64,000 nucleotides of DNA, from positions 1 through 64,000 of the forward strand of contig NZ_JAFMPR010000003.1 in assembly GCF_020667835.1 (NCBI RefSeq), given 5' to 3'. The stretch comes from Roseibaca sp. Y0-43. Lineage in GTDB: Bacteria > Pseudomonadota > Alphaproteobacteria > Rhodobacterales > Rhodobacteraceae. A program made the position numbers and the translations under genes. Under the pieces are notes generated by a model that was not told the DNA's origin, did no database searches, and worked only from the letters and a program-made list of their open reading frames with translations. Of this stretch, positions 1 to 64,000 are shown one piece after another. Each line of letters begins with the position of its first letter. Positions within the stretch are counted from its first letter, which is position 1.

Positions 1-1
1 A

Positions 2-520
2 AATGACCGCATTTCCGGCGGAGATGGAAATGATCGAATCGCCGGGGGTAACGGCCGAGATCTGCTGCAAGGCAATCTTGGGGCAGACACGCTCTTCGGG
101 GGCGATGGGAACGACACGCTCGATGGCGGCTTTGGACCAGACCGCCTGTTTGGCGGTAACCAGAATGACAGAATTATTTGTGGCCACGGCAACGATCTCC
201 TGTTTGGACAAAATGGGAATGACCGGCTTATCGGTGGACGTGGCGACGACACGGTGACCGGCGGTGCCGGTGCCGACACATTCGTTTTCCGCGACGGGGA
301 CGACGTGCTGACTATCAGTGACTTCAGTTTCCGCGAGAACGATAGCCTAGAGCTTGACGATGCCCTTTGGGGTGGGGGAATGACCGCTTCGGAAGTATTG
401 AACGAATACGCATCCGTTCGGGATGGCGACATCATCCTCGATTTCGGGAGTGGCGACGTTATCGTTCTGGAAGGAATAACCAGTGTTAACAGGCTGGAAG
501 ACCATATAACGATCGTCTAG
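2..520 (+). CDS. RTX-type calcium-binding repeat protein, C-terminal part (5' truncated by window edge)
   Basis: The reading frame is open from the first bases of the window and ends at TAG 518-520, so only the C-terminus is present. It reads as tandem glycine/aspartate nonapeptides ([47 protein letters not shown]), the hallmark GGxGxDxLx parallel beta-roll that binds calcium in type I secreted proteins. The last repeat runs into a GADTFVF block and a 70-residue tail ending in DHITIV, the usual end of RTX proteins exported through an ABC/HlyD/TolC route. The activity (protease, lipase, adhesin) cannot be told because the N-terminus is missing. The family call is secure; the function is unknown. 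Confidence 0.85.
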
Positions 521-533
521 CGGCAATCTGGCA

Positions 534-562
534 TTGACACGCCCGTGCCATGCCCCTAAGGC
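534..562 (+). promoter_or_regulatory. possible sigma70-type promoter of rpsD
   Basis: A perfect TTGACA (534-539) is followed after 17 bases by TAAGGC (557-562), a weak -10. It lies just past the RTX stop and 140 bases before rpsD. The leader that follows (about 563-702) holds a small CCCCC/GGGGG hairpin near 667-678 and no plausible gene. This is inference from spacing and position only. Confidence 0.35.
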
Positions 563-702
563 ACGCGGGCGCTGCCGCAAGGCCAAGCGCGTCTATTGGT
601 GTTGGTGGCTCCCGCAAGGGACAGCCTGTCGCCCGCAACGCGGGGAAGGACAACGCCCTTCACAGCCCCCAACCGGGGGCGCCATAAGAAGGAGATCAGA
701 CG

Positions 703-1323
703 GTGACCAAACGCACCTCTGCCAAGTACAAAATCGACCGCCGCATGGGCGAAAACATCTGGGGCCGCCCGAAAAGCCCCGTCAATCGCCGCGACTACGG
801 CCCCGGCCAGCACGGCCAGCGCCGCAAGACCAAGCTGAGCGATTTCGGCATCCAGCTGCGCGCCAAGCAGAAGCTGAAAGGCTACTACGGCGACCTGACC
901 GAGAAACAGTTCCGCCGCATCTATGCCGAAGCCGAGCGTATCAAGGGCGACACCGGTGAAAACCTGATCGGCCTGCTGGAGCGCCGTCTGGACGCGGTGA
1001 TCTACCGCGCCAAGTTCGTGCCGACCGTGTTCGCCGCCCGTCAGTTCGTCAACCACGGCCATGTCACCGTGAACGGCCAGCGCGTGAACATCCCCAGCTA
1101 CCGCGTGAAAGAAGGCGACGTGATCGCTATTCGCGACAAGTCGAAGCAACTGGCCATCGTGCTGGAAGCTGTCGCACTGCCCGAGCGTGACGTGCCCGAT
1201 TACATCGAGGTCGACCACTCCAAGATGACCGCGACCTTCACCCGCACCCCGTCCTTGGGCGATGTGCCCTACGCGGTGCAGATGGAACCGAACCTGGTCG
1301 TCGAATACTACGCGAAGAACTGA
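703..1323 (+). CDS. rpsD: 30S ribosomal protein S4
   Basis: The 206-residue protein has the normal length and sequence of bacterial S4. The N-terminus reads [20 protein letters not shown], followed by [17 protein letters not shown], then the S4 RNA-binding domain (about residues 95-155; [37 protein letters not shown]). S4 nucleates 16S rRNA assembly and takes part in translational fidelity. The start is GTG at 703, supported by AAGGAG at 689-694. The gene stands alone here, outside the alpha operon, as is usual in alphaproteobacteria, and a clear intrinsic terminator follows it. Confidence 0.97.
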
Positions 1324-1346
1324 TCTTCGCCACGATCCGAATTGCG

Positions 1347-1375
1347 AAAGCCCCGTCGCCTGCGTCGGGGCTTTT
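1347..1375 (+). terminator. intrinsic terminator of rpsD
   Basis: A perfect 9-bp stem AAAGCCCCG/CGGGGCTTT (1347-1355 with 1366-1374) runs into a T tract. It sits between the rpsD stop and the end of the convergent chrA gene, so it may serve both strands. Confidence 0.85.
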
Positions 1376-1377
1376 TG

Positions 1378-2535
1378 CTATCCGGCCAAGCCCAGCGCAC
1401 CCGCCACGCCCGCGCTCAGCACCACGGCCCAGGCGGGCAGTCGCCAGACATGCAAGCCGACGAAACAGGCCAGCGCGAAAGCAAACTGGCCCAAGCTGGC
1501 AACGGCACTGGTGAAGACGGGATCATACAGCGCCGCGCCCAATATCCCGACCACCGCCGCATTCGCCCCCGCCATGCCCGCGCGCAAAGGGGCCAAAGCG
1601 CGCAGAGCCTGCCAGAAGGGCAGCGCGGCGATCAGCAGCAAGAACCCCGGCGCGAATATCGCCAGCGTGGCAATCAACGCAGCCGTCGCGCCGCCCAGCG
1701 CGCCCAAGTAGCTGGCAAAGGTGAACAGCGGGCCGGGAATGGCTTGCGCCGCCGCATAGCCCGCCAGAAAGGCGCTGTCGCTGACCTGCCCCGTGGCGAC
1801 CAGTTCCGCCTGCAACAGGGGCAGCACCACATGCCCGCCGCCAAAGACCAGCGCGCCCGCGCGAAACATCGCATCGGCCAGCGCAAGGCCCGCGCCTTGG
1901 CCCGCCAGCAGCGGCAGGCCCAGCAGCCCCAAGGCAAACAAAGCGGCGGCCCCCAGCGCCACGGGCCGCCCAACAGGAATGCACAAGCCTCCCTGCCCCG
2001 CGCCGCTGTCCAACCGCAAACCCGCGCCGGCCAAGGCACCACCCGCGATCACCGCCACCATCGCCCAAGGCCCGCTGAGCACTGCCAGCAGGGCCACCGC
2101 CGCCACGGCGATCGTCGCGCGCGGGCCGTCGGGGCAAAGGCTGCGCGCCATGCCGATCACCGCCTGCGCGACGACCGCGACCGCCACCAGCTTCAGCGCC
2201 GCGATCACCCCCGATAGCCCCGCCAGCCCCGCGCCCATGGCGACGGCAACCATGACAAGCGCAGAGGGCAGCGTGAACCCAAGGAACGCCGCCACTGCCC
2301 CCATCCAGCCCGCACGCATCAGCCCCAGCGCAAACCCAACCTGGCTGGATGCCGGGCCGGGCAGGAATTGGCACAGCGCGACCAGTTCGGCATAATCGCC
2401 GTCACTCAGCCACGCGCGGCGCGTCACGAATTCCTCTCGGAAATAGCCGATATGCGCGACCGGCCCGCCGAAAGACGTCAGCCCAAGGCGCAGGAACACG
2501 CGAAACACCTCTGCCGCCGATCCCGAGCCTGTCAC
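1378..2535 (-). CDS. chrA: chromate transporter, ChrA family (two CHR domains)
   Basis: The protein is a membrane protein of about 385 residues with the duplicated CHR fold. The first half opens with FLRLGLTSFGGPVAHIGYF and FLPGPASSQVGFALG; the second repeats the pattern with FGGGHVVLPLLQAEL and AAAQAIPGPLFTFASYLG. Long-chain ChrA proteins export chromate in exchange for, or together with, protons or sulfate. The frame extends to a TTG at 2568, but GTG at 2535 has GGGGAAGGGG just upstream and fits the family start (TGSGSAAEVFRVFLRLG) better. It is convergent with rpsD and divergent from xdhA. The physiological substrate is not certain, since many CHR proteins are named by homology only. Confidence 0.88.
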   Translation of the reverse strand: MTGSGSAAEVFRVFLRLGLTSFGGPVAHIGYFREEFVTRRAWLSDGDYAELVALCQFLPGPASSQVGFALGLMRAGWMGAVAAFLGFTLPSALVMVAVAMGAGLAGLSGVIAALKLVAVAVVAQAVIGMARSLCPDGPRATIAVAAVALLAVLSGPWAMVAVIAGGALAGAGLRLDSGAGQGGLCIPVGRPVALGAAALFALGLLGLPLLAGQGAGLALADAMFRAGALVFGGGHVVLPLLQAELVATGQVSDSAFLAGYAAAQAIPGPLFTFASYLGALGGATAALIATLAIFAPGFLLLIAALPFWQALRALAPLRAGMAGANAAVVGILGAALYDPVFTSAVASLGQFAFALACFVGLHVWRLPAWAVVLSAGVAGALGLAG

Positions 2536-2690
2536 GCGCGCGCCCCTTCCCCTTGCCGGACTGCGCAAGTCGCAGGCACAGCCTCAAAAATTCCCGAAAA
2601 CACCTTAACCTCGGGGCGGCTTGCATGGAATGCCGCTTTGGCGCAGGCTATCCTACAGACGTGACATTTCCTTGACCGTGAAAGACCCCC

Positions 2691-4139
2691 ATGGCCCGCG
2701 ACCATATCCGTTTTCTGCTGAACGACCGAGAGGTCACGCTGCACGACGTGGCCGCGACCGACACGTTGCTGGACCACCTGCGCCTGACCGCCCGTTTGCG
2801 CGGCACGAAAGAAGGCTGCGCCGAAGGTGATTGCGGCGCCTGCACCGTGCTGGTCGGGCGGCTAGAGGGGGGTGCGTTGCGCTACCAGCCAGTCAATGCC
2901 TGCATCCGGTTTCTGGCGTCATGTGATGGCTGCCATGTGGTCACGGTCGAACATTTGCGCGGCACGGATGGCGGCCTGCACCCGGTGCAGCGCGCGATGG
3001 TTGACCATCACGGCAGCCAATGCGGGTTCTGCACGCCGGGCTTTGTCATGGCGCTTTATGCACTGTGGATGGAGAACCCGACACCGTCAGAGCCAGAGGT
3101 CGAGCGCGCGCTGCAAGGCAACCTGTGCCGCTGCACCGGTTACGCGCCGATCATCCGCGCGGCTCTGGCCATGGGTGCGCATGGCACCACCGATCCGCTG
3201 ATGGACGAGCGCGCACAGGTGGCCGCGCGTCTGGCCGCATGGGCCGATGGCGACCGGGTCGAGGTGACAAACGGCCAAAGCCGCGCGATCCTGCCCGCCT
3301 GTGTGGATGATCTGGCGCAGGTGTTCGCGCAAAACCCCGACGCGCGGATCGTGGCAGGGGCGACAGATGTGGGCCTGTGGGTCACGAAATTCCTGCGCGA
3401 TCTGCCCGTCGCGGTGTTCATCGGGCATTTGCACGATCTGCGCGCGGTGACGGAAACGGAGGATGCCCTGCATATCGGCGCGCTTGTCAGCTACGAGGAC
3501 GCGCGCGCGCCGCTCGTCACCCATTTCCCGCACATGACCCGCTATTGGGACCGCATCGCTGGCTGGCAGGTGCGCGCGATGGGCACGCTGGGGGGCAACA
3601 TCGCCAATGGCTCGCCCATTGGCGATACACCGCCGCCCTTCATCGCCTTGGGCGCGCGGCTGGTGCTGCGCAAGGGTGCTGTGCGGCGCGAGATGCCGCT
3701 GGAAGAGTTTTTCCTCGATTACGGCAATCAAGACCGCGCGCCGGGCGAGTTCGTCGAAAAGATCATCCTGCCCAAACCCGCCCCCGGCACCTTGCACGCG
3801 GCCTACAAACTGTCGAAGCGGCGGGACGAGGATATTACGGCGGTCGCTCTTGGCATCTGCCTGACCGTGGCGGATGGCACGATCACGGGGGCAAAGCTGG
3901 CGTTCGGCGGCATGGCCGCGACGCCCAAGCGCGCGGCCCATGCGGAAGCGGCGCTTGTCGGTCAGCCCTTTGCGCTGGACACGCTGCAAAACGCCGCCAA
4001 AGCCTTGCCGCAGGATTTCACGCCACTGTCGGACATGCGCGCCAGCGCCGATTACCGTATGCGTGCCGCGCAAAACCTGCTGACGCGGTTTTGGCTGGAA
4101 CAGTCGGGCGAAGTGGCGGCGTTGGAGGATGTGCAATGA
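2691..4139 (+). CDS. xdhA: xanthine dehydrogenase small subunit (2Fe-2S and FAD)
   Basis: The 482-residue protein has the XdhA layout. Residues 1-90 form a plant-type ferredoxin domain (EGCAEGDCGACTVLVG). Next comes a second [2Fe-2S] domain with QCGFCTPGF and GNLCRCTGY. From about residue 190 there is a CO-dehydrogenase-type FAD domain (RIVAGATDVGLWV, MGTLGGNIANGSPIGDTPP). It carries electrons from the molybdenum subunit to NAD+ during oxidation of hypoxanthine and xanthine to urate. It is the first gene of xdhA-xdhB-xdhC-guaD, and its stop overlaps the xdhB start (ATGA at 4136-4139). Confidence 0.96.
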   Translation: MARDHIRFLLNDREVTLHDVAATDTLLDHLRLTARLRGTKEGCAEGDCGACTVLVGRLEGGALRYQPVNACIRFLASCDGCHVVTVEHLRGTDGGLHPVQRAMVDHHGSQCGFCTPGFVMALYALWMENPTPSEPEVERALQGNLCRCTGYAPIIRAALAMGAHGTTDPLMDERAQVAARLAAWADGDRVEVTNGQSRAILPACVDDLAQVFAQNPDARIVAGATDVGLWVTKFLRDLPVAVFIGHLHDLRAVTETEDALHIGALVSYEDARAPLVTHFPHMTRYWDRIAGWQVRAMGTLGGNIANGSPIGDTPPPFIALGARLVLRKGAVRREMPLEEFFLDYGNQDRAPGEFVEKIILPKPAPGTLHAAYKLSKRRDEDITAVALGICLTVADGTITGAKLAFGGMAATPKRAAHAEAALVGQPFALDTLQNAAKALPQDFTPLSDMRASADYRMRAAQNLLTRFWLEQSGEVAALEDVQ

Positions 4140-6442
4140 AGGACGAAGGTCGCATCACCGGGGCCGCGCATGACAGCGTGATCCACGATTCCGCCATCAA
4201 ACATGTGACGGGGCGGGCGGAATACACGGATGACATCACCGAACCCGTGGGGTGCCTGCACGCCTATATCGGCACGGCGACCGTGGCGAAGGGGCGCGTG
4301 ACCGCGCTGGACTTGTCCGCCGTGCGGGCGGCACCGGGCGTGGTGGCAGTGCTGACCGAGGAGGACATTCCCGGCCATAACGACATCTCGCCCACCGGCC
4401 TGAATGACGAACCGATCTTTACCCGCGACGTGCAGTTCCACGGCCAGCCTTTGTTTGCCGTGGTGGCAGAGTCGCGCGACATGGCACGCCGCGCCTGCAC
4501 CTTGGCCAAGGTCAGCTACGACCGCGCCGACCATGCCACCGACATAGACGCGGCAGAGGCCGCCGGATACCCGGACGTGACCGCGCCCCTGACACTGGCG
4601 CGCGGCGATGCGGCACGCGCGCTGGCCAAAGCCCAGCACCGCATTCAGGGCCGGATGCGCGTGGGCGGGCAGGACCATATGTATCTGGAAGGGCAGATCG
4701 CGCTCGCCATTCCGGGCGAGGATGACGAGATGACCGTCTTCGCCTCGACCCAGCACCCATCCGAAGCGCAGCACATGGTTGCCCACGCGCTTGGCGTGCC
4801 CGCGAATGCGGTTGTGGTGAATGTGCGCCGCATGGGGGGCGGTTTCGGCGGCAAGGAAACCCAGATGAACCTGTTCTGCACCGTCGCGGCCTTGGCCGCG
4901 CGTGCAACGGGCCGCGCGGTCAAGCTGCGCCCCGACCGCGATCAGGATATGGAGATTACCGGCAAACGCCATGATTTCCGCATCGACTACGATCTGGGGT
5001 TCGATGACTCGGGGCGCATTCTGGCGGTCGATGGCCTGTTCGCCGCGCGCTGCGGCTGGTCAGCCGACCTGTCCGGCCCGGTCACGGACCGCGCGCTGTT
5101 CCATGCCGACAATGCCTATTTCTACCCCGATGTGCGCCTGCGCTCGCGTCCCATTCAGACCAACACGGTCAGCAACACGGCGTTTCGTGGCTTCGGCGGG
5201 CCGCAAGGGCTGATCGCGGCGGAACGGATGATCGAGGAAATCGCCTACAAGCTGGGCCGCGACCCGCTAGAGGTGCGCCGCGCGAATTTCTACCGCGAGG
5301 GTGCGGATGTCACGCCCTATCACCAGCAGGTGACGGACAATATCCTGACGCGGCTGGTGGATGAGCTGGAGGTGTCCTCGGACTATCAGGCACGCCGCAA
5401 AAAGGTGCTCGATTTCAACGCGAAAGGCGGCGTTATCCGCAAGGGCATTGCCCTGACGCCAGTGAAATTCGGCATCAGCTTTACCGCCACATGGTATAAT
5501 CAGGCGGGTGCGCTGCTGCATGTCTACTCGGATGGGTCCATCCATCTAAACCACGGCGGCACCGAAATGGGCCAAGGGCTGTTCACCAAGGTCGCCCAAG
5601 TGGTGGCAGAGGCGTTCCAAGTGGACCTGTCACGCATCAAGATCACGAAAACGACCACCGAAAAGGTGCCCAACACATCCGCTACCGCCGCCAGCAGCGG
5701 GTCGGACCTGAACGGTATGGCCGCGCTGAACGCGGCCGAGCAGATCAAGGCGCGGCTGGTGGCCTTTGCCGCCGAAAAATGGGGCGTGGCAGAGGATGCC
5801 GTGCAGTTCCTGCCCGGTCGCGTGGCGGTGGGTGCGGATATCGTGCCGTGGGACGATTTCATCAAATCCGCCTACATGGCGCGGGTGCAGCTTTCGGCGG
5901 CGGGTTTTTACAAAACGCCTGAAATCCATTGGGACCGCGCCAAGGGGCAGGGCCGCCCGTTCTATTACTATGCCTATGGCGCGGCCTGTTCCGAGGTCAG
6001 CATCGACACACTGACGGGCGAAACCCGCGTGGACCGTGTGGATGTGCTGCATGACGTGGGCCGCTCGCTGAACCCCGCTTTGGACTTGGGCCAGGTCGAA
6101 GGGGCGTTCGTGCAGGGCATGGGGTGGCTGACGTCCGAAGAACTCGTGTGGGACGATGCAGGCCGCCTGCGCACCCACGCGCCCAGCACCTATAAAATCC
6201 CGCTCGCCAGCGACCGCCCGCGCATCTTCAACGTGGCGCTTGCCGAATGGTCGGTGAACCCAGAGCGCACGATCAAACGCTCGAAAGCGGTGGGAGAGCC
6301 GCCCTTCATGCTGCCTGTCTCGGTGTTCGAAGCGATCGGGATGGCCGTGGCATCAGTCGCCGATTACCGCGAATGCCCTCGCTTGGATGCGCCCGCCACG
6401 CCAGAGCGGGTGCTGATGGCGGTCGAACGGCTGCGGGGATGA
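4136..6442 (+). CDS. xdhB: xanthine dehydrogenase molybdopterin-binding subunit
   Basis: The 768-residue protein matches XdhB over its full length. The N-terminal a/b hammerhead region (VTGRAEYTDDITEP) is followed by molybdopterin-binding segments: GGGFGGKETQ, NTAFRGFGGPQG, and the C-terminal VGEPPFMLPVSV, whose Glu is the expected catalytic base. The purine-binding Arg lies in the FRGFGG segment. The ATG at 4136 overlaps the xdhA stop; the open frame runs further upstream but that part is out-of-frame xdhA. The partner is XdhA, in a cytoplasmic (XdhAB)2 enzyme. The next gene, xdhC, starts inside the stop codon (6439-6442). Confidence 0.96.
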   Translation: MKDEGRITGAAHDSVIHDSAIKHVTGRAEYTDDITEPVGCLHAYIGTATVAKGRVTALDLSAVRAAPGVVAVLTEEDIPGHNDISPTGLNDEPIFTRDVQFHGQPLFAVVAESRDMARRACTLAKVSYDRADHATDIDAAEAAGYPDVTAPLTLARGDAARALAKAQHRIQGRMRVGGQDHMYLEGQIALAIPGEDDEMTVFASTQHPSEAQHMVAHALGVPANAVVVNVRRMGGGFGGKETQMNLFCTVAALAARATGRAVKLRPDRDQDMEITGKRHDFRIDYDLGFDDSGRILAVDGLFAARCGWSADLSGPVTDRALFHADNAYFYPDVRLRSRPIQTNTVSNTAFRGFGGPQGLIAAERMIEEIAYKLGRDPLEVRRANFYREGADVTPYHQQVTDNILTRLVDELEVSSDYQARRKKVLDFNAKGGVIRKGIALTPVKFGISFTATWYNQAGALLHVYSDGSIHLNHGGTEMGQGLFTKVAQVVAEAFQVDLSRIKITKTTTEKVPNTSATAASSGSDLNGMAALNAAEQIKARLVAFAAEKWGVAEDAVQFLPGRVAVGADIVPWDDFIKSAYMARVQLSAAGFYKTPEIHWDRAKGQGRPFYYYAYGAACSEVSIDTLTGETRVDRVDVLHDVGRSLNPALDLGQVEGAFVQGMGWLTSEELVWDDAGRLRTHAPSTYKIPLASDRPRIFNVALAEWSVNPERTIKRSKAVGEPPFMLPVSVFEAIGMAVASVADYRECPRLDAPATPERVLMAVERLRG

Positions 6443-7230
6443 GCTTGCGCGACCTGTTGGAACGCGATGCGCCGCTGGTGCATCTGCGGCTGAGCGCGGT
6501 CAGCGGATCGGCCCCACGCGAGGTGGGGGCGGATATGCTTGTGTCTGTGGACAAGACAACCGGCACCATCGGTGGTGGGCAGGTGGAATATCGCGCAGTG
6601 GCGCGGGCGCGGGCAATGCTGGCGGATGGCACCACGCAAGACAGCCTGAGTTTGGCGCTAGGCCCGGATATTGGCCAATGCTGCGGCGGGCGGGTGACGG
6701 TGTCGTTGGCTGCGCTGACGCCAGAGGCCCGCGCGGCGATGCTGGCGCGGCTGGACGCGGCGCAGGCGCCTTGCGTCATGATCTTGGGCGCGGGGCATGT
6801 GGGCCGGGCCTTGGCGCAGGTCTTGGCCCCTTTGCCCTGCCGCATGGTGCTGGTGGATAGCCGCGCGGCGGAACTGGCGCAGGCAGCGGACAGCGCCACG
6901 CATCGCCTGACCCCGCTGCCAGAGGCAGAGATCGACCAAGCGCCCCCCGGCACCGCCTTCGTGGTTACAACCCATGACCATGGGCTGGATTTTATGCTCA
7001 CCCTCGCCGCGCTGAAACGGGGCGACGCGGCCTATGTGGGCCTGATCGGATCGGCCACGAAACGCGCGCGGTTTGACCGCTTCGCACAAGACCACGACAC
7101 CGACACATCATCGCTGACCTGCCCCATCGGCGCGGCGGGTTTGGGCGACAAGCGGCCAGAGGTCATTGCCCTCATGACCGCGCAGGAAATATTCGCCGCC
7201 CTCGCGCGACTACCCCAAGGAACACCATGA
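6439..7230 (+). CDS. xdhC: molybdenum cofactor sulfuration/insertion chaperone XdhC
   Basis: The 263-residue protein has an N-terminal XdhC/CoxI domain (SAVSGSAPREVGADMLV, TIGGGQVEYRAV, CCGGRVTVSL) and a C-terminal Rossmann-like XdhC domain (VMILGAGHVGRALAQVLA, FVVTTHDHGLDFML, YVGLIGSATKRARF). XdhC binds molybdopterin cofactor, supports its sulfuration and hands it to XdhB. ATG 6439 overlaps the xdhB stop. The CC pair near residue 77 is typical of the family. Its place directly after xdhAB is the standard arrangement. Confidence 0.95.
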   Translation: MSLRDLLERDAPLVHLRLSAVSGSAPREVGADMLVSVDKTTGTIGGGQVEYRAVARARAMLADGTTQDSLSLALGPDIGQCCGGRVTVSLAALTPEARAAMLARLDAAQAPCVMILGAGHVGRALAQVLAPLPCRMVLVDSRAAELAQAADSATHRLTPLPEAEIDQAPPGTAFVVTTHDHGLDFMLTLAALKRGDAAYVGLIGSATKRARFDRFAQDHDTDTSSLTCPIGAAGLGDKRPEVIALMTAQEIFAALARLPQGTP

Positions 7231-8516
7231 CCCAGACCCTGATCCGCGCGCGGCTGCTGACCTTCCACCGAGAGCCGCAAACCCCCGATGACACAGATGC
7301 CTTCACCTATATCGAGGATGGCGCGCTGTTGGTCGAAGATGGCCTGATCCGCGCCATGGGCGACGCGGGTGACATCCATGCCCCCGATGCGCAGGTGATC
7401 GACCATCGCCCGCATCTGCTGATGCCGGGATTCATCGACACGCATCTGCATTTCCCGCAAACGCAGGTCATCGCAAGCTGGGCAGCGGAATTGCTGGATT
7501 GGCTGAACGACTTCACCTTCCCAGAAGAAACCCGCTACGCCGACCCCGCCTTGTGCGAAGCCATGGCGGGCGCGTTTCTGGACCGGCTGACAGATCACGG
7601 GACGACGACGGCGGTGGCCTATGCGTCGGTGCACGCTTCCTCTGCCGACGCGCTCTTTGCCGAAGCGTTCAGGCGCGACATGCGGCTGATTACCGGCAAG
7701 GTGATGATGGACCGCAATGCGCCCAGCGCCTTATGTGACACCCCGCAATCGAGCTACGATGACAGCAAGGCGCTGATCGCGCGCTGGCATGGTAAGGGGC
7801 GGCTGGGCTACGCGATCACGCCACGCTTCGCCATCACCTCTACCCCGGCGCAAATGGAAGCGGCGCAGGCGCTGGCCGCAGAGCACCCCGAGTGCCACAT
7901 CCAGACCCATCTAAGCGAGAACCACGCCGAGATCGCGCTGTCCTGCCAGCTTTACCCCGATGCCAAGGATTACACCGATATTTACGCCCGCTACGGCCTA
8001 CTGCGCGGTAACAGCCTGCTGGGCCATTGCATTCACTTGTCCGACCGCGAAATCGGCGCACTGGCCGAAGCGGGGGCCAAGCCCGTCTTCTGCCCCACGT
8101 CGAACCTGTTCCTTGGGTCGGGCCTGTTCAACGACGCGAAACTGCGCGCGGGCGGGCTGACCAATGCCATCGCCACAGATATTGGTGGCGGCACCAGCTA
8201 CAGCCTGCTGCAAACACTGGCCGAGGGCTACAAGGTGCTGCAACTGCAAGGCCAGCGGATGCACCCCTACCGCGCTTTTCACTGGATCACGCGGGGCAAT
8301 GCAGATGCTTTGGGGCTGACCGACCGTATCGGCACACTCGATCCGGGGTCCGAGGCAGATTTCGTGGTGCTGAACGCGTGCGCCACGCCCGCGATGGCGC
8401 AGCGCATGGAACGTGCGCGCGGGTTGGCGGATGAGTTGTTCACCCTGCAAGTGATGGGCTGCGACCGCGCCGTGGTGCAAACCTATGTGGCGGGGCAACA
8501 ACGCAAAACGGCCTGA
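7227..8516 (+). CDS. guaD: guanine deaminase
   Basis: The 429-residue amidohydrolase converts guanine to xanthine, feeding the dehydrogenase encoded just upstream. The zinc-site pattern is visible: GFIDTHLHFPQTQ (HxH) near residue 70, QTHLSENHAEI near 230, HCIHLSDRE near 267, and TDIGGGTSYS near 320. The WAAELLDWLNDFTFPEE segment is typical of GuaD. The ATG at 7227 overlaps the xdhC stop by four bases and has AAGGA before it. The four genes form one operon for the step guanine > xanthine > urate. Confidence 0.94.
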   Translation: MTQTLIRARLLTFHREPQTPDDTDAFTYIEDGALLVEDGLIRAMGDAGDIHAPDAQVIDHRPHLLMPGFIDTHLHFPQTQVIASWAAELLDWLNDFTFPEETRYADPALCEAMAGAFLDRLTDHGTTTAVAYASVHASSADALFAEAFRRDMRLITGKVMMDRNAPSALCDTPQSSYDDSKALIARWHGKGRLGYAITPRFAITSTPAQMEAAQALAAEHPECHIQTHLSENHAEIALSCQLYPDAKDYTDIYARYGLLRGNSLLGHCIHLSDREIGALAEAGAKPVFCPTSNLFLGSGLFNDAKLRAGGLTNAIATDIGGGTSYSLLQTLAEGYKVLQLQGQRMHPYRAFHWITRGNADALGLTDRIGTLDPGSEADFVVLNACATPAMAQRMERARGLADELFTLQVMGCDRAVVQTYVAGQQRKTA

Positions 8517-8544
8517 CGCGAGGGGTGCGCTTTTTTCTTGGTTT

Positions 8545-8579
8545 AGCGCCCGGAGTTGCGCACACTCTGGCCGGGCGCT
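8545..8579 (+). terminator. stem-loop after the xdh-guaD operon
   Basis: Perfect arms AGCGCCCGG (8545-8553) and CCGGGCGCT (8571-8579) enclose a 17-base loop. There is no good T tract behind the stem, so it may be a weak or Rho-assisted terminator. It lies between guaD and the DUF2853 gene. Confidence 0.4.
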
Positions 8580-8628
8580 TCGCGCGCTGTTTGGGTAAAA
8601 GTGCGAAAACCATAAAAGGGAGCGAAAC

Positions 8629-8970
8629 ATGGGACGTCGCGACGAATTGATTGACCGCTATGCCGCCGATCTGCGGGACAAATGCGGGGTCACGCCGGAT
8701 ATGGACCTGCTGCGCAAGGTCACGATCGGCTGCGGGCCATCCATCTACAACCCCGATGCCAGCACGGTCGCCGGATCGCAGCCGCATGAGCTGGAAACCG
8801 TGCGCAAAAGCTTTCTGGTCAAGAAGCTTGGGCTGGCTGACGGGCCAGAGCTGGACAAGGCCATCGACGCCGTGATCGAGCAATATGGCCGCTCCGAGCG
8901 TAACAAGTATCGCGCCGTGATCTATTACCTGCTGACCAAGCATTTCGGCAAGGAATCGGTCTACGGCTGA
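8629..8970 (+). CDS. DUF2853 family protein
   Basis: This is a small protein of 113 residues. I recognise the DUF2853 pattern: RRDELIDRYAADLRDKCG near the start, LLRKVTIGCGPSIYNPDAS, then a helical C-terminal half with ELETVRKSFLVKKLGL and a terminal YYLLTKHFGKESVYG. It is predicted soluble, with no signal peptide or membrane segment. Members are widespread in alphaproteobacteria and have no known function. The start is supported by AAGGGAG ahead of ATG 8629. It is probably its own transcription unit. Confidence 0.85.
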   Translation: MGRRDELIDRYAADLRDKCGVTPDMDLLRKVTIGCGPSIYNPDASTVAGSQPHELETVRKSFLVKKLGLADGPELDKAIDAVIEQYGRSERNKYRAVIYYLLTKHFGKESVYG

Positions 8971-8989
8971 TACCCGGTCGCTACAGTTT

Positions 8990-9136
8990 TAGCTTTTATG
9001 CGGCTTGTGTCCGCGCCGGGAATCATGGAGTGTTGGGTGTCCGGTTAGGAAGACCGGGCCTACCATCCTCTCGTGACGTGAAGGGCACGCGGGTGAGATA
9101 TGGGGGCCCCGGTCATCTGCCGGGGCTCCTTATTCT
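8990..9136 (+). ncRNA. candidate structured RNA between the DUF2853 gene and lon (unassigned)
   Basis: The 368 bases between 8970 and the lon start hold no plausible gene but are rich in pairing. GCGG/CCGC lies at about 9000-9014. CCGGT(7)ACCGG lies at about 9041-9057. A longer imperfect arm pair follows around 9064-9100. A strong terminal stem GGGCCCCGG/CCGGGGCTC (9104-9112 with 9120-9128) is followed by a T-rich CTTATTCTT. This is the outline of a small RNA with its own terminator. It does not show the GGAAG-tetraloop consensus of SRP RNA, nor anything I recognise from 6S RNA, tmRNA or RNase P. The transcription start is unknown and I see no confident promoter. Confidence 0.3.
9104..9136 (+). 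terminator. terminator-like hairpin upstream of lon
   Basis: A 9-bp GC-rich stem (9104-9112 and 9120-9128, one G-T pair) with loop TCATCTG is followed by CTTATTCTT. It would end transcription from the DUF2853 gene or from the candidate RNA before the lon promoter. Confidence 0.6.
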
Positions 9137-9262
9137 TCGGAAATCGACGGTCTTTTGAAACAGTCAATGCAGCCTTGGCCCGCAGACGGCCCCGCCCCGG
9201 ACGCGTTTACACCGTTTTTTCCGCCTGTATCCTTGGCTTATTGCGTGCTGACCCAGCCGCGT

Positions 9263-9293
9263 CTTGAATTCAGACGCCGTTCGGCCCAAATCT
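9263..9293 (+). promoter_or_regulatory. sigma32 (RpoH)-like promoter of lon
   Basis: CTTGAA (9263-9268), a 16-base spacer, and CCCAAATCT (9285-9293) resemble the heat-shock consensus CTTGAA/CCCATnT. They end 45 bases before the lon start codon. Lon is a heat-shock protein in many proteobacteria, so the position is sensible. It is one mismatch from the enterobacterial -10, and no experiment is implied. Confidence 0.5.
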
Positions 9294-9338
9294 GATAGCA
9301 AGCGGCACGCTATTGCCGACAAGCCAAAGGACATACCC

Positions 9339-11744
9339 GTGACGGAATTGAGCAGCTATCCCGTATTGCCCCTGCGCGACATGGTCGTGTTCCCGCATAT
9401 GGTCGTGCCCCTGTTCGTGGGCCGCGACAAATCTGTGCGGGCGCTGGAAACGGTGATGAATGATGACAAGCAGATCCTGCTTGCCTCTCAGATCGACCAT
9501 GCGCAGGAAGACCCGCAAAGCGACGACATTTACCGCGTGGGCGTTCTGGCGAATGTGCTGCAACTGCTGAAACTGCCCGACGGCACCGTCAAGGTGCTGG
9601 TCGAAGGCCACCGCCGCGTGCGCATTACCGAATTCACCCGCGAGGAGGGCTATTTCGAAGCGCAGGTGGCCGAGATGTCGGACGACACCGGCCCCGAGGA
9701 CGAGGTCCGCGCGCTGATGCGGTCGGTGCAGAACGAATTCGAGCGCTACGCGAAAATTCGCAAGAACATCCCGGACGAGGCCTTGGCCGCGATTGCCGAA
9801 GCCACCGACCCCGCCAAGCTGGCCGATCTGGCCGCCGGGCACCTTGGGTCGAGCGTGGACAAGAAGCAGGCGATCCTTGAGATGACCGCTCTCAATGCGC
9901 GGCTGGAAGAGATTTACGCGCAGATGCAGGGCGAATTGTCGGTCTTGCAGGTCGAGCGCAAGATCAAGACCCGTGTCAAAAGCCAGATGGAGCGGACCCA
10001 GCGCGAATACTACCTGAATGAACAGATGAAGGCCATTCAGAAGGAATTGGGCGATGGCGAGGACGGCCAGAACGAACTGGCCGAACTGGAAGCGAAGATC
10101 GCCAAGACCAAGTTTTCCAAGGAAGCCCGCGAAAAGGCCGAGGCCGAGCTGAAAAAGCTGCGCAACATGTCGCCCATGTCTGCCGAAGCGACCGTCGTGC
10201 GCAACTACCTGGATTGGCTTCTGTCCATTCCGTGGGGTGTGAAAAGCAAGGTCAAGAAAGACCTTGGCCGCGCCCAACAGGTTCTGGATGCCGACCATTA
10301 CAGTCTGGACAAGGTCAAGGAGCGGATCGTCGAATATCTGGCGGTGCAGTCGCGCTCTGCCAAGCTGAAAGGCCCGATCATGTGCTTGGTCGGCCCTCCG
10401 GGCGTGGGTAAAACCAGCCTTGGGCGGTCCGTGGCCAAGGCCACCGGGCGCGAGTTCATCCGCATCAGCCTGGGCGGCGTGCGCGACGAATCCGAAATTC
10501 GCGGCCACCGGCGGACCTATATCGGGTCCATGCCCGGCAAGATCATCCAGGCGCTGAAAAAGGCCAAGACGACGAACCCTCTCATCCTGCTCGATGAGAT
10601 CGACAAGATGGGGCAGGATTTCCGGGGCGATCCGGCGTCGGCCATGCTGGAGGTGCTGGATCCGGAACAGAACTCGACCTTCGTGGACCACTATCTGGAA
10701 GTGGAATACGACCTGTCGAACGTCATGTTCCTGACCACGGCCAACAGCTACAACATGCCCGGCCCGCTGCTGGACCGGATGGAGATCATTCCGCTCTCGG
10801 GCTATACCGAGGACGAGAAGCTGGAAATCGCCCGCACGCATCTGCTGCCCAAATCGGTCAAGAACCACGGTCTGAAAAAGGGCGAGCTGGAGGTGGCGGA
10901 TGACGCGATCACCCAGACCATCCGGCTATATACCCGCGAGGCCGGGGTGCGGAACCTTGAGCGTGAGCTGAACAAACTCGCCCGCAAGGCCGTGACCCAG
11001 ATCGTGCGCAAGGATGCCACCACCGTCAGCGTGACGGCTGACAACCTGTCCGATTTCCTTGGCGTGCCACGGTTCCGCTTCGGCTCTGCCGAGAAAGAGG
11101 ACCAGATCGGCGTTGTCACCGGGCTGGCCTGGACACAGGTGGGCGGCGAGTTGTTGCAGATCGAAGCGCTGCGCCTGCCGGGCAAGGGCCGGATGAAGAC
11201 CACCGGCAAGCTGGGCGATGTGATGAAGGAATCGATCGACGCGGCCAGTTCTTTCGTTCGGTCGATCGGGCCTGAAATCGGCGTTCTGCCGCCCCGGTTC
11301 GACGCGTGGGATATTCACGTCCACGTGCCCGAAGGGGCCACGCCCAAGGACGGGCCCAGCGCCGGTGTGGGGATGGTCACATCCATCGTGTCGGTCCTGA
11401 CACAGATCCCGGTGCGCAAGAATGTCGCCATGACCGGCGAAGTCACCTTGCGCGGCAATGTGCTGGCCATTGGCGGGCTGAAGGAAAAGCTTCTGGCGGC
11501 CCTGCGCGGCGGTATCGACACGGTGCTGATCCCGCAGGACAATGCCAAGGATTTGCCCGAAATCCCCGACAATGTGAAAGAGGGGCTGACGATCATCCCC
11601 GTCGGTCATGTCCGCGAAGTGCTGCAACATGCGCTGGTCAGAACCCCCGAAGCCGTCGAATGGGACGCAGAGGCGGACGAAGCCGCGCGCGTGGCCCGCA
11701 TGTCGCCGAAAGCCGAAGAAGCGGGCACCCGCCCCGCGCATTAA
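9339..11744 (+). CDS. lon: ATP-dependent protease La (Lon)
   Basis: The protein of about 801 residues has the complete LonA layout. An N-terminal substrate domain (YPVLPLRDMVVFPHMVVPLFVGR) is followed by a coiled-coil stretch. The AAA+ module has Walker A GPPGVGKTSLG (near residue 351) and Walker B ILLDEIDKMG. The protease domain has the catalytic Ser in PKDGPSAGVGM (near 673) and the Lys in IGGLKEKLLAA (near 716). It degrades misfolded and regulatory proteins in the cytoplasm. An in-frame TTG exists at 9264, but it falls inside the sigma32-like promoter. GTG 9339, with AAAGGA seven bases ahead, gives the standard N-terminus and is preferred. Confidence 0.97.
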   Translation: MTELSSYPVLPLRDMVVFPHMVVPLFVGRDKSVRALETVMNDDKQILLASQIDHAQEDPQSDDIYRVGVLANVLQLLKLPDGTVKVLVEGHRRVRITEFTREEGYFEAQVAEMSDDTGPEDEVRALMRSVQNEFERYAKIRKNIPDEALAAIAEATDPAKLADLAAGHLGSSVDKKQAILEMTALNARLEEIYAQMQGELSVLQVERKIKTRVKSQMERTQREYYLNEQMKAIQKELGDGEDGQNELAELEAKIAKTKFSKEAREKAEAELKKLRNMSPMSAEATVVRNYLDWLLSIPWGVKSKVKKDLGRAQQVLDADHYSLDKVKERIVEYLAVQSRSAKLKGPIMCLVGPPGVGKTSLGRSVAKATGREFIRISLGGVRDESEIRGHRRTYIGSMPGKIIQALKKAKTTNPLILLDEIDKMGQDFRGDPASAMLEVLDPEQNSTFVDHYLEVEYDLSNVMFLTTANSYNMPGPLLDRMEIIPLSGYTEDEKLEIARTHLLPKSVKNHGLKKGELEVADDAITQTIRLYTREAGVRNLERELNKLARKAVTQIVRKDATTVSVTADNLSDFLGVPRFRFGSAEKEDQIGVVTGLAWTQVGGELLQIEALRLPGKGRMKTTGKLGDVMKESIDAASSFVRSIGPEIGVLPPRFDAWDIHVHVPEGATPKDGPSAGVGMVTSIVSVLTQIPVRKNVAMTGEVTLRGNVLAIGGLKEKLLAALRGGIDTVLIPQDNAKDLPEIPDNVKEGLTIIPVGHVREVLQHALVRTPEAVEWDAEADEAARVARMSPKAEEAGTRPAH

Positions 11745-11753
11745 GCCAAAGCC

Positions 11754-11777
11754 CTGCCCCTTGGTCGCAAGGGGCAG
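11754..11777 (+). terminator. stem-loop after lon
   Basis: Perfect 9-bp arms CTGCCCCTT/AAGGGGCAG (11754-11762 and 11769-11777) enclose a 6-base loop, 10 bases past the lon stop. No T tract follows, so termination may be weak or Rho-dependent. Confidence 0.5.
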
Positions 11778-11834
11778 GAAACCCGCCGAAAAGGGCTTGC
11801 GCTGCCACGGCGCTGGCGCTATCAGGCCGGTCGG

Positions 11835-11909
11835 GGGCGATTAGCTCAGCGGTAGAGCGCTTCGTTCACATCGAAGATGTCAGCGGTTCAAATCCGTTAT
11901 CGCCCACCA
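11835..11909 (+). tRNA. tRNA-Val (anticodon CAC)
   Basis: A complete 75-base cloverleaf with encoded CCA is present. The acceptor arms are GGGCGAT and ATCGCCC, the D-arm is AGCTCAGCGGTAGAGC, and the anticodon stem CTTCG/CGAAG holds loop TTCACAT with anticodon CAC at 11867-11869. The T-arm contains GGTTCAAATCC. It reads GUG valine codons. A partly paired repeat (GCCAA...TTGGC around 11934-11961, containing the palindrome GCTTGCGCGCAAGC) lies about 25 bases downstream and may end the transcript. Confidence 0.96.
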
Positions 11910-11983
11910 TTCCCCACCTCTTTTCGTGACCTTGCCAAACGGGCTTGCGCGCAAGCTTGGCCTTGTCACCGCTAGGACATGCA

Positions 11984-12011
11984 AAAGGCCCGGTCTTGCG
12001 ACCGGGCCTTT
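11984..12011. terminator. bidirectional terminator between tRNA-Val and amtB
   Basis: A perfect 12-bp stem AAAGGCCCGGTC/GACCGGGCCTTT (11984-11995, 12000-12011) with loop TTGC is flanked by A and T runs on either side. It lies 21 bases beyond the amtB stop on the minus strand and probably ends the glnK-amtB transcript. Confidence 0.85.
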
Positions 12012-12032
12012 GCGGTTTTCAGGATGGTCGGA

Positions 12033-13367
12033 TCAGCGGTTGCTGAATTCCGGGTAGGCTTCCATGCCCAGCTCAGAGGTGTCCAGACCGTTGATCTGGT
12101 CTTCGTCGCTGACGCGGATGCCCATGACCGCCTTCAGGATGAACCACACGATGGCCGAGACGACGAACATGAAGACACCGATGGCAACGATACCGTAGAT
12201 CTGGCCGCCGATGGTGGCGTCGCTGTTCGACAGGACAACGGCCAGCGTGCCCCAGATACCGGCGAACAGGTGGACCGGGATCGCACCGACGACGTCGTCG
12301 ATCTTCAGCTTGTCCAGCAGCGGCACGGTGAAGACAACGATCACACCGCCGATGGCGCCGATGATGGTTGCCATCCCAAGGCCGGGGGCCAGCGGTTCGG
12401 CGGTGATCGACACCAGACCAGCCAGCGCACCGTTCAGAACCATGGTCAGGTCGACCTTCTTATACAGAACCTGCGTCAGGATCAGCGCTGCGATCGCACC
12501 ACCGGCAGCCGCCGTGTTGGTGTTCGCGAAGATGCGGCTGACATCTGCCACGTCGCTGACGGTGCCCATGGCCAGCTGCGAGCCGCCATTGAAGCCGAAC
12601 CAACCCAGCCACAGGATGAACATGCCCAGCGTTGCCAGCGGCAGGTTCGAACCGGGCATGACGGTGACACGGCCGTCCTTGCCATACTTGCCGGTGCGAG
12701 CGCCCAGGATCAGGACACCAGCCAGAGCAGCCCAGCCGCCAGCCGAGTGCACGATGGACGAGCCTGCGAAGTCCGAGAAGCCAGCTTCAGACAGGAAGCC
12801 GCCGCCCCAGCTCCAGCTTGCCTGGATCGGGTAGATGAGGCCGGTCAGGATGACCACGAAGATCAGGAAGGGCCACAGCTTGATGCGCTCAGCCACGGCA
12901 CCCGACACGATGGACGCGGTTGCTGCACAGAACATCAGCTGGAAGATGAAGTCAGAGCCGACCGACGCATAGGTCACATCGACCAGGTCGTCATAACCCA
13001 CGCCGACCGGTTCCAGCGACGTCATCGAGAAGCCGCCCATCCAGCCCTGCACGATCCAGCCATCGCCCGGATACATCAGGTTGAAGCCCACGACGAAATA
13101 GGCGACCGACGCCAGCGAGAAAAGCGCGACGTTCTTTACAAGCTGCATGGTCGCGTTCTTGGACCGCACAAGGCCGGTTTCCAGCATACAGAAACCTGCG
13201 GCCATGAAGAACACGAGGAAACCGCCCATCAGGAACAGCAGCGTGTTCATGATGAAGACCATTTCGGAATTCACGCGGTCCGCCGACAGCGCTTCGTCCT
13301 GTGCGAAGCCGAGGCTGGGCAAAAGTGCCGCCGCGGCCACGATGGGAAGGAGTTTCTTGAGTTGCAT
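12033..13367 (-). CDS. amtB: ammonium transporter
   Basis: The 444-residue protein begins with a cleavable signal peptide (MQLKKLLPIVAAAALLPSLG, then FAQ), as in many proteobacterial AmtB proteins. It then shows the 11-helix Amt fold: FMAAGFCMLETGLVRSKN, SIVHSAGGWAALAGVL and VHLFAGIWGTLAVVL, the last two carrying the pore twin histidines. It conducts ammonium/ammonia across the inner membrane and is gated by GlnK. ATG 13367 has AAAGGAC upstream and gives the signal peptide; longer in-frame extensions run back through glnK out of frame and are unlikely. It lies 34 bases behind glnK in the same transcript. Confidence 0.95.
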   Translation of the reverse strand: MQLKKLLPIVAAAALLPSLGFAQDEALSADRVNSEMVFIMNTLLFLMGGFLVFFMAAGFCMLETGLVRSKNATMQLVKNVALFSLASVAYFVVGFNLMYPGDGWIVQGWMGGFSMTSLEPVGVGYDDLVDVTYASVGSDFIFQLMFCAATASIVSGAVAERIKLWPFLIFVVILTGLIYPIQASWSWGGGFLSEAGFSDFAGSSIVHSAGGWAALAGVLILGARTGKYGKDGRVTVMPGSNLPLATLGMFILWLGWFGFNGGSQLAMGTVSDVADVSRIFANTNTAAAGGAIAALILTQVLYKKVDLTMVLNGALAGLVSITAEPLAPGLGMATIIGAIGGVIVVFTVPLLDKLKIDDVVGAIPVHLFAGIWGTLAVVLSNSDATIGGQIYGIVAIGVFMFVVSAIVWFILKAVMGIRVSDEDQINGLDTSELGMEAYPEFSNR

Positions 13368-13401
13368 CAGTATTTGTCCTTTTTGATCTGGGTCCACGGG
13401 A

Positions 13402-13740
13402 TCACAGGGCATCGTCGCCGGTTTCACCGGTGCGCACGCGGGTCGCGGATGCCAGGTCCAGCACGAAAATCTTGCCGTCGCCGATCTTGTCGGTCTTGGC
13501 GGTTTTCTGAAGCGTCTCGACCACCTGATCGGCCATCGCGTCACTGACTGCGATCTCCAGCTTCAGCTTGGGCACGAAATTGACGGCATATTCGGCGCCG
13601 CGGTAAATCTCGGTATGGCCGGATTGCGCGCCGAAGCCCTTGATCTCGGTAACCATCATACCGCGCACGCCGATAGAGGTGAGCGCTTCGCGCACCTCTT
13701 CCAGCTTGAACGGTTTAATCGCCGCAATGATATATTTCAC
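13402..13740 (-). CDS. glnK: nitrogen regulatory PII protein
   Basis: This 112-residue protein has the length and motifs of PII: KYIIAAIKPFKLEEVREAL at the start, KGFGAQSGHTEIYRGAEY with the uridylylatable Tyr51 on the T-loop, and a B-loop/C-loop GKIFVLDLASATRVRTGETG. PII proteins sense 2-oxoglutarate, ATP/ADP and glutamine (through uridylylation). This copy, next to amtB, would block the channel when nitrogen is plentiful. The start is GTG at 13740. Whether it should be called GlnK or GlnB rests on the amtB neighbour, which favours GlnK. Confidence 0.95.
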   Translation of the reverse strand: MKYIIAAIKPFKLEEVREALTSIGVRGMMVTEIKGFGAQSGHTEIYRGAEYAVNFVPKLKLEIAVSDAMADQVVETLQKTAKTDKIGDGKIFVLDLASATRVRTGETGDDAL

Positions 13741-14095
13741 GGTGTCATCCCCTTTCATCCACATTGCCGACCGGTCTCGGCCGCACACCGTAAACAGAGG
13801 GTGAAGGGCGGTATTCCTCAACTTTCCGGGCGCGGTTCTGCACCGCCACGCCGCAGAATCCGAAAATGAGTGCACAAATTTGCGCCATTGCACATTTTTT
13901 GGGCATTTCTTGGATGAATTGGCGGAGAATCGCCTGCCCGATGACCGCGATCCGGCGCTGTTCCCCAAATGACTCGGGCAAGGCACAGTTGCGCGATGTT
14001 CGCCCAAAGACGGTGGAAATGCCGCGCCACACATGGCAAGAAGACCGAAACGACATGAATTTCGCCCGAAACGCGGCACACGAGCATAACCACGC
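13741..14095. promoter_or_regulatory. divergent regulatory region, glnK (minus) / PBP (plus), with TGCACA repeat
   Basis: This is a 355-base gene-free spacer. At 13871-13894 two TGCACA elements flank AAATTTGCGCCAT. On the glnK strand it reads TGTGCA...TGTGCA with TGGCGC inside. This resembles NtrC half-sites, and a sigma54 TGGC/GC pair whose spacing is one base too long. Nitrogen control of glnK-amtB by NtrC is known in related bacteria, so the position is suggestive, but the site is inference. I see no clear promoter for the PBP gene and no credible small ORF. Confidence 0.3.
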
Positions 14096-16225
14096 ATGAG
14101 CAGCGCCAAGCCCCCGAAAAAGAAGCTGGCCGCCCCGCAGCGCACGCGCGGCGGGACCAAGCCGGCGGCGAAAAAGCGCGCACCCGCACGCAAACTGCGC
14201 GGCGGGAATGCAGTGACGCGCTTTTTCTGGGCCACGCTCAGCCTGATCTGGCGGATCATCTGGGGCGTGACATGGCGCGGGGCCGCGACCGTGGCGTTCA
14301 TCCTCGCCTTGGCGACATTTTACTTCTACTCGACCCTGCCGCCGCTGACACAGCTTCTGGACGACCGCGCGCAAGGCTCTGTCACGATGATGGACCGCCA
14401 CGGCGAGGTCTTCGCATGGCGGGGCGAAACCTTTGGCGGCGTCATCACGGCGGGCACGGTCAGCCCGCATCTGAAAAACGCCATCGTCGCTACCGAGGAC
14501 CGGCGCTTCTATTGGCATCTGGGCGTGTCGCCGCGCGGGATCGCGGGCGCGATCCGCTCTAACCTTGCCGCCGGGCGCGGTGCGTTTTCGGGCGCGGGCG
14601 GGTCGACCATCACGCAGCAGGTGGCGAAACTCTTGTGCCTTGGCGTGCCCTACGACCCCGAGACATGGGAGTCAGAGGCCGATTACGAGGCCGATTGCCG
14701 CCGGGGCACACTGTGGCGCAAGATCAAGGAATTGCCCTATGCCTTCGCGCTGGAAGCCAAGTTCACCAAGGACGAAATCCTGACGATCTACATGAACCGC
14801 GCGTTCCTTGGCGCGGGCGCACGCGGGTTCGAAGCAGCAGCGCAGCGCTATTTCGGTCGCTCGGCCAATGAAATCGGCCCTTCGGAAAGCGCCATGCTGG
14901 CGGGTCTACTGGTCGCGCCCTCTTATTACGCGCCCACGCGCAACCTTGAACGCGCGCAGGAACGTGCCGCCGTGGTGATCGAACTGATGCACGACCAAGG
15001 CTATCTGGACGCGCATGAATATGCCGAAGCGCGCGCCTACCCGGCCACGCTGTCCAACCGCGCGGAAGAACAGCAAGGCATCAACTTCGCCGATTGGCTG
15101 ATGGTGGACACCCCCGCCTTCCTGACGCGTGAGACGACCGAAGACGTCATCATGCGCACCACCTTCGACCCGCGCCTACAAGCCGCGACCGAAGCGGCGG
15201 TGGCAGAGGTCTTTGCCACCAAGGTGCGCGAGGGGTCAGAGGCCGAGGTCGCCGTCGTCGTCATGTCCGCCGATGGTGCGGTGCGCGCCATGGTCGGCGG
15301 GCGCGATGCCAGCGTCGGCGGGTTCAACCGCGCTGTGCAGGCGGTGCGGCAGACCGGGTCGGCCTTCAAGCCGTTCCTGTTTGCCGCCGCCTTGGAAAAC
15401 GGGTTCCAGCCGTTCGACATCGTGGAAGATGCACCGCTGACGATCAACATTCCCGGCTCTGGCCCATGGTCGCCGCGCAATTACGACGGCGAGTTCTACG
15501 GCTTCGTCACCCTCACCGAAGCACTGGCGGATTCGCTCAACACCCCCGCCGTGCGCATATCCGAAGCGATGGGCCGCGAGCGCGTGCGCGAGGTGGCCAA
15601 CGCCTTTGGCCTGCGCAGTGAACTGGCCGAGGGGCCGGCGCTGGCCTTGGGAGCATCGGAATCCACGCTTCTGGACATGACCGCCGCTTATGCGGGCATT
15701 CTGAACGGCGGCAGCGCGGTGCGCCCCTACGGGATCGAAGAGCTGAAACTGCTGGGCGACAATACGCCCTTGTTCGGCGTCTCGACAGGGATCGGCGAGC
15801 GCGTGATCTCTGACAGCTCGGCCCGGATGCTGACATGGATGATGAGCCGCGTGATCGAGGAAGGCACCGGCCAGCGCGCCCGCCTGCCGGGGCGCGAAGC
15901 CGCTGGCAAGACCGGCACCACCCAAGCCGCGCGCGATGCGTGGTTCATCGGCTTTACCGCCGATTACGTTGCGGGCGTCTGGATGGGCAATGACGACAAT
16001 TCGCCGCTGACCGGCGTGACCGGCGGCGGCTTGCCCGCCGAGATCTGGCGCGAAACCATGCTGCGCGTGCATGAAGGTCTGCCCGCGCGCCCCCTGCCCA
16101 TGACCGCGCCCGCGCGGCCCCAATCGGCCCCCGCGCCGCAACCGGCCCGCCCCCAGCCCCAACGCGAAAGCCCGCTGGATGACGCGATCCGGGGCATTCT
16201 GGGCACCATCTTTGGCGGCAACTAA
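14096..16225 (+). CDS. penicillin-binding protein 1A-type transglycosylase/transpeptidase
   Basis: The 709-residue protein has a basic, lysine/arginine-rich cytoplasmic start and a single membrane helix (about residues 60-82). Next is a GT51 glycosyltransferase domain (ATEDRRFYWHLGVSPRGI, GGSTITQQVAKLL, NRAFLGAGARGFEAAA). The transpeptidase domain has all three active-site motifs: TGSAFKP (SxxK near residue 421), SLNTPA (SxN) and KTGTTQ (near 604). It polymerises and cross-links peptidoglycan in the periplasm. The proline-rich C-terminal tail (RPQSAPAPQPARPQPQ) is likely disordered. The ATG is at 14096; no strong ribosome-binding site is visible. Confidence 0.93.
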   Translation: MSSAKPPKKKLAAPQRTRGGTKPAAKKRAPARKLRGGNAVTRFFWATLSLIWRIIWGVTWRGAATVAFILALATFYFYSTLPPLTQLLDDRAQGSVTMMDRHGEVFAWRGETFGGVITAGTVSPHLKNAIVATEDRRFYWHLGVSPRGIAGAIRSNLAAGRGAFSGAGGSTITQQVAKLLCLGVPYDPETWESEADYEADCRRGTLWRKIKELPYAFALEAKFTKDEILTIYMNRAFLGAGARGFEAAAQRYFGRSANEIGPSESAMLAGLLVAPSYYAPTRNLERAQERAAVVIELMHDQGYLDAHEYAEARAYPATLSNRAEEQQGINFADWLMVDTPAFLTRETTEDVIMRTTFDPRLQAATEAAVAEVFATKVREGSEAEVAVVVMSADGAVRAMVGGRDASVGGFNRAVQAVRQTGSAFKPFLFAAALENGFQPFDIVEDAPLTINIPGSGPWSPRNYDGEFYGFVTLTEALADSLNTPAVRISEAMGRERVREVANAFGLRSELAEGPALALGASESTLLDMTAAYAGILNGGSAVRPYGIEELKLLGDNTPLFGVSTGIGERVISDSSARMLTWMMSRVIEEGTGQRARLPGREAAGKTGTTQAARDAWFIGFTADYVAGVWMGNDDNSPLTGVTGGGLPAEIWRETMLRVHEGLPARPLPMTAPARPQSAPAPQPARPQPQRESPLDDAIRGILGTIFGGN

Positions 16226-16252
16226 GCCGCCCTTCGCCCGAAATGGGGGACC

Positions 16253-18031
16253 ATGACCGAGGACCAGGCGCTGATCTTCACCATTCTGGGCGTGACAATG
16301 GCGCTGTTCCTGTGGGGGCGCTTTCGCCATGACGTGGTGGCATTGGCCGCGCTTCTGGCGAGCGTTGTGGCGGGGCTGGTGGTGCCGGAAACCGCTTTCG
16401 CGGGGTTCGGACACCCGGCGGTCATTACGGTCGCCTGCATTCTGGTGTTGTCGCACGGGCTGCAAGTGACCGGCGCGATTGATGCCGTCACCCGCCATCT
16501 GCTGCCCACCGATGCGGGGCCGCTGGTCAGCATGGCGGCACTTCTGGGGCTGGGCGCGTTCCTGTCGGGCTTCATGAACAACGTGGGCGCGATGGCGTTG
16601 CTGATGCCGGTGGCCATCCAGATGGCCGGGCGTTTGTCGCTGCGGCCCGGCCAGATCCTGATGCCGCTGGCCTTTGGCACCATCCTTGGCGGCATGAGCA
16701 CGCTGGTGGGCACACCGCCCAACATGATCGTATCGGGCTTTCGCGAAGAGGCGGGCCTGGGCGCTTTCGCGATGTTCGATTTCGCGCCGGTGGGGGCCAG
16801 CGTGGCCGTGATCGGCGTGCTGGCCATCGTGCTGGTCGGCTGGCGGCTGGTGCCCAAGCGTCAGGCGGCGGCGGGCGACGATTTCGAAACCGGCTCTTAC
16901 ATGGCGGAACTGCGCGTGCCCGAGGGCAGCAAGGCCGTGGGCCTGACCATTCGCGGTTTCGAGCGCGAGATCGACGACAGCGGCGCGCAGATCGTGGCGC
17001 TGTTGCGCGGCGGATCGCGGATGAACGCACCGCATGGCGCGCGCCGCATCCGGGCCGAGGATGTCTTGGTGCTGGAGGGTGAGACCGACATGCTGGCCAA
17101 GGCCGTGTCGGTGTTCGACGTGTCGCTGGATGTGGCCAAACCCAGCGCTGACGACACGGACAAAACCCCGGACGAGGAAATCGTGCTGCGTGAACTGGTC
17201 GTGCAACCCGGCGCGGCGCTGATCGACCGCTCTGCCGTCGATCTGGGGATGCGCACGCGTTTCGGGCTCAACCTGCTGGCGCTGTCGCGCGAGGGCCGCC
17301 GCCCGCGCCGCCGCCTGCGCGCGATCACCTATCGGCCCGGCGATCTGCTGCTGGTCCAAGGCCCGCCCGAAGCGGTGGCGCAATTCGCCGCCGATATGGG
17401 CTGTCTGCCGCTTGGCCCGCGCGACCTGCGCCTGCCGCAACCGCGCGAGGCCGCGATGGCGGGCGCGATCATGCTGGGCGCAATCGCGCTTGTCACCTTT
17501 GGTTTGCTGCCCGCAGCCGTCGCCTTTGCGCTGGGGGTGCTGGCGTCAATGGTCTTGCGCACTGTGCCGCCGCGCGACGTCTATACCGCCATCGACTGGC
17601 CGGTCGTCGTGCTGCTCGCCGCACTGATCCCGGTGGCGGGTGCCATGGAAAGCACGGGCGCTGCGGCGCTTCTGGCGAATTTCCTGATCGGCAGCGTCGC
17701 CCAAGGCAACGCCGTGATGGCGCTGGGCTTGGTGCTGGTGGTCACGATGTTCCTGTCCGATGTTATGAATAACGCCGCCACAGCCGCCGTGATGTGCCCC
17801 ATCGCATTAGGCATTGCGGGCGCGCTTGGCGTCAGCCCCGACAGCTTCCTGATGGCCGTGGCCATCGGCGCATCATGCGCGTTCCTGACCCCCATCGGCC
17901 ACCAGAACAACACGCTGATCCTTGGGCCGGGGGGCTTTGGATTTAGCGATTACTGGCGGCTTGGCCTGCCACTGGAAGCGCTGATCGTCGCGCTTAGCCT
18001 GCCGCTCTTGTTGCTGATCTGGCCGCTCTAA
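16253..18031 (+). CDS. SLC13/DASS-type anion permease with two RCK_C domains
   Basis: The 592-residue membrane protein has two blocks of hydrophobic helices (residues about 1-200 and 400-592) separated by a soluble segment. The soluble part resembles two TrkA-C (RCK_C) modules (MAELRVPEGSKAVGLTIRGF, and VLRELVVQPGAALIDRSAVDL). The helices carry the family's duplicated re-entrant signatures, FMNNVGAMALLMP and DVMNNAATAAVMCPIAL, and LGGMSTLVGTPPNMIVSG. Such proteins are usually sodium-coupled carboxylate or sulfate permeases; the substrate here cannot be told. GGGGGA precedes ATG 16253. Its stop overlaps the convergent zinc-ribbon gene by four bases. Confidence 0.88.
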   Translation: MTEDQALIFTILGVTMALFLWGRFRHDVVALAALLASVVAGLVVPETAFAGFGHPAVITVACILVLSHGLQVTGAIDAVTRHLLPTDAGPLVSMAALLGLGAFLSGFMNNVGAMALLMPVAIQMAGRLSLRPGQILMPLAFGTILGGMSTLVGTPPNMIVSGFREEAGLGAFAMFDFAPVGASVAVIGVLAIVLVGWRLVPKRQAAAGDDFETGSYMAELRVPEGSKAVGLTIRGFEREIDDSGAQIVALLRGGSRMNAPHGARRIRAEDVLVLEGETDMLAKAVSVFDVSLDVAKPSADDTDKTPDEEIVLRELVVQPGAALIDRSAVDLGMRTRFGLNLLALSREGRRPRRRLRAITYRPGDLLLVQGPPEAVAQFAADMGCLPLGPRDLRLPQPREAAMAGAIMLGAIALVTFGLLPAAVAFALGVLASMVLRTVPPRDVYTAIDWPVVVLLAALIPVAGAMESTGAAALLANFLIGSVAQGNAVMALGLVLVVTMFLSDVMNNAATAAVMCPIALGIAGALGVSPDSFLMAVAIGASCAFLTPIGHQNNTLILGPGGFGFSDYWRLGLPLEALIVALSLPLLLLIWPL

Positions 18032-18852
18032 GACCCGGCCCCCAACAGCCCTGCAACCGCAAGCCGGGCCGTGTCGACCATCGTAACATAGGCCGTCATA
18101 ACCCCGTCCAGCGCAGGCACCACACCGACCAGCATGGGCGCAAGCAGATACAGCCCGGCCAGCACAAGGGCGATCACGACCGGCACAAGCAACCCCGATA
18201 CGAAGCTGCGTTTCCGCGCGGCCTCGGTCTTGGGCAGGTCGGGCTGCGAACCCCTGCCCGCGTCGACGGGTTCCAGGGTCGAACTGATGTCGTCGATATC
18301 CGGCAGGCTGGACGCGCCGGATTTCGACGCGGGCGCAGACAACGCGGGGCCGAACAGGCCCAGCTCTTGCTGGGTTTCAAGCCCGCTCTCTTCGCGGGCG
18401 CGTTGCTTGGCCTCGAACTCTGCCTCGCCACGCAGAACATCGGCCACCGCCGGGTCGAGCGCGCGGGCAGGCGGGGCGGGAGGCTGCGCTTCGGTCGCCG
18501 CCTCGGCAGGGGGCGCGGGCCGTTCCGGGCGCGGGCGCTCAGGGCGCGGCGTTTCCGGCAGCGTGGCCTTCGGGCGTTCGGGCCGCGGAAAGGATTGGGG
18601 CACAGCTTGGGGCACGGGCGGGGCTTCGGCCACAGGCGGTGCCACGTTTTCCGCTGCGGGTTGCGGCGCTGCTTCGCGCGCGGGCTGGGGTGGTTCCGCT
18701 TTCGCCGGGCGCTCTGCGGTCTTGGGGCTGGCCTTGCCCGGTTGAAACCAGACCGTGCCACAGGACGAGCACTGAACCTCTGTCCCGTCATCGGGCAACA
18801 ACGAGGCATCAACCTCGTATTGCGCGGCACAACTAGGGCAAATCAGACGCAT
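18028..18852 (-). CDS. zinc-ribbon (MJ0042-type) membrane protein, proline-rich
   Basis: The protein of about 274 residues begins with an MJ0042-type zinc ribbon (MRLICPSCAAQYEVDASLLP, then CSSCGTVWFQPG), i.e. two CxxC pairs. A proline/alanine/glutamate-rich linker of about 110 residues is likely disordered. An acidic region follows, then a membrane segment near residues 220-245 (VVIALVLAGLYLLAPMLVG). An upstream GTG (18858) sits too close to the ribosome-binding site AGGAG; ATG 18852 has correct spacing. It is divergent from ftsE with a 146-base shared upstream region. Its function is unknown. Zinc ribbons of this type are common at the N-terminus of alphaproteobacterial membrane proteins. 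Confidence 0.75.
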   Translation of the reverse strand: MRLICPSCAAQYEVDASLLPDDGTEVQCSSCGTVWFQPGKASPKTAERPAKAEPPQPAREAAPQPAAENVAPPVAEAPPVPQAVPQSFPRPERPKATLPETPRPERPRPERPAPPAEAATEAQPPAPPARALDPAVADVLRGEAEFEAKQRAREESGLETQQELGLFGPALSAPASKSGASSLPDIDDISSTLEPVDAGRGSQPDLPKTEAARKRSFVSGLLVPVVIALVLAGLYLLAPMLVGVVPALDGVMTAYVTMVDTARLAVAGLLGAGS

Positions 18853-18998
18853 CGACACTCCTACCCGTCACCAATCGGCCATTGGCGCATTCACCTATAT
18901 GTTGTAGCAAGCAAGCGGGCATGTTCCAACAAGGATTAACGAATTTTGCCACGACCCCGCCTTTCGTTCCGTTCCAACGGCAGTTTCGCAGGCCAGCC

Positions 18999-19670
18999 AT
19001 GATCGAATTCACCGATGTCGCGCATGACTATGGTGGCGGCGCCCTGTTCGAGGGGGTGAATGTCACGCTGGAACCGGGCAGTTTTCACTTCCTGACCGGG
19101 CCATCGGGCGCGGGCAAAAGCACCTTCCTGAAGCTGTGCTACGGAGAGCTGCTGCCCAGCCGGGGCAGCGTGGTCCTGAACGGCACCGACCTGCGCGCCA
19201 TGAGCCGCGATGACCTGGCCGAGATGCGCGGCTCTATCGGGGTGGTGCACCAGGATTGCCAGTTTCTGGACCATCTGAGCATTCGAACCAATGTGGGCCT
19301 GCCGTTGACCGCCACGGGGCGCACGGTCGAGGATCACGACATTTCCGACCTGCTGCACTGGGTGGGCCTGCGCGCGCAGGCCGATGCGCTGCCGCCGACG
19401 CTGTCGGGGGGCGAGCGTCAGCGCGCCGCGTTGGCGCGTGCCGTCATCGCCGCGCCGCGCGTGCTGCTGGCGGATGAACCCACGGGCAATCTGGACTGGG
19501 ACATGTCGCAACGCCTGTTGTCGCTGATGATAGAGCTGAACCGCATGGGCACCGCGATCCTGATCGCCACGCATGACATGAACCTGATCCGCACCGCCAA
19601 AAGCCAGGTCTCTGCTCGGGTGTTGCGCATTGCCGGGCGGCGGCTGCAAAGCGCGGGGGCCGACCTGTGA
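18999..19670 (+). CDS. ftsE: cell division ATP-binding protein FtsE
   Basis: The 223-residue ABC ATPase has Walker A GPSGAGKSTFLKL, Q-loop VVHQDCQFLDHLSIRTNV, signature LSGGERQRAALARA, Walker B VLLADEPTGNLD and H-loop ATHDMNL. The sequence after the Q-loop (NVGLPL) and the following ftsX identify it as FtsE rather than a generic ABC ATPase. FtsEX at the septum couples ATP hydrolysis to activation of periplasmic peptidoglycan hydrolases. The ATG is at 18999; longer in-frame starts exist but add non-family sequence. The GTG of ftsX overlaps its stop. Confidence 0.93.
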   Translation: MIEFTDVAHDYGGGALFEGVNVTLEPGSFHFLTGPSGAGKSTFLKLCYGELLPSRGSVVLNGTDLRAMSRDDLAEMRGSIGVVHQDCQFLDHLSIRTNVGLPLTATGRTVEDHDISDLLHWVGLRAQADALPPTLSGGERQRAALARAVIAAPRVLLADEPTGNLDWDMSQRLLSLMIELNRMGTAILIATHDMNLIRTAKSQVSARVLRIAGRRLQSAGADL

Positions 19671-20527
19671 GCCGTATCGCCGACCAGATCGTGCCGCGCA
19701 CCGGCCATAGCGCATGGCTTGTCTGGGTTGGGGCGGCGTCCATGGCGTATCTCGCGGTGTTCGCGCTGGCCTTGACGATGTCGGCGGGGCGGCTGGCGCA
19801 AAGCTGGACCGACGCGCTGGCACAGACCGCCACGATCCGCATCTCTGCCCCGCCCGCCGAACTGGACAGCCAGACAGAGGCCGTGCTGGAAGTGCTGCGC
19901 ACCACGCCGGGCATAGAAGACGCCCGCGTCATGACAGCCGAAGAACAGGGCGCGCTGCTGTCGGTCTGGCTGGGGCCGGACCTGCCGCTGGATACGCTGC
20001 CACTGCCGCGCATGATCGAGGTGTGGGAAACCCTTGACGGGCCGGACCGCCAAGGGCTGCGCCTGCGGCTAAGCGCCGAAGCCCCCGGCGCGATCTATGA
20101 CGACCACAGCCAATGGCGCCGCCCGCTGATCGACGCGGCCAGCCGTCTGCGCGGGCTGTCGCTGCTTGCGCTTGGGCTGATCGGAGGGGTCACGGGTGTC
20201 ATCATCGCCTTGGCCGCGAGCGCGGCACTTGCATCGAACGCGCAAGTCATTCGCGTCTTGCGCCTTGTGGGCGCGCGGGACCGCTTCATCGCCCGCGCCT
20301 TCGTGCGGCGCATGACGCAGCGCGCGGCCTTGGGCGCGGCTATCGGCACAGCCTTGGGCATGGTGTCGATGTTGGGCTTGCCCTCGCTTGGGCCAGAGGC
20401 CACAAGCGGGTTGGGCTTTCAGGGCGCGGGCTGGCTGGTGCCACTGATGGTGCCCGTCCTGATCGCGCTGGTGGCCCTGTTTGCGGCGGCGGCCACCGCC
20501 ATGACAGTTCTGCGCGGAGTGACCTGA
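19667..20527 (+). CDS. ftsX: cell division protein FtsX
   Basis: The 286-residue permease subunit has the FtsX topology. The first membrane helix (residues about 18-40, WLVWVGAASMAYLAVFALAL) is followed by a periplasmic loop of about 110 residues with a PLP/IEVWETLDG stretch. Three helices follow in the FtsX/MacB-like C-terminal half (IIALAASAALASNAQVIRVL, LRLVGARDRFIARAF). It anchors FtsE and recruits an amidase activator or hydrolase. The start is GTG 19667, overlapping the ftsE stop (GTGA). The downstream plsC start overlaps its stop. Confidence 0.9.
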   Translation: MSRIADQIVPRTGHSAWLVWVGAASMAYLAVFALALTMSAGRLAQSWTDALAQTATIRISAPPAELDSQTEAVLEVLRTTPGIEDARVMTAEEQGALLSVWLGPDLPLDTLPLPRMIEVWETLDGPDRQGLRLRLSAEAPGAIYDDHSQWRRPLIDAASRLRGLSLLALGLIGGVTGVIIALAASAALASNAQVIRVLRLVGARDRFIARAFVRRMTQRAALGAAIGTALGMVSMLGLPSLGPEATSGLGFQGAGWLVPLMVPVLIALVALFAAAATAMTVLRGVT

Positions 20528-21267
20528 TGCGCCTTGCCCTTCAATATGTCCGATCTTTCATCTTCATCGTGCAGATGTATATCGCGATGGCGGTTCTGGC
20601 CTTGGCCTTTGCGCCCTTGGCCGCGTTTCGGCGCGACATGGCGCTGAAAGCCTGCCACACCTATTGCCATTACGTCCGCTGGACGGCCGGTTGGATGGTT
20701 GACCTGCATGTCGATATTCGCGGCGAGCTTCCGCAAGGCCCGGCGCTGGTCGCCGCCAAGCACCAAAGCTTTTTCGACATCATCCTTATTTTCGGTGCCC
20801 TGCCGAACCCGCGTTTCGTCATGAAGAAACAACTCATGCGCACGCCGTTCTTGGGGTGGTATGCGAAATGGCTGCGCTGCATCCCGGTGGACCGTGGCAA
20901 GGGCGGGGCCGCGGTGCGTGACATGCTTGCGCGGGTCGAGCAGGGGCGCGAGATTGCTGGGCAGATCATCATCTACCCGCAAGGCACACGCGTCGCGCCG
21001 GGCGATGAAAAGCCCTACAAGGTCGGCTCTGCGGTGCTTTATGAACAGCTTGGCCAGCCTTGCGTGCCCGTGGCGACCAATGTCGGCCTGTTCTGGCCCA
21101 AGCGCAGCATGTTGCGCAAGCCGGGCACGGCGGTGGTCGAATTCCTGCCGCCCATCCCGGCGGGCGAAGACCCGCGCGTGTTCCTAGACCGGCTGGAGCA
21201 GGTCGTCGAAACCCGGTCCAACGCGCTGATGGCAGAGGCCGGGTTCAGCTTTCCGGCGAAAGCCTAG
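20527..21267 (+). CDS. plsC: 1-acyl-sn-glycerol-3-phosphate acyltransferase (PlsC-like)
   Basis: The 246-residue protein has one N-terminal membrane helix and the acyltransferase motifs: KHQSFFD (HxxxxD), RTPFLGWYAKWLRCIPVDRG (motif II), YPQGTR (motif III, usually FPEGTR) and VPVATNVG (motif IV). It would acylate lysophosphatidate to phosphatidate at the inner membrane. The ATG overlaps the ftsX stop (TGATG), so it is in the ftsE-ftsX-plsC transcript. The Glu to Gln change in motif III is notable. A role as an acyltransferase for another lysolipid, such as OlsA, is possible. Confidence 0.85.
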   Translation: MRLALQYVRSFIFIVQMYIAMAVLALAFAPLAAFRRDMALKACHTYCHYVRWTAGWMVDLHVDIRGELPQGPALVAAKHQSFFDIILIFGALPNPRFVMKKQLMRTPFLGWYAKWLRCIPVDRGKGGAAVRDMLARVEQGREIAGQIIIYPQGTRVAPGDEKPYKVGSAVLYEQLGQPCVPVATNVGLFWPKRSMLRKPGTAVVEFLPPIPAGEDPRVFLDRLEQVVETRSNALMAEAGFSFPAKA

Positions 21268-22394
21268 TCAGTTATATTTGAAATCGTCCGCCCCGCGCCC
21301 AACAGCGCCCCAAACAGCCCCATGATGCGTTGCGCGGTCGTGCCGCTGGCCTGAGTGGCCAGAACCACGTCGCCATCTTGCAGCATGAACTGGTCTGCGG
21401 CAAACAACGTGTCGGCCTTAGTCAGGTCCAGGCTGAAGACGACCTTTTCCTTGGGCGGGCCCCCTGCACGCCCGACATCGGCCTTGGAGTAGCGGCGCAG
21501 CACCAGCAGACCGCGCGGGTCGGCGCGATTGTCGGCAATCCCGCCGATCAGCGACACGGCGCGCAGCGCGCTCAGCTCTTCGGTGTCGAACCCGATCACC
21601 TTCTGGCTGCCTGCCGCGCCAAGTGCTGTGAACTTGCGCTCATCCTCGACGATCACCACACGATCGCCCCCGACAAGGGCGGCGTCCAGCTCGGGGTTTT
21701 CCAGAACGTCGCTATAGGGCCTGCGATAGACGGTATTGCCGCGCGTCAGCAGAAGCTGCGGATTCGCCAACGCGTCTTTCGGCCCGCCGGCTTCGCTGAC
21801 CAGGTTCAGGACTGTCAGGTTGCGCTCTTCCAGCGGAAAACTGCCGGGCGCGGCGACGCCACCCAGAATGTCGACGGAATTGCGCCGCCCGATTTCGGCA
21901 TCAAGCTGCACCTGCGCCGAAGGGATAATACCGCTCAGCCGTTCCTCTATCCGGGCGCGCACACTGTCGGTGCGCTGGCCTGCGACATGCACCTCGCCGA
22001 CATAGGGCAGGTTGATGTGCCCCGATTGCGACACGGTCAGGTTGGGAATATCGGCGAAACGCTGGCCCGGACTGGTCAGCAAAGAGCTTTCCTCGGCCGT
22101 CCAGACGCGCAGCGACACGCTGTCGCCCGGTGCCAGCCGCTGGCTGGTCAGGCCGCCCCCGCGCGACGGCCAGCGCTTGGCGGGGCGCGAGTCGGCCACG
22201 GGCCAGTCGGCGATGGTCTTCAACGTGTCCGATGTCACCTCGACCACGGAAAACAGCGCATCGGGATCGCCTTCGCCGGTGTCGCCACCCGAAAGAACCT
22301 CGCTCTTGCGCGGCGCATCGCGCGGGACGGAACAGGCCGAGAGCAAAAGCACGGTGCCACTTGCCAAGAAGGTCCGGCGCGAAAACTGGGTCAT
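21264..22394 (-). CDS. polysaccharide export lipoprotein (Wza-like)
   Basis: The 376-residue protein starts with a lipoprotein signal (RRTFLASGTVLLLSAC; lipobox LSAC with Cys near residue 21). It contains a Poly_export domain (LAPGDSVSLRVWTAEES, GHINLPYVGEVHVAGQ) and SLBB-type domains (VDILGGVAAPGSFPL, VSLIGGIADNRADPRGLLVL). It would form the outer-membrane conduit for capsule or exopolysaccharide. No polymerase, Wzc or glycosyltransferase gene is next to it, so the polysaccharide is unknown. It is convergent with plsC, overlapping by four bases (21264-21267). Confidence 0.9.
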   Translation of the reverse strand: MTQFSRRTFLASGTVLLLSACSVPRDAPRKSEVLSGGDTGEGDPDALFSVVEVTSDTLKTIADWPVADSRPAKRWPSRGGGLTSQRLAPGDSVSLRVWTAEESSLLTSPGQRFADIPNLTVSQSGHINLPYVGEVHVAGQRTDSVRARIEERLSGIIPSAQVQLDAEIGRRNSVDILGGVAAPGSFPLEERNLTVLNLVSEAGGPKDALANPQLLLTRGNTVYRRPYSDVLENPELDAALVGGDRVVIVEDERKFTALGAAGSQKVIGFDTEELSALRAVSLIGGIADNRADPRGLLVLRRYSKADVGRAGGPPKEKVVFSLDLTKADTLFAADQFMLQDGDVVLATQASGTTAQRIMGLFGALLGAGRTISNITD

Positions 22395-22718
22395 AGATTA
22401 CCTGCCATGCTGGCATATGATGTTGGCAGCAATGCGCGCGTCGCGCCTTCCCCAAGGCATTGACCGGCATCACGTATTCGCCGCCACAATACCGCCTGCC
22501 CCTGCCGGGTCAACCGCAATGCCGCGCCGCGCGGGCCAAGGGGCACGCCATGCTATCCAATTGCCACACATGGCGACTGGCCGCGCCGCGCCTGTTAGAC
22601 GATAGAAGGGGGCGCACTTTCGCGGAAAATGGCCTAGCATGGCGCAAGGCAAAGTTGCGGTGAACCGATGCGCTCCGATATGATAACCGTGGGACATGCA
22701 ACGCAAAAGGGAAGCGGA
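22395..22718. promoter_or_regulatory. divergent intergenic region (export lipoprotein / response regulator)
   Basis: This 324-base spacer has no credible gene. Near the lipoprotein start it has the small inverted repeat TGCCA-TGC-TGGCA (about 22410). Close to the regulator it becomes A-rich (ATGCAACGCAAAAGGGAAGC). I see no confident promoter or operator. A GTG- or ATG-initiated extension of the regulator back to 22668 is open, but ATG 22719 is preferred. Confidence 0.3.
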
Positions 22719-23366
22719 ATGATCCTTGTCATCGACGATCATCCGCTGTTTTGCGAAGCGCTTCAGATGACCTTGTCGGAAACGCTGGGCCAGCCGCAGA
22801 TCGGCACCGCTGCGACACTGGAAACAGGGTTGGACGCTTTGCGCAGCGGCCCGATGGCCGACGCGATCGTACTGGATCTGAACCTTCCCGATGTGGCCGG
22901 TCTGGACGGGCTTACACGCCTGCGCAACATGGCGCCGGGCGTGCCGGTGGTGGTTGTGTCCTCTATGGTCGATGACAGGATCATCGCCGCCGTCATGCAC
23001 GCGGGCGCGGCCGGTTTCGTGCCCAAGCACAGCCCCAGAGAAGCCTTTGTCGCCGCCATCGGCGCAGCCCTGCAAGGCGGGCATTACACGCCAGAAGGCT
23101 ACACCCCGCCCAGCGCTACAGCGCCCGACGGGGCCGAGCGCAGCGTCATCGACCGCCTGTCGGACCTGACGCCGCAGCAGGGCCGCATTCTGGCGCTGGT
23201 GTGCGAGGGCTATCTGAACAAGCAGATCGCCTATGAGCTGTCGATCACCGAAACCACGGTCAAGGCGCATGTCACGGCAATTCTGCGCAAACTGGGGGCG
23301 CAAAGCCGCACGCAAGCCGTGCGCATCGCCAATTCCGCCAGTTTCGCCGAAATCCTGCGGCGTTAG
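22719..23366 (+). CDS. LuxR/NarL-family response regulator
   Basis: The 215-residue protein has a receiver domain (MILVIDDHPLF at the start, phospho-acceptor Asp53 in VLDLNLPDVAG, conserved Ser/Lys in VSSMVD and FVPKHSP). A LuxR-type DNA-binding domain follows (LTPQQGRILALVCEGYLNKQIA, ITETTVKAHVTAILRKLG). It is a transcriptional regulator activated by phosphorelay. GGAAGCGGA precedes ATG 22719; an open extension upstream to 22668 (MRSDMITVGH...) is less likely. It lies 66 bases upstream of the FIST protein and hybrid kinase on the same strand, which makes the kinase its probable partner. Confidence 0.92.
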   Translation: MILVIDDHPLFCEALQMTLSETLGQPQIGTAATLETGLDALRSGPMADAIVLDLNLPDVAGLDGLTRLRNMAPGVPVVVVSSMVDDRIIAAVMHAGAAGFVPKHSPREAFVAAIGAALQGGHYTPEGYTPPSATAPDGAERSVIDRLSDLTPQQGRILALVCEGYLNKQIAYELSITETTVKAHVTAILRKLGAQSRTQAVRIANSASFAEILRR

Positions 23367-23432
23367 AAGCGGGCTTGCCTTGCGCGGCCTGTGCCGTAGG
23401 CTCTGACGCGCAGGACACGGAGGGCGGCGCGA

Positions 23433-24605
23433 ATGACAGGACCGGCGGGCATCATGCGGCGCGCGCAATCGGGCAATCCCGACAGCGCTGCGGCAAGTGC
23501 CGAAGTTCTGGCAGCCCTTGCGCCCGATGATCTTGCGCTGATCGTGCTGTTCGTGGGCGAGGGCCATGACCTGACGGCGATAGAGCGTGCCTTGGCCAGC
23601 CTGCCCGCCAGCGTGCAGGTCATGGGCTGCACCACCGCGGGCGAAATCGGCCGGGGCGGCTACCTCGACCACAGCCTGACCGCGCTTGGCCTGCCGCGCG
23701 CACTGTTTCGCGTGGCCGTGGGCGCGGTGACGGACCTTGCCGGGTTCGACCCCGAACAGGCCCGCGCCATGGCGTTCGAGCTGCGCGCGGGGCTGACCTT
23801 CTCGACCGCCGATTGGGCCAACGAGGTGGCCTTTCTGCTGTCGGACGGCCTGTCGCTGATGGAAGACCAGCTTGTCTGGACCTTGTCCGAAGCGCTGGGG
23901 CAAAGCCCTCTGGTCGGCGGCTCTGCCGGTGACGGGCTGCGCTTCGGGCAAACCTTTGTGCTGGTGGATCGCCGCTTTCGCAGCAATGCCGCAACGCTCG
24001 CGGTTCTGCGCACGCCCTGCACCGTGACGGCATTTCGCTTCGACCATCTGGAACCGACCGAGAAACGCATGGTCGTGACCGATGCCGACCCCGCGCAACG
24101 GCTGGTGCTGGAAATAAACGGTATGCCCGCCGGGCCGGAATATGCGCGCATTCTCGGCAAAGACCCGGCACAATTGTCGCCCTTCACCTTTGCCGCGAAC
24201 CCGGTCGTGTCCAAGATCGGCGACACGCATCATGTGCTGGCCATTCAGCGGGTGGAACCTGATGGCACCCTGCGCTTCTTTTCGGCCATAGAGCGCGGGC
24301 TGGTTCTGCGGCTGGCGCAGGGCACCGACCTTGTGGCGCATCTGGACCGCGCGCTTGCCGGGTTGGCCGCCGGTGGGGTCGCCCCCGATATTCTGGCCTG
24401 TGACTGCATCTTGCGGCGGCTGGAGGCCGAGAACAGCCAGACCGCACGCGCGGTATCCGAAGTGCTGGACCGCCACGGCGTGACCGGCTTCAACACCTAT
24501 GGCGAGCAGTTCAACATGGTCCATGTGAACCAGACCTTCACCGGGCTGGCCTTTTACCCGCCGGATTCGGGCGATGATCTGGCTGCCTACGGGGTTGGCC
24601 CATGA
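23433..24605 (+). CDS. FIST domain sensor protein (NosP-like by context)
   Basis: The 390-residue soluble protein matches the FIST_N plus FIST_C layout. Examples are VMGCTTAGEIGRGGYLDHSL near residue 68, LSDGLSLMEDQLVWTL near 135, VGGSAGDGLRFGQT near 158, and the C-terminal DILACDCILRRL near 320 with TGFNTYGEQFNMVHVNQTFTG. FIST proteins are ligand sensors tied to signalling enzymes. In Pseudomonas and Vibrio the FIST protein NosP is reported as a haem/NO sensor that regulates the kinase encoded beside it. The downstream hybrid kinase overlaps this gene by four bases, the same arrangement. The ligand here is not shown by sequence. Confidence 0.85.
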   Translation: MTGPAGIMRRAQSGNPDSAAASAEVLAALAPDDLALIVLFVGEGHDLTAIERALASLPASVQVMGCTTAGEIGRGGYLDHSLTALGLPRALFRVAVGAVTDLAGFDPEQARAMAFELRAGLTFSTADWANEVAFLLSDGLSLMEDQLVWTLSEALGQSPLVGGSAGDGLRFGQTFVLVDRRFRSNAATLAVLRTPCTVTAFRFDHLEPTEKRMVVTDADPAQRLVLEINGMPAGPEYARILGKDPAQLSPFTFAANPVVSKIGDTHHVLAIQRVEPDGTLRFFSAIERGLVLRLAQGTDLVAHLDRALAGLAAGGVAPDILACDCILRRLEAENSQTARAVSEVLDRHGVTGFNTYGEQFNMVHVNQTFTGLAFYPPDSGDDLAAYGVGP

Positions 24606-26857
24606 TCGACCCGGACCTGCCGCTTGACGAACAAAATGCCCGCCTGCGCGCCATTTTGGGCGCGCTGATGGACCGGGCCGAGCGCGGCCAGTTGCCCAGC
24701 CGCCCGATGGGGCAATTGTCCGACGTGGTCGCGCTGGAACAGCAGGTGCGCGCACGCACGCGAGACCTGGCCGAAGCGCTGGACAAGCTGCGCGTGACCA
24801 ATGCCCGCCTGTCACAGGCCGAACGCGACGCGGTCGGCGCGCGCAACACGCTGGCCGACGCGCTGGAAGCCATGGGCGAGGGCTTTGCCATGTTCGACGC
24901 CCGCGACCGGCTGACCTTGTGGAACAGCCAGTTCTGCGCGGCCCTGCCCGACATCCGCGACCAGCTTGGCACCGGCCTGCCATTTCAGGATTATGTGCGC
25001 ATGGTGTCGGAAAGCGCGGCGATTGACCTGTCCGGTCCCGCAGAGCGCGACGCTTGGGCCGCGCAACGCCTGCAAAGCCACCGCCGCCGCAACGTCAATT
25101 TCGTCGTGCCCTTGGTGCAGGACAACTGGTTGCAAGTCAGCGAACAGCGCATGAATTCCGGCGGCACCGCCGTGATCCAGACCGATGTCACCGCCATGGT
25201 CCGCACCGAACGGCTGGAGCGCGAAAAGCTCTTGGACGAGCAGGCCCAGATGGTGCGCGCCACGCTCGACCATATTGACCAGGCCGTGTTGATCTTCGAC
25301 GCGAAAGCGCGGCTGGCGGGCTGGAACCGCCGCCTGCGCGAGATATTCGCGCCGCCCAGCGCGCTTTTGGCCAGCGGCACGCCCTTTACGCAGCTTCTGA
25401 ACGACCTGATGCGCCGCCGTCTGTTGGGCCGGGGCAATATCCGCCAGGTGCTGACCGATTGGGTGAACGGCCCCGCGTCGCGGCCGCCCTTGGGGCTGGA
25501 CCTTGTGCAAGAGGACGGGACAGAGCTGCACCTGTCGGCGCAGGCCATGCCCGACCGTGGCTTCGTGATCTCTTTCACCGACCTGACCCGCGAACGGCGC
25601 GCGATAGCCGAAATGCACCGCATGAACGAAACGCTGGAAGCCCGCGTGCAGGCCCGCACGGTCGAACTGGAAGCCGCGCGCGATGCGGCCGAACGCGCCA
25701 ATGCCAGCAAATCGCGCTTCGTGGCCAGCGCCAGCCATGACCTGTTGCAACCGCTGAACGCGGCCAAACTTTTCCTTGCTTCCTTGGCGGCGATGGACAA
25801 TGCCCCCGCGCAAAGCCGCCTGATCGGGCGCGTGCAAAGCGCCTTTGCATCTGTCGAAGATATTCTGGCAGCGCTTCTGGACCTGTCGAAATTCGACATT
25901 GGTGCCGCGCGCGCGCGGGTCGATACCGTGCCGCTTGGCCCGCTTTTCGCGCGGCTGCGCGACGAATTTCAACCCATGGCCGACCGGCGCGGGTTGCAGT
26001 TGCGGGTCATGCCTTGCGCGGCCAGCGTGCGCAGCGACCCGGTCTATCTGAAACGCATTCTGCAAAACCTTGTGTCGAACGCCCTACGCTATACCGAGCG
26101 GGGCCGCGTGCTTCTGGGCGCACGACGCCACGGCAGCGCGCTGAGGCTGGAAGTGTGGGACACCGGCCCCGGCATTCCGCCCGACAAGCAGACAGAGATC
26201 TTTCGCGAATTCACACGGCTGAACCCCAGCGGCGAAGCGGGCATGGGGCTGGGGCTGGCCATCGTGGAACAGGCCTGCGCGCTTCTGGGCCACGGGCTGG
26301 ACCTGCGGTCGGAACCGGGCCGCGGCACGGTGTTTTCCGTCACGCTTCCGCAGGCAAGCGCGGGGCCACATGCCGCCCCGCCGCTGCCCGACAGCGACCA
26401 GACGGCGGGGCTGTTGTCGGACATGCTGGTGCTGGTGATCGAGAATGACGCCACCAGCCGCCGCGCGATCATGGGGATGCTGGAAGACTGGGGGGCAAGC
26501 CCGATAGAGGCCGCGTCCCTGACAGAGGCAGAGGTGCAGATCGCCGATCTTGGCCTTGCGCCCGATGTCATTCTGGCCGATCACCAGCTGGACGATGGCG
26601 CAACCGGCTTGCAGGCCATTGCCGCTCTGCGCGCCGCGCATGGCGACATTCCGGCGCTTCTGGTGACAGCCGATCACGGCCCCGCGCTGGCCGAACAGGC
26701 AGAGCGCGCGGGCGTTCTGGTCATGACAAAGCCGCTGGCGCTGCGCCGCCTGCGCCGGGTGTTACAACAAGTGCCGCAATTGCGCGCGGGCCAAGGCAAC
26801 AGCGCCCCCGGCGCGCGCCGGGGCGACCATAGCTATTGGCTCCGCGCCGGGGATTAG
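24602..26857 (+). CDS. PAS-containing hybrid sensor histidine kinase (NahK-like layout)
   Basis: The protein of 751 residues has no membrane segment, so it is cytoplasmic. A coiled coil at about 40-90 leads into two PAS-like domains (ALEAMGEGFAMFDARDRLTLWN, and VLIFDAKARLAGWNRRLREIF). A second coiled coil follows, then a HisKA domain with the phospho-acceptor His near 379 (FVASASHDLLQPLNAAKLFL). The ATPase domain shows N-box LQNLVSNALRYTERG and G-boxes DTGPGIPPDKQ and GMGLGLAI. A C-terminal receiver has Asp near 660 (ILADHQLDDGATG). NahK kinases share this arrangement. Partners are the FIST protein (sensor) and the LuxR-type regulator. Its stop overlaps the convergent transglycosylase by four bases. 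Confidence 0.9.
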   Translation: MIDPDLPLDEQNARLRAILGALMDRAERGQLPSRPMGQLSDVVALEQQVRARTRDLAEALDKLRVTNARLSQAERDAVGARNTLADALEAMGEGFAMFDARDRLTLWNSQFCAALPDIRDQLGTGLPFQDYVRMVSESAAIDLSGPAERDAWAAQRLQSHRRRNVNFVVPLVQDNWLQVSEQRMNSGGTAVIQTDVTAMVRTERLEREKLLDEQAQMVRATLDHIDQAVLIFDAKARLAGWNRRLREIFAPPSALLASGTPFTQLLNDLMRRRLLGRGNIRQVLTDWVNGPASRPPLGLDLVQEDGTELHLSAQAMPDRGFVISFTDLTRERRAIAEMHRMNETLEARVQARTVELEAARDAAERANASKSRFVASASHDLLQPLNAAKLFLASLAAMDNAPAQSRLIGRVQSAFASVEDILAALLDLSKFDIGAARARVDTVPLGPLFARLRDEFQPMADRRGLQLRVMPCAASVRSDPVYLKRILQNLVSNALRYTERGRVLLGARRHGSALRLEVWDTGPGIPPDKQTEIFREFTRLNPSGEAGMGLGLAIVEQACALLGHGLDLRSEPGRGTVFSVTLPQASAGPHAAPPLPDSDQTAGLLSDMLVLVIENDATSRRAIMGMLEDWGASPIEAASLTEAEVQIADLGLAPDVILADHQLDDGATGLQAIAALRAAHGDIPALLVTADHGPALAEQAERAGVLVMTKPLALRRLRRVLQQVPQLRAGQGNSAPGARRGDHSYWLRAGD

Positions 26858-28032
26858 AGCGCGCGCAACAGTGCCGGCGTGGGCCAGCCATCGGCAGGCA
26901 GGCCGAGCTGCGCCTGCACGTCTTGCACGGCGGCACGGGTATTGGCCCCCAGAATGCCGTCAACCGCGCCCACGTCGAACCCGCGCGCGGCCAGCCTTTG
27001 CTGCAAATCGCGCATCTGGTCCTGGTTCAGCCCGGTTTCGGGGTTTCCGGCCCGGTAAACCGGCGCACCCGTCAGCCGCGTGGCGAAATAAGCCGCCGTG
27101 GTGACATAGATGAAGCTCTGGTTCCATTCGAAAAGCGTGCTGAAATTGTCGAACACCATGAAGGCCGGGCCGCGATGGCCCTGCGGCACGATGATCGACG
27201 CTTGCAGATTGCCCGAGGGCAGACTGCCATGGGTGGGCTGGATGCCCATGCGTTGCCAGTCCGACACGCTCATCCGGGTGCGCAGGCCCGTGCGGGTCAG
27301 GTCCATGCCTTGGGGCAGCGCGACCTCGTGCATCCACGGCTCGTTCGCGCGCCAGCCTTTGGCGCGCAGCATCGACGCGCCCGACATGATCGCATCGGCG
27401 GCAGAGGTTTTCAGTGTGATCTGCCCGTCGCCATCGCCATCGACCGCGTGGTTGATGATGTCCGAGGGCAGTTTCTGCACCATCCCGATCTCGCCCGCCC
27501 ATGCGCCGGTCATGGTGCGCGGGTCCAGATCGCCCCGGCGGTGCATTTCCAGCGCCGCGAAAACCTGCGGGCGGAACAATTCGGGGCGGCGGCAATCATG
27601 CGCCAGCGTCACCAGCGCATTGACCGTGTTGAAATCGCCCTGCACCGCGCCGAAATCGGTCTCGAACGCCCAGAAGGCCAGCAGGATACCGGGGTTCACG
27701 CCGAACTGGCGCTGGGCTGCGTCGAACACGGACCGGTAGCGGTCGTAATTGCGCAAACCGTTGTTCAGGCGGTTCTGCGAGATCAGCGCGCGCGAGAAAT
27801 CCAGAAACGGGCGCTGGAAGATACCTTGGCGGCGGTCGGCATTGATGACCGACTGGTCCCGGCGCACGCTGGCGAAGAACCGGTCCACCATCGCGGCATC
27901 ATAGCCCCGGCTGACCGCTTCCGCTTTCAAGCCGCCCACGAAAGCGCCGAAATCGCCGCCACAGCTTTGCGCCTGCGCCTGCCCCGCCAGAACACTCGCC
28001 ACAACTGCCAAAGTCTTGAAATATCGCATCAT
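26854..28032 (-). CDS. lytic murein transglycosylase (MltB/SLT family) with peptidoglycan-binding domain
   Basis: The 392-residue protein has a signal peptide (residues 1-21, ending AQAQ). It has the MltB-type catalytic domain with the acid Glu in LLAFWAFETDFGAVQGDFNT near residue 120 and the conserved WAGEIGMVQKLPSDI and VDGDGDGQITLKTSAADAI. At the C-terminus is a PG_binding_1 domain (LNQDQMRDLQQRLAARGF, VDGILGANTRAAVQDVQ). It cleaves glycan strands to 1,6-anhydromuropeptides in the periplasm. The start may be one Met later (28029); both give the same signal peptide. Confidence 0.93.
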   Translation of the reverse strand: MMRYFKTLAVVASVLAGQAQAQSCGGDFGAFVGGLKAEAVSRGYDAAMVDRFFASVRRDQSVINADRRQGIFQRPFLDFSRALISQNRLNNGLRNYDRYRSVFDAAQRQFGVNPGILLAFWAFETDFGAVQGDFNTVNALVTLAHDCRRPELFRPQVFAALEMHRRGDLDPRTMTGAWAGEIGMVQKLPSDIINHAVDGDGDGQITLKTSAADAIMSGASMLRAKGWRANEPWMHEVALPQGMDLTRTGLRTRMSVSDWQRMGIQPTHGSLPSGNLQASIIVPQGHRGPAFMVFDNFSTLFEWNQSFIYVTTAAYFATRLTGAPVYRAGNPETGLNQDQMRDLQQRLAARGFDVGAVDGILGANTRAAVQDVQAQLGLPADGWPTPALLRAL

Positions 28033-28091
28033 GCCCTCTGCATTGGAATTTCCCGAAGGTTAACGGATGCCGGCGGCCTTGTGCAATCGAA

Positions 28092-28487
28092 TCAAACGAT
28101 GCCTAGCAAGACAGCCACGACGAATGTGCCGGTGGCCAGCAGCACAAGGCCCACGGCGGCCGACCCAAGGTCTTTGACATGTTTCGCCATCACGGACCAT
28201 TCGGGCGACAGGTGGTCGGCCAGTTCTTCCAGCGCGGTGTTGATCGCCTCTACCGCCAGCACAAGGGCGAACAGCATGACGGCCACCAGCCAGTGCCACG
28301 GCTCTGCCCCGCGTAGGGCAAAGAGCACCGCGACGACCACGGCCCCAAACACTTCCAGCCGCGCGGCGGTCTCGGCCCAGAGGCGCCGCAACCCCGCAAT
28401 GGAATACCCCGCCGCGTCGATCACATGCAGCAGCCCGCGCCGGGGCGGGGTGATCTGACGGCGCTGCGGGTCGCGCGCGCCGGTCAT
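28092..28487 (-). CDS. dgkA: diacylglycerol kinase (DgkA family)
   Basis: A 131-residue membrane protein with three hydrophobic helices and the family's active-site region: VEAINTALEELADHLS and HVKDLGSAAVGLVLL. It phosphorylates diacylglycerol to phosphatidate at the inner membrane. Its start overlaps the stop of the upstream phosphoethanolamine transferase gene (28484-28487), so the two are co-transcribed and likely translationally coupled. The pairing makes sense: the transferase releases diacylglycerol from phosphatidylethanolamine and DgkA recycles it. Confidence 0.92.
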   Translation of the reverse strand: MTGARDPQRRQITPPRRGLLHVIDAAGYSIAGLRRLWAETAARLEVFGAVVVAVLFALRGAEPWHWLVAVMLFALVLAVEAINTALEELADHLSPEWSVMAKHVKDLGSAAVGLVLLATGTFVVAVLLGIV

Positions 28488-30139
28488 GTCGCGTCCCGCG
28501 TCACATGGCAGCCTTCGGTCAGGTCCAACGCCGGGTCACGGGTGTCGGTTCGTATATCCAGAAGCCCCAGAACCGTATGAAAGAAATTGTCATGGCTTGC
28601 CGGGCGCGCGGCCGCATCGGCCAGACAGGCGCGGTCCAGCCCCATGCGAGTTTCGAACTCTGCGCCCATCCACAACACCATCGGCACCTTGGTCTGGGTT
28701 TCGGGAGCCATGAACATGGGCGCTGCGTGCAGGTATAGGCCGTTCTCGCCCAAGGATTCGCCATGGTCCGACAGGAACATCAGCGCAGGCAGAACCTTGT
28801 CGCTTGCCTGCAACATGTCGATGCTGCGCGACAGGACGAAATCCGTTTCAAAGACCGCATTGTCATAGGCATTGACCAATTCCTGAACAGAGCATTTGGC
28901 AAATTCCGCCGTGCGGCAATCGGGTTGGAATTGGGCATGTTCGGGCGGATACCGCAGGTAATAGGCGGGTCCGTGATTGCCGATCATATGCAGCACAAGC
29001 ACCGTGTCCGACGTGATGTTGTCGAGCGCTTGCGCAAGGACCGGCAGGAAAATCTCGTCCGTGCATTCGGTTTCGCAAGCGGCGGGGTCCAGCGTGACAT
29101 CGACCCGCGATGCCCCGGTGCGGGCGGCAATTTCATAGTTGCTGGTGTTGTTTTCATACCAATGCGCATCGAAGCCGACACGCTCTACCACGTCCAGAAG
29201 CGTGTGTTGCGAGAGAAACCTTTCGCGCGAATACTCGGCCTGCGGCAAGGCCGAGAACATGCAGGGCAACGACACGGCCGTGGACGTGCCGCAAGATGAC
29301 ACGTCGGAAAAATTGATGACATCGCGCGCCCGCAACTCGGGCGTGGTATCGCGCGTGTAGCCGTTCAGGCCGAAATCCTGCGCGCGCAATGTCTCTCCGG
29401 CGAAGATCACCAGCAGCACGGGCTTGTCGGCGGCGGCAAGAGACGGGCCGCGCACCGCATCCGTGGCGATTGGCTGGGCTTCGGGTCGGGCGCTGGCGAA
29501 TTGCTGTTTGCCAAAACGGGCAACTGCGGACAGCGTGGCACCGGGCTGGTAGCTGCCCATCAATTCGTGATGTTCGCGCAAGACGGCCGAATAGGCTTTG
29601 AAATCCGTCATAAGGCCAGCCACGACCAAGGCGGCAGATAGCGCCACCCCCAAGGGCCAGCGCCAAAGCTGGTGCGGAAGCGACCAGCGCAGCACCTTGG
29701 GCCAAAAGACCAGCGCCGCCGGAACAACGCCCAGCAATCCCACATAGGCAATGGCCGATAGTGTCACCAGATGCCCCGCCTCGGTCGGAGTCGTCTCGAA
29801 CACGTTGCGCACCATTTCGCGGTCGATCAGCACGCCATAGGCCTGTTCGAAATAGCTGGCGCCTGCCGCGATCACGATCAGCACAGCCGCGACGGGCTTT
29901 TGCAGGCGGAACGGCGCAAGGGTTTCGAGCGTCAGAACCGTCAGCGCGAAGGACGCCGCCGCGAAAACCCCGATCTGAACCATGTCATGGTCGAAGATCT
30001 GAAGCAGGCGCGCCCAGAACCCGGTGTTCAGCACCGCCATGATCCATGTGGCGACAAACAGGTTCAGCGCAAGATGCGACAGCGTAGGGCGCCCGACCTG
30101 TGACAGCAGGCGGGATGGCGGAAAGGGCGGTTTCGACAT
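28484..30139 (-). CDS. lipid A-type phosphoethanolamine transferase (EptA/sulfatase family)
   Basis: The protein of about 551 residues has five hydrophobic helices in the first 180 residues and a periplasmic alkaline-phosphatase-like domain. Visible are the metal/nucleophile motifs VIFAGETLRAQDFGLNGYTR and SSCGTSTAVSLPCMFS (Thr nucleophile), and FLSDHGESLGENGLYLH near residue 470. Several Cys pairs are present, as in EptA. It transfers phosphoethanolamine from PE to lipid A or another glycan, which typically lowers affinity for cationic peptides. A GTG/ATG further upstream (30202) is open, but ATG 30139 gives the family start. The acceptor is inferred. Confidence 0.88.
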   Translation of the reverse strand: MSKPPFPPSRLLSQVGRPTLSHLALNLFVATWIMAVLNTGFWARLLQIFDHDMVQIGVFAAASFALTVLTLETLAPFRLQKPVAAVLIVIAAGASYFEQAYGVLIDREMVRNVFETTPTEAGHLVTLSAIAYVGLLGVVPAALVFWPKVLRWSLPHQLWRWPLGVALSAALVVAGLMTDFKAYSAVLREHHELMGSYQPGATLSAVARFGKQQFASARPEAQPIATDAVRGPSLAAADKPVLLVIFAGETLRAQDFGLNGYTRDTTPELRARDVINFSDVSSCGTSTAVSLPCMFSALPQAEYSRERFLSQHTLLDVVERVGFDAHWYENNTSNYEIAARTGASRVDVTLDPAACETECTDEIFLPVLAQALDNITSDTVLVLHMIGNHGPAYYLRYPPEHAQFQPDCRTAEFAKCSVQELVNAYDNAVFETDFVLSRSIDMLQASDKVLPALMFLSDHGESLGENGLYLHAAPMFMAPETQTKVPMVLWMGAEFETRMGLDRACLADAAARPASHDNFFHTVLGLLDIRTDTRDPALDLTEGCHVTRDAT

Positions 30140-30240
30140 GGGATTTGTCCGAAATTGGCCCGGCGCTACAGACGTCGGTCCTATCGCTATGCACCCGATC
30201 ACGGTTCACGGCAATTGCCGCGCTGTTCAGAATCTTGTGT

Positions 30241-30939
30241 TCACCCAAGTTTCTGGCGGTAATGGTAGCGCGCGACCGCTTGCAGTCCCGACCCCTCATA
30301 AAGCGCGCGGGCGGGCGCGTTGGCTTCGGTCACGGCCAGCGTGAACCACTCTGCCCCCTGCCCCTGCGCCCAATGGGCCGCGCCGGTCAGCATGGTGCGC
30401 CCGGCCCCTTGGCGGCGGTAGGCGGGCAGGATTTCGACCGCGTGCAGCATGGCGACCCCGTCATGGATGGCGCAGAACCCGCAGCCTACGACCCGGTCGC
30501 CCAACCGCGCCAGAAAGGCCGTCTTGGGGCCGGGTGCGCGCGCCATCACGGCAATGCGGTCAGGACCGATACCGCCCTCGGCCCAGATTTCGCGCATGAT
30601 CTCCAACGGCTCCCACAGGTCGAACAGGCTGACATGGGGCGGCTTTTGCGCCAGATCGGCCACGGGCGCAGCATAGATCAGCGTGGGGTCGACCACCGTG
30701 TAGCCCAAGGCCGCAAGGTCACGGTCCAGCGCGGTCTGTTCGGGGCGCAGCATGGCCAGCGGTCCAGCCGGCATAAGCGCGGCCAGATCGGCGGCGCGCG
30801 CATCCGGTCCGGCACTGGCGGCAGAGACGCGCTTGCCGCCGCCCGCACCGTCGCGCAGCGTCCAGCCGTCTTGCTGCCAACTGCGCGCGGCGGGCCAAGT
30901 TGCCGCGAGCGTCGTGAAGCAGGCCTTTGCGCCGATCAT
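30241..30939 (-). CDS. GNAT-family N-acetyltransferase
   Basis: The 232-residue protein has a divergent N-terminal half and a C-terminal GNAT fold with the acetyl-CoA loop ILPAYRRQGAGRTMLTGAAHW and the following TLAVTEANAPARALYEGSGLQ. The substrate is unknown. ATG 30939 overlaps the stop of the upstream CinA-like gene (ATGA, 30936-30939), so it belongs to that two-gene transcript. The longer open frame upstream would overlap the CinA-like coding sequence and is rejected. Confidence 0.85.
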   Translation of the reverse strand: MIGAKACFTTLAATWPAARSWQQDGWTLRDGAGGGKRVSAASAGPDARAADLAALMPAGPLAMLRPEQTALDRDLAALGYTVVDPTLIYAAPVADLAQKPPHVSLFDLWEPLEIMREIWAEGGIGPDRIAVMARAPGPKTAFLARLGDRVVGCGFCAIHDGVAMLHAVEILPAYRRQGAGRTMLTGAAHWAQGQGAEWFTLAVTEANAPARALYEGSGLQAVARYHYRQKLG

Positions 30940-31667
30940 GCGACGGCCTCTGGGAATTGCGCCCAAAGCGCGACCATGGCGGCATCGACCACCGCCTTGT
31001 CGGCCCCGCGCACGACCACGTTCACCCCGAACGCGCCATCGCGCTGGAACGGATAGCTGCCGATCGACACGTCCGGGTGCGCCTTGGCCAGTTCTGCCAG
31101 CGGGCCCGCGATTTCGCCCTCGCCGCGGTGAATGCACAGGGTCTGGCTGAACAGCGCAGCCCCCCCCTGCAACCCCGGCAGGACCGACGCGACCATGGCC
31201 TGAAACACCGCCGGCACCCCCGCCATGACATGCACATTGCCAATGGTGAAACCCGGCGCAGAGGACACAGGGTTGTCGATCAGCGCCGCCCCGTCGGGGA
31301 TACGCGCCATGCGCAGGCGCGCGGCGTTCAATTCCAGCCCCGTGCGCTGGTAATGCGCGGCAAGGATCGCGCGCGCATCCTCGCGCACGTCGATGCCCAC
31401 CCCAAAGGCGTCGGCCACGGCATCGGCGGTAATATCGTCATGTGTTGGGCCGATCCCGCCAGAGGTAAACACCTGGTCATAGTCAGCGCGCAACGCGTTC
31501 AGCGCGGCGACGATGCGCGCGTGCTTGTCCGACACGAAGCGCACCTCTTCCAGATCAATGCCCACGCGCGCCAATTCACCCGCAAGGTAATGCATGTTCG
31601 CATCGCGCGTGCGGCCCGACAGGATCTCATCGCCAATGACAAGCATGGCAGCGGTTGGGTTCGGCAT
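30936..31667 (-). CDS. molybdopterin-binding/CinA N-terminal domain protein
   Basis: The 243-residue protein is a MoCF-biosynthesis domain of the CinA/COG1058 type (AMLVIGDEILSGRTRDANMHYL, TSGGIGPTHDDITADAVA, GVPAVFQAMVASVLPG). In the better-known CinA this domain carries ADP-ribose pyrophosphatase activity, and it is followed by an amidase domain. Here the protein ends after the first domain, so it is a stand-alone form. AGGAG precedes ATG 31667. It is first of a two-gene transcript with the GNAT acetyltransferase and lies 63 bases below the ABC transporter genes. Confidence 0.88.
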   Translation of the reverse strand: MPNPTAAMLVIGDEILSGRTRDANMHYLAGELARVGIDLEEVRFVSDKHARIVAALNALRADYDQVFTSGGIGPTHDDITADAVADAFGVGIDVREDARAILAAHYQRTGLELNAARLRMARIPDGAALIDNPVSSAPGFTIGNVHVMAGVPAVFQAMVASVLPGLQGGAALFSQTLCIHRGEGEIAGPLAELAKAHPDVSIGSYPFQRDGAFGVNVVVRGADKAVVDAAMVALWAQFPEAVA

Positions 31668-31730
31668 GGGCGCTCCTGCAACTGGACTGGCAAATGTATA
31701 GAAGGGCGCCGCGCGGGTTTCAAACCTTCT

Positions 31731-32474
31731 TCAATGGGCCAGAAGCTGACCCAAAAACAGTTTCGCGCGCTCGGTCCGCGGGGCGTTGAAAAACTGCTCT
31801 GGCGGCGCGATCTCGACAATCTCGCCTTCGTCCATGAACACCACCCGGTCGGCCACGCGGCGGGCAAAGCCCATTTCATGCGTGACCACGATCATGGTCA
31901 TGCCGTCGCGGGCCAGCCCTTCCATCACGTCCAGCACGCCCGCGATCATCTCGGGGTCAAGCGCAGAGGTCGGTTCATCAAACAGCATGACGCGCGGCTG
32001 CATACAAAGCGCGCGTGCGATGGCCACGCGCTGCTGCTGCCCGCCCGATAGCTGCGGCGGGTATTTGTCGGCCTGCTCGGCAATGCGAACCTTGTCCAGG
32101 TATTCCATCGCCAGCTTGCGCGCGGCGGCGCGGTCCATGCCCCGGTTGCGGATGGGGCCAAGGGTCAGGTTGTCCAGCACCGTCATATGCGGAAACAGGT
32201 TGAAGCCCTGGAACACCATGCCGACCTCACGCCGGATGGCTTCAATCCCTTTCATGCCCGGCCGCACCTCTTGTCCAGCCACGCGGATGGTGCCTTGCTG
32301 GTGCTCTTCAAGCTGGTTGATGCAGCGAATAAGCGTCGATTTGCCCGACCCGGACGGGCCGCAAATGACCACCTTCTCGCCCTCTGCGACCGTCAGGCTA
32401 ATGTCATGCAGCGCAGAGAAGTCTTCATACCATTTGCTGAGGCCGGAAATCTCGACCAGCGGAGTAGAGGGCAT
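31731..32474 (-). CDS. polar amino acid ABC transporter, ATP-binding protein
   Basis: The 247-residue ATPase has Walker [22 protein letters not shown]-loop [22 protein letters not shown], signature [15 protein letters not shown], Walker [15 protein letters not shown] and H-loop [17 protein letters not shown] and HMTVL are typical of the glutamate/glutamine/histidine-type group (GltL/AapP/BztD). AGGAG precedes ATG 32474. It is the last gene of the transporter operon, which reads permease, binding protein, permease, ATPase on the minus strand. Confidence 0.93.
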
Positions 32475-32485
32475 GGGAAAAGCTC

Positions 32486-33391
32486 CTAGCGGCGGCTGCG
32501 GCTTGCGCGGCGTTCCAGCCGGGCAAAAACATGGGCGAACAGATAGCACAGCGCGAAATACATCGCGGCGACCAAGATCCACGTCTCGAACACGCGGCTG
32601 GTGGTGGCCGCGACCTCGGAGGCAAGGAAGGTCAGTTCCTGCACCGAAATCAGCGAGATGATCGCGCTGTCCTTGATGAGCGTGATGAACTGCCCTGCAA
32701 GCGGCGGCAGGATCTTGCGAATGGCTTGCGGGAAAATGATGTCGCGCAGCAGATTGAACCGCGACAGGCCAATCGCGCGCCCGGCTTCCCACTGGCCACG
32801 GTCGATGGACTGGATGCCCGCGCGAACGATCTCTGTGATATAGGCCGCCTCGAACAGGGCAAGGCAGATCAGGCCCGACAGGAAATTGGTAAACAGCGCC
32901 GGTTCACCAAAGGCCATGCGGAACAGCGCGTTATCCACCCAAGGGCTATCGCGGTCGATACTGTCCAGACCCAGCGCCGGGAAAAGCTGGCTGGAGATGA
33001 AGAAATAGAAGATGAAAATGAACACCAAGGGCGGGATATTGCGGATCAGTTCCACATAGGTGCGGCTGATGATGCGCAGCGCCAGCGTGTCGCAGGTGCG
33101 CCAATAGCCCACGATCAGCCCGATGATCGCCGCCAGAATCGTGCCCCAGAAGGCCAGCCGGATGGTGGTGAACAAGCCTTGCAGCAACAGGTTGCTGACC
33201 CATGCGCCGGTTTCCGCGTCAAACCGGGCCACAAAACCCAAGACACGCGACCAGTCCCAGTCATAGACCAGCACGGAATTGACCCGCCACGCCACGAACG
33301 CAACCGCCACCGCGACAAGGCCGAACAGGGCCATGTCGAGCACCGTCAGGCGACGGCGGGGCGCGGGCGGCGGTGGGGCGCGGCGGGTCAA
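32486..33391 (-). CDS. polar amino acid ABC transporter, permease (second)
   Basis: The protein of about 301 residues is a BPD_transp_1 permease of the HisM/GltK type: [39 protein letters not shown], and the EAA loop [31 protein letters not shown] long periplasmic insertion ([20 protein letters not shown]) lies between the first and second EAA halves, as in AapM/BztC. The first possible start is a TTG at 33391, nine bases past the binding-protein stop; an ATG at 33334 would lose the proline-rich cytoplasmic N-terminus. The start is uncertain. Confidence 0.88.
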
Positions 33392-33400
33392 AACTCGGGC

Positions 33401-34225
33401 TTATTCGGTCGCGACGCTGTCGATCCATGCCTGCTGGCCAGAGAACCAGTAGTCATGGCGCTCTTCCAGCCAGCCATTCGACTGGTTCACCAGGATCCAG
33501 TTCGAGAAAAAGTTCAGCGCATCCGGGTCGCCCTTGCGCAGCGCAAAGGCCTCGTTGCCGCGCGACAGGAAGGCCCCGTCAAAGGCCAGTTCGATCGTGT
33601 CGGGGTTCGCTTCGACCCAGAAGGCGGGTTCGGGCGCGCTGGCCACGATGGCGTGCGCGTTGCCGTTCAGCACCTCTTGCAGGGCTTGGGCATTGTCGTC
33701 GAATTGCAGGATATTGGCACGCGGGAAATTCGCGGCCAGCACGTCACAGCCTACCACGCCACGGCGGCAGACAAGATTGACCGACGCGTCGTCGAAATCC
33801 GACATCTCGTCGAAATCGGCGGTCAGTTCCAGATTAGCGGCCAGTTGGTTGCCGGAATTGGCATAGGGCGCGGTGAAGTTCACGGTCAGGTTGCGCTGCG
33901 GCGTGATCGACATGCCGCCGATGATGACATCGAACTTGCCCGCCAGCAGCGCGGGGATGATGCCCGACCATTGGGTCGGCACGAATTCGATATCGACGCC
34001 CATGTCTTCGGCCAGTTTGGTGGCCACGTCGATCTCGAAGCCGATCAGCTCGCCTTCGGTGCTGCGCATGGCCCAAGGCACGAAGGTGGACATGCCGACA
34101 ACCAGCGTGCCGCGCTCTTGGATCGTGTCCAGAACGCTTTCTTGGGCTTGCGCGGCCGAGGACAGGACAGCCCCCAGCGCCATGGTGGCGGCAATGGTCA
34201 TGGTTTTCAGGGATGGAAAGGTCAT
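33401..34225 (-). CDS. polar amino acid ABC transporter, substrate-binding protein
   Basis: This is a 274-residue periplasmic protein with a signal peptide (MTFPSLKTMTIAATMALGAV, cleaved after about residue 28, AQAQ). The solute-binding family 3 fold is visible: ERGTLVVGMSTFVPWA, GFEIDVATKLAEDMGVDIEFV, WSGIIPALLAGKFDVIIGGMSIT, NAHAIVASAPEP. Cys pair 'NLVCRRGVVGCDV' may form a disulfide. The ligand is probably an acidic or polar amino acid by relation to the ATPase and permeases; not resolvable from sequence. It lies between the two permease genes. Confidence 0.92.
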   Translation of the reverse strand: MTFPSLKTMTIAATMALGAVLSSAAQAQESVLDTIQERGTLVVGMSTFVPWAMRSTEGELIGFEIDVATKLAEDMGVDIEFVPTQWSGIIPALLAGKFDVIIGGMSITPQRNLTVNFTAPYANSGNQLAANLELTADFDEMSDFDDASVNLVCRRGVVGCDVLAANFPRANILQFDDNAQALQEVLNGNAHAIVASAPEPAFWVEANPDTIELAFDGAFLSRGNEAFALRKGDPDALNFFSNWILVNQSNGWLEERHDYWFSGQQAWIDSVATE

Positions 34226-34244
34226 AACATCACTCTCTGGTTGG

Positions 34245-35081
34245 TTAACGTTTGGGTTTGCTCAGGTAGTGCTCAAGCAGGGAAACAGCGAAAGACAGGC
34301 TGACCGTCAGGGCCAAATAAATGCCCGCGACGATGAACCAGACCTCGAAGGCCATGAAGGTGTTGGACACAAGGTTCAGCCCCTGCGTGGTCAGTTCCAC
34401 CAGCGCGATGACACTGACGATGGCCGAATGCTTGATCGTGGAAATCAGCAGGCCCGTCAGCGGCGGCAGGATCAGCGGCATGGACTGTGGCACGATGATG
34501 TAGCGGTATTTGTCCCAAGCGGTCAGCCCCACGGCATCGGCGGCCTCGTATTGGCCCCGGTCTATGCCGCGCAAGCCCCCGCGAATGATTTCTGCGGCGA
34601 AAGACCCCTCGTAAAGCGCAAGACACAGCACCCCCGCCCAGAAGCGCTCGATCCCGATGATCGGGGCCAGCACGAAATACACAAGGAACAACTGCACCAG
34701 CAGGGGGGTGTTGCGGATGGCTTCAAGGTAGGCCTTGGCCAGAACGCGCCCGGCAAACGACCCCGACAGCCGCGCCAAGGCCGTCAGAAACCCGATCACT
34801 ATGGCCAAGGCACCCGCGATTGCCGAGATCTGGATGGTCAGGATCAGCCCGCGCACCAGCGGGCCCCAGATGATTTCGCCGTCGATTTCACGATAGAAGA
34901 ACGGCTCGACCCGGAACCATTGCCAGCGGTAATCCATCGCGTCGATCCCGCGCCAGACCAGCCAGCCCAGCGCCGCAAAGACAACAAGCGCCTGCGCGAT
35001 CTGCCACGCTATGCCTGCGCTGCGCCATACGTTGAAACCGACTGGCGGCCTGTCCCGGTTTGTTGCCAAAACCCTGTTCAT
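34245..35081 (-). CDS. polar amino acid ABC transporter, permease (first)
   Basis: The protein of about 278 residues has the same permease family features: GLILTIQISAIAGALAIVIG, AYLEAIRNTPLLVQLFLVYF, EAADAVGLTAWDKYRYIIVPQSMPLILPPL. A TTG at 35123 is open, but ATG 35081 gives a normal cytoplasmic lead (MNRVLATNRDRPPVGFNVWR). It is the first gene of the operon; 126 bases lie between it and the kdsB stop, with no clear promoter motif that I can defend. Confidence 0.9.
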   Translation of the reverse strand: MNRVLATNRDRPPVGFNVWRSAGIAWQIAQALVVFAALGWLVWRGIDAMDYRWQWFRVEPFFYREIDGEIIWGPLVRGLILTIQISAIAGALAIVIGFLTALARLSGSFAGRVLAKAYLEAIRNTPLLVQLFLVYFVLAPIIGIERFWAGVLCLALYEGSFAAEIIRGGLRGIDRGQYEAADAVGLTAWDKYRYIIVPQSMPLILPPLTGLLISTIKHSAIVSVIALVELTTQGLNLVSNTFMAFEVWFIVAGIYLALTVSLSFAVSLLEHYLSKPKR

Positions 35082-35207
35082 CCCGTTCGGTCGGCGTGTA
35101 ACGTCAAGCTTACAGTAACCCAAAGAGCGGCCCGACCGCTACCCGCAATCTGGCCGCCCGCATAGACAAGGGGAAATGCGCCTTTATTTCAGGCCGTCAA
35201 GTACGGC

Positions 35208-36023
35208 TTAGTCCCAGCCCATTTTAGCTAGATAGCCCTCGATCAGAGGGGTATCGGACGGGTTATTCAACTCCCAGAACACCGCGCCGGGGGCCGACAC
35301 CTCTACCACGCGCACCGGGTGGCCGTTTTCCAGAAAGCGCAACTGTTCCAGCCCTTCCAACGCTTCCAGCGGCCCCACGTCCCAGCCCATATAGGCATAG
35401 AGCGCGGCACGGCGGTAGGCATATAGGCCCACATGGTGAAACACCGGCACCACGCCATCGACCACGCCACGGCCATTGGTGAAGGGGATCACCTCTTTCG
35501 AGAAATACAGCGCATGGCCCAGCCGGTTCGCCACCACGGTGGTGGCCCCCACGCGCCCAGCCGCGCGGTCGGCGATGAAGTTCTGCACGGCGTCCGTGTC
35601 GCAGCGCAGGATGGGTGTGGCGATGCCGCAATCGGGATCATCGCGCATGGCTTGCACAAGGGCGGTCACGAAATGCGGCGGTGTCAGCGGTGCGTCGCCT
35701 TGCAGGTTGACGATGATCTCGGCATCCAGCCCCGCGTTCTGCACCGCTTCGGCCACGCGCTCGGTGCCATTGCGGCAGCTCTCAGAGGTCATGATGACCT
35801 CGGCCCCGATGCGCGCGGCCTCTGTCGCGATGCGGCTGTCATCGGTCGCCACATACAGCGCGGCCTGCACGCCCATATCGCGCACAGCAGCGCGGCCCGC
35901 TTCGACCGAGCGTTCCAGCAGCGTTTTCACCTGCCCGGAGGCACCGCGCAAGGGCGCCAGCGGCTTGGCCGGAAACCGGGTAGAGGCATAGCGCGCCGGG
36001 ATGATGATCGCGATCTTGCTCAT
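35208..36023 (-). CDS. kdsB: 3-deoxy-manno-octulosonate cytidylyltransferase
   Basis: The 271-residue protein matches Kds[21 protein letters not shown] at the start, [43 protein letters not shown], and the C-terminal [18 protein letters not shown]. It activates Kdo as CMP-Kdo for lipopolysaccharide core assembly in the cytoplasm. It starts inside the kdsA stop codon (ATGA, 36020-36023), making a kdsA-kdsB pair. Confidence 0.96.
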
Positions 36024-36856
36024 GCCGCCAGACCCTTGGCCAACGCATCGAAAGCGCGCAGTTGGGCGATCAGCCCTTCCATCTGGTCCACCGGGATCAT
36101 GTTCGGGCCGTCAGACGGCGCGGTGTCGGGAGCTTCGTGCGTTTCAATGAACAAGGCCGATACGCCCACAGCACAGGCCGCGCGCGCCAGAACCGGCGCG
36201 AATTCGCGTTGCCCGCCCGATGTGGTGCCCTGCCCGCCCGGTTGCTGCACCGAATGCGTGGCGTCGAACACCACCGGATAGCCGGTCTGCGCCATGATCG
36301 GCAGGCCGCGAAAATCGCTGACCAGCGTGTTGTAGCCAAAGGACGTGCCCCGGTCGCAGAGCATGATCCGATGGTTGCCGGTGGACGCGATTTTCTCGGC
36401 GACGTTGCCCATGTCCCATGGTGCCAGGAACTGGCCTTTCTTGACGTTGATCGCCGCGCCCGTTTCGCCTGCCGCCAGCAAAAGGTCGGTCTGGCGGCAT
36501 AGAAAGGCCGGAATCTGCAACACGTCGCAGGCTTCGGCCGCGGGTGCGCATTGGCGCGCATCATGCACGTCTGTCAGCACCGGGCAGCCGAATTCGTCGC
36601 GGATTTTCGAGAGGATCGACAGCCCCTCTTCCATCCCCAACCCGCGCTGGGTGGTGATGGACGAGCGGTTCGCCTTGTCGTAGCTGGCCTTGAAGATGAA
36701 GCGCGTGCCGGTGGGCGCACAGGCCGCCGCGATCCGGTCTGCCATCATTCGAGCGTGGTCCAGGCTTTCCAATTGGCATGGCCCGGTAATCAGGGCAAAA
36801 GGGTGTTTGGCCCCGATCTCAATATCGCCAACCGTGACAATCCGTGCAGTGCTCAT
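36020..36856 (-). CDS. kdsA: 3-deoxy-8-phosphooctulonate synthase (Kdo-8-P synthase)
   Basis: The 278-residue protein shows the KdsA signature ([95 protein letters not shown]). It condenses arabinose-5-phosphate with phosphoenolpyruvate, the first committed step of Kdo synthesis. ATG 36856 is the family start; the open frame further upstream adds unrelated sequence. KdsA and KdsB together make CMP-Kdo. Confidence 0.97.
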
Positions 36857-36930
36857 GGGTCTGGTCCTTTGTCGCTTGCCCCGTTGTGTGGCCCGCGACG
36901 GCGCTTGTCCAGCCCTGACAGCGCCGCGCC

Positions 36931-37527
36931 CTAATCGCGCAAGAAACCGCTTTCGAAATTCTGCCGTATGAAGTTGCGGAAACTGTCGAAATGGAACCAC
37001 GCCACATCGCGCACGGGTTTCACGATCTCGACCCCGAGCGCGCGGCCCTGCACATAGTGCTCTTCCGCGTCCAGCGCGGTGGCGGGGCGCAGCGCGCCGA
37101 AATGCTCTGGCATCGCGGCGACGAAACCGTCAATCGCGCGATCCTGTAGCCGAAGCGCATCCTCCACGACCTGCGCGGCGAAAGCGGTATCGACCACGCC
37201 CTCGCGGGTCCAGCGCAACAGCGTGCAGCTATAGGTCTTGCCGGGCACAGGCGCGGGGCCAGAACCTTCGGGGAAGAGCGATCCATTGGCGCAAAGCTGG
37301 CAGCGCGCGCAAATATCGACCGCTGGCGCGACACGCGCCGCCTGTTCCGGTGCCTCTGGCTGAGGGGCAGGGTCCGGCAGATCGGCGGTGAAATCCATCG
37401 CGTCGAAATGGGCGGCGAATTCGGAATTATACCATTCTGCCAGCGGGCGCCCTTCGACACCGCCATTATGGTAGGTGTCGGTCCAGGCAATGTTTGGCGC
37501 GGGGCGGGTCATCTGCAAACTGGTCAT
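36931..37527 (-). CDS. uncharacterised protein with CxxCxxC motif
   Basis: I do not recognise this 198-residue protein. It is predicted soluble. Residues 1-50 are rich in aromatic and acidic residues ([20 protein letters not shown]). A proline/alanine linker precedes a cysteine block at 73, 76, 79 and 101 ([12 protein letters not shown]...TYSCTL), the spacing CxxCxxC-x21-C seen in some Fe-S or zinc sites. The C-terminal half is helical with several Trp/Phe residues ([19 protein letters not shown]). It lies between the kinase-like gene and kdsA, all on the minus strand, only 21 bases below the kinase-like gene. The start ATG 37527 has AAGAG upstream. Confidence 0.6.
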
Positions 37528-37548
37528 GGGGCACTCTTTTCGGTCAGG

Positions 37549-38595
37549 TCAGGCGGCATCGGCCACAGAGGCAAGCTCGCGCGCCACTTCGTCGAACATG
37601 GGCACAAGCGGCGCGGTCAGGCGGCTGCGATCGGCAAAGAACATGGCCACGTTGCACAATTGCAGCGCGAAATCGGGATGCAGGCCCACATCGTCACGCG
37701 CCACGACCTTGCGCTTAGACTTCCACCCCCGCCGGGCCACTTCGGATTGCATGAGCTGCAAGCGCTGCAAGGCATGGAACACGGTGTAAAGCGACAGGTA
37801 GTCCAGCCACGCGTCGCGCGTGCCGGGGGTGTCGGGGTCATAAGCGTCGCGCACCATGTCGAACATGGTCTGCGCATCCAAGGGCCAGCTTTCATCGGCG
37901 ATCAGCCAGGCGAAATCTTCTGCCCCATGCCGCAACCCGCAATATTCGAAATCGAACCAGCGCAGTTTGCCCGAATCATCCAGCGCGGCATTGCCCGACC
38001 GGCAATCCCATTTCACGAATTGGCGCGGGGCAACGCTCAACGCCTCGAACACGGCGAATCGGTTGAAGCCTTTGCCAATCTTCGCGCCTTGCTTTTCCAG
38101 CTTGCGCACCGCGTTCACCACCCGCGTGACCCACGCCTTGGTGGACCCGAGCGGCGGCATGTATTTGTGCATCTCTTCCGCGCGGGCGGCACGGTGAATG
38201 GAAAACAAAGCCTCGACCGATTTCGCGGCGATCTGTTGGCGGGCGGCGTCGCCCTCTTCGAACATCGCGACATTCAGGCGGCGCTGGCCCGCGTCGCTTT
38301 GGAACAGCACATCGTCGGTCAGGCCCAGACAGCGCGGCATCGCATCGCACACAGCCCCCAGCTTGCGCAGGGCAAAGGCTTCGACGCGGGTGCGGCGGAA
38401 ATTGTCGCGGCAGGATGCAATGGCAGTCACGTCGCCCAGATGCACGCGGTAACTGGCGCGGTAGCTGCCGCCGGGGGTGCTGATACGGGTCAGCCGGTCG
38501 CCGAACAGGGTTTGCGCAGCGGCATGGACACGGCGAAAGCGATCCGCGTCCTCCTTGTCCATGTCCATCTCGGCAATGGTCGCTTCAATATCCAT
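37549..38595 (-). CDS. aminoglycoside/choline-kinase-fold phosphotransferase
   Basis: The 348-residue protein has an APH-type kinase fold. The catalytic loop reads FVKWDCRSGNAALDDSG (the usual HxDxxxxN is here KWDCRSGN) and the metal-binding segment is WFDFEYCGLRHGAEDFAWL. The first His of the loop is replaced by Lys, as in some atypical members. A glycine-rich nucleotide region is weak (TPGGSYRASYRVHLGD). The substrate is unknown. It is upstream of, and likely co-transcribed with, the Cys-motif gene. GAGG precedes ATG 38595. An alternative start at MDMDKED would remove ten residues. Confidence 0.75.
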   Translation of the reverse strand: MDIEATIAEMDMDKEDADRFRRVHAAAQTLFGDRLTRISTPGGSYRASYRVHLGDVTAIASCRDNFRRTRVEAFALRKLGAVCDAMPRCLGLTDDVLFQSDAGQRRLNVAMFEEGDAARQQIAAKSVEALFSIHRAARAEEMHKYMPPLGSTKAWVTRVVNAVRKLEKQGAKIGKGFNRFAVFEALSVAPRQFVKWDCRSGNAALDDSGKLRWFDFEYCGLRHGAEDFAWLIADESWPLDAQTMFDMVRDAYDPDTPGTRDAWLDYLSLYTVFHALQRLQLMQSEVARRGWKSKRKVVARDDVGLHPDFALQLCNVAMFFADRSRLTAPLVPMFDEVARELASVADAA

Positions 38596-38673
38596 AATGC
38601 ACCTCTATTGCGCCTATCGGGTCAACAAACCACGCAAAAATGGCAGAATTCGGTCGGGCGCGTGGCGCATGGA

Positions 38674-38706
38674 AAAACCGCCCGATGCAGGGCACCGGGC
38701 GGTTTT
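38674..38706. terminator. bidirectional intrinsic terminator
   Basis: Perfect 11-bp arms AAAACCGCCCG (38674-38684) and CGGGCGGTTTT (38696-38706) are flanked by an A run on the left and T run on the right. On the minus strand it lies 18 bases past the stop of the (R/K)GS-repeat gene and before the kinase-like gene, so it isolates the repeat gene as its own transcription unit. Confidence 0.9.
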
Positions 38707-38723
38707 CAGTCAGCTCAAGGCGA

Positions 38724-39566
38724 TCAGCACCAGTTATGGCTGTCGTCTTCTTCCTCTTCATAGTCGTCGTCGCAATCGGCCTCATCCGCGTTGCCGGTGC
38801 TGAACTGCGCAAGGATGTCGTCATCTTCGCTCATCGGCTCCAACGAGAGGTTGCCGTCCTCGTCTTCGACCAGGGTGTAGTCGTAATAGGCCTCGTTGCC
38901 ATCGGCATCGGTGCCCACCAGCGTGACCTGATAGATTTCGCCGACTTCGACACCTTTTTCTTCCAGATCGGCCAAGACCTGCTCTTCGGCCTCTTCCAGC
39001 GGCAGCTCCGCGAAAGTGGTGCCTTCGGGCAGTTCGACCTCGACCACCTGCGCCCAGCCTTCGGGCGACAATTCGCTGGTCGAGCCGTCGTCATTGACGG
39101 TGCTGTAGAAGAATTTCATCTTGGCAACGTCGCTGGCATTCTCGTTCGGGCCTTTGCCCGTGCCACCCGACCCGCAGCTACCGCGCGAACCGCGACCATG
39201 CGACCCACGGCTGCCACGACTACCGCGCGAGCCTTTTCTTCCACGCGAACCGCGCGACCCACGGCTACCACGTGACCCCTTGCTGCCACGCGACCCGCGC
39301 GAGCCACGGCTACCGCGCGATCCCTTGCTCCCCCGCGATCCCTTGCTGCCTTTCGAGCCACGGCTGCCACGCGACCCGGAACCCTTGTGGCCCCAAGACC
39401 CGCGACCACCCCGAGAACCCTTGCTGCCGCAGGAACCGGACCCTTTGCTGCCACGCGACCCGCGCGAACCAGACCCTTTGGAACCTTTGGACCCGCGAGA
39501 CCCGCGACCGCCGTCATCGTGCTTGTTCTTGGCCCAAGAGGCCCATCCGCCAAAAAATCTTGCCAT
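38724..39566 (-). CDS. (R/K)GS tripeptide-repeat protein with acidic C-terminus, unknown function
   Basis: The 280-residue protein has three parts. Residues 1-20 are an aromatic lead ([20 protein letters not shown]). Residues 21-133 are almost entirely tripeptides RGS or KGS (about 35, with a few CGS, WGH and HGR units and two-residue slips GS-GS), giving a strongly basic stretch. Residues 150-280 look folded ([20 protein letters not shown]..., [20 protein letters not shown]) and end in an acidic tail ([16 protein letters not shown]). Four cysteines sit at 46, 131, 265 and 280. Codons in the repeat vary (AGC/TCG, CGT/CGC, GGT/GGC/GGG), so the protein pattern is kept while the DNA drifts. GGAGAG precedes ATG 39566; no signal peptide is obvious. 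Confidence 0.75.
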
Positions 39567-39881
39567 GTTATCTCTCCAAATTCCTATGGATGCCGAGTTC
39601 TGCGCGGCATTAAGAAATCCTTAAGAGCAAAATGTGGCGATCCCGGCCGTCGCGCGGCTATCGCGGCCATGTTTTTGACAATTTTTCAAAGCGTTATCGC
39701 CGTCAGCGAAACAGTTTTCCAGTCTTTGCCCAGTCTTTGAGGCAATTTGGAAACAACCGAACGGTGCAGTTCGGCACCTGGAAACCCGCCGACCCCGATA
39801 CCGAATCGATTTCGCTAAGGTAACAACAACAGACCCGACACCGATTCGGGCCACGGAGCATGTTCAGCGGGCGTGCCGGTG
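39567..39881. promoter_or_regulatory. intergenic region upstream of the repeat-protein gene
   Basis: These 315 bases, less GC-rich than their surroundings, separate dnaE from the divergently read... more exactly, both genes are on the minus strand, and this spacer is downstream of dnaE and upstream of the repeat gene. It holds TTGA-N7-TCAA (near 39675), two CAGTCTTTG copies (39719-39739), a CCGAAC/GTTCGG stem near 39755-39775, and CCGAATCG/CGATTCGG arms around 39812 and 39843. No ORF of merit and no strong terminator for dnaE. It probably carries the promoter of the repeat gene, but I cannot fix its position. Confidence 0.35.
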
Positions 39882-42800
39882 CTATAGTTCTTCCACCAGC
39901 ACCACGCCATCGAGCGATTTGACCGCGCCCTTCACTTGCGGGGTGATGGCGTATAGCTGGCCGGTGTCGATGTCATATTCCTGCCCGCGCTCGGGATCGG
40001 TCACGCAAAACCACAAAGGCCCGCGCGCCTGCCCCTTGCCGTAGCGGTCCAGCAGGCTCGCCACCGCAGAGATGGCGGACGGGTCGGCCACATGCACCCG
40101 CAAGCCCGCCGCGCCCGCATCCGCCACCACCGCATCAATCGGCTGAATGGCGCGCGCGAGCAATTTCAGCGTGTCGGCTTCCATCGTGGCCTCTGCGGTG
40201 ATGACCACGTTCATGCCCGGTTCCAGATATTGGCGGCCTGCTTCCAGCGCCTCGGAAAACACAGTCACTTCATAGAGGCCCGTCGAATCGGACAATTGCA
40301 CGAACGCAAAACGATTGCCCTTCGCCGATTTGCGTTCTTGCCGCGCAGACACCGCGCCCGCGATCTTGGCCATGAAGGGGCCGGATGCGGCTTTCTTCTC
40401 GATCTCTGCCAGTGTCATGACCTGCTTGCGCTTCAACGCGCCCGCGTAATCATCCAGCGGGTGGCCCGACAGGTAAAAGCCGATGGCCTGATGTTCCGCG
40501 GCCAGCCGTTCGGTCGGCAACCAGTCGTCCACCTTCGCCATGCGGGGTTCGGGAATGTCGCTGCCCGCCTCGCCAAAGAGCGACACCTGGTTGGACGCGC
40601 GCGCCTCAAACACGGCGGCCGAATAGGTAACAAGCGCATCGAGGCTTTCGAACACGCGGCGGCGATTGCGGTCCAACTGGTCGAACGCGCCCGCCCGCGC
40701 CAGCATTTCCAGCGCGCGCTTGCTCACGCGCTTCAGATCCACACGGCGGGCCATGTCGAAAAGCGTGGCAAAGGGTTTGTCGCCGCGCCCATCGACCAGC
40801 AGCCGCATCGCATCGACGCCCACGTTCTTCAACGCGCCCAGCGCATAGACGAGCGCGCCATCGGCCACGTCGAACCGCGCGCGCGAGCGGTTCACGCAGG
40901 GCGGGATCACGGCAATGTTCAGCCGGTCCACCTCGCGCTTATAGACCGCCAATTTCTCGGTCAGGTGAATATCGCAGTTCATCACGCCGGCCATGAATTC
41001 GACCGGGTAATTCGCCTTCAGATAGGCGGTCTGGTAGCTAACCACGGCATAGGCGGCGGCGTGGGATTTGTTGAAACCGTAATTGGCGAATTTCTCCAGC
41101 AGGTCGAACACCTCGCCCGCTTTCTTCTCATCCACGCCGTTTTCAATCGCACCCTTCACGAATTTGGGGCGCTCTTTCGCCATCTCCTCAGCGATCTTTT
41201 TGCCCATCGCGCGGCGCAGCAGGTCCGCCCCGCCGAGCGAATAGCCCGCCATGACCTGCGCGATCTGCATCACCTGTTCCTGGTAAACGATGATGCCTTG
41301 GGTTTCTTCCAAGATATGGTCGATCGAGGGGTGAATGGATTCGAGCGCCTTTTGGCCGTTCTTCACCTCGCAATAGGTCGGGATATTCTCCATCGGGCCG
41401 GGACGATAGAGCGCGACCAGCGCCACGATATCTTCGATGCAGGTGGGTTTCATGCGCCGCAGCGCATCCATCATGCCGGAACTTTCCACCTGGAACACGG
41501 CCACGGTGCGGGCGCTGGCGTATAGGTCGTAGGTTTTCTTGTCATCCAGCGGGATGGCAGAGATGTCTATGTCCACGCCTCGCCGTTTCAGCAACTCGAC
41601 CGCGTTCTGGATAACCGTCAGCGTCTTCAGGCCCAGAAAGTCGAACTTCACCAGCCCGGCCTGTTCGACCCATTTCATGTTGAACTGCGTTGCGGGCATG
41701 TCCGACCGCGGGTCGCGATACAGCGGCACCAACTGGTCCAGCGGGCGATCCCCGATCACGACCCCTGCCGCGTGGGTGGACGCATTGCGCAACAACCCTT
41801 CGACTTTTTGCGCATGGGTCAGCAGGCGGTCGACCACCTCTTCCGACTTCGCCATCTCGCGCAGGCGCGGCTCGTCGGCCAGCGCCTTTTCAATGCTGAC
41901 GGGTTTGACCCCTTCGACCGGGATCATTTTGGACAGTTTGTCGACCTGCCCGAACGGCAGTTGCAACACACGCCCCACATCGCGCACGGCGGCCTTGGAC
42001 AACAAGGCGCCGAAAGTGATTATCTGGCCGACCTTGTCATGGCCGTATTTTTCCTGCGTGTAGCGGATCACCTCTTCGCGGCGGTCCATGCAGAAGTCGA
42101 TGTCGAAATCCGGCATCGACACACGTTCGGGGTTCAGGAACCGCTCGAACAACAGCGCATAGCGCAGCGGGTCAAGGTCGGTGATCGTCAGCGCATAGGC
42201 CACAAGGCTGCCCGCGCCCGACCCCCGGCCCGGCCCTACCGGAATATCCTGTTCCTTCGCCCATTTGATGAAATCGGCCACGATCAGGAAATAGCCGGGA
42301 AAGCCCATGCCCTCGATGATGCCCAGCTCGAATTCCAGCCGTTTTTCATACTCCTCGACCGGGGCGGCATGGGGGATGACGGCCAGACGCGCTTTCAGCC
42401 CCTCGCGGGCCTGACGGCGCAGTTCCTCGACCTCGTCCTCGGCGAAGCGGGGCAGGATGGGCGCGCGTTTTTCGGCCTTGTAGGCGCAGCGGCGCGCAAT
42501 CTCGACCGTGTTCTCGATCGCTTCGGGCAGGTCGGCGAACAGCGCCGCCATCTCCTCTGGCGACTTCAGGTAATGTTGCGGCGTCAGGCGGCGGCGTGGC
42601 GCGGATTGGTCCACATAGGCACCCTCCTTGATGCACAAAAGCGCATCATGGGCCTCATACATGTCGGCCTTGGGGAAATAGACGTCATTGGTGGCAACCA
42701 GCGGCAGACCCAGCGCATAGGCCATCTCGACGAAGGGGCGCTCTGTTATGCGCTCTGCCTCCATCATCTGGCCGTCATCGCCGGGGTGGCGCTGCAATTC

Positions 42801-43319
42801 GACATACAGGCGGTCCGGGAACGCGCGCGCCAGCCGTTCCAGCAGCGCGCGGGCTTTGGGCATCTGGTTCGTCTGGATCAGCTTGCCCACCGCGCCTTCA
42901 GCCCCGCCGGTCAGGCAAATTACACCGTCCGAATGCGCCTCCAGCTCTTCCAGCGTGACCTGCGGAACGGGGCGATCCTTGGGCAGATACAGGCACGAAT
43001 TCAGCGCCATCAGGTTCATATAGCCCGCTTCCGACTGCGCCAGAAGCACCACGGGCGCAGGCATCCGCAGCTTTTCGCCGGGCGCGGGCGGGTCATAGGC
43101 CAGCGACACCTGACAGCCCAGAATCGGCTGCACCCCAAGCCCCGACGCCAGAACCGAGAATTCCAGCGCCGCGAACATGTTGTCGGTATCTGTGACAGCA
43201 ATCGCCGGATAGCCCTTTTCGGCGCAGGTTTTCACCAGCTTCTTCAGGGGCACCGCCCCTTCCAGAAGTGAATATTCGGTATGGGTGCGCAGATGGATGA
43301 AACGGGGGGCGTTGGTCAT
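39882..43319 (-). CDS. dnaE: DNA polymerase III alpha subunit (DnaE)
   Basis: The 1145-residue protein is a full-length replicative DnaE. The N-terminal PHP domain (FIHLRTHTEYSLLEGAVPLK) leads to the polymerase core with the catalytic aspartates in MPDFDIDFCMDRREEVI and the conserved GPGRGSGAGSLVAY and YNFGFNKSHAAAYA-like GFNKSHAAAYAVVSYQTAYLK. The C-terminus has an HhH, an OB domain (AKIAGAVSARQERKSAKGN) and a short tail (ITPQVKGAVKSLDG). It makes chromosomal DNA in the Pol III holoenzyme. ATG 43319 is the family start; the open frame upstream is spurious. It is transcribed alone. Confidence 0.97.
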   Translation of the reverse strand: MTNAPRFIHLRTHTEYSLLEGAVPLKKLVKTCAEKGYPAIAVTDTDNMFAALEFSVLASGLGVQPILGCQVSLAYDPPAPGEKLRMPAPVVLLAQSEAGYMNLMALNSCLYLPKDRPVPQVTLEELEAHSDGVICLTGGAEGAVGKLIQTNQMPKARALLERLARAFPDRLYVELQRHPGDDGQMMEAERITERPFVEMAYALGLPLVATNDVYFPKADMYEAHDALLCIKEGAYVDQSAPRRRLTPQHYLKSPEEMAALFADLPEAIENTVEIARRCAYKAEKRAPILPRFAEDEVEELRRQAREGLKARLAVIPHAAPVEEYEKRLEFELGIIEGMGFPGYFLIVADFIKWAKEQDIPVGPGRGSGAGSLVAYALTITDLDPLRYALLFERFLNPERVSMPDFDIDFCMDRREEVIRYTQEKYGHDKVGQIITFGALLSKAAVRDVGRVLQLPFGQVDKLSKMIPVEGVKPVSIEKALADEPRLREMAKSEEVVDRLLTHAQKVEGLLRNASTHAAGVVIGDRPLDQLVPLYRDPRSDMPATQFNMKWVEQAGLVKFDFLGLKTLTVIQNAVELLKRRGVDIDISAIPLDDKKTYDLYASARTVAVFQVESSGMMDALRRMKPTCIEDIVALVALYRPGPMENIPTYCEVKNGQKALESIHPSIDHILEETQGIIVYQEQVMQIAQVMAGYSLGGADLLRRAMGKKIAEEMAKERPKFVKGAIENGVDEKKAGEVFDLLEKFANYGFNKSHAAAYAVVSYQTAYLKANYPVEFMAGVMNCDIHLTEKLAVYKREVDRLNIAVIPPCVNRSRARFDVADGALVYALGALKNVGVDAMRLLVDGRGDKPFATLFDMARRVDLKRVSKRALEMLARAGAFDQLDRNRRRVFESLDALVTYSAAVFEARASNQVSLFGEAGSDIPEPRMAKVDDWLPTERLAAEHQAIGFYLSGHPLDDYAGALKRKQVMTLAEIEKKAASGPFMAKIAGAVSARQERKSAKGNRFAFVQLSDSTGLYEVTVFSEALEAGRQYLEPGMNVVITAEATMEADTLKLLARAIQPIDAVVADAGAAGLRVHVADPSAISAVASLLDRYGKGQARGPLWFCVTDPERGQEYDIDTGQLYAITPQVKGAVKSLDGVVLVEEL

Positions 43320-43474
43320 GGCCCGAGTGTAGTGCAGCCGATTCCGGCGGGAAAGATGGAATGGCCATCGCGCAGGCAGTTTTCCGGCGCAGCGCAGTTC
43401 CGTGCAGCTTTCGCTTGCCTCTGCCGCCATGTCACGGTTTCTTGTGGGGCGGTTCGAACAGACAGGCCCATCCC

Positions 43475-45007
43475 ATGACAGCCCATGCGCCCCTTTTGCA
43501 GCTTTCCGGCCTAACCAAGGCCTATCCGGGCGTGGTGGCCAATGATGACGTGTCCTTCGACATCGGCCCCGGCCAGATTCATGCGCTGCTGGGCGAGAAT
43601 GGTGCGGGCAAATCGACGCTGGTGAAAATGATCTACGGGCTGGTCAAACCCGACAAGGGCGAGATGCGGCTGCGCGGGCAGGCCTATGCACCCGGACAGC
43701 CATCCGATGCGCGCAAAAGCGGCATTGCGATGGTGTTCCAGCATTTCAGCCTGTTCGATGCGCTGGACGTGGCCGAGAACGTGGCGCTTGGTATGGAAAA
43801 CCCGCCGCCCCTGCGCGATCTGGCCACCCGTATCCGCGACGTGTCCGAAGCCTACGGCCTGCCGCTGGACCCCGCGCGCTTGGTGGGCGAATTGTCGGCG
43901 GGCGAACGTCAGCGGGTCGAGATCATTCGTTGCCTGCTGCAAGACCCGAAGCTTTTGATAATGGACGAACCCACCAGCGTTCTGACGCCCCAAGAGGTGG
44001 ACATCCTGTTTCGCACCCTGCGCAAACTGTCGGACGAAGGCACGGCGATCCTGTATATCAGCCACAAGCTGGAAGAAATCCGCAGCCTGTGCTCGGAAGC
44101 GACCATCCTGCGCGGCGGCAAAAAGGTCGCGACCTGCGACCCGCGCGAGAAATCGGCGCGCGAGCTGGCAGAGTTGATGGTCGGCCAGCTTCTGACCCCG
44201 CCCGAACGCCCCGAACGGCCCTTTGGCGACGTGGTTTTGCAGGTGGACGGGCTGTCGCTGGCATCGAACAACCCGTTCGGCACATCGTTGAAAGACATCA
44301 ATTTCGCCCTGCGCGCGGGCGAGGTGCTGGGCATTGCCGGTGTCGCAGGCAACGGTCAGGACGAGTTGCTTCTGGTCCTGTCAGGAGAGCTTGCCAGCCC
44401 GTCCGACCGTGTGCGCCTACTGGGCCAGCCCGTGGGGCACCTAGGACCGAACGGGCGGCGCGAGTTGGGTCTAGTCGCCGCGCCCGAAGAACGGCTGGGC
44501 CATGCCGCCGCCCCGGATATGAGCCTGACGGAAAACGCCTACCTGTCGGGCGCGCATCGCAAGGGGCTGGCCAAGAACGGCTTCATCGACTGGGCCAAGA
44601 CCCGCGCTTTCGCGGAATCCGTGATCGCGCGGTTCGACGTGCGCACACCGGGACCGCATGTCGTGGCGCGCGCGCTCTCTGGCGGCAACTTGCAGAAATT
44701 CGTGATCGGGCGCGAGATTGAACAGAACCCCGCCGTCATCATCGTGAACCAGCCCACTTGGGGCGTCGACGCATCCGCCGCCGCCACCATCCGACAGGCG
44801 CTTCTGGACCTTGCGGGCCAAGGCGCGGGCGTTGTGGTCATTTCGCAAGACCTGGACGAATTGCTGGAAGTGGCCGACAGTTTCGCAGCCCTCAACGAAG
44901 GCCGTCTGACCCCGCCGCGCCCCGCCAAGGGGCTGACGGTGGATGAAATCGGCCTGATGATGGGCGGCGCGCATGGAATGCACGCGGCAGAAGGAACGGC
45001 GCAATGA
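43475..45007 (+). CDS. nucleoside-type ABC transporter, ATP-binding protein (two ABC domains)
   Basis: The 510-residue protein has two ABC cassettes. The first has Walker A LGENGAGKSTLVKM, signature LSAGERQRVEIIRCLL and Walker B LLIMDEPTSVLTP. The second is degenerate in Walker A (GVAGNGQDELLLVLSGEL) with signature LSGGNLQKFVIGREIEQNP. This duplicated form with FxHFSLFDALDVAENVALG is that of the YufO/NupA/BmpB group, which imports nucleosides or purines with a BMP binding protein. It heads a four-gene operon with two permeases and a BMP protein, and its stop overlaps the next start. Confidence 0.93.
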   Translation: MTAHAPLLQLSGLTKAYPGVVANDDVSFDIGPGQIHALLGENGAGKSTLVKMIYGLVKPDKGEMRLRGQAYAPGQPSDARKSGIAMVFQHFSLFDALDVAENVALGMENPPPLRDLATRIRDVSEAYGLPLDPARLVGELSAGERQRVEIIRCLLQDPKLLIMDEPTSVLTPQEVDILFRTLRKLSDEGTAILYISHKLEEIRSLCSEATILRGGKKVATCDPREKSARELAELMVGQLLTPPERPERPFGDVVLQVDGLSLASNNPFGTSLKDINFALRAGEVLGIAGVAGNGQDELLLVLSGELASPSDRVRLLGQPVGHLGPNGRRELGLVAAPEERLGHAAAPDMSLTENAYLSGAHRKGLAKNGFIDWAKTRAFAESVIARFDVRTPGPHVVARALSGGNLQKFVIGREIEQNPAVIIVNQPTWGVDASAAATIRQALLDLAGQGAGVVVISQDLDELLEVADSFAALNEGRLTPPRPAKGLTVDEIGLMMGGAHGMHAAEGTAQ

Positions 45008-46089
45008 TCCGGCTGGAAAAACGCCTCGCACCGTCGAAACGCGCGCAATACCTGAACCCGTTTCTGGCGGTGCTGCTGACCATGATCGCGGGCGGGCTGA
45101 TGTTTGCCGCCCTTGGCAAAGACCCGATCGCGGCCATTCGGCTGATCTTCTTCGACCCGATCTTCTCGCAACAATTCGGCAGCTTCTCGCGCCCGCAACT
45201 GCTGATAAAATCCGCGCCGCTGATCCTGATCGCCGTGGGCCTTGCCATCGGGTTCCGCGCGGGCATCTGGAATATCGGGGCAGAGGGACAATATATTATC
45301 GGCGCCTTGTGCGGCGCGGGCGTGGCGCTGGCGTTCTATCCGGTCGAGGGGTGGTATATCTTCCCCCTGATGGTGATCGCGGGCGCTTTGGGCGGGTTCT
45401 TGTGGGCCATGATTCCGGCCATTCTGAAAACCCGGTTCAACACCAACGAAATCCTCGTCTCGCTTCTGTTGGTCTACGTGGCCGAGCGCTTGCTGGCCGC
45501 CATGGCGCTTGGGGCCATGCGCAACCCGGACATCGCGGGCTTTCCCGGCTCGCGCGATTTGCGCCGGTATGAAAGCGCGCATAACGCCGACCTGATCGCG
45601 GGCACGGGGATGCATTGGGGCGTGGTCGCGGCCATTATCGCGGTCATCTTCGCCTATGTCATGATGACCCGTCACAGCCTTGGCTATCAGGTGCAACTGG
45701 CCGGCCAAGCCCCGCGCGCGGCGCGGTTTGCCGGTGTCTCTCCTGCACGGCTGGTCGTGATCTGTCTGGGCATTTCCGGCGTGTTGGCGGGCCTTGCAGG
45801 CATGTTCGAGGTCAGCGGCCCATCGGGCCAAGTCCGCATCGACTTTGCCAGCGGTTACGGCTTTACCGCGATCATCGTGGCCTTCCTTGGCCGGTTGAAC
45901 CCCATCGGCATCGTTCTGGCGGGGCTTTTGCTGGGCCTGACCTATATCGGCGGCGAGTTGTCGCAGATGATGTTGCAACTGCCCGGTGCCGCCATTCAGG
46001 TGTTTCAAGGGATGCTGCTGTTCTTCCTTCTGGCACTGGATTTCCAGACGAATTACCGCCTACGCTTCACGAAAGGAGCGCGCGCATGA
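45004..46089 (+). CDS. nucleoside-type ABC transporter, permease 1
   Basis: The 361-residue membrane protein is a BPD_transp_2 permease of the YufP type: APLILIAVGLAIGFRAGIWNIGAEGQYIIG near residue 80, RFNTNEILVSLLLVYVAERL near 150, and AGVSPARLVVICLGISGVLAGLAGMFEVSG near 240. About nine hydrophobic helices. It forms the inner-membrane channel with the second permease. The ATG overlaps the ATPase stop (ATGA) and its own stop overlaps the next start. Confidence 0.93.
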   Translation: MIRLEKRLAPSKRAQYLNPFLAVLLTMIAGGLMFAALGKDPIAAIRLIFFDPIFSQQFGSFSRPQLLIKSAPLILIAVGLAIGFRAGIWNIGAEGQYIIGALCGAGVALAFYPVEGWYIFPLMVIAGALGGFLWAMIPAILKTRFNTNEILVSLLLVYVAERLLAAMALGAMRNPDIAGFPGSRDLRRYESAHNADLIAGTGMHWGVVAAIIAVIFAYVMMTRHSLGYQVQLAGQAPRAARFAGVSPARLVVICLGISGVLAGLAGMFEVSGPSGQVRIDFASGYGFTAIIVAFLGRLNPIGIVLAGLLLGLTYIGGELSQMMLQLPGAAIQVFQGMLLFFLLALDFQTNYRLRFTKGARA

Positions 46090-47018
46090 TCTTGGGCTCT
46101 ATCCAACCTGCCGTTCTGATCGCCGCCCTGATGGTCGCGGCCACGCCCATCCTGCTGGCCGCCATTGGCGAATTGGTCGTCGAAAAGGCGGGCGTGCTGA
46201 ACTTGGGCGTCGAGGGCATGATGATCCTCGGCGCGGTCGCGGGCTTCATCGTCGCGGTGCAGACCGGAAACCCCACCTTGGGATTCATAGGCGCGGCCGT
46301 CGCGGGCGGGCTGCTGGCGCTGCTATTCGCGCTGCTGACACAGGTGCTGATGGCCAATCAGGTCGCGTCGGGCTTGGCACTTACGCTGTTCGGTCTGGGC
46401 CTGTCGGCGCTGCTGGGGCAAGCCTATGTCGGCATCTCGCCCCCGCGCACGCCCAAGCTGGACCTTGGGCCATTGTCCGACATCCCCTTTCTGGGCCGTG
46501 CATTCTTCAGCCATGACGCGCTGGTCTATCTGGCCATCGCCATCGTTATCGGCGTGTGGTGGTTCCTGAAATACAGCCGCGCGGGGCTGATCCTGCGCGC
46601 GGTGGGCGAAAACCACGACGCGGCGCATGGGCTTGGCTACCATGTCAAACGCGTGCGCGCGCTGGCCATCGTGTTCGGCGGTGCCTGCGCCGGGCTTGGC
46701 GGCGCTTACCTGTCGCTTATTCGCGTGCCGCAATGGACCGAAGGCATGACCGCGGGCGCGGGCTGGATCGCGCTCGCGCTGGTTGTGTTCGCAAGCTGGC
46801 GGCCATTCCGGGCGCTGGCGGGTGCCTATCTGTTCGGCGGAATCGTCGTTTTGCAACTGAATCTGCAAGCGGCAGGCGTCAAGATACCCGTCGAATACTT
46901 GTCAATGTCGCCCTACCTGATAACGATCATCGTGCTTGTCTTCATTTCGTCGGGCAAGGCGCGCGGGTCGCTCAATGCGCCCGGCTCGCTGAACCGGCCC
47001 TTCCACGCCTCTGGCTGA
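46086..47018 (+). CDS. nucleoside-type ABC transporter, permease 2
   Basis: The 310-residue partner permease (YufQ type) has VAATPILLAAIGELVVEKAGVLNLGVEGMM, MANQVASGLALTLFGLGLSALLG and GYHVKRVRALAIVFGGACAGLGGAYLSL. About eight helices; the E-GxLNLGxEGxM motif is characteristic of this group. ATG 46086 overlaps the stop of permease 1. The BMP gene follows after 38 bases. The longer open frame to 45615 is out-of-frame permease 1 sequence. Confidence 0.93.
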   Translation: MILGSIQPAVLIAALMVAATPILLAAIGELVVEKAGVLNLGVEGMMILGAVAGFIVAVQTGNPTLGFIGAAVAGGLLALLFALLTQVLMANQVASGLALTLFGLGLSALLGQAYVGISPPRTPKLDLGPLSDIPFLGRAFFSHDALVYLAIAIVIGVWWFLKYSRAGLILRAVGENHDAAHGLGYHVKRVRALAIVFGGACAGLGGAYLSLIRVPQWTEGMTAGAGWIALALVVFASWRPFRALAGAYLFGGIVVLQLNLQAAGVKIPVEYLSMSPYLITIIVLVFISSGKARGSLNAPGSLNRPFHASG

Positions 47019-47056
47019 GGCAATTCGCTGCCATAACAACAGGGAGAACACCCAAC

Positions 47057-48136
47057 ATGATCTTCAAATCAATCCTTGGCGCCGCCACCGCGCTTGGGCT
47101 TGCGCTTGCCGCGCCCGCCTTCGCGCAGGACGACAAGACCACTGTCGGCTTCATCTATGTCGGCCCGGTGGGCGACCACGGCTGGAGCTACACGCATGAC
47201 CAAGGCCGCCTTGCGGTCGAGGCAGAGTTCGGCGATGCGGTGGAAACCACCTTTGTCGAAAGCGTGGCCGAAGGCCCGGATGCCGAGCGCGTCATGACCC
47301 AGATGGCGCTGAGCGGCGCGGACATCATTTTCGCCACGTCCTTTGGCTATGGCCCGGAAATGAACAATGTCGCGGCCAACTTCCCGGACATCAAGTTCGA
47401 GCACGCGACCGGCTACATCCAGGAACAGCCCAATGTCAGCCTGTATAACGCGCGCTTCTACGAAGGCCGCGCCGTGATCGGCCATATCGCGGGCAAGATG
47501 ACCGAAACCAACAAGGTCGGCTACATCGCGTCCTTCCCGATTCCCGAAGTTATCATGGGCATCAACTCTGCCTATCTGGCAGCAAAGGCCGTGAACCCCG
47601 ATGTCGAATTCTCGATCATCTGGGTCTATTCCTGGTATGATCCGGCACAAGAAGCCGCCGCCGCCGAAGCCCTGATCGAGCAGGGTGCCGACATCATCAT
47701 GCAGCATACCGATTCGACCGCGCCGCTGACGGTCGCGCAGGATGCGGGCGTCATGGGCTTTGGCCAGGCTTCCGACATGTCGTCCTTCGCACCCGAAGCG
47801 CATCTGACCGGCATCATGGATGTCTGGGCGCCCTACTACATTGAACGCGTCCGCGCCGTGATCGACGGCACCTGGGAGCAGGGCAATGTCTGGCACGGCA
47901 TCGCCGATGGCATGGTGGGTTTTGCGCCCTTCAGCGACAAGATCCCGGCAGATGTCCGCGCCGAGGCAGAGGGCATGATCGCCGCCATCGCAGATGGCAG
48001 CTTCCACCCGTTCACCGGCCCGATCAACCGTCAGGACGGCACCCCGTGGCTGGCCGAGGGCGAAGTTGCCGATGACGGCACGCTTCTGGGCATGGATTTC
48101 TATGTCGAGGGCATCACCTCGGAAATCCCGAACTGA
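47057..48136 (+). CDS. BMP-family substrate-binding protein (nucleoside/purine type)
   Basis: The 359-residue periplasmic protein has a Sec signal peptide (MIFKSILGAATALGLALAAP, then AFAQ), not a lipobox. The BMP (PnrA-like) domain is clear: VGFIYVGPVGDHGWSYTHDQ, MALSGADIIFATSFGYGPEMN, KVGYIASFPIPEVIMGINSA, GADIIMQHTDSTAPL. BMP proteins bind purine nucleosides or related compounds; the neighbouring permeases fit. AGGGAG lies upstream of ATG 47057. Since the same window carries xdhABC-guaD, a purine or nucleoside ligand is reasonable but inferred. Confidence 0.93.
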   Translation: MIFKSILGAATALGLALAAPAFAQDDKTTVGFIYVGPVGDHGWSYTHDQGRLAVEAEFGDAVETTFVESVAEGPDAERVMTQMALSGADIIFATSFGYGPEMNNVAANFPDIKFEHATGYIQEQPNVSLYNARFYEGRAVIGHIAGKMTETNKVGYIASFPIPEVIMGINSAYLAAKAVNPDVEFSIIWVYSWYDPAQEAAAAEALIEQGADIIMQHTDSTAPLTVAQDAGVMGFGQASDMSSFAPEAHLTGIMDVWAPYYIERVRAVIDGTWEQGNVWHGIADGMVGFAPFSDKIPADVRAEAEGMIAAIADGSFHPFTGPINRQDGTPWLAEGEVADDGTLLGMDFYVEGITSEIPN

Positions 48137-48157
48137 TCTGGTGCTGATCTGACCTTC

Positions 48158-48186
48158 AAACCCCCGGCCCCGCGCCGGGGGTTTTT
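48158..48186. terminator. intrinsic terminator of the BMP transporter operon
   Basis: A perfect stem AAACCCCCGGC/GCCGGGGGTTT (48158-48168, 48174-48184) with a 5-base loop and a T tract follows 22 bases after the BMP stop. It also lies against the stop codon of the convergent patatin gene, whose T tract is on the other strand, so it may act both ways. Confidence 0.9.
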
Positions 48187-49103
48187 CATTGCCCGGACAA
48201 AAGCGTTTCGATCCAGTCGGCCTGTGCCATGGTCACGCGGTAGCCTTCGGCTATGGCCTCTGACGCGCGGTGGAACTGCATGATGTTCATGTCGCCCAAG
48301 CGCGCCGAAATCAGCACATGCGGCGCATCCGCCGCCAGCCGCGCGCGGCGGATCTGGTCGCTCATCATGTCGATCGTGGCGTTTATCAGGGCGGTGTAGC
48401 TGGGCGGGCTGGGGGATTTGGCCGCATCGTCGCCCGGCCCCGCCTGCCAGATACGCGACAGCGGGTCGGGCAGTTTATCCGCCACCTGCCCGAAAATATC
48501 CGACATGTCGGGCAGGCCGGGCCAATCCTCTCCCGGTCGCCAGAACTGCCCTGCGGTGGCGGCGTTGGGGTTCACGGCGATCACTACCCGCGCGCGCGCC
48601 GCCAGAAGCGGCGATACCGGCACCGGGTTGACCACGCCGCCATCAATCAGCCAATGCCCGTCAATACAGACCGGGCTAAGCACCCCCGGAATGGCGACAG
48701 AGGCGCGGGTCGCGGCCACCAATGGCCCCTTTTGCAGCCAGATCTCGCGGCCCGTGGCCAGATCGGCGGCCACGGCGGTAAATGGCAGGCCCAGATCCTC
48801 TATCTGTTTGTCCAACCCGATCTCTGTCAGCATGTGCCGAATGCTGGTGCCACCCACCAAACCGCCGCCGGTCAGACGCATGTCTATCAACTGCCACACG
48901 CGGCGCGGGGTCAGGGCGCGGGCCCAGTCCTCCAGCGCGTCCAGCGCGCCGCCGGCATAGGCCGCACCGACCACTGCCCCCATCGAACTGCCCGCGATGA
49001 TGTCGGGCGTGACCCCCATCTCGTCCAACGCGCGCAAAACGCCGATATGGCACCACCCGCGCGCCCCACCCGTGCCCAACGCCAAGCCCAGCTTCGGTGC
49101 CAT
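48186..49103 (-). CDS. patatin-like phospholipase (RssA-type)
   Basis: The protein of about 305 residues has the patatin fold: an oxyanion loop LGTGGARGWCHIGVLRAL, nucleophile motif GSSMG near residue 40 (IIAGSSMGAVVGAAYAGG), and the Asp of the dyad in LIDGGVVNPVPVS near 157. It is soluble with no signal peptide. Such proteins are esterases or phospholipases acting on membrane or acyl lipids; the substrate is unknown. GTG 49109 is open, but ATG 49103 has AAGGA at better spacing. Convergent with the BMP gene. Confidence 0.88.
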   Translation of the reverse strand: MAPKLGLALGTGGARGWCHIGVLRALDEMGVTPDIIAGSSMGAVVGAAYAGGALDALEDWARALTPRRVWQLIDMRLTGGGLVGGTSIRHMLTEIGLDKQIEDLGLPFTAVAADLATGREIWLQKGPLVAATRASVAIPGVLSPVCIDGHWLIDGGVVNPVPVSPLLAARARVVIAVNPNAATAGQFWRPGEDWPGLPDMSDIFGQVADKLPDPLSRIWQAGPGDDAAKSPSPPSYTALINATIDMMSDQIRRARLAADAPHVLISARLGDMNIMQFHRASEAIAEGYRVTMAQADWIETLLSGQ

Positions 49104-49207
49104 CGTCACAGTCCTTGAAACCCCGTTTCAAACCATCATGCCCCCGCGCGCCACGGCTTGCCAGCGCCGAATGGCCTGCGCTATCCAAGCGGGCGAAAGG
49201 ATGACCT

Positions 49208-49801
49208 ATGCCCCCTCCTCCCCGTGCATGGCAGCGGATGCTGTCGGGCCGCAGGCTGGACCTGCTGGACCCAACCCCGGTCGACATAGAGATTGAGGAC
49301 ATCGCCCACGGCCTGGCCTTCGTCGCGCGCTGGAACGGGCAGACGCGGGGCGACTGGCCCTATTCCGTGGCTGAACATTCCCTGCTGGTAGAGGCGATTT
49401 TCACCCGCAGCCTGAAAGCGCCGGACCCGAAATGGCAATTGGCGGCACTGCTGCATGATGCGCCGGAATACGTGATCGGGGACATGATTTCGCCGGTGAA
49501 AGCGGCGGTGGGGCCGGATTACGGCGCGCTGGATGCGCGGCTGACCGCTGCCATCCACATTCGTTTCGGGCTGCCTGCCGCCTTGCCCGTCGCCGTCAAG
49601 CGCCGGATCAAGGCCGCCGACAAGGTATCGGCTTGGCTGGAGGCGACACAGATTGCCGGGTTTTCCGAAACCGAGGCCGACCGCTTTTTCGGCCGCCCCG
49701 ATGCAAGCCTGCTGGACGGGCTATCGCTGATCCTAACCCCACCGGCAAATGCGCGGGCGCGCTTTCTGGCGCGCCACGCGGAATTGTTGGCGCAGCTTTA
49801 A
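49208..49801 (+). CDS. HD-domain phosphohydrolase (YfbR-like)
   Basis: The 197-residue protein has an HD metal-dependent domain: [13 protein letters not shown] (first His) and [17 protein letters not shown] (HD pair), with a distal Asp in the [12 protein letters not shown] region. It resembles YfbR/5'-deoxynucleotidase-type HD proteins; the substrate is not assigned. Its stop overlaps the dnaJ stop by four bases (convergent). Confidence 0.82.
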
Positions 49802-50949
49802 CCCTTCATCCCGTCCCAGAACCCTTTGACCTTGTCAAAGAAACTGTTGGTTTCGGGATTGTTCTCGGCGCTTAGCTTCTCGAACTCTTCCAGAAGCTCT
49901 TTCTGGCGTGCGGTCAGGTTGACCGGGGTTTCCACCGCCAGCTCTATCAGCATGTCGCCATGGCCCGCGCCGCGCAGCGCGGGCATCCCCTTGCCACGCA
50001 AGCGCATTTGCTTGCCCGACTGGCTACCCGCCGGCACTTTCACGCGCGAGCGCCCGCCGTCTATGGTGGGCACCTCGACCTCTCCGCCCAAAGCGGCGCG
50101 GGTCACGCTGACGGGCACCCGGCAATAGAGGTTCATGCCATCACGCTTGAACAGCGTGTGCTCGGCCACGTTCACGAAGATATACAGATCGCCCGCCGGA
50201 CCGCCGCGCAGACCTGCTTCCCCCTCGCCCGACAGGCGAATGCGGGTGCCGGTTTCCACGCCCGCCGGAATGTTGACCGACAGGTTCGCTTCCTTTTCCT
50301 TACGCCCAGCGCCACCGCAGGATTTGCACGGGTTCTTCACGATCTGACCCGCGCCGCCACAGGTGGGGCAGGTGCGTTCCACGGTGAAGAAACCCTGCTG
50401 CGCGCGCACCTTGCCCATGCCCGAACAGGTGGGGCAGGTCACGGGTTCCGCGCCGCCCTCTGCGCCGCTGCCATTACAGGCGTCGCATTCCGACAGGCGC
50501 GGCACGCGGATGGTCTTGCGGGTGCCGGAATACGCCTCTTCCAGCGTGACGCGCAGGTTGTAACGCAGGTCCGACCCACGGCTGGCGCGCGAGCGGCCAC
50601 CGCCACCGCGCCCACCGACGAAATCGCCGAACAGGTCTTCGAACACGTCCGAGAAGGCGCTGGCGAAATCGCCGCCGCCGCCGAAGCCTTGCGGCCCCCC
50701 GCGCGGCCCGCCCCCCATGCCACCATCGAATGCGGCATGACCGAAGCGGTCATAGGCGGCCTTGCGCTCGGGGTCTTTCAGAACGTCATAGGCTTCGTTT
50801 ACTTCCTTGAACTGCGCCTCTGCATCGGGGTTGTCCGAATTGCGGTCGGGGTGCAGTTCCTTGGCCTTCTTGCGATAGGCCTTCTTGATCTCGTCGGCCG
50901 ATGCGGACCGGCTGACGCCCAGCAGATCGTAGAAATCGGGTTTGGCCAT
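49798..50949 (-). CDS. dnaJ: chaperone protein DnaJ
   Basis: The 383-residue protein is a type I DnaJ. The J domain has [20 protein letters not shown] and [19 protein letters not shown] with HPD. Next is a Gly/Phe-rich region, then four CxxCxGxG zinc-finger repeats ([41 protein letters not shown]), and a C-terminal substrate-binding part. It is the co-chaperone that loads clients on DnaK. It follows dnaK on the minus strand after 72 bases that contain a strong hairpin, with the start ATG 50949. Confidence 0.97.
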
Positions 50950-50969
50950 GGCAACAGGCTCCGAACAAG

Positions 50970-51001
50970 GGAACCGGCCTGAGCCTTGTCAGGCCGGTTC
51001 C
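50970..51001 (-). terminator. hairpin between dnaK and dnaJ (attenuator or RNA-processing site)
   Basis: Perfect 13-bp arms GGAACCGGCCTGA and TCAGGCCGGTTCC (50970-50982, 50989-51001) enclose a 6-base loop, placed 20 bases after the dnaK stop. The tail has only CTTGTT, so full termination is unlikely. Partial termination or transcript processing would lower dnaJ relative to dnaK. Confidence 0.7.
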
Positions 51002-51021
51002 AGGTGACGTGGCGGCGCGGC

Positions 51022-52938
51022 TTACTTGCGCTTGCCGTCTTCGAGGTCTTCGAAATCGGCGTCGACGATGTCTTGGTCCACATCCCGCGGGCCGTCATCA
51101 TCGGACGCATCCGCGCCCTCGGCTTGCTCGGCCTGTGCCTTGTAGATCGCCTCGCCCAGTTTCATCGACGCTTCGGTCACGTTCTGGATGCCGGACTTGA
51201 TCTTGCCCGCATCCTCGCCTTCCAGCGTGTCTTTCAGCGCGACGATGGCCAGTTCGATCGCCTCGACCGTGGTCGGGTCGACCTTGTCCTTGTATTCCTC
51301 GAGCGATTTCTCGGTCGAGTGGATCAGGCTTTCCGCTTGGTTCTTGGCTTCGACCAGCTCGCGCCGCTTCTTGTCGGCTTCGGCATTCGCCTCTGCGTCC
51401 TTCACCATCTGCTCGATGTCGGCATCCGACAGACCGCCAGAGGCCTGGATCGTGATCTTCTGCTCGCGGCCCGTGCCCTTGTCCTTGGCGGACACGTTCA
51501 CGATACCGTTCGCGTCAATATCAAACGTCACTTCGATCTGCGGCATCCCGCGTGGCGCAGGCGGAATGTCTTCCAAGTTGAACTGGCCCAACATCTTGTT
51601 GTCGGCGGCCATTTCACGCTCGCCCTGGAACACCCGGATCGTCACCGCGTTCTGGTTGTCTTCGGCGGTGCTGAACACCTGCGACTTCTTCGTCGGGATC
51701 GTCGTGTTACGGTCGATCAGGCGGGTGAACACGCCACCCAGCGTTTCAATCCCCAAGGAAAGCGGCGTCACATCCAGCAGGACCACGTCTTTCACGTCGC
51801 CTTGCAGCACGCCGGCCTGAATGGCCGCACCCATGGCCACCACTTCATCCGGGTTCACGCCCTTATGCGGTTCCTTGCCGAAGAAGTTGGTCACTTCCTC
51901 GATCACCTTGGGCATACGGGTCATACCGCCGACCAAGATCACCTCGTCAATGTCGCCCTTGGACAGGCCCGCATCCTTCAACGCGGCGGCGCAAGGCTTG
52001 AGCGAGTTCTTGATAAGGTCGCCCACCAGCGATTCCAGCTTGGCGCGGGTCAGCTTCATGACCAGGTGCAGCGGCTGGCCCGTGTTCTTGTCCATGCTGA
52101 TGAAGGGCTGATTGATCTCGGTCTGCTGCGACGAGGACAGCTCGATCTTCGCTTTTTCCGCAGCTTCCTTCAGACGCTGAAGCGCCATCTTGTCAGCGGT
52201 CAGGTCGACGCCATTCTCTTTCTTGAACTCGGTCGCAAGGTAGTTGACGATCCGCATGTCGAAATCTTCCCCGCCAAGGAACGTGTCCCCGTTGGTGGAT
52301 TTCACTTCGAACAGGCCGTCGTCGATTTCCAGAATGGTAATGTCGAACGTGCCGCCACCCAAGTCATAGACGGCAATGGTCTTGCTGTCTTTCTTGTCCA
52401 GACCATAGGCCAGCGCGGCCGCCGTCGGCTCGTTGATGATGCGCAGCACTTCCAGACCGGCGATCTTGCCGGCATCCTTGGTGGCTTGGCGCTGGGCGTC
52501 GTTGAAATAGGCGGGCACGGTGATGACGGCTTGCGTCACCTTCTCGCCCAGATAGCTTTCGGCGGTTTCCTTCATCTTTTGCAGGATGAAAGCCGACACT
52601 TGGCTGGGGCTGTATTTCTCGCCACGGGCTTCGACCCACGCGTCGCCATTGCCGCCATTGACGATGGCATAGGGCACAAGGTTCTTGTCCTTCTCAACCT
52701 CTGCATCGGTCAGGCGGCGCCCGATCAGGCGCTTGACGGCGAAAATGGTGTTGGTGGGGTTGGTCACGGCCTGCCGCTTTGCGGGCTGGCCGACAAGGCG
52801 CTCATCTTCCGTGAACGCAACGATGGACGGCGTGGTGCGCGCCCCTTCTGCGTTTTCGATAACGCGGGCCTGGCTGCCATCCATGATGGCAACGCAGCTA
52901 TTGGTGGTCCCAAGGTCGATCCCGATCACTTTGGCCAT
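51022..52938 (-). CDS. dnaK: chaperone protein DnaK (Hsp70)
   Basis: The 638-residue Hsp70 starts with [20 protein letters not shown]. It shows the ATPase signatures [20 protein letters not shown] and [17 protein letters not shown], and the substrate-binding domain with the linker [14 protein letters not shown]. The C-terminus ends EDGKRK after acidic [17 protein letters not shown]. It folds and protects proteins in the cytoplasm with DnaJ and GrpE. GAGGATG lies ahead of ATG 52938; the open frame extends upstream but the family start is unambiguous. Confidence 0.98.
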
Positions 52939-53029
52939 GTGCTTCATCCTCTTCTTCAAGCGATGGGGCAGAGAGGTCCGTTGCGGCCCCTGCCTGCCCG
53001 TATGTCTGCCCTCACGGGCGGTTGAGCCG

Positions 53030-53058
53030 TATATAGGAAGCGCCTGTGAGGCCTGCAA
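53030..53058 (-). promoter_or_regulatory. sigma32 (RpoH)-like promoter of dnaK
   Basis: On the minus strand TTGCAG (53053-53058), a 15-base spacer and CCTATATA (53030-53037) fit the alphaproteobacterial heat-shock pattern CTTG.../C(C)TATnT. It lies 92 bases upstream of the dnaK ATG and 39 bases past the stop of the upstream M3 peptidase gene, so dnaKJ can be transcribed independently of it. Confidence 0.6.
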
Positions 53059-53096
53059 CCGTCACAGCTTCGTGAAATTTGCCCAATTCCGTAAAA

Positions 53097-55103
53097 TTAC
53101 GCCGCTAGCCCACGCCCCCGCAGCAGCGCATCCACCCCCGGCATCCGGCCCCGAAAGGCGGTGTAAAGCGCCTCTGCCTCGTCGCTGCCACCGGCCGACA
53201 GGATGAAGCGTTCCAGTTTGGCCGCCGTGCCGGGGTCGAACGCATCGCCCGCCTCGCGGAAGGCGTCGAAAGCATCGGCATCCATCACCTCGGACCACAT
53301 GTAGCTGTAATAGCCGCTGGAATAGCCGTCACCCGAGAAGACATGCGCGAAATGCGGGGTCGCGTGGCGCATCCGAATGGCTTGGGGCATTCCGAGCGCA
53401 TCCAGCACCTCGGCCTGTTTCTGCATCGGGTCAGAGGGTGGCGGCCCTGCGTGGAATTCCAGATCCACAAGCGCAGAGGCCACATATTCGACCGTCGCAA
53501 ACCCTTGGTCGAAATTCTGCGCGCCCAGCAGGCGGTCCAGCAACTCTTGCGGCATCGGCTCACCCGTCTGCACATGGCGCGCATGGTCGGCCAGCACCTC
53601 GGGCACTTCCAGCCAGTGTTCGTAAAGCTGGCTGGGCAATTCGACGAAATCGCGCGCGACAGAGGTGCCAGAGATGAACCCATGCGTCACGTCCGACAAC
53701 ATCTGGTGCAGCGCATGGCCGAATTCGTGGAAGAGCGTGCGCGCATCGTCATAGGACAGAAGCGCCGGATCGCCTTTGGCGAAATTGCAGATATTGACCA
53801 CGATGGGCCGCACATCGCCGCCCAGCTTGCGCTGGCTGCGCATGGTGGAACACCACGCCCCCGACCGCTTGGACCCGCGCGCGAAGTAATCACCGATGAA
53901 CACGGCCATATGGCGGCCGTCGCGCGTGACCTCCCACGCGCGGGCGTCGGGGTGATAGAGCGGCACATCGAGCGCGCGAAATTCCAGCCCGAACAGCTTG
54001 TTTGCACAGTCAAACGCCGCCGCGATCATGTTCTCAAGGCTCAGGTATGGCTTCAGCGCGGCCTCGTCCAAATCATGCTCGGCGCGGCGCAGTTTTTCGG
54101 CGTAATAGCGCCAGTCCCACGGCTGCAAGGGGCCGGTCTGGCCATCGGCGCGCAGCATCGCTTCCAGCTTTTCGGCATCCGCCATTGCTTTCGCGCGCGC
54201 CGGTTCCCAGACCTGCATCAACAAATCGCGCACGGCCTGCGGCGTGCCTGCCATTTCGGTTTCCAGCTTGTAATCGGCAAACGTGTCATAGCCCAACAGC
54301 GTCGCGCGCTCGGCACGCAGCGCCAAAATTTCAGCGGCAATCGCGCGGTTATCGGTGGCGCCGCCATTAGCCCCGCGCGCGGTCCACGCGGTATAGGCCC
54401 GCTCGCGCAGGTCGCGCCGGTCCGAGAACTGCAAAAACGGCACGATCAGCGACCGCGACAGCGTGACGACATGGCCGTCCAGCCCGCGTTCTTCCGCCGC
54501 TGCGCGGGCGCTGGCGACCACGAAATCCGGCAAGCCCGCTAGATCGTCCAGCGGCATGACCCAGTCGCGCTCATCCGCCAGCAGGTTCTGGGTGAATTGC
54601 GTGCCCAAACTGGCCAGACGCGATTTGACCTCTGTCAGGCGGGTCGCCGCGTCCCCTTCCAGCGCCGCACCCGCCCGCACGAACATGCGCCGATAGAGCA
54701 TCAGCACCCGCGCCTGTTCCGCGTCCAGCCCCAGCGTGTCGCGCGCGGCCCAGAGCATTTCGATCCGGTCAAACAGCGCGCGGTTATTGACGATCTCGGA
54801 CGAATAGGCCGACAGCTTGGGTGACAGGTCGCGCTGCAATTCCTCGCGCGCGGGCGTGCTGTCGGCGCTGCACAGGTTGAAGAACACACCCGCCACGCGG
54901 TCCAGCGCGGCATCGGCCTGCTCCATCGCCACTATGGTGTTGGCATAGGTGGGTGCGTCGGGGTTATCGGCAATCGCGGCATAGGCCGCGCGCCCCTGTG
55001 CCATCGCGGCGTCAAACGCGGGTGCGAAGTCTGCGTCTGCGATCTGCGCGAAGGGGGGCAGTTCGAACTCTGTGGTCCAGTCGGCCAAAAGCGGGTTGGT
55101 CAT
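53097..55103 (-). CDS. M3 family metallopeptidase (oligopeptidase A/Dcp type)
   Basis: The 668-residue protein is a thimet-type oligopeptidase with the zinc motif HEFGHALHQMLSD (HExxH type, HEFGH) near residue 460 and the downstream Glu in DFVELPSQLYEHW. The long N-terminal helical half (NPLLADWTTEFELPPFAQI) is typical of PrlC/Dcp. It cleaves short peptides in the cytoplasm, no signal peptide. The stop lies 158 bases upstream of the dnaK start, same strand. Confidence 0.93.
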   Translation of the reverse strand: MTNPLLADWTTEFELPPFAQIADADFAPAFDAAMAQGRAAYAAIADNPDAPTYANTIVAMEQADAALDRVAGVFFNLCSADSTPAREELQRDLSPKLSAYSSEIVNNRALFDRIEMLWAARDTLGLDAEQARVLMLYRRMFVRAGAALEGDAATRLTEVKSRLASLGTQFTQNLLADERDWVMPLDDLAGLPDFVVASARAAAEERGLDGHVVTLSRSLIVPFLQFSDRRDLRERAYTAWTARGANGGATDNRAIAAEILALRAERATLLGYDTFADYKLETEMAGTPQAVRDLLMQVWEPARAKAMADAEKLEAMLRADGQTGPLQPWDWRYYAEKLRRAEHDLDEAALKPYLSLENMIAAAFDCANKLFGLEFRALDVPLYHPDARAWEVTRDGRHMAVFIGDYFARGSKRSGAWCSTMRSQRKLGGDVRPIVVNICNFAKGDPALLSYDDARTLFHEFGHALHQMLSDVTHGFISGTSVARDFVELPSQLYEHWLEVPEVLADHARHVQTGEPMPQELLDRLLGAQNFDQGFATVEYVASALVDLEFHAGPPPSDPMQKQAEVLDALGMPQAIRMRHATPHFAHVFSGDGYSSGYYSYMWSEVMDADAFDAFREAGDAFDPGTAAKLERFILSAGGSDEAEALYTAFRGRMPGVDALLRGRGLAA

Positions 55104-55159
55104 GGTCGGCCCTTTTCATGCTGTGTTGCGCAGCAAGCTAGGGCCGATGCGGGCAGGGT

Positions 55160-56434
55160 TCAACGCGGATCTTGTGCACCCTCCGCCTCGGCCTCTGCCT
55201 CGGCGTTTTCCACAGACCAGACCGCCGCCGCCTCTACCGCCACGGGCGAGGCGGTGGGCAAAACGCCAAGATAGCTTTCGGTTTCCTGCGCCGTGGGGGC
55301 GGCGCGCTGGGTCATGCGGTAAAGCGCGTAAAGTGCGATCGCGGCGAAGGCGAGCGCTTGCACGGACCAAAAGCTCATGGGCCCGAACCGTTCCATCGCG
55401 GCCCCGATGACCAGCGGACCAAGGATCGCCCCAAGGCCAAAGGTAAAGACCAGCCCGCCCGATGCGGCGGCCATGTCCTCTGGCGCAAGCGTGTCGTTGG
55501 TATAGGCCAGAAACAACGAATAGAGCGGCGTCGCCACGCCGCCCGCGAAAAAGGCCGCGACCAGAAGAAAGGTCAGCCCGCCACCCGTGACCCAGCCTAG
55601 GCCGCACGCGCCCACCCCCAGCAAGGACACGCCCGCGATCAGCTTGCGACGGTCCATGCGGTCGGACAGCCAGCCGATAGGGTATTGCAGCATCATCGCA
55701 CCGCCGAACAGCGTGGCCACCAAAAGCGCGATCTGCCCCGCGCTCAGCCCGATCTCATTGCCAAAGACCGCCGCCATCCCGGTTTGCGCGGCATAGCCCG
55801 CGCCCAGCAGGAAAATCCCGACCGTGCCAAGCGGAGAGCTGTCAAACAACTGCCGCAGCGACATGGGGCGTGACACCTCTGCCGCGGGCACCGGCGTCGC
55901 CGACAGCAATATCGGCCCAAAGGAAATGGACACAAGGATCGACGCGCCGATGAACAGCGCCGCGCTGGCCGCATCGCCCAGCGCCAGAATGCCTTGCGCA
56001 CCGATAATGCCCGCCGTCTGCGCGATCATGTAGGCCGACAGCACCTTGCCCCGGTTTTCATTGCTGGCCGCGTTGTTCAGCCAGCTTTCGGCAGCGACAT
56101 AGACGCCCGACATGCAAAACCCGATCAGGATGCGCAGGATGGTCCAGGCCCAAGGCTCTGCCAACAAGGGAAAGGCGATCAGTGCGGCCGACATGAAACT
56201 GCCCAGCGCCGCAAAGACCCGCACATGGCCGACCCTGCGGATCAGCACCGGCGTATAGCGCGCGCCCGACAGGAACCCCACGAAATAGCCAGAGGTCACG
56301 ATGGACAATTCCAGCGCCGAGAACCCCTCGACCCCGCCGCGCAGGCCGATCAGGGTGAAATGCATCCCGTTGCCCAGCATGATGAGCAAAATGCCCAGCA
56401 GCAGCGCCCAGACACCGGAAAAGACCTGAAACAT
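55160..56434 (-). CDS. MFS transporter
   Basis: The 424-residue membrane protein has about 12 helices in two halves, with an MFS loop motif (GYFVGFLSGARYTPVLIRRVG) after helix 2 and its repeat (YPIGWLSDRMDRRKLIAGVS) in the second half. It resembles YcaD-like transporters. The C-terminus is a short acidic tail (AEAEAEAEGAQDPR). The substrate is unknown. It is divergent from the polyketide synthase gene. Confidence 0.87.
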   Translation of the reverse strand: MFQVFSGVWALLLGILLIMLGNGMHFTLIGLRGGVEGFSALELSIVTSGYFVGFLSGARYTPVLIRRVGHVRVFAALGSFMSAALIAFPLLAEPWAWTILRILIGFCMSGVYVAAESWLNNAASNENRGKVLSAYMIAQTAGIIGAQGILALGDAASAALFIGASILVSISFGPILLSATPVPAAEVSRPMSLRQLFDSSPLGTVGIFLLGAGYAAQTGMAAVFGNEIGLSAGQIALLVATLFGGAMMLQYPIGWLSDRMDRRKLIAGVSLLGVGACGLGWVTGGGLTFLLVAAFFAGGVATPLYSLFLAYTNDTLAPEDMAAASGGLVFTFGLGAILGPLVIGAAMERFGPMSFWSVQALAFAAIALYALYRMTQRAAPTAQETESYLGVLPTASPVAVEAAAVWSVENAEAEAEAEGAQDPR

Positions 56435-56630
56435 TCCGCGACCCTTTGCCTTGTCAGATCGGTCTCGCCTCTATCTAGTGGTGCCGCAACGCGGCAAGAG
56501 CGTATCAGCGCCACTTCACAGCCCGGAACCGACATTCCGGTGGAAACCTTTTGGCCTTTGGCCACTTTTATGGGGTATGGACACACGGATGGGCTGCGCG
56601 TTGGCTCTCCCTCGGAAGGGAACGAAGGAT

Positions 56631-57671
56631 ATGACCGTTTCACTGCTGGGCTTGGGCTGCGCCGTGCCACCGCACAAGCTGCCCCAAACCTTGGCCGAGG
56701 ATACGGCCCGCGCCCTGCTTGGCCCGCGCTACCCAGAGTTTGAGCGCACAGCGCCCAGCTTTCAGGCGTCTGGGGTGGAAACACGCTATTGCGTCGTGCC
56801 AATAGACTGGTTCGACCATGACAAACGCTGGTCAGAGCGCAACGCGGCCTATCTGGACGGGGCGTCGAGGCTGTTTGTCGACGCCACGCAAAAGGCACTT
56901 GCGGCATCGGGGCTGACAGCGAGCGACATTGACACCGTGGTCACAGTATCGACCACCGGCATTGCCACCCCCAGCCTAGAGGCCCGCGCCCATGCCGAGA
57001 TGGGCTTTCGCAAAGACATTCAACGTGTGCCGGTCTTTGGCCTTGGCTGCGCGGGTGGCGTCAGCGGCTTGGCCGTCGCGCGGCAACTGGCGCTGGCTGC
57101 ACCCGGATCGCGCGTGCTGATGGTTGCGGTGGAAACCTGCTCGCTCTCTTTTCGCACCGACCGGATGCAAAAGGCCGACATCATCGCCACGGTCCTGTTC
57201 GGCGATGGCGCGGCGGCGGCGGTGCTCTCGACCGATGGCTATGGGCCGCAGATTGGCAGCGGCTATCAAGTGCTTTGGCCCGACACGCTGGCGATCATGG
57301 GGTGGGATGTGGATGACGTGGGGCTGGGCGTGGTATTCGACCGCTCCATCCCCGGCTTCGTGACCCAGAACTTCGCCCAAGCCACCGATCAGGCACTCGC
57401 GGCAAGCGGGTTTGACAGAGCGCAAATCGACCGTTTCGTCTGCCACCCCGGCGGCGCGAAAGTCGTGACCGCGATCGAGGGCGCGATGGCCCTGCCCCAT
57501 GGCGCGCTGGATGCCGAACGCGACATCTTACGCGACTATGGCAACATGTCCGCGCCCACGGTGCTGTTCGTGCTGGACCGCGTTCTGCGCAGCGGGGCAA
57601 CAGGCCAGATGATGCTGGCCGCGCTTGGACCCGGCTTTACCGCGTCTTTCCTGCCGGTGAGCGTAACATGA
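56631..57671 (+). CDS. type III polyketide synthase (chalcone/stilbene synthase family)
   Basis: The 346-residue protein has the thiolase-fold catalytic triad in the expected places: Cys140 in VFGLGCAGGVSGLA, His272 in FVCHPGGAKVV and Asn305 in GNMSAPTVLFVLDR. SFRTDRMQKADIIATVLFGDGAAA is also family-typical. Such enzymes extend an acyl-CoA starter with malonyl-CoA, giving alkylpyrones or alkylresorcinols. ATG 56631 follows GAAGGAT; the open frame extends to 56451 but this is the natural start. The stop overlaps the start of an ICMT-like methyltransferase. Confidence 0.93.
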   Translation: MTVSLLGLGCAVPPHKLPQTLAEDTARALLGPRYPEFERTAPSFQASGVETRYCVVPIDWFDHDKRWSERNAAYLDGASRLFVDATQKALAASGLTASDIDTVVTVSTTGIATPSLEARAHAEMGFRKDIQRVPVFGLGCAGGVSGLAVARQLALAAPGSRVLMVAVETCSLSFRTDRMQKADIIATVLFGDGAAAAVLSTDGYGPQIGSGYQVLWPDTLAIMGWDVDDVGLGVVFDRSIPGFVTQNFAQATDQALAASGFDRAQIDRFVCHPGGAKVVTAIEGAMALPHGALDAERDILRDYGNMSAPTVLFVLDRVLRSGATGQMMLAALGPGFTASFLPVSVT

Positions 57672-58156
57672 CCCCGGCGCTGTGGTTCCTGCTCTTCATT
57701 ATCGTGCAACGCCTGTCCGAACTGGTCATCGCCAAGCGCAATACCGCGCGCCTGCTCGCGCAAGGCGCTGTTGAACATGGCGCGGGGCATTACCCGGTCA
57801 TGGTGGCCATGCACAGCGCTTGGATCATTGCGCTGGTTGTATTCGGCTGGAACAACCCGGTGTCTTGGCCGTGGCTGGCAGTTTTTGCGCTGTTGCAGGT
57901 GTTCCGGGTCTGGATACTTGCCACCTTGGGACCGCGCTGGACCACGCGGATCATCGTGTTGCCGGAACCCTTGGTCGCACGCGGCCCGTTCCGCTTCATG
58001 CGCCACCCGAATTACACGCTGGTGGTGGCAGAGATCATCGTCGCGCCCATGGTGCTGGGGCTTGTCTGGGTCGCAGTCGTCTGGACGGTATTGAACGCGG
58101 CCATGCTCTATGTCCGCATCCGGGCTGAAAACCGCGCGCTCGCCCCGCTACGCTGA
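57668..58156 (+). CDS. ICMT-family membrane methyltransferase
   Basis: This 162-residue protein has four or five hydrophobic helices and the SAM/substrate region RGPFRFMRHPNYTLVVAEI (RHPxY) of the isoprenylcysteine carboxyl methyltransferase family. In Bacillus the equivalent partner (BpsB) of the type III PKS BpsA O-methylates alkylpyrones. Direct overlap with the PKS stop (ATGA, 57668-57671) supports the same role here. Confidence 0.87.
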   Translation: MTPALWFLLFIIVQRLSELVIAKRNTARLLAQGAVEHGAGHYPVMVAMHSAWIIALVVFGWNNPVSWPWLAVFALLQVFRVWILATLGPRWTTRIIVLPEPLVARGPFRFMRHPNYTLVVAEIIVAPMVLGLVWVAVVWTVLNAAMLYVRIRAENRALAPLR

Positions 58157-58182
58157 GCCACCAAAACCCAAGGAGGACCACA

Positions 58183-59076
58183 ATGCGCATTCTGTTCACC
58201 GGCGGGTCCGGCAAGGCTGGCCGCCACGCAATCGCCCATCTGCTGGCCCAAGGCCACCGTGTGCTGAACGTGGACCTGACCCCCCTGGACATGCCCGGCG
58301 TGGACAACCGTATGGCCGATATTGCCGATGCGGGCCAGATGTTCGACGTCATGCACAGCTACGCGGGCTTTGACGAGCTTGACCCCGGCACGGGCGTTCC
58401 CCGTTTCGATGCTGTCGTGCATTTCGCCGCCGTGCCGCGCATCTTGCTGAAAAGCGACAACGAATGCTTCCGTGTGAACACGCAGGGCACCTATAACGTG
58501 CTGGATGCCGCGCTAAAATTCGGCGTGCGCAAGGTGATTTTCGCGTCCTCGGAAACCACCTATGGCATCTGCTTTGCCGATGGCACGCGCAAACCCGATT
58601 ACCTGCCGGTGGACGAGGATCACCCCACCATCCCGGAGGACAGCTACGCCATGTCCAAGGTCGTGAACGAGGTCACGGCGCGATCCTTTCAGGCCCGCAC
58701 GGGTGCCGACATCTACGGGCTGCGCATCAACAACGTGGTCGAACCACATGAATACGCCCGCGACTTTCCGGGCTATGTCGCCAACCCCGACACCCGGCGG
58801 CGCAACATCTTCGCCTATATCGACGCGCGCGACTTGGGGCACATGGTCGACTGCTGTCTGCGCGCGGACGGGCTGGGTTATCAGGTGTTCAACGTCGCCA
58901 ATGACACGCATTCGGTGGGGCCAAGCACCGATGAGCTGATTGCGCGATACTATCCCGATGTTCCCCTGCGCCACGCGCTTGGACCGGATCAAAGCTTCTA
59001 TTCCAACGCCAAGGCAAAGAAAATGCTGGGGTTTTCACCCCAGCACAATGATTGGCGCAGCCTGTTGAATGGCTAG
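58183..59076 (+). CDS. NAD-dependent epimerase/dehydratase (extended SDR)
   Basis: The 297-residue protein has a Rossmann start (MRILFTGGSGKAGRHAIAHL; GxxGxxG) and the active-site YAMSK (YxxxK) preceded by FASSETTYGI (Ser/Thr). A nucleotide-sugar or other hydroxy-acid substrate is possible; not assigned. AAGGAGG lies ahead of ATG 58183. It is 26 bases past the methyltransferase stop and could be part of the same transcript, so a role in tailoring the polyketide product is possible but unproven. Confidence 0.85.
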   Translation: MRILFTGGSGKAGRHAIAHLLAQGHRVLNVDLTPLDMPGVDNRMADIADAGQMFDVMHSYAGFDELDPGTGVPRFDAVVHFAAVPRILLKSDNECFRVNTQGTYNVLDAALKFGVRKVIFASSETTYGICFADGTRKPDYLPVDEDHPTIPEDSYAMSKVVNEVTARSFQARTGADIYGLRINNVVEPHEYARDFPGYVANPDTRRRNIFAYIDARDLGHMVDCCLRADGLGYQVFNVANDTHSVGPSTDELIARYYPDVPLRHALGPDQSFYSNAKAKKMLGFSPQHNDWRSLLNG

Positions 59077-59079
59077 GGT

Positions 59080-61566
59080 TCAGCCATCCTTGCGGATCGT
59101 CGCGTTCTCGGGGTCATAGGGGCTGTCACAGGTGACGGTCGCATCCCACAGCTCACCCAGCATCCGCACCTTCAGCTTGGTCCCTTCCACCGCCAGATCG
59201 GGGCGCACATAGCCCATGCCAATGGATTTGCCGAAAGCCACCGAATACCCGCCAGAGGTCAGACGGCCCACCTTCGTTTCGCCCAGATACAGCGCCTCGC
59301 GGCCCCACGGGTCTGCGTCGGCGGGGCCGTCAATCAGCAGTGTGCAGCATTTCGACCGCACCCCCTTGGCTTCCATCGCGGCCTTGCCGTTGAACTCCTT
59401 GGACATGTCGATGAAACGCGGCAGATCGGCTTCCAGCGGGGTTGCATCGCGGCCCAGTTCATTGCCGAAGGCGCGATAGGATTTTTCCTGCCGCAGCCAG
59501 TTCTGCGCCCGCGCACCGACCAGCTTCAGGCCAACATCCTCGCCCGCGCTCATCAACTGGTCGAACAGGTAATTCTGCATCTCGATAGGGTGGTGCAGCT
59601 CCCAGCCAAGCTCGCCCGTATAGGCCACGCGCACGGCGCGCACCGGGCACATGCCCAGCTCGATATTGCGCATCGACAGCCACGGGAAGCGCTTGTTCGA
59701 CAAGACCGTGGCAGGGTAGGCATCCTTCACCAGCTTGCCCAACAGGTCGCGCGATTTGGGGCCGGCAATCGCGAACACACCCCATTGCGTGGTCACGTCA
59801 TGGATGTCGATCCAGCCGAAATCGGCCATCTTGTCTTGTGCCGCTTTCAGAAGGAAATCACTGTCATAGGCGGTCCAAGCCCCGGCAGAGATCAGGTAAT
59901 ATTCATCCTCTGCCAGCCGCACGATGGTGTATTCGGTGCGCGTGGTGCCCGCGTCCGTCAGCGCATAGGTCAGGTTGATGCGCCCGACCTTGGGCAGCTT
60001 GTTGCAGGTGAACCAATCCAGAAATTGCGTGGCCCCCGGCCCGCGCACAAGGTGCTTGGTGAAGGCCGTGGCGTCGATCATGCCCACGCCTTCGCGGATG
60101 GCTTTTGCTTCCTCGACCGCGTATTGCCACCAGCCGCCCCGGCGGAAGCTGCGCGATGCGTGATCGTCGAAGCCTTCGGGCGCGTAGTAATTCGGGCGCT
60201 CCCAACCGTTCACGCAGCCAAACTGCGCACCGCGGGCTTTCACACGGTCGTAGCAGGGGGCCGTGCGCAAGGGGCGGCAGGCTTCCCGCTCTTCATCCGG
60301 GTGGTGCAGGATGAAAACGTGCTCATAGGCTTCTTCGTTCTTGCGCGCGCCGTACTCAGTGGTCATCCAACCGCCGAAACGCTTGGGGTCGAGCGAGGCC
60401 ATGTCGATCTCGGCCTCGCCCTCGACCATCATCTGCGCCAGGTAGTGCCCGGTGCCGCCCGCAGCCGTAATGCCAAAGCTGAACCCTTCGGCCAGCCACA
60501 TGTTGCGTAAGCCCGGCGCGGGGCCAACCAGCGGGTTGCCATCGGGCGTGTAGCAGATCGGACCGTTGAAATCGTCCTTCAGGCCCACGGTTTCCGAGGA
60601 CGGAATCCGGTGGATCATGGACATGTATTCTTCCTCGATCCGTTCCAGATCGAGCGGGAACAGATCGGCGCGGAAGCTGTCGGGCACGCCATATTCGAAA
60701 CAGGCAGGCGCGCCGCGTTCATACGGCCCTAGAATCCAGCCGCCGCGTTCTTCGCGGACATACCATTTCGCATCGGCATCGCGCAGAACCGGGTGTTCGG
60801 GGTTCGATTTGCGATACTCGACCAACGCGGCGTCGGGTTCGGTGACGATGAACTGGTGCTCGACCGGGATCGCGGGGATCTTGATGCCCAGCATCCGCGC
60901 GGTGCGCTGCGCGTGGTTGCCGGTGCAGGTGACAACATGTTCCGCCATGATCTCGAACTGCTCGTCCGAGGCGACCAGATTGCCGCCCTTTTCCACCATC
61001 TTGGTGCAGGTCACGACCCATTCGCTGCCGGTCCAGCGGTAGCCATCCACCTGCACCTTGCGCACGATCTCGACACCGCGCTGGCGGGCACCCTTGGCCA
61101 TGGCCTGCGTCACATCGGCGGGGTTAATGTAGCCATCGGTCGGATGATAGAGCGCGCCGACCAGATCCTCGGTGCGCACCAGGGGCCAGCGGTCCTTGAT
61201 CTGCGCGGGCGTCATCCATTCGAACGGGATGCCGACGGTTTCGGCGGTGGTGGCGTATAGCTTGTATTCGTCCATCCGCGCTTCGGTCTGCGCCATGCGC
61301 AGGTTGCCGACCACGGCGAACCCGGCGTTCAGGCCGGTTTCGGCCTCCAGCGTCTTGTAGAACTTCACGCTATAGTCGTGAATATGGCTGGTCGCATAGC
61401 TCATGTTGAACAGCGGCAGCAGGCCAGCAGCGTGCCATGTGCTGCCAGAGGTCAGCTCGTCGCGCTCCAGAAGCGTGGTCTGCCAACCCGCTTTCGCAAG
61501 GTGATAGGCGACGGACGCCCCGACGGCCCCACCGCCGACGACAAGGGCTTTGACATGGGTTTGCAT
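59080..61566 (-). CDS. dimethylglycine/sarcosine dehydrogenase-like FAD oxidoreductase with GcvT domain
   Basis: The 828-residue protein has an N-terminal FAD/NAD(P) Rossmann domain (THVKALVVGGGAVGASVAYHLAKAG, SGSTWHAAGL near residue 45), a DAO fold, then a C-terminal GcvT aminomethyltransferase domain (RGPGATQFLDWFTCNKLP, FAIAGPKSRDLLGKLV, AVRVAYTGELGWELHHPIE). This layout is that of dimethylglycine or sarcosine dehydrogenases, which oxidise N-methyl groups and pass one-carbon units to tetrahydrofolate. TTG 61584 is open, but ATG 61566 gives the normal start. It is convergent with the epimerase gene. Confidence 0.92.
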   Translation of the reverse strand: MQTHVKALVVGGGAVGASVAYHLAKAGWQTTLLERDELTSGSTWHAAGLLPLFNMSYATSHIHDYSVKFYKTLEAETGLNAGFAVVGNLRMAQTEARMDEYKLYATTAETVGIPFEWMTPAQIKDRWPLVRTEDLVGALYHPTDGYINPADVTQAMAKGARQRGVEIVRKVQVDGYRWTGSEWVVTCTKMVEKGGNLVASDEQFEIMAEHVVTCTGNHAQRTARMLGIKIPAIPVEHQFIVTEPDAALVEYRKSNPEHPVLRDADAKWYVREERGGWILGPYERGAPACFEYGVPDSFRADLFPLDLERIEEEYMSMIHRIPSSETVGLKDDFNGPICYTPDGNPLVGPAPGLRNMWLAEGFSFGITAAGGTGHYLAQMMVEGEAEIDMASLDPKRFGGWMTTEYGARKNEEAYEHVFILHHPDEEREACRPLRTAPCYDRVKARGAQFGCVNGWERPNYYAPEGFDDHASRSFRRGGWWQYAVEEAKAIREGVGMIDATAFTKHLVRGPGATQFLDWFTCNKLPKVGRINLTYALTDAGTTRTEYTIVRLAEDEYYLISAGAWTAYDSDFLLKAAQDKMADFGWIDIHDVTTQWGVFAIAGPKSRDLLGKLVKDAYPATVLSNKRFPWLSMRNIELGMCPVRAVRVAYTGELGWELHHPIEMQNYLFDQLMSAGEDVGLKLVGARAQNWLRQEKSYRAFGNELGRDATPLEADLPRFIDMSKEFNGKAAMEAKGVRSKCCTLLIDGPADADPWGREALYLGETKVGRLTSGGYSVAFGKSIGMGYVRPDLAVEGTKLKVRMLGELWDATVTCDSPYDPENATIRKDG

Positions 61567-61656
61567 GGGCGCGCACTCCGGCAAAGGTAAACTTGCGCCC
61601 CTCTTCGCAAATCGGCGCGCGCGCGGGCCATGCCGGCGCGACGCAACGCGGCAGAA

Positions 61657-61687
61657 AAACGACGCGCCTGTTACGGGCGCGTCGTTT
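61657..61687 (-). terminator. intrinsic terminator of the EF-hand gene
   Basis: Perfect 12-bp arms AAACGACGCGCC (61657-61668) and GGCGCGTCGTTT (61676-61687) with a 7-base loop; on the minus strand the stem is followed by TTTTT. It lies six bases below the stop of the EF-hand gene and upstream of the dehydrogenase. Confidence 0.88.
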
Positions 61688-61692
61688 CCGGG

Positions 61693-62157
61693 TTATTGGC
61701 GCCCGAAATCGCCGCCGTCGATGACACCGTCGCCATTGCGGTCGATCATAGGGAACAGGCGCTCGCTGGCAGTGGCGAATTCGGCCGCCGTGACCTGCCC
61801 GTCGCCATCGGCGTCGTTAAAGGCCAGCCCCATCGCTTCGTGAATGATCTTGCCGGGGCCGTTTGCGCCATAGGCACCGCCATGACCATGGCCTTTGCCC
61901 TGTTCGGCCTCGACCGCCTCTCGGTCGGCGATGGTCTGGGCCATGTTGTCCAGCTCTGCCGCCTCCAGCACGGCGCTGCCGTCCAAGTCGAACATCTCGA
62001 ATAGGCCCGCGCGACGCTCGATGATGTCGGCGGCGGTCACATTGCCCGTGCCCGACATGTCCCATTCCTGGATGAACCCGGCACCGGGGGTGCCATTGCC
62101 TTGGGCCAGAACGGGCAGCGGAAGCAGCAGGGCAGCCGCAAGAAGCGAAATTTTCAT
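61693..62157 (-). CDS. secreted EF-hand calcium-binding protein
   Basis: The protein of about 154 residues has a signal peptide (MKISLLAAALLLPLPVLAQG) and four EF-hand-like loops: DMSGTGNVTAAD, DLDGSAVLEAAE, DADGDGQVTAAE and DRNGDGVIDGGD. The third and fourth fit the DxDxDG consensus best. A His/Gly-rich linker (KGHGHGGAYG) lies between the second and third. It is expected in the periplasm or outside. The role is unknown. ATG 62157 is preferred over 62187 because it gives the clean signal peptide. Confidence 0.85.
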   Translation of the reverse strand: MKISLLAAALLLPLPVLAQGNGTPGAGFIQEWDMSGTGNVTAADIIERRAGLFEMFDLDGSAVLEAAELDNMAQTIADREAVEAEQGKGHGHGGAYGANGPGKIIHEAMGLAFNDADGDGQVTAAEFATASERLFPMIDRNGDGVIDGGDFGRQ

Positions 62158-62290
62158 AACTTGGTTTCCTTGTTTCAAGACATTCACATAAACGCATCTG
62201 TCTTTCTATTCCGTCTTGACAGATTGTCGCAGCTTGGCAGCGGGCGTGGCGCACCGTAAAAGACCTTGGCGAACACCTCGGGGGGACCGA

Positions 62291-63136
62291 ATGGAAATCT
62301 GCCGCACCAAGGCCGCGATCCGTGCATGGCGCAAAGGGGCGGGGCATGTCACCCTTGTGCCCACCATGGGCTTTTTGCACGACGGCCACATGTCGCTGGT
62401 GCGTCGCGCGCAGGCCGAAGGGGGCCGCGTCGCCGTGTCGATTTTCGTGAACCCCACGCAGTTCGGCCCGACCGAAGACCTGTCCACCTACCCGCGTGAC
62501 GAGGCCCGCGACCTGGACATGCTGCGCGACGCGGGCGTCGATGCCGTGTTCATCCCCGAGGTGGCAGAGGTCTATGACCCCACCGCCCAGACCATTGTCG
62601 AGACGACCGAACTGGCCAAGGTCTTGATCGGCAAGCTGCGCCCCGGCCATTTTCGCGGCGTGGCGACCGTGGTGACGAAACTGTTCAACATCATCCGCCC
62701 CGATGCCGCCGTTTTCGGCGAGAAGGACTACCAGCAACTGGCCGTGATCCGCACCATGGTGCGCGATCTGGACATGGATGTGCGCATCATCGGCGGCCCG
62801 ATCATGCGAGAGGCGGACGGGCTGGCCATGTCCTCGCGCAATGTGCGGCTGACGCCAGAGGATCGCACGGCGGCCCCCATCCTGGCCCGCGCGCTGGAAG
62901 AGGCCGCCGCCATGGCCCCCACCGGCACCACCGCGTCGCGCCTGCGCAGCCATGTGCGCGCTACGCTGGAACGCGAACCCCGTGCGCAAGTGCAATCGGT
63001 CGATATTCGCGATGCCGAAACCCTCGAAACCCTGTCCGGGCCGCTGACCCGGCCCGCCGTTATCCTGTTGGCGGTCAAGTTCGGTCAGGTCTTTCTGATC
63101 GACAACCGCGTCGTTTACCCCAAGGAGCAAGCATGA
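62291..63136 (+). CDS. panC: pantothenate synthetase
   Basis: The 281-residue protein has the PanC motifs: [62 protein letters not shown] and [13 protein letters not shown]. It joins pantoate and beta-alanine with ATP to make pantothenate for coenzyme A. ATG 62291 is the family start; an in-frame upstream Met (62216) adds unrelated sequence. The panB start overlaps the stop. Confidence 0.96.
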
Positions 63137-63942
63137 GCGCCCAAGCCCCCGTCCGCCGCATTACCGCGCCGCAAATCCGTGCCCGCAAAGGGGGCGAGCC
63201 GATCGTGTCGCTGACCAGCTACCACGCGCACACCGCTGCGATCGTAGACAAATACGCCGATTTCATCCTTGTGGGCGACAGTCTGGGCATGGTCATGCAC
63301 GGCATGGACAGCACCGTGGGCGTGCCGCTGGATTTGATGATCATGCACGGCAAGGCGGTGGTGCGCGGAACGCAGCGCGCGCTGATCGTGGTCGATATGC
63401 CCTTCGGCACCTACGAGGAAAGCCCGCAGGAAGCGTTCCGCAATGCCGCCAAGATCATGAAAGAAACCGCTTGCGGGGCCGTCAAGCTGGAAGGCGGTGC
63501 GCGCATGGCAGAGACGATCCGCTTCCTGTCCGAGCGCGGAATCCCCGTCATGGCGCATATCGGGCTGACGCCGCAATCGGTGAACACGATGGGCGGCTTC
63601 AAGGTGCAGGGCCGCGACGAGGCCGCCTGGGCCACGCATATCGACGACGCGGTTGCCGTGGCAGAGGCCGGCGCCTTCGCGCTGGTGGTCGAAGGTGTCG
63701 TCGAAGAACTGGCCGACCGCATCACCGCCGCCATCGACATCCCGACCATCGGCATCGGTGCATCCAAGAATTGCGACGGGCAGATCCTGGTGCTGGAAGA
63801 CATGCTTGGCCTGAACCCGCGCGTGCCGAAATTCGTGAAAATCTACGGCGACCTTGGCCCCGCCATCGAGCGCGCCGTGTCGGCCTATGCCGAAGAGGTC
63901 AAGGACCGCAGCTTCCCGACCTCTGACAACGTCTATCGCTAA
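63133..63942 (+). CDS. panB: 3-methyl-2-oxobutanoate hydroxymethyltransferase
   Basis: The 269-residue protein matches Pan[66 protein letters not shown] and [22 protein letters not shown]. It makes ketopantoate from alpha-ketoisovalerate and methylene-tetrahydrofolate. The ATG overlaps the panC stop (ATGA, 63133-63136), giving a panC-panB pair. A stem-loop with arms GCGCGGCG/CGCCGCGC (63952-63972) follows. Confidence 0.96.
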
Positions 63943-63960
63943 GGCGGGCTTGCGCGGCGC

Positions 63961-64000
63961 TTACCGCCGCGCGGCATCTGCCGGGTAGGTGCCAAGGATG
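63961..64000 (-). CDS. possible C-terminal end of a further minus-strand gene
   Basis: The last 40 bases read on the minus strand as an open frame ILGTYPADAARR ending at TAA (63961-63963), convergent with panB. The residue mix is coding-like, but the piece is too short to identify; the hairpin at 63952-63972 overlaps its end. Confidence 0.3.
   Translation of the reverse strand, partial: ILGTYPADAARR

Follow-up and report, generated by a model that had tools for sequence, protein, structure and literature searches.

A proline-free Gly-Ser-Arg/Lys repeat protein with a conserved C-terminal domain of no known family in Roseibaca

A gene on the minus strand of Roseibaca sp. Y0-43 encodes a protein with a long stretch of Arg-Gly-Ser and Lys-Gly-Ser units, followed by a folded-looking part and an acidic tail. 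Is this a real protein or an accident of a DNA repeat, and if it is real, where does it belong and what could its basic arm do? No such protein came up in the open-access literature among the matches listed, as judged by titles and the first lines of abstracts. We examined the surrounding stretch of 64,000 nucleotides (hereafter the window) and 37 genomes of the genus, a set that includes the window's own and in which many are incomplete. Judged from its sequence, the gene is real and selected, and encodes a protein that as a whole falls into no known family.

The gene, its repeat and its neighbours

The features of the locus are the following:
38724..39566, minus strand: coding sequence of the RGS/KGS protein (280 aa, ATG start, stop included), from the ORF list and orthologues
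39507..39566, minus strand: aromatic start, residues 1-20, from the translation; without a signal-peptide-like hydrophobic stretch
39168..39506, minus strand: (R/K)GS repeat, residues 21-133, 27 GS[RK] units with two-residue slips; Pfam Collagen on residues 79-134
38802..39131, minus strand: conserved domain, residues 146-255, predicted b-b-a-b-b-b (AlphaFold2 pLDDT 83.6, pTM 0.75)
38727..38801, minus strand: Asp/Glu-rich tail, residues 256-280, with a Trp-Cys end, from the translation
39610..39624, minus strand: CtrA-type box TTAAGGATTTCTTAA, 44-58 bp upstream of the start codon, from a pattern scan of the 64-kb window
39708..39713, minus strand: TGTTTC element at -147, from upstream comparison and control regions
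39750..39755, minus strand: TGTTTC element at -189, from upstream comparison and control regions
39572..39577, minus strand: GGAGAG, likely ribosome-binding site, read from the upstream sequence
38674..38706, no strand assigned: terminator-like inverted repeat that ends in an A run on one side and a T run on the other; a second listing gives a shorter stem there

Over its 113 residues, Gly, Ser, Arg and Lys make up 95.6% of the repeat, in which 27 GS[RK] and 30 [RK]GS triplets can be counted; Pro, Thr, Asp and Glu are absent from the translation. The glycine rhythm is shifted here and there by two-residue slips, e.g. KGSGSRG. This is the stretch, the rhythm and the lack of proline that a preliminary description had reported, along with a mixed use of serine codons; both TCN and AGY are indeed present (TCG 14, AGC 10, TCC 5, TCT 4, TCA 1 and AGT 1 in residues 20-134). 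Its further claim, that selection acts on the amino acid pattern and not just on a DNA repeat, is supported by the synonymous spread: the 27 GS[RK] units of the window are spelled by 19 DNA variants, but the spread is smaller in two orthologues (13 variants for 36 units and 14 for 42), whose repeat expansion looks more recent by this measure. The remaining orthologue has 5 variants for 7 units. Codon-position differences within units are partly circular as evidence, since the units were chosen by their amino acids.

The RGS gene is flanked by dnaE (39882-43430, minus strand, named by eye) and by an APH-like gene (37549-38595, minus strand; Pfam APH E 0.00098, under the cut-off). Its start codon lies 315 bp from the dnaE stop, and the inverted repeat at 38674-38706 is found beyond its end, in agreement with the large upstream region and the gene's own terminator noted earlier. 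A further terminator-like site is located between dnaE and the RGS gene (39852-39832, minus strand); no sigma-70-like promoter was found upstream of the gene on its strand.

Four of the 37 genomes carry the RGS gene: the window's own (G000), Roseibaca ekhonensis CECT 7235 (G025) and two metagenome bins (G015 and G034). As far as the contigs allow a view, its location is conserved: it is preceded directly by dnaE in G000, G025 and G034, and in G015 dnaE is on a separate contig. The APH-like gene follows it in G000, G015 and G025; the short G034 contig, at whose end the RGS gene sits, gave no APH-like match. In G019, a close relative without the RGS gene, a kdsA-like frame comes directly after dnaE, so the segment from the RGS gene to kdsA may reflect an insertion or a loss. 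Between the RGS gene and kdsA (36931-38595), the window contains a 198-aa ORF besides the APH-like gene. By eye, we recognised neither phage genes nor radical SAM genes among the ORFs of 36000-42500.

A conserved domain and its N-terminal partners

In all four orthologues the repeat frame is open, with 27, 36, 42 and 7 GS[RK] units in G000, G015, G025 and G034, respectively. The repeat number, whose variation the preliminary description asked about, ranges from 7 to 42 units, and the frame, a break of which in close relatives would have spoken against that description, is intact in the three other orthologues: repeat number drifts, frame and composition are kept. For the domain, all six pairs of orthologues give a dN/dS of 0.055-0.152 at dS values of 0.76-1.19 (Nei-Gojobori, own script, 110 domain codons). 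Values so far below 1 point to strong purifying selection on the domain.

The cysteines are less constant. Those of the window protein stand at 46, 131, 265 and 280, and its acidic tail ends in SHNWC, as first stated. The layout of two cysteines each in the basic and the acidic part does not extend to the relatives: only the terminal one is common to all four orthologues (ends NWC, DWC, WWC and DWC), a Cys near the repeat end is present in three, and Cys46 and Cys265, found in the window protein only, show that the positions are not fixed.

A first structure model of the domain, from 6 sequences, was poor (pLDDT 65.5); with 11 sequences in AlphaFold2 the confidence given in the feature list was reached, consistent with the folded-looking domain suspected after the repeat. 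The predicted elements are strands 2-12 and 29-33, a helix at 45-58 and strands 63-74, 80-89 and 95-99; the helix at the end is of low confidence. Neither model found a match in the PDB with Foldseek at E <= 0.001 (best E 0.13, with the better model). A sequence search of solved structures gave a best E of 0.16, a second one nothing at E <= 1. Pfam and NCBIfam hold no family for the domain (bPH_6 at E 0.045-0.15 is below cut-off), and PHROG gave no match to the domain alone; the concern that it might turn out to be a well-known family was not borne out by any of the Pfam, NCBIfam, PDB-sequence and Foldseek searches.

Several other origins were considered and set aside. Seven viral-contig stretches fit a pattern of the domain and none was confirmed as a relative; the domain has no PHROG match either. 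In 72,556 plasmid records there was one poor match (E 0.5), which covered 60% of the query at 33.8% identity. No PADLOC model matched, which gives no ground for a defence role. As for an RNA gene, only sX6 was found, and its 18 bits fall short of the cut-off of 40.

Searching with the domain of the window protein retrieved 1 of 385 genomes in a class sample, its own alone; its profile matched in 3 of 394 genomes of a family sample, one discarded as chance; and a pattern scan of a wider genome collection returned three loci, all of this genus. Within the genus it is present in 5 of 37 genomes at six places, namely in the four RGS proteins and in two proteins of G034 and G060 where KADAIRD-like repeats and an Asp run take the place of RGS. 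This helical module occurs in 12 of the 37 genomes. Of the eight helical loci that we read, four are near an rpoD-like gene (G034, G060, G021 and G018) and four near an mfd-like gene (G022, G020, G033 and G011), all named by eye. Compared with the window domain, the C-terminal parts reach 93.5% in hhalign for G021/G012/G018 and 65.9% for G020/G022; they appear to be related to it, with falling certainty.

Like the RGS protein, the helical relatives combine a related C-terminal domain with an acidic tail and are encoded by stand-alone genes; unlike it, they have a charged-helix middle of KADxxRD repeats. Such stand-alone genes of the genus (L073:7208-8083, L078:7208-8059, L074:8953-9840, L077:1733-2560 and others) encode a short start, KADxxRD repeats and an Asp run, with a small domain at the C-terminus. 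Four were scanned, and no Pfam model was above its cut-off.

A profile built from eight helical proteins matched in 1 of 289 genomes of a class sample, the window's own alone, and in 9 of 394 genomes of the family. Two of the nine are the window's own genome and G025; the other matches are five proteins that carry a beta-type N-module, a Gly-His protein of G593 and one chance match. The beta-type module carries the motif KIFTYxxDGLSYTV, its strand nature being guessed from sequence. At L081-L085 and L103, this N-module (KIFTYxxDGLSYTV...GSIKxVSGD) is joined through an acidic linker to a C-domain that is related, with no Pfam match in the two proteins scanned. The G593 protein (L088:7239-8300) is rich in Gly and His, contains Asp runs and ends in Cys: a possible metal binder, and possibly a distant relative of the window domain. 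Its link to the family is weak, with an HMM E of 3.8e-4 over a stretch that includes the Asp runs and hhalign values of 6.6% against the window's group and 37.7% against a helical subgroup. In a protein of G460, the beta-type N-module is fused to a domain resembling the one in G593 (E 4.8e-6, 27% identity).

Some candidates were discarded by eye as chance matches: a 1029-aa Ig-like protein of G494, a dehydratase-like frame of G578, and repeat-only matches in G049, G031 and G005, the last being a proline-rich collagen-like sequence.

We regard it as a serious possibility, if not quite a probable one, that these genes form a modular family of Rhodobacteraceae not described before, with a constant small domain of new fold as the docking platform for swapped polymer-like arms, the RGS form being under CtrA, a regulator of cell differentiation. 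The arms would be cationic GSR/GSK repeats, apolipoprotein-like helices, perhaps Gly-His repeats, or the beta-type module.

The CtrA-type box and other upstream elements

TTAA-N7-TTAA, the binding pattern of CtrA, occurs once in the 64-kb window, where 0.01 is expected, and that copy is the box at 39610-39624. All four RGS genes have the same element 44-60 bp ahead of the start codon, within their best conserved upstream block. When all 14 RGS and helical upstream regions are shuffled, 0.08 is obtained in place of these four, though the four come from related genomes and are not independent. Upstream of the ten helical genes it is absent (0/10), a point in which they are unlike the RGS genes. 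Nor is the box enriched genome-wide: 9 perfect sites in 3.03 Mb compare with 12 for the reversed pattern, so the number of sites alone proves nothing.

The genes behind five of the eight other perfect sites were scanned. They encode one EAL and one PAS protein, a PAS-HisKA kinase and two glycosyltransferases, one of these a MshEN-glycosyltransferase, and lie 37 to ~210 bp from their boxes with gene starts set by a mechanical rule. At L091:1552-2980, an EAL gene and then a universal-stress gene follow a TTAA-N7-TTAA box. A CtrA is encoded in this genome; its DNA-binding part shares 89% identity with what we take to be the Caulobacter stretch. According to PMC9430884, osp of Rhodobacter sphaeroides has a CtrA-like TAA-N7-TTAA site 54 bp upstream of its start codon, a distance about equal to that in the RGS genes. 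For Dinoroseobacter shibae, PMC7232146 gives the fuller CtrA motif as TTAAC-N5-GTTAAC and places c-di-GMP genes of Rhodobacteraceae under CtrA control. The window box, TTAAG-N5-CTTAA, differs from this motif in the inner C and G. Taken as signs of CtrA regulon membership, then, the shorter form is found in all four RGS genes and the fuller D. shibae form does not fit the window box.

A second element is shared with the helical genes. On the coding strand, TGTTTC is present in 10 of 14 upstream regions (three of four RGS, seven of ten helical), with 14 copies against a mean of 1.8 and at most 7 in 300 dinucleotide-shuffle sets; the 14 regions are not independent, and that of G015 is only 125 bp long. 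Among other genes of the same loci, it is present in 24 of 157 regions of equal length, or 7 of 77 when counting non-coding gaps only, in control regions not matched for base composition. Two copies stand at near-equal places, -189 to -192 and -143 to -149, in G000, in G025 and before the helical gene of G034. These counts hint that RGS and helical genes may share a regulator.

A GAAAC-N5-GTTTC palindrome is located ~70-100 bp before the helical starts of G021, G018, G020 and G033 and is a possible regulator site; these are the 4 upstreams of 14 that have it, all helical (shuffle mean 0.02). As an element of the RGS gene we rejected it: the one perfect copy in the window, at 49840, is far from the gene, and the count with one mismatch is at chance level (2 vs 1.39).

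Possible roles of the repeat arm

We propose, as the best of several readings of these sequences but still a rather doubtful one, that the RGS protein is a CtrA-controlled polycationic tether for acidic polymers. It would be made while the CckA-ChpT-CtrA system is active. The constant domain may be its docking or multimerising part, and the Arg/Lys arm would bind a polyanion with no need for an exact sequence; arm length would set reach and avidity, and copy number could then drift as long as frame and composition are kept. Because several of the genes behind the same box are of c-di-GMP and glycosyltransferase type, the partner would most likely be a surface polymer such as an acidic exopolysaccharide; a nucleic acid is less likely. 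Two chains may be linked through the terminal Cys. Polyanion binding or self-association, as first proposed, thus stays a fair guess.

For such a tether we count the low dN/dS of the domain, the repeat kept in frame in all four, the box before all four genes at an osp-like distance, the CtrA of the same genome, the five of eight box-mates and the charge before the domain (+33 in G000, +39 in G015, +46 in G025, +7 in G034). Against it we count the unenriched box, its departure from the fuller motif and its absence before the ten helical relatives, the lack of a sigma-70-like promoter, the kinship of the upstream regions and the G034 arm of only +7. Hydropathy also counts against it: in the scan, nothing resembling a signal peptide or a membrane segment emerged for any of the four RGS proteins (in the window protein the 12-residue Kyte-Doolittle mean peaks at 0.42 near the N-terminus; across the four the highest 15-residue mean is 0.69-0.80), so a surface location is unsupported.

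Could the arm instead be a proline-free bacterial collagen, with three Gly-Ser-Arg/Lys chains in a triple helix, the C-terminal domain as register and the GS slips as interruptions? Glycine does occupy every third place in long runs, and Pfam Collagen (PF01391) scores 38.7 bits against a cut-off of 27.2 (E 8.3e-10, residues 79-134). This named resemblance qualifies the earlier statement that no family has such a layout, which stands for the protein as a whole. Profile matches to SclA, SclB and Lcl, far below cut-off, point the same way, as do nine of the 17 PHROG matches of the whole protein, which are tail proteins, one of them named collagen-like; low-complexity Gly-X-Y repeats, however, score with any such profile. 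PMC8968730 describes triple helices of the low-proline Scl2.28, rich in both Lys and Asp, whereas residues 21-133 contain neither Pro nor an acidic residue. Neither richness in Pro, Hyp or Thr nor opposite charges could stabilise a triple helix there, and like charges on three chains should repel. We judge a collagen unlikely.

Bacterial collagen-like proteins (PF01391; Scl1/Scl2, Lcl) share glycine at every third place, a variable repeat number and an adjoining non-collagen domain, but the RGS repeat is without Pro, Thr and acidic residues, its neighbouring domain is of no known family, and neither a signal peptide, by hydropathy scan of the four orthologues, nor an LPXTG-like end, as expected of a secreted adhesin of the Scl/Lcl type, was seen. 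Phage collagen-like tail proteins (PHROGs 5073, 6320, 1806) match through their Gly-X-Y profiles, but the gene sits between dnaE and the APH-like gene, and no viral relative of the domain was found. HxsA4 (NF038313) has a three-residue Ser repeat in common with the RGS protein, which at 44.9 bits remains under the cut-off of 55, shows no His rhythm and has no radical SAM gene nearby, as judged by eye.

Alternatively, the proteins might act in stress protection of the LEA/hydrophilin type, as hydrophilic, mostly unstructured shields, LEA-like in the helical relatives and glycine-rich in the RGS form. Hydrophilins are defined by more than 6% Gly and high hydrophilicity; the four RGS proteins have 16.8-22.4% Gly and a GRAVY of -1.06 to -1.38, a measure other than the original hydrophilicity index. 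Three of the four helical proteins scanned match Pfam Apolipoprotein weakly (E 7.9e-5 to 0.004, far under the cut-off of 90 bits), a profile that LEA repeats also touch. Reports on the genus, among the matches listed, place it in haloalkaline waters and in others that are salty or alkaline. On the other side, the EcfG-type stress promoter GGAA[CT]-N15-19-GTT is absent from all 11 upstream regions searched, one of them only 125 bp long, and a shield would not need a conserved folded domain under strong selection. A protective role of this kind seems improbable to us.

Basic and acidic blocks in one chain without a signal peptide would also suit an intracellular block polyampholyte, in which attraction between repeat and tail, of the same chain or of different ones, would form condensates or organise RNA or DNA. 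From the domain on, the net charge is -39 in G000, -37 in G015, -38 in G025 and -41 in G034: the acidic side is steady and the basic side ranges from +7 to +46, so the blocks do not co-vary, and a fixed balance of charge is not supported. High salt would, in addition, weaken the block contacts, and we hold this explanation to be quite unlikely. Finally, the variable repeat number and the low-complexity frames open on both strands could fit an ORF that is decaying or arose by chance over a DNA repeat, a reading that the dN/dS of the domain and the frame kept in all four genomes make scarcely credible.

We now return to the constant domain with exchangeable arms and to the CtrA-controlled tether. 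If they are true, the RGS protein would be a Gly-X-Y polymer from nature that lacks proline, is all-cationic and comes with a companion domain not described before, and would make a case for asking whether such a chain forms a triple helix, e.g. at high salt. It would also be a candidate structural, rather than signalling, protein in the CtrA programme of the genus. If arms are indeed swapped on one domain, this domain may offer a platform for fusions.
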